10,594 nt of DNA from Dehalococcoidia bacterium (GTDB taxonomy: Bacteria > Chloroflexota > Dehalococcoidia > GIF9 > AB-539-J10), in the NCBI GenBank assembly GCA_030612345.1, contig JAUWOB010000016.1:1-10594 (forward strand). Direction: 5' to 3'. A program made the translations under genes and the position numbers. Positions 1-10,594 of this stretch are shown here, piece after piece (the first letter of the stretch is position 1; each line of letters starts with the position of its first letter). The notes below the pieces were generated by a model. The model saw only the letters and a list, made by a program, of their open reading frames with translations, made no database searches and was not told the DNA's origin.

Positions 1-1710
1 CCTGCTCCTGCCTCTTCTTACTCAGCCGCAGAGTGGTCTTACGGCGCCGTGGATTACTCTACCACCAATATTCAGGTGGCCGGCGTGGACGAGGCCGATA
101 TCGTTAAGACCGACGGACGGTATATTTACCTCGTCTCGGAGAACAGGGTTATCATCATCAAGGCGTATCCGCCTGAACAGGCCCGGGTCATGTCTGAAAT
201 CAAGCTAGAGCGAACGGTTATGGGCATATTCATAAATGGAGATAGGCTGGTCGTGTTTGAGGGGGGGATGCCCTATTATGAGCTGCCAGTTGAAAAGGAC
301 GTCTACCCGCCTTATACGCCAGCCAGGACATCTGTCAAGGTATATGATATCTCAGATAGGGAAAACCCCTCTCTGCAGAGAGGGGTTTCCGCCGAGGGCG
401 ATTATGTCAGCTCACGGATGATAGGCGATTACGCCTATGTGGTGATAAATCAACCTGTGTATGACCAGGAAGGTGAACTGACTCTGCCCAAGATTCATCT
501 CGATGATGCGGAGGCGGAAATACCGGCCACGGATATCTACTGCTATGATGGCTACGACTACTTCTACACGTACACGAGTATTATTGCCCTAAACACGCAG
601 GACGATGACCAGGAGCCAGTAAGTGAGACAATCCTGCTTGGCGCCAGTAGCAGCCTGTATGTATCTCAGGACAACATCTACCTGATCTTTCCGCTGTGGG
701 GGAGGGCCATGCAGGGTTCCGAAAAGAGCTCTGTCCACCGCATTCATATAGACGGTGACAGAATAGAGTATGTTGCCAGCGGCGAAATCCCCGGTATGGT
801 GCTCAATCAGTTCTCCATGGATGAGTACCAGGGCTACTTCAGAGTGGCAACCACAACCGACGCAGGAATGTTCGTCAGATTGCAGGTACTAGTGGGTGAG
901 CTGCTTGACTACTTCGGGATGCCAGCCACCACCGACTTTCAGCCATCCCTCAATCACATTTACACCCTGGATATGGACCTGAACATGGTGGGAAAGCTGG
1001 AAAACCTCGCTCCGGGGGAAAGGATTTACTCAGCCAGGTTTATGGGTGAAAGAGGCTACATGGTAACCTTCAGGACAGTTGACCCGCTATTCGTCATAGA
1101 TTTGAAAGACCCTCGCAACCCTCAGGTGCTGGGCGAGTTGAAGGTAACTGGCTACTCGGGCTACCTCCACCCCTACGACGAGGACCACCTGATAGGAATA
1201 GGTAAGGAAGCGGAGGAGGCCGAGGAGGGAGATTTCGCCTGGTTCAGAGGAGTGAAGATCTCACTCTTTGACGTCAGCGATGTGAGCAACCCGCGGGAGA
1301 TAGATAAGTATGAGATAGGCCACAGGGGAACTGATTCGCCCGTTCTGTGGGACCACAAAGCATTTCTATTTGATAGGTCAAGGAACCTGATGGTGATACC
1401 TGTCTGCGTTGTGGAGATAGACGAGGCGCAATACTCCGGTCGAGTTCCACCCTGGGCATACGGCAACCCTGTCTGGCAGGGAGCCTATGTATTCCACGTG
1501 TCCCCGCAGGCAGGGCTCAGACTGAAAGGCACCGTCACCCATTTTGATGCTCCGCCTGACGAGGAACAATATTATTACTACTGCTACTCGCCCTTCTCGG
1601 TGCAAAGGTCCCTTTATATAGGCGATGTTCTCTACACTATCTCGGAGGCCAAGATAAAGATGAATGACCTGGAGACTCTGGATTTCATCAACGAGGTGAA
1701 GCTTTCATAA
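1..1710 (+). CDS. Secreted beta-propeller protein, copy 1 (5'-truncated by window edge)
   Basis: The reading frame is open from base 1. The residues before the first GTG (PAPASSYSAAEWSYGA) match the Ala/Pro linker of copy 2, so the GTG at 49 is not the true start and the signal peptide lies outside the window. The diagnostic stretch TNIQVAGVDEADIVKTDG is typical of the secreted beta-propeller family distantly related to WD40 (Pfam Beta_propel type). Propeller-like strands follow, such as INGDRLVVFEGG, IKVYDISDRENP, VIDLKDPRNPQVLG and SLFDVSDVSNPRE. No catalytic residues are recognisable; a binding or scaffold role at the cell surface is inference. Compared with copy 2 it carries 31 codons at 859-951 where copy 2 has six, and it stops just before copy 2's acidic proline-rich tail. 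Two consecutive stops (TAA TGA, 1708-1713) sit where copy 2 has TAC TCA. The next gene begins 91 bases downstream on the same strand. Confidence 0.88.
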   Translation, partial: PAPASSYSAAEWSYGAVDYSTTNIQVAGVDEADIVKTDGRYIYLVSENRVIIIKAYPPEQARVMSEIKLERTVMGIFINGDRLVVFEGGMPYYELPVEKDVYPPYTPARTSVKVYDISDRENPSLQRGVSAEGDYVSSRMIGDYAYVVINQPVYDQEGELTLPKIHLDDAEAEIPATDIYCYDGYDYFYTYTSIIALNTQDDDQEPVSETILLGASSSLYVSQDNIYLIFPLWGRAMQGSEKSSVHRIHIDGDRIEYVASGEIPGMVLNQFSMDEYQGYFRVATTTDAGMFVRLQVLVGELLDYFGMPATTDFQPSLNHIYTLDMDLNMVGKLENLAPGERIYSARFMGERGYMVTFRTVDPLFVIDLKDPRNPQVLGELKVTGYSGYLHPYDEDHLIGIGKEAEEAEEGDFAWFRGVKISLFDVSDVSNPREIDKYEIGHRGTDSPVLWDHKAFLFDRSRNLMVIPVCVVEIDEAQYSGRVPPWAYGNPVWQGAYVFHVSPQAGLRLKGTVTHFDAPPDEEQYYYYCYSPFSVQRSLYIGDVLYTISEAKIKMNDLETLDFINEVKLS

Positions 1711-1784
1711 TGAACGTGGACGCCGTTTAACTGCCGCATCGGTTAGTCTGTCCGGCATCAATAAAGGTAAGGTCGCAGACGTCC

Positions 1785-1792
1785 AAAGGAGG
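1785..1792 (+). promoter_or_regulatory. Shine-Dalgarno site for propeller copy 2
   Basis: AAAGGAGG lies nine bases before the ATG at 1802. It supports that start, and it suggests the gene is translated on its own rather than by coupling to copy 1, whose stop is 75 bases upstream of the site. Confidence 0.8.
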
Positions 1793-1801
1793 TAAATCAA
1801 A

Positions 1802-3709
1802 ATGAAAAGCGGGATTATCAGAGTGGCTCTTTGCCTGGCGCTGATCGGGGCTGCGCTCACGAGTCTGCAATGTGCTGAGCCTGTGGGAGCGAAGGAAATC
1901 AGCAGGTTCTCCTCGTATCAGCAGCTGGTCGAATTCGTGGACACCAACACAAAGGACATCGGACGCTTCTGGCTCGCCAGGGCCGAAGGCGCCGCTGTCC
2001 CTGCCCCTGCCGCTGACGCCTCTGCCCCGGACTACTCGGCCACCAATATCCAGGTGGCTGGGGTGGACGAGGCGGACATAGTTAAGACGGACGGAGAGTA
2101 TATCTACGTGGTGGCAGGAAACACGCTTGCCATAGTCAGGGCCTACCCACCTGAAGATGCCGCAGTCCTGTCCGAAATTCAACTGGAGAGTATGGCCATG
2201 GGCATATTCATCAACGGAGACAGGCTGGTCGTTCTTGAGGGAGGAATGCCCTACTACTACTATGACGCGCCCATCAAGATGAGTGTGATCGGACCTTATG
2301 TGCCTTACCAACCCCGGACAGCTATCAAGGTGTATGATGTCTCAGACAGGCAGAATCCCTTGCTGGCTAGGGAGGTTTCTGTCGAGGGCGATTATGTGAG
2401 CTCGCGCATGATAGGTGACTATGTCTATGTCGTGATAAACGCGCCTGTGTACGGGGAGGAGGGTGAAGTACGTCTTCCTGTGGTTCGTGTCGGCGAGGAC
2501 GAGCAGGAAACGCCGGCCACCGAGATCTACTATTATGATACATACGACTACTTCTATCAGTACACAACTATCATTGCCGTGGACACCCAGAACGATGACC
2601 AGAAGCCCACTGCCGAGACTACCCTGTTGGGGGCCAGCGGCACGCTGTATGTCTCTCTGAGTAATATCTACCTGACCATCCCGGTATGGGGCAGGGTCAT
2701 GTGGGATGCCCAGACAACCGCTATCCACCGGATTCATATCGACGGTCCTGAGATTGAGTATGTTGCCAGCGGCGAAATCCCCGGCATGCTGCTCAATCAG
2801 TTCTCCATGGATGAGTACGATGGCTACTTCAGGGTGGCTGCCACCACCCACGGGCAAACATCCCGGAATCATATCTACACTCTGGATATGGACCTCAACA
2901 TTGTGGGCAGGCTAGAAGACCTCGCTCCGGGCGAGATCATCTACTCGGCCAGGTTCATGGGCGAAAGAGGCTACCTGGTAACCTTCACGACGGTTGCCCC
3001 GCTGTTCGTCATAGATCTGAAAGACCCCCGCAACCCTCAGGTGCTGGGCGAGTTAAAGGTAACCGGCTACTCGGGCTACCTCCACCCCTATGATGAGAAT
3101 CATCTGATAGGGATAGGCAAGGAAACAACGGAGGAGGGGGAATTTGCCTGGTATCAAGGAGTGAAGATCTCGCTCTTCGATGTCAGCGATGTCAAGAACC
3201 CGCGGGAGATAGGCAAGTATGAAATCGGCCACAGGGGAACCGATTCGCCCGTCCTGTGGGACCACAAGGCGTTTCTATTTGACAGGTCAAGGAACCTGCT
3301 GGTGATGCCCATCTGCCTTGCGGAGATAGATGAGGCCGACTATCCCGATGGAGTTCCCCCCTGGGCCTACGGCAACCCTGTCTGGCAGGGCGCTTATGTA
3401 TTCCATGTCTCGCCACAGGCAGGGCTCGGTCTGAAAGGCACCGTTACCCATTTTGATGCTCCGCCTGACGAGGAACAGTATTACTACTACTGCTACTCGC
3501 CCTTCACGGTGGAAAGGTCTCTTTACATAGGTGATGTTCTCTACACCATCTCGGGGGCCAAGATAAAGATGAACGACCTGGAGACTCTGGACTACATCAC
3601 TGACGTGAAGCTTCCATACTCAACCTGGGAACCAGAATACTACCCCCCCGAAGAACCCGGGGAGGTGGAACCGCCTCCGGCCGATGAACCTGGAGGCGAG
3701 AAACCCTAG
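1802..3709 (+). CDS. Secreted beta-propeller protein, copy 2 (complete)
   Basis: A complete 635-residue paralog of the preceding gene. Residues 1 to about 30 form a Sec signal peptide: a short basic start, then a hydrophobic core IIRVALCLALIGAALTSLQC. Cys24 is present, but SLQC is a poor lipobox, so cleavage near VGA-KE (30/31) is equally possible. A short helical segment (ISRFSSYQQLVEFVDTN, about 33-49) and an Ala/Pro linker lead into the family signature TNIQVAGVDEADIVKTDG at 81-98. The rest to about residue 600 is propeller-like, with tyrosine-rich patches (EIYYYDTYDYFYQY; EEQYYYYCYSPF). The last 30 residues (606-635) are rich in Pro and Glu and may be a disordered or wall-facing tail. The family's molecular role is unknown; an extracellular structural or binding function is inferred. 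A serpin follows 64 bases downstream with no obvious terminator between, so co-transcription is likely. Confidence 0.9.
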   Translation: MKSGIIRVALCLALIGAALTSLQCAEPVGAKEISRFSSYQQLVEFVDTNTKDIGRFWLARAEGAAVPAPAADASAPDYSATNIQVAGVDEADIVKTDGEYIYVVAGNTLAIVRAYPPEDAAVLSEIQLESMAMGIFINGDRLVVLEGGMPYYYYDAPIKMSVIGPYVPYQPRTAIKVYDVSDRQNPLLAREVSVEGDYVSSRMIGDYVYVVINAPVYGEEGEVRLPVVRVGEDEQETPATEIYYYDTYDYFYQYTTIIAVDTQNDDQKPTAETTLLGASGTLYVSLSNIYLTIPVWGRVMWDAQTTAIHRIHIDGPEIEYVASGEIPGMLLNQFSMDEYDGYFRVAATTHGQTSRNHIYTLDMDLNIVGRLEDLAPGEIIYSARFMGERGYLVTFTTVAPLFVIDLKDPRNPQVLGELKVTGYSGYLHPYDENHLIGIGKETTEEGEFAWYQGVKISLFDVSDVKNPREIGKYEIGHRGTDSPVLWDHKAFLFDRSRNLLVMPICLAEIDEADYPDGVPPWAYGNPVWQGAYVFHVSPQAGLGLKGTVTHFDAPPDEEQYYYYCYSPFTVERSLYIGDVLYTISGAKIKMNDLETLDYITDVKLPYSTWEPEYYPPEEPGEVEPPPADEPGGEKP

Positions 3710-3760
3710 AATGGCCACACTTGAACGGGAGAGCAGAACTGGGGAGTCGTGATGCTTGAC

Positions 3761-3767
3761 GGAGGTG
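3761..3767 (+). promoter_or_regulatory. Shine-Dalgarno site that fixes the serpin 1 start
   Basis: GGAGGTG lies six bases before the ATG at 3774. An in-frame TTG at 3756 and a GTG at 3765 also exist, but they lie just before or inside this site, so the ATG at 3774 is the better start. It also places the hydrophobic signal directly at the N terminus. Confidence 0.8.
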
Positions 3768-3773
3768 AATGAG

Positions 3774-5051
3774 ATGAGTAAGGCATTGCTATCACTATTG
3801 ATCCTGTTGCTGCTGTTGCCATTGATAGCCTGTGATCAGCCGGCAGCAGCCGAACTGCTGATGTCAGACAAGCCCCGGGTGACATCGCCGCAGATCGGCG
3901 CAGACGGCCTCGCCCTGCTGGTGCGGGGCAACAGCGCCTTCGCCTTCCAGCTTTATCAGGCGCTTAGAGAAAAAGAGGAGGGCAACTTCTTCTATTCTCC
4001 GCACAGCATCTCGGTGGCGCTGGCCCTGACCTATGCCGGAGCCCGTGGCGCAACCGAGGAGCAGATGGCCGATACGCTCCATTACCTTCTGGAACAGGGG
4101 AGGCTGCACCCGGCATTCAACTGGCTGGATGCGGAACTTGCCAAGAGGGGCGAAGGTGCCGAGGGCAAGGACGGCGAAGGGTTCAGGCTGAACGTCATCA
4201 ACGCCATCTGGGGGCAGAAGGACTATAGCTTCCTGCCCGCGTTCCTCGATGTTCTGGCCGAGAACTATGGTGCCGGGCTGAGAATACTCGACTTCATGAA
4301 CGAGACAGAGGAGTCCCGACTTGCTATCAACCGGTGGGTCAGCGGCCAGACTGAAGGACGCATTGAGGACCTTATCCCGCAGGGTGCGATTGATGTACTG
4401 ACCCGCCTTGTGTTGACCAACGCCATCTACTTCAACGCTGCCTGGGAACAGCCCTTCGATGAGGATATGACGGCAGACGGCCCCTTCTACCTGCTCAACG
4501 GCGGGCAGGTCACGGTGCCGATGATGAGGCAGACGGAGTCATTCGGCTACAGCGATGGGCAGGGATACCAGGCGATTGAGCTACTCTACGATGGTGGAGA
4601 GCTCTCCATGATCATCCTCGTGCCTGAAGCCGGCCAGTTCCGTCCTTTCGAAGAAGGTCTCGATGTCGAGCAGGTCTATGACATCATAAATGATCTGCAA
4701 CCTGCTCGGGTGGCGCTGATGATGCCCAGGTTTGAATTCGACTCAGAATTCAGCCTCAAGGATACCCTCGCCGGGATGGGCATGCCTGTTGCTTTCTCCG
4801 GCGCTGCCGATTTCTCCGGGATAACGGGTACACGAGACCTCTGCATAAGCGAGGTGCTCCACAAGGCTTTTGTCTCGCTAGATGAGGCAGGCACAGAGGC
4901 AGCAGCAGCCACGGCGGTGATCATGAGAGAGACCGCAGTGCCTAGTCAGCCAGTCGACGTTACCGTCAACCGCCCCTTCATCTTCCTCATTCGCGACATC
5001 GAGACGGGCGCCATTCTCTTCGTCGGGCGTGTCCTCAATCCCGGTGCGTAA
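3774..5051 (+). CDS. Serpin-family protease inhibitor, lipoprotein (serpin 1)
   Basis: 425 residues from the ATG that follows a strong ribosome site. The N terminus MSKALLSLLILLLLLPLIAC ends in a canonical lipobox (LIAC), so Cys20 should be lipidated and the inhibitor tethered outside the membrane. Serpin hallmarks are clear: GNFFYSPHSISVALALTYAGARG (in two parts: helix B and following), LTNAIYFNAAW (breach/shutter region), and the C-terminal RPFIFLI and ILFVGRVLNP. The hinge EAGTEAAAAT (P17 Glu371 to P8 Thr380) is the small-residue type needed for loop insertion, so this is predicted to be an inhibitory serpin trapping proteases by the suicide mechanism. Counting from the hinge gives P1-P1' as Thr387-Ala388, with Arg385 at P3. 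The loop is three residues longer than in serpin 2 or alpha-1-antitrypsin, so the bait bond is uncertain. It probably shares a transcript with the upstream propeller genes. Confidence 0.93.
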   Translation: MSKALLSLLILLLLLPLIACDQPAAAELLMSDKPRVTSPQIGADGLALLVRGNSAFAFQLYQALREKEEGNFFYSPHSISVALALTYAGARGATEEQMADTLHYLLEQGRLHPAFNWLDAELAKRGEGAEGKDGEGFRLNVINAIWGQKDYSFLPAFLDVLAENYGAGLRILDFMNETEESRLAINRWVSGQTEGRIEDLIPQGAIDVLTRLVLTNAIYFNAAWEQPFDEDMTADGPFYLLNGGQVTVPMMRQTESFGYSDGQGYQAIELLYDGGELSMIILVPEAGQFRPFEEGLDVEQVYDIINDLQPARVALMMPRFEFDSEFSLKDTLAGMGMPVAFSGAADFSGITGTRDLCISEVLHKAFVSLDEAGTEAAAATAVIMRETAVPSQPVDVTVNRPFIFLIRDIETGAILFVGRVLNPGA

Positions 5052-5183
5052 GTAAATGCCGCCTGTATTACACGAAAGCCTGGAATGTTACTTAGTTGCA
5101 CACTAAGAATTGTTGCTACTTAACTCTATAGTATGTCTTGGACACCGCATAAAAAGCTAATGCACCCGAGCAAGGGAGTGTGG

Positions 5184-5189
5184 TAAAAT
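5184..5189 (+). promoter_or_regulatory. Possible -10 element (TAAAAT)
   Basis: The context TGTGGTAAAATAGC resembles an extended sigma-70-type -10 hexamer. It lies about 18 bases before the ATG of the response-regulator-like fragment at 5207. No good -35 box is seen 16-18 bases upstream, so this is weak. If real, it may be the leftover promoter of the decayed gene. Confidence 0.25.
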
Positions 5190-5206
5190 AGCAACAGGAC
5201 TAAAGT

Positions 5207-5367
5207 ATGCCCATGGAGGAAATTTTACTCGTTAATCCCGACCTGATGCTGAGAGAGCAGCTAACTTTTGTACTACAGTATTATTAAGAACAAAATGACT
5301 ACTACCCCTGCCGATGCCTTTGGGCTTCATGCCGGTCGATCTTGGGCGACAAGACACGTCTCAAATT
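5207..5367 (+). pseudogene. Probable remnant of a response-regulator receiver domain
   Basis: A 26-codon frame starting at the ATG at 5207 (second ATG at 5213) reads MPMEEILLVNPDLMLREQLT and then FVLQYY before a TAA at 5285. This closely resembles the first beta strand and helix of a receiver (CheY-like) domain, where ILLVDDD-type acidic residues are followed by a helix ending in LxxxL. Here one of the usual acidic residues is Asn and another is Asp. After the stop, a different frame continues with MTTTPADAFGLHAGRSW, which resembles the following strand and the ADAxxGL helix of the same fold. This suggests a frameshift followed by loss of the phospho-acceptor half. No downstream phosphorylation site or DNA-binding domain is present. 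The match is short and by eye, so chance resemblance is possible. Confidence 0.4.
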
Positions 5368-5464
5368 AAAGATGAGGTGAGATATTTAGGATATATGCCC
5401 GATGAGAGCAAGGAATACCCAGGCTCGGCAAACCACGTTTCTAAGCGTATTTAAGAATGTAGTG

Positions 5465-5480
5465 CGAGGCTTTAGCCTCG
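5465..5480. repeat. Perfect hairpin, TTTA loop
   Basis: CGAGGC-TTTA-GCCTCG is a six-base-pair stem with a four-base loop. It is followed four bases later by a second hairpin of identical geometry. With no T run after it, it looks more like a REP-type palindrome than a terminator. Confidence 0.6.
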
Positions 5481-5484
5481 TGCA

Positions 5485-5500
5485 CGACCCTGAAGGGTCG
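5485..5500. repeat. Perfect hairpin, TGAA loop
   Basis: CGACCC-TGAA-GGGTCG is a six-base-pair stem with a four-base loop, adjacent to the hairpin at 5465-5480. The twin arrangement of same-size stems is typical of dispersed intergenic palindromes and gives no direct sign of function. Confidence 0.6.
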
Positions 5501-5600
5501 CAGTACGAACCTCTTAGCGGAGCGCTCGATCTGGGCTTGTCCTGAGCGAAGCGAGGGAACTCGCCAAGCACTCTCGAATCGGGCATGCGACACTATAAAA

Positions 5601-5606
5601 AGGAGG
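5601..5606 (+). promoter_or_regulatory. Shine-Dalgarno site for the IdeS-like peptidase
   Basis: AGGAGG in the context AAAAAGGAGGAAAAT lies seven bases before the ATG at 5614. The strong site fixes the start in front of a clear signal peptide. Confidence 0.8.
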
Positions 5607-5613
5607 AAAATAG

Positions 5614-7668
5614 ATGAAGAAACCTAGATTAATAGTCAACATACTTGCATCCCTGACTATGATTTTGGCACTTGCGTTGACAGAGTTTGTACCACCGCCT
5701 GTCGCTAACGCTGTACTGGCTGATACGACCCAATCGGCCGCAATCACTGCCGCTGCTAGCGACATATCGATGCCAGCAGGCGATGCTCAAGTCTCTGAGA
5801 CCCCGCACTTCGACGGGTCAATTACTGCCTCCGGTGACACACCTACGGGCAGCAGTTACATGCTTGTTGATCATCGGGGCGGTAACTGGTGCGATACTGA
5901 GAAAGACCCCGGTCCTGAGGATGACCTCCTGTGCTGGGCTGCCGCTGCATCGAATATGATGGAGTGGACAGGTTGGGGTTTCGTCTCTACGTTTGACGAT
6001 ACAGATGATATGTTCCAGGAATATCAGGACCACTGGACCGATGAAGGTAGCCTTATAGGATATGGTCTGCTCTGGTGGTTTAATGGTATAGTGATAGACC
6101 CCGGAGATGGTTGGGCATCTGTTGACGTTGCGGGCAGTGGAAATTTCTGGGTCCCATACCTTTATCCATTCTATTCCGCCGAGTACGAGGGGTCGGATAC
6201 GCTGCAGTACATAGACAGCTATCTGCATAATGGAATGGCTGTCGGACTGGCGATATATGACGGCGGTCATGCCATCACCTGCTGGGGTTTTAATTATGAT
6301 TCCGGTGTTGATAAATCGACAGATCCACATAACTATTACAAAGGCGTTTGGGTAACTGATTCCGACGATAACAAGGGTGAATGGACTCCTCCTGACAGGC
6401 TACGGTACTACGATGTGACATATCATGATGGAAAGTGGTACATGGACAATTATGGAGGAGGGTGGTTCATTGAACGCGTGACAGGACTGGCACCCTTCCC
6501 CGGTGAGGCCCGACCTGTAGCCAATGCCGGTACTTCATATACCGGTTCTGAAGGTTCGCCCATTACCTTTACTGGTGCCGCTTCCACCGACGACGATGCC
6601 CTTCAGTACCGCTGGGACTTCGACGACGACCGTGTCTGGGATACCGCCTGGTCATCAAGCCCGACAGCCAGTTTTACCTGGCATGATGATTACAGCGGGA
6701 CCGTTGTCCTGGAAGTATTTGACGGCAGGCTGAGGGATGTTGATACGGCTACAGTCACCGTAAACAACGTCGCTCCGGTTATTACCGTAGTTGGAGACAC
6801 CATTAATGAAGATGGTACGGCAACAGTTAGCGGCACGATAACAGATCCCAGTAGTCTGGATACCTTCACTGTTGTGATTGACTGGGGAGAAGGATCCCCT
6901 CAGACATACAGCTACCCCGCCGGTAGCACATCCTACAGTGAGACGCATCAGTACTTGGACGATAACCCCACCGGGACACCCTCGGATGACTATCCAATAA
7001 GCGTGACGGTGACTGATGACGATGGGGGGGTTGGTACCGGATCCGGTACAGTAACCGTCAACAATGTCGATCCAGTGGCAACCAATATTACCATGGACCA
7101 ACCAAACGGGCAATTCATACTACCTACGGTTCATGAATTAGACTTTGCCGGAACATTCACCGATGTTGGAACCCAGGATACCCACACAGCAGTATGGGAT
7201 TGGGGAGACATGTCATCTTCAGCAGGTGTTGTCAGTGAATCTGGCGGCTCGGGAACAGTCACCGGATCACACATATACTCGGCACCCGGTGATTATGCTG
7301 TAACGTTAACGGTCACTGATGACGATACTGGCTCTCATTCCAATACATACCTGGTACATGTCCACGATGTCGATGAAGCCCTGATTATTACCAATAGCTA
7401 TATTCAGGGTCTGGACGACAGCTATTTCAAGGGCCCGGCAGGTAACCGCAAGGCAGCTATCGACAACATGTTTGATACTCTCGCTAAACAGTGGGCTGCT
7501 GAGGCATACAATGGAATGATACAGGACCTGCGTGACAATCTACGAGAGAAGGCCGACGGCTACGTCGATGGAAAGGCAAATAACGACTGGATAACAGACG
7601 CAGCGGCACAAGCGGAGATTTGCCAGAAGATAGACGATATTACAGCCTATCTAGAAATACTCCTGTAG
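5614..7668 (+). CDS. Secreted IdeS/Mac-like cysteine peptidase with PKD domains
   Basis: 684 residues. A Sec signal peptide (MKKPRLIVNILASLTMILAL onward, likely cut after ANA at 33 or VLA at 36) shows export. Residues about 85-295 match the streptococcal IgG-cleaving enzyme IdeS (MEROPS C66): DDLLCWAAAASNMMEW puts the nucleophile at Cys107. Lys97 sits ten residues before it, the same spacing as the oxyanion Lys84 before Cys94 in IdeS. GGHAITCWGFNYDS gives His219, and VWVTDSDDN gives Asp249 and Asp251, like IdeS Asp284/Asp286. Three PKD-like beta-sandwiches follow (about 301-388, 389-488, 489-588; VTVNNVxPV junctions, WDFDDD, WDWGD, VTVTDDDG). A helical C-terminal domain (590-684) ends the protein. 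The catalytic set looks complete, so activity is expected, but the substrate is unknown. PKD domains suggest attachment to protein or polysaccharide. Base composition is less GC-rich than in the propeller and serpin 1 genes. Confidence 0.85.
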   Translation: MKKPRLIVNILASLTMILALALTEFVPPPVANAVLADTTQSAAITAAASDISMPAGDAQVSETPHFDGSITASGDTPTGSSYMLVDHRGGNWCDTEKDPGPEDDLLCWAAAASNMMEWTGWGFVSTFDDTDDMFQEYQDHWTDEGSLIGYGLLWWFNGIVIDPGDGWASVDVAGSGNFWVPYLYPFYSAEYEGSDTLQYIDSYLHNGMAVGLAIYDGGHAITCWGFNYDSGVDKSTDPHNYYKGVWVTDSDDNKGEWTPPDRLRYYDVTYHDGKWYMDNYGGGWFIERVTGLAPFPGEARPVANAGTSYTGSEGSPITFTGAASTDDDALQYRWDFDDDRVWDTAWSSSPTASFTWHDDYSGTVVLEVFDGRLRDVDTATVTVNNVAPVITVVGDTINEDGTATVSGTITDPSSLDTFTVVIDWGEGSPQTYSYPAGSTSYSETHQYLDDNPTGTPSDDYPISVTVTDDDGGVGTGSGTVTVNNVDPVATNITMDQPNGQFILPTVHELDFAGTFTDVGTQDTHTAVWDWGDMSSSAGVVSESGGSGTVTGSHIYSAPGDYAVTLTVTDDDTGSHSNTYLVHVHDVDEALIITNSYIQGLDDSYFKGPAGNRKAAIDNMFDTLAKQWAAEAYNGMIQDLRDNLREKADGYVDGKANNDWITDAAAQAEICQKIDDITAYLEILL

Positions 7669-7820
7669 GCTGCAACTGCTTCTTCTCGTAAGCGATAACG
7701 CTGACGGTAGCAGAAGAGACGATAAAATCAAATAAATGTTACATGAATCTCTAGAGAACGGGATTTGTTCGTTTGATAATAGCTTAGGAATAGCCAAGAA
7801 TAATGGCAAAGGTAGTTGAA
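7669..7820 (+). promoter_or_regulatory. Intergenic spacer: weak stem-loops and a -10-like box
   Basis: Soon after the peptidase stop, TCTTCT (7681-7686) can pair with AGAAGA (7712-7717) around an inner AGCG-ATAA-CGCT stem-loop (7691-7702). No T run follows, so termination is doubtful. Further on, TTTGATAATAGC contains a -10-like GATAAT at 7775-7780, about 40 bases before the chosen serpin 2 start, without a good -35. Serpin 2 may thus have its own promoter. Confidence 0.25.
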
Positions 7821-9116
7821 ATGAAGACAATACTTCTGTTGGCAATAGTAGTAGTCCTGTTGAGTTTAGTGGCTTGTAGTGCATCGGTATTTGACGAAGT
7901 ATCTGAGCCCGATCAACCGGAATCAGGCGAAATACTACTATCAGAGAAACAACGGGTAACTTTGCGGGACGTGGATGAGACCGATCTGGCAACTCTGGTT
8001 GATGGAAATAACGCCTTTGCCTTCGACTTATATCAGATACTCAGACAGACGAGCGGAAACGTGTTCTATTCTCCTTGCAGCATCTCTCTTGCCCTGGCGA
8101 TGACCTATGCCGGTGCTCGTGGTGAGACGGAACAGCAAATGGCGGATACTCTTCACTTCATCCTACCCCAGGATCGTTTACATCCAGCATTCAATAGCCT
8201 CGATATCGAACTCAGCCAGCGTGGTGAAGGTGCTGAAGGCAAGGATGGAGAAGGTTTCAGGTTAAACATAGTCAATGCTATATGGGGCCAGAAGGACTAT
8301 CAATTCCTTGCTACCTTCCTCGATATCTTAGCCGAGAACTACGGCGCTGGGCTCAGAATTCTCGATTTCATCAAAGAGCCCGAAGAGTCTCGTATCACCA
8401 TCAACCAGTGGGTCAGTGACCAGACAGAAGGTCGGATTGAAGAGCTGATACAAGAAGGTCTTATTGATACATTTACCCGTCTGGTCCTCACGAATGCCGT
8501 TTACTTCAACGCGGCATGGGAGTATCCGTTTGAAGAGGACAGGACCTGCGATGGCGCCTTCTATCTTCTTAGTGGAGATGAGGTCACCGTGCCAATGATG
8601 AAGCGAACGGAATCATTCGGTTATACTGAGGGTGATGGCTACAAGGCAGTCGAACTGCCTTATGATGGTGGGGAGCTCTCGATGGTCGTCCTGCTACCCG
8701 AGGCTGGCAAGCTTGAGATGTTTGAAAGCTCTCTGGATGCCCAACAGATGGAGACTATTATGGAGGCTCTGGAACCCAACCAGATTGCCTTAACCTTGCC
8801 GCAATTTGAATTTGAGTCTGAATACAGTCTGAAGGAAGTTCTTACAGTGATGGGAATGCCGGCTGCTTTCTCAGCAAGGGCGGACTTTTCAGGCATGGCG
8901 CATAATCGCGAACTGTACATCGACGACGTAGTTCATAGGACATTCCTTTCTGTAGATGAAGCGGGTACAGAGGCAGCAGCTGCCACTGCAGTAATCGTGG
9001 CAGTGATAGGAATGCCTATTACAGTTACTATTGACCGTCCCTTTATTCTATTCATCCGTGACATTGAGACGGGCGCCATTCTCTTTGTCGGCCGCGTGCT
9101 GAATCCCGCCGTATAA
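7821..9116 (+). CDS. Serpin-family protease inhibitor, lipoprotein (serpin 2)
   Basis: 431 residues from the ATG at 7821. An in-frame ATG at 7803 adds six residues, but AAAGGTAG before 7821 lines up with serpin 1's ribosome site, so the later start is preferred. MKTILLLAIVVVLLSLVAC ends in a good lipobox (LVAC), so it is a membrane-anchored exported protein. Serpin motifs match serpin 1 (GNVFYSPCSISLALAMTYAG, LTNAVYFNAAW, RPFILFI, ILFVGRVLNP), about two-thirds identical by eye. The hinge EAGTEAAAAT (Glu380-Thr389) is identical and inhibitory in type. The loop then differs completely: VIVAVIGMPI, with P1-P1' counted as Ile396-Gly397, at the same loop length as alpha-1-antitrypsin. This suggests elastase-like or other targets that prefer hydrophobic residues. 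Third codon positions are visibly less GC-rich than in serpin 1. It lies 152 bases after the peptidase gene and converges on the ATPase gene. Confidence 0.92.
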   Translation: MKTILLLAIVVVLLSLVACSASVFDEVSEPDQPESGEILLSEKQRVTLRDVDETDLATLVDGNNAFAFDLYQILRQTSGNVFYSPCSISLALAMTYAGARGETEQQMADTLHFILPQDRLHPAFNSLDIELSQRGEGAEGKDGEGFRLNIVNAIWGQKDYQFLATFLDILAENYGAGLRILDFIKEPEESRITINQWVSDQTEGRIEELIQEGLIDTFTRLVLTNAVYFNAAWEYPFEEDRTCDGAFYLLSGDEVTVPMMKRTESFGYTEGDGYKAVELPYDGGELSMVVLLPEAGKLEMFESSLDAQQMETIMEALEPNQIALTLPQFEFESEYSLKEVLTVMGMPAAFSARADFSGMAHNRELYIDDVVHRTFLSVDEAGTEAAAATAVIVAVIGMPITVTIDRPFILFIRDIETGAILFVGRVLNPAV

Positions 9117-9149
9117 GCGGTGACGAAGGGTAAGGTGCTGACACTGACG

Positions 9150-9184
9150 GGCGAAAGGCGCAGATCAGTAGCGCCTGGCTCGCC
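9150..9184. terminator. Nested inverted repeat at the convergent gene ends
   Basis: GGCGC (9157-9161) pairs with GCGCC (9171-9175), and outside it GGCGA (9150-9154) pairs with TCGCC (9180-9184). The structure spans the stop codon of the minus-strand ATPase, 34 bases after the serpin 2 stop. It has no T run on either strand, so a bidirectional terminator is only a possibility. Confidence 0.25.
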
Positions 9185-10556
9185 TTACAGGTTTTACGTT
9201 GCCCCGATAGTCGGGCGCGGTGATGTTGAAGACCAGGCTTATCCTGGTATCCACCATTGGGGAACTGATGCGTGTCTCGATTTCGTCTAAGGAGAGACAC
9301 GTAGTGACCACCATCGGCAACCTGGCATTATAACGGTAGTTTATCAACTGATAGAGCTTCTCCTGTGCCCACGGCGTGGCCGACTGCTCCCCGAAGTCAT
9401 CCAGTATCAGCAGTGGAATCTCCTTGAGCTTCTCAGAGTACTCATCGTAGGATATTTTGCTCTCCGGGCTGAATGTCGAGCGCAGATGGTCCAGAAGGTC
9501 GGGAACAACCACAAAGAAGACCCGGTTTCCATGCGCCCGCCGATGATTGGCAATGGCCGCTGCCAGATGGGTCTTGCCGCAGCCATTAACGCCCTGAAAG
9601 ATGAGCCAGCCCTCCGGCGAGCGGGCGAATTCCACCGCCAGATCGAAAGCCTGGCGCAAGTTCTGACGCTGTTCCAGCGGGAGCTCCAGTCTCTTGTGGT
9701 CAAAGCTATCAAAGGTCATGTTCCGTAATAGCTCCAAACCCAGGCCCCCCTGGTCTTCTAGGGGCGATTCTTGCTCAATCGTCAGTACCCGGCAAAACTC
9801 GTTACTGGCCAGACGGCCACGTAAGCGTTCATCCACTTTTTCCAGCGGCGTATCGGTGGTGATCACCGTAGCTAGCCTGGCGTTGAAGCGATGATTGAGG
9901 AGTTGTTCCAGCTTTTCTTTGGCCCAGGCGGTAGCGCTTCCCAGCGAAAGGTCATCAAGTACCAGCAGAGGCACATTCCTTACTTGCTCAAATAACTCGT
10001 CATAGGTGGTGTCGCTGGTGGGACTGAAGGCCGAGCGGAGGTGGTCTAAGAGGTCAGCAGTGCCAATGTACAATACAGGCTTCCCTGAGCTGAGGCAGTG
10101 ACTGGCTATAGCACAGGCCAGGTGTGTCTTGCCACATCCGCTAGGACCTGAAAGCACCAGCCAACCCTCAGGGTTATCGGCAAAGGCCCTGGCAGCTTGA
10201 TAGACCTGAGCAAAGTGCTCCTGGGCAGCAGCACTGGCCGTCTTACCCTTGGGAGATAGGTTCTCAAAGGTAAGCTGGGAGAGCGCACCCAGATTACTGT
10301 ATTTCTCAAGGTATTCTGTTTTTCGCCTTCTTAGCTCCCCTCTACTGCATGCGCAGGGCACCACCCGACTGAAATCGGCTTGTCCTGAATCCAGAGCAGG
10401 ATGAACAAAGCCGGCCCCCCTGCAAACAGGGCAGATTTCACCCTCCTCTTCTTCCGCCGGGGAAGAGGAAATCCTATCTCCTGACCAGGTGTCCATATCG
10501 ACCCTTGACGTATTTGTCCGGGCCATCTTTCTTAATGTCTCTCTTATGCTCTCCAC
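9165..10556 (-). CDS. DnaC/DnaI-like AAA+ ATPase with two tandem ATPase domains
   Basis: 463 residues from a GTG at 10556. The frame stays open to the window edge, so the true start may lie further upstream; ATG Met11 is another option. An N-terminal Cys-pair motif, CPVC (42-45) and CAC (68-70), suggests a small zinc-binding domain as in helicase loaders. Two full ATPase domains follow, each opening with a DnaC-family TFxxF-like motif (LTFENL at 95; MTFDSF at 280). Domain 1 has Walker A GPSGCGKTH (137-145), Walker B LLVLDDL (197-203), sensor VITTD and arginines in RLRGRLAS. Domain 2 has GVNGCGKTH (322-330) and LLILDDFG (382-389), but VTTC at sensor 1 and ISSPMVD where the arginine-finger box is expected. 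Single-domain loaders are the norm, so this is an internal duplication. Helicase loading or a related DNA role is likely. IstB-type transposition helper is an alternative, but no transposase is present. Confidence 0.85.
   Translation of the reverse strand: MESIRETLRKMARTNTSRVDMDTWSGDRISSSPAEEEEGEICPVCRGAGFVHPALDSGQADFSRVVPCACSRGELRRRKTEYLEKYSNLGALSQLTFENLSPKGKTASAAAQEHFAQVYQAARAFADNPEGWLVLSGPSGCGKTHLACAIASHCLSSGKPVLYIGTADLLDHLRSAFSPTSDTTYDELFEQVRNVPLLVLDDLSLGSATAWAKEKLEQLLNHRFNARLATVITTDTPLEKVDERLRGRLASNEFCRVLTIEQESPLEDQGGLGLELLRNMTFDSFDHKRLELPLEQRQNLRQAFDLAVEFARSPEGWLIFQGVNGCGKTHLAAAIANHRRAHGNRVFFVVVPDLLDHLRSTFSPESKISYDEYSEKLKEIPLLILDDFGEQSATPWAQEKLYQLINYRYNARLPMVVTTCLSLDEIETRISSPMVDTRISLVFNITAPDYRGNVKPVRRARRY
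9201..9719 (-). repeat. Second ATPase unit of the tandem duplication
   Basis: This segment encodes residues about 280-452 of the ATPase and is homologous to the unit encoded by about 10271-9771. Shared strings include CGKTHLA, DLLDHLRS, FSP and LLxLDD, in the same order and spacing. The copies have diverged well beyond recent duplication, most strongly after Walker B. Confidence 0.75.
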
Positions 10557-10594
10557 TGTCCTTGCCTTCGCTAGCCCATCTTTCCAGGATACGG

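Follow-up and report, generated by a model that had tools for sequence, protein, structure and literature searches.

A predicted, probably secreted compact C66 (IdeS/Mac-like) cysteine peptidase joined to PKD-type domains in a Dehalococcoidia draft genome

In the passages of the literature cited here, C66 enzymes appear as immune-evasion factors or antibody-cutting tools (PMC11833123, PMC12418751, PMC6177247). A gene carrying IdeS-like active-site motifs in the genome of an uncultured, probably environmental Dehalococcoidia bacterium raises the question of whether its product belongs to this family and, if so, what it might cut. The window, meaning the whole stretch of DNA that was analysed, is the entire contig C85 (10,594 bases) of a draft genome of 960,572 bases that is 69% complete. 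The reading favoured here, with a probability of roughly two in three, is that the gene encodes a probably secreted, catalytically competent, compact C66 endopeptidase that would serve extracellular protein breakdown and not immunoglobulin cleavage.

The peptidase gene and its product

The open reading frame of the peptidase is real and its start codon is ATG. The features of the gene and of the two flanking serpin genes, all on the forward strand, are as follows.

3756..5051, +, serpin 1 (PF00079, E 1e-114), which resembles the serpins found beside a beta-propeller gene in relatives
5601..5606, +, AGGAGG, Shine-Dalgarno-like, 7 bases from the ATG (sequence)
5614..7668, +, C66-type (IdeS/Mac-like) cysteine peptidase gene with a probably secreted product of 684 aa (ORF list, Pfam, homolog profile), laid out as a signal-peptide-like start, a C66-type domain, three PKD-type domains and a C-terminal tail
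5614..5721, +, N-terminal signal-peptide-like stretch, approximately residues 1-36, KKPR followed by a hydrophobic core (hydropathy and sequence reading)
5851..6501, +, compact C66-type catalytic domain, approximately residues 80-296 (alignments A1 and A3, profile and structure searches)
5902..5904, +, Lys97, equivalent of IdeS Lys84 (HMMER alignment)
5932..5934, +, Cys107, predicted nucleophile, IdeS Cys94 (HMMER alignment)
6268..6270, +, His219, predicted general base, IdeS His262 (HMMER alignment)
6358..6366, +, Asp249-Ser-Asp251, corresponding to IdeS Asp284 and Asp286 (HMMER alignment)
6505..6786, +, PKD domain 1 (PF18911, 39.3 bits, cut-off 27)
6772..7083, +, PKD-like domain 2 (PF18911, 16.2 bits alone, under the cut-off of 27)
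7069..7380, +, PKD domain 3 (PF18911, 38.9 bits, cut-off 27)
7366..7665, +, C-terminal tail, ~100 residues long (no Pfam family, no convincing PDB match)
7803..9116, +, serpin 2, directly downstream of the peptidase (PF00079, E 6.6e-118)

The N-terminus of the peptidase reads as a signal peptide, and the product is probably exported. A preliminary description of this locus had counted three PKD domains, and a Pfam scan of the full-length protein does recover three PKD_4 stretches; the first and third also pass when scored alone, whereas the middle one does not. The modular architecture with PKD domains and the non-streptococcal host of that description are supported, as is a signal-peptide-like start. 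The C-terminal tail has no match in Pfam, its best PDB match has an E value of only 0.39, and no further copy was found in 151 genomes, including its own. Pfam detected no dockerin in the peptidase, and it is not classed with proteins attached through dockerin and cohesin.

Assignment to family C66 and comparison with characterised enzymes

The catalytic core had been said to match IdeS closely. This is accurate for the active-site blocks, in which Lys97, Cys107, His219 and Asp249 lie where described (Lys-Cys 10, Cys-His 112 and His-Asp249 30 residues, measured by script), but not for the sequence as a whole, since structural alignments with C66 structures show 14-17% identity. In Pfam the full-length peptidase matched PKD and Ig-like families only, with C66 missing, and phmmer against the PDB retrieved IdeS at E 0.017. 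The catalytic domain alone matched Mac-1 (PF09028) at E 0.0053 and 16.2-16.4 bits, under the curated cut-off of 20.3, and the window's own genome was not among the matches at E <= 0.1 when whole genomes were searched with PF09028. The absence of C66 from the full-length scan was overturned by the weak match of the domain alone together with the family profile described below. The C66 signal is masked in full-length scans of the relatives likewise: full-length L033, L035 and L052 gave no Mac-1 match at E <= 0.5, yet their domains match at E <= 1. The full proteins L050, L053, L054 and L055 scored 15.7, 14.0, 19.9 and 18.0 bits against PF09028, all below the cut-off, and relative L034 reached 25 bits, which exceeds it.

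Thirteen loci were found, and ten sequences, the window peptidase and nine relatives, make up alignment A3. Lys97, Cys107, His219, Asp249 and Asp251 are invariant in all ten (script-checked) and follow the C66 residue order; the lysine noted in the preliminary description is among them. A profile built from six sequences found nine PDB matches at E <= 10, all of them C66 (best 1.1e-7). With the ten-row profile, searched against 177,635 PDB sequences, eleven matches were obtained, of which the nine best are all C66, headed by 2AU1 at 5.7e-9; the remaining two, MHC-class-I-related chains at E 0.44 and 0.84, are chance matches. PF09028 was the sole Pfam family at E <= 1 for all ten members, with a best value of 8.3e-7. 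Since the five residues are kept throughout and the profile finds nine C66 PDB sequences first, the motif is not a chance resemblance. On these sequence comparisons the window domain is assigned to C66 (IdeS/Mac); its own match is weak and the relationship is clear from the family profile.

A profile search and a structure prediction had been proposed as checks on this assignment. The former bears it out through the family profile, though not through the window's own PF09028 score. The latter yielded two AlphaFold models of low confidence (mean pLDDT 48.6 and 51.5, with the Cys-bearing half below 50), which are too poor for active-site geometry. C66 structures ranked first for both, and the T-Mac structures 9ARC and 9MDO were the only Foldseek matches of the window model at E <= 0.001.

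IdeS/Mac-1 from Streptococcus pyogenes (C66, PF09028; PDB 1Y08, 2AU1, 8A47) shares with the window peptidase the Lys-10-Cys spacing, the DDLLC-xAA block, the His in an H-x-[IV]-x-x-WG block and the TDSD block. The window peptidase differs in having PKD domains, the tail, another host, a shorter loop before the His and a shorter Cys-His region. The published numbering of IdeS (K84/C94/H262/D284/D286) places Cys and His 168 residues apart and that of T-Mac (K379/C412/H561/E583/N585) 149 apart, in the portion of the source drawn on (PMC11833123). The corresponding spacing is 112 residues in the window and 112-118 across the ten members, not the ~168 of IdeS, and the main departure from IdeS is the ~55 fewer residues from Cys to His, making this a compact C66 domain. 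The preliminary description had stressed the His-Asp spacing instead. Its value of 30 residues is right for the window, but the ten members span 21-30 with the window at the long end, and this spacing was rejected as the key difference.

T-Mac (TDE0362) from Treponema denticola (PDB 9ARC, 9MDO) is likewise a secreted, non-streptococcal C66 enzyme with Ig-like domains, and is the published precedent for such a fusion outside streptococci, according to the text cited (PMC11833123). There the Ig-like domains precede the C66 domain, the triad is Cys/His/Asn and the Lys lies 33 residues before the Cys, whereas in the window peptidase the PKD domains follow the catalytic domain and the Asp/Asp pair and Lys-10-Cys spacing are IdeS-like. 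The Lys-Cys distance is 10 in the window and 10-11 in nine of the ten members (22 in L036, owing to an insert), so the position of the Lys is like that of IdeS and unlike that of T-Mac. IdeC from Streptococcus canis (PDB 9HB1, 9HB2) is described in the portion cited as IgG-specific, and its domain is larger than that of the window (PMC12418751). A Mac-1 domain has been reported in Clostridium sordellii, in the excerpt cited (PMC4434542). Among the open-access papers listed, none gave a pointer to C66 in Chloroflexota or Planctomycetota, an absence that is weak evidence.

Relatives, modules and distribution

One of the nine aligned relatives belongs to the same class and eight are in planctomycete genomes. 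The genome search found the single same-class relative in G391 (65% identical), and a scan of genome contigs found four relatives, all in planctomycete MAGs. Planctomycete copies occur in G452 (2 in all), G453 (3 in all) and G534. The two class members group together in the tree with support of 100/99, the root being for drawing only.

Modules were scanned in eight of the nine aligned relatives, at full length or to the contig end, with L036 left out. Among these relatives the C66 domain is joined to differing modules. L050, the nearest relative (in G391), carries PKD and, as its C-terminal module, a dockerin above the cut-off. P_proprotein and SdrD_B are present in L033, L052 and L053 (SdrD_B under the cut-off in L053), and L035 has ten PPC domains and a dockerin above the cut-off. 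L054 and L055 each have a PEP-CTERM below threshold, accompanied in L054 by a dockerin above the cut-off, and L034 has no additional module over the Pfam cut-off. P-domain, PPC, PKD and dockerin-type modules are typical of secreted hydrolases.

The next long gene past the G391 peptidase (L050:15143-16384) lies ~545 bases away, with an unassigned 133-codon frame between them. The N-terminal part of its product is similar to a scaffoldin of cellulosomes (4UMS, E 6.3e-4); it also contains a cadherin-like domain, and its end looks, from the sequence, like a membrane anchor. Pfam detects no cohesin in it. The adjacency of a dockerin-bearing enzyme and a cohesin-like surface protein suggests, in this single case, that the peptidase of the G391 species may be attached to the cell surface.

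More distant papain-like proteins with a DNSCWMA[AS]ASN motif were seen in the planctomycete sample (L057:3259-6534 and L058:3297-6146), matching profile A1 at E 1.8e-7 and 4.5e-5, respectively. L057 also has DUF7901 and a sub-threshold dockerin-like end.

The peptidase is an accessory gene with a sporadic distribution in the genomes searched. It was present in 1 of 60 related genomes, the window's own, and was not found in any of 19 other drafts of the same genus. Across the class it occurs in 2 of 393 genomes (G000 and G391), and a sample around planctomycete G454 contained it in 5 of 343: G454, G534, G547 (split), and the two weak cases G581 and G785.

Reductive-dehalogenase matches at E <= 0.001 number 20-27 in each of five single-contig class relatives, most of them over the cut-off. 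The 14 control genomes give no match that passes this cut-off, though 11 give matches below it; in G000 there is 1 weak match and in G391 there are 3. On this basis the host class is taken to be Dehalococcoidia.

Possible function and the surrounding locus

According to the favoured reading, the papain-fold C66 peptidase would be exported, probably by Sec. Cys107 would attack the peptide bond with His219 serving as the base and Asp249 and Asp251 orienting it, and Lys97 is expected, by homology with Lys84 of IdeS, to support the active site. The PKD domains may keep the catalytic domain off the cell or on its substrate, and the C-terminal module (the tail here, a dockerin in L050) may tether the enzyme to the cell surface or to an assembly outside the cell. 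The likely role would be to degrade proteins or peptides outside the cell for nutrition, or to trim surface proteins.

The loop before the His is the main IgG contact reported for IdeS in the passage cited (PMC11833123). The stretch immediately before His219 is short (IYDGGH), as is the Cys-His region, and IgG is thus an unlikely substrate; the earlier suggestion, for a presumed free-living host, of a substrate other than immunoglobulin is a reasonable conjecture. An enzyme directed at a eukaryotic or bacterial partner, cutting the surface proteins or immune-like proteins of protists, of animals or of bacterial competitors much as T-Mac attacks complement, would suit the sporadic distribution expected of an accessory interaction gene. 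Characterised members do cut host defence proteins, as stated in the portions cited: IdeS, Mac-1 and T-Mac (PMC11833123), IdeC (PMC12418751) and IdeSsuis (PMC6177247), with T-Mac reported to leave IgG uncut and to cleave C3, C3b, C4 and FH (PMC11833123). The shortened regions, however, include the IgG contact, and the titles of the four planctomycete MAGs, one a Lac Pavin sediment-type sample, name no host, so that such an attack is considered quite unlikely. It is very unlikely that the domain belongs to another papain-fold family (staphopain-like C47, for instance, or an unnamed family of clan CA) and acquired the IdeS motifs by convergence. Staphopains (family C47; PDB 1CV8, 1PXV) have the papain fold that is predicted for the window domain and are the nearest non-C66 structural matches, at lower scores; in VIA-align several C66 rows lead staphopain by less than 1 Z, a tie by the standard of that tool. 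However, the family profile did not match staphopains at E <= 10 in the PDB, profile and Foldseek each rank C66 first with a gap, and the C66-only Pfam matches, the Lys-Cys spacing and the DSD motif, the last in all ten members, point the same way.

The position of the peptidase between two serpins on one strand allows a further interpretation, that of a peptidase-inhibitor locus in which the serpins, chiefly serpin 2, restrain the peptidase or shield the cell, comparable to staphostatins and staphopains. The hinge-to-PF reactive-loop segment spans 33 residues in serpin 2, three fewer than in serpin 1; serpins from 14 other genomes have 36 (13 genomes) or 37 (1 genome). Yet 15 of the 20 genomes searched, including the window's own, have serpins, and the peptidase was found only in the latter, hence the serpin is not tied to the peptidase. 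No serpin was found in the 38-kb contig that carries the nearest relative (tblastn, E <= 1e-5), and a conserved serpin-peptidase operon was rejected on these searches. Serpins mostly inhibit serine peptidases. An inhibitor locus is therefore judged unlikely.

A beta-propeller gene adjoins a serpin gene in 4 of 8 stretches examined, from G002, G004, G006 and G008, all of the same genus, and serpin 1 is closer than serpin 2 to the serpins of relatives (72.7-78.0% versus 65.3-70.5%). For these reasons the peptidase and serpin 2 look as if they had been added between serpin 1 and an AAA gene; the counterparts of the serpin and the AAA gene in G006 are separated by several other genes. A contaminant contig was considered and rejected, as the beta-propeller and serpin genes have 60-78% identical counterparts in relatives, adjoining in those four stretches.

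Beyond the favoured reading of this one enzyme, the compact environmental C66 domain of Planctomycetota and, as inferred here, Dehalococcoidia, a plug-in domain of secreted modular or dockerin proteins, might be the older general-purpose form, with the streptococcal and Treponema enzymes as later specialists that gained the Cys-His insert and a long substrate loop. This evolutionary scheme is tentative and more doubtful than credible at present. A compact branch that is not evidently host-associated, with the whole active site kept and the parts thought to hold IgG missing, would be a natural comparison, revealing how the bare core acts and where the specificity of the specialists was added. 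How uncultured bacteria break down proteins outside the cell is little known, and this branch would add a cysteine-peptidase family to the process.

Several other elements were observed in the window. Positions 1-1710 and 1802-3709 form a tandem Beta_propel (PF09826) pair, ~72% identical, with 85% DNA identity over 815 bases; in the four stretches of relatives one such gene is found beside the serpin, after genes that read as sigma-factor-like. On the minus strand, 9165-10556 encodes one chain with two DnaC/IstB-type AAA ATPase stretches; its counterpart in G006, cut by the end of the fetched stretch, is 83% identical over 258 residues. A dispersed ~60-base repeat with two adjacent stem-loops is located at 5450-5510, ~100-160 bases upstream of the peptidase, and copies were found in 21 of 30 genomes searched, including its own, with up to 23 per genome. 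The repeat is REP-like or MITE-like and may be an insertion partner of the peptidase gene.
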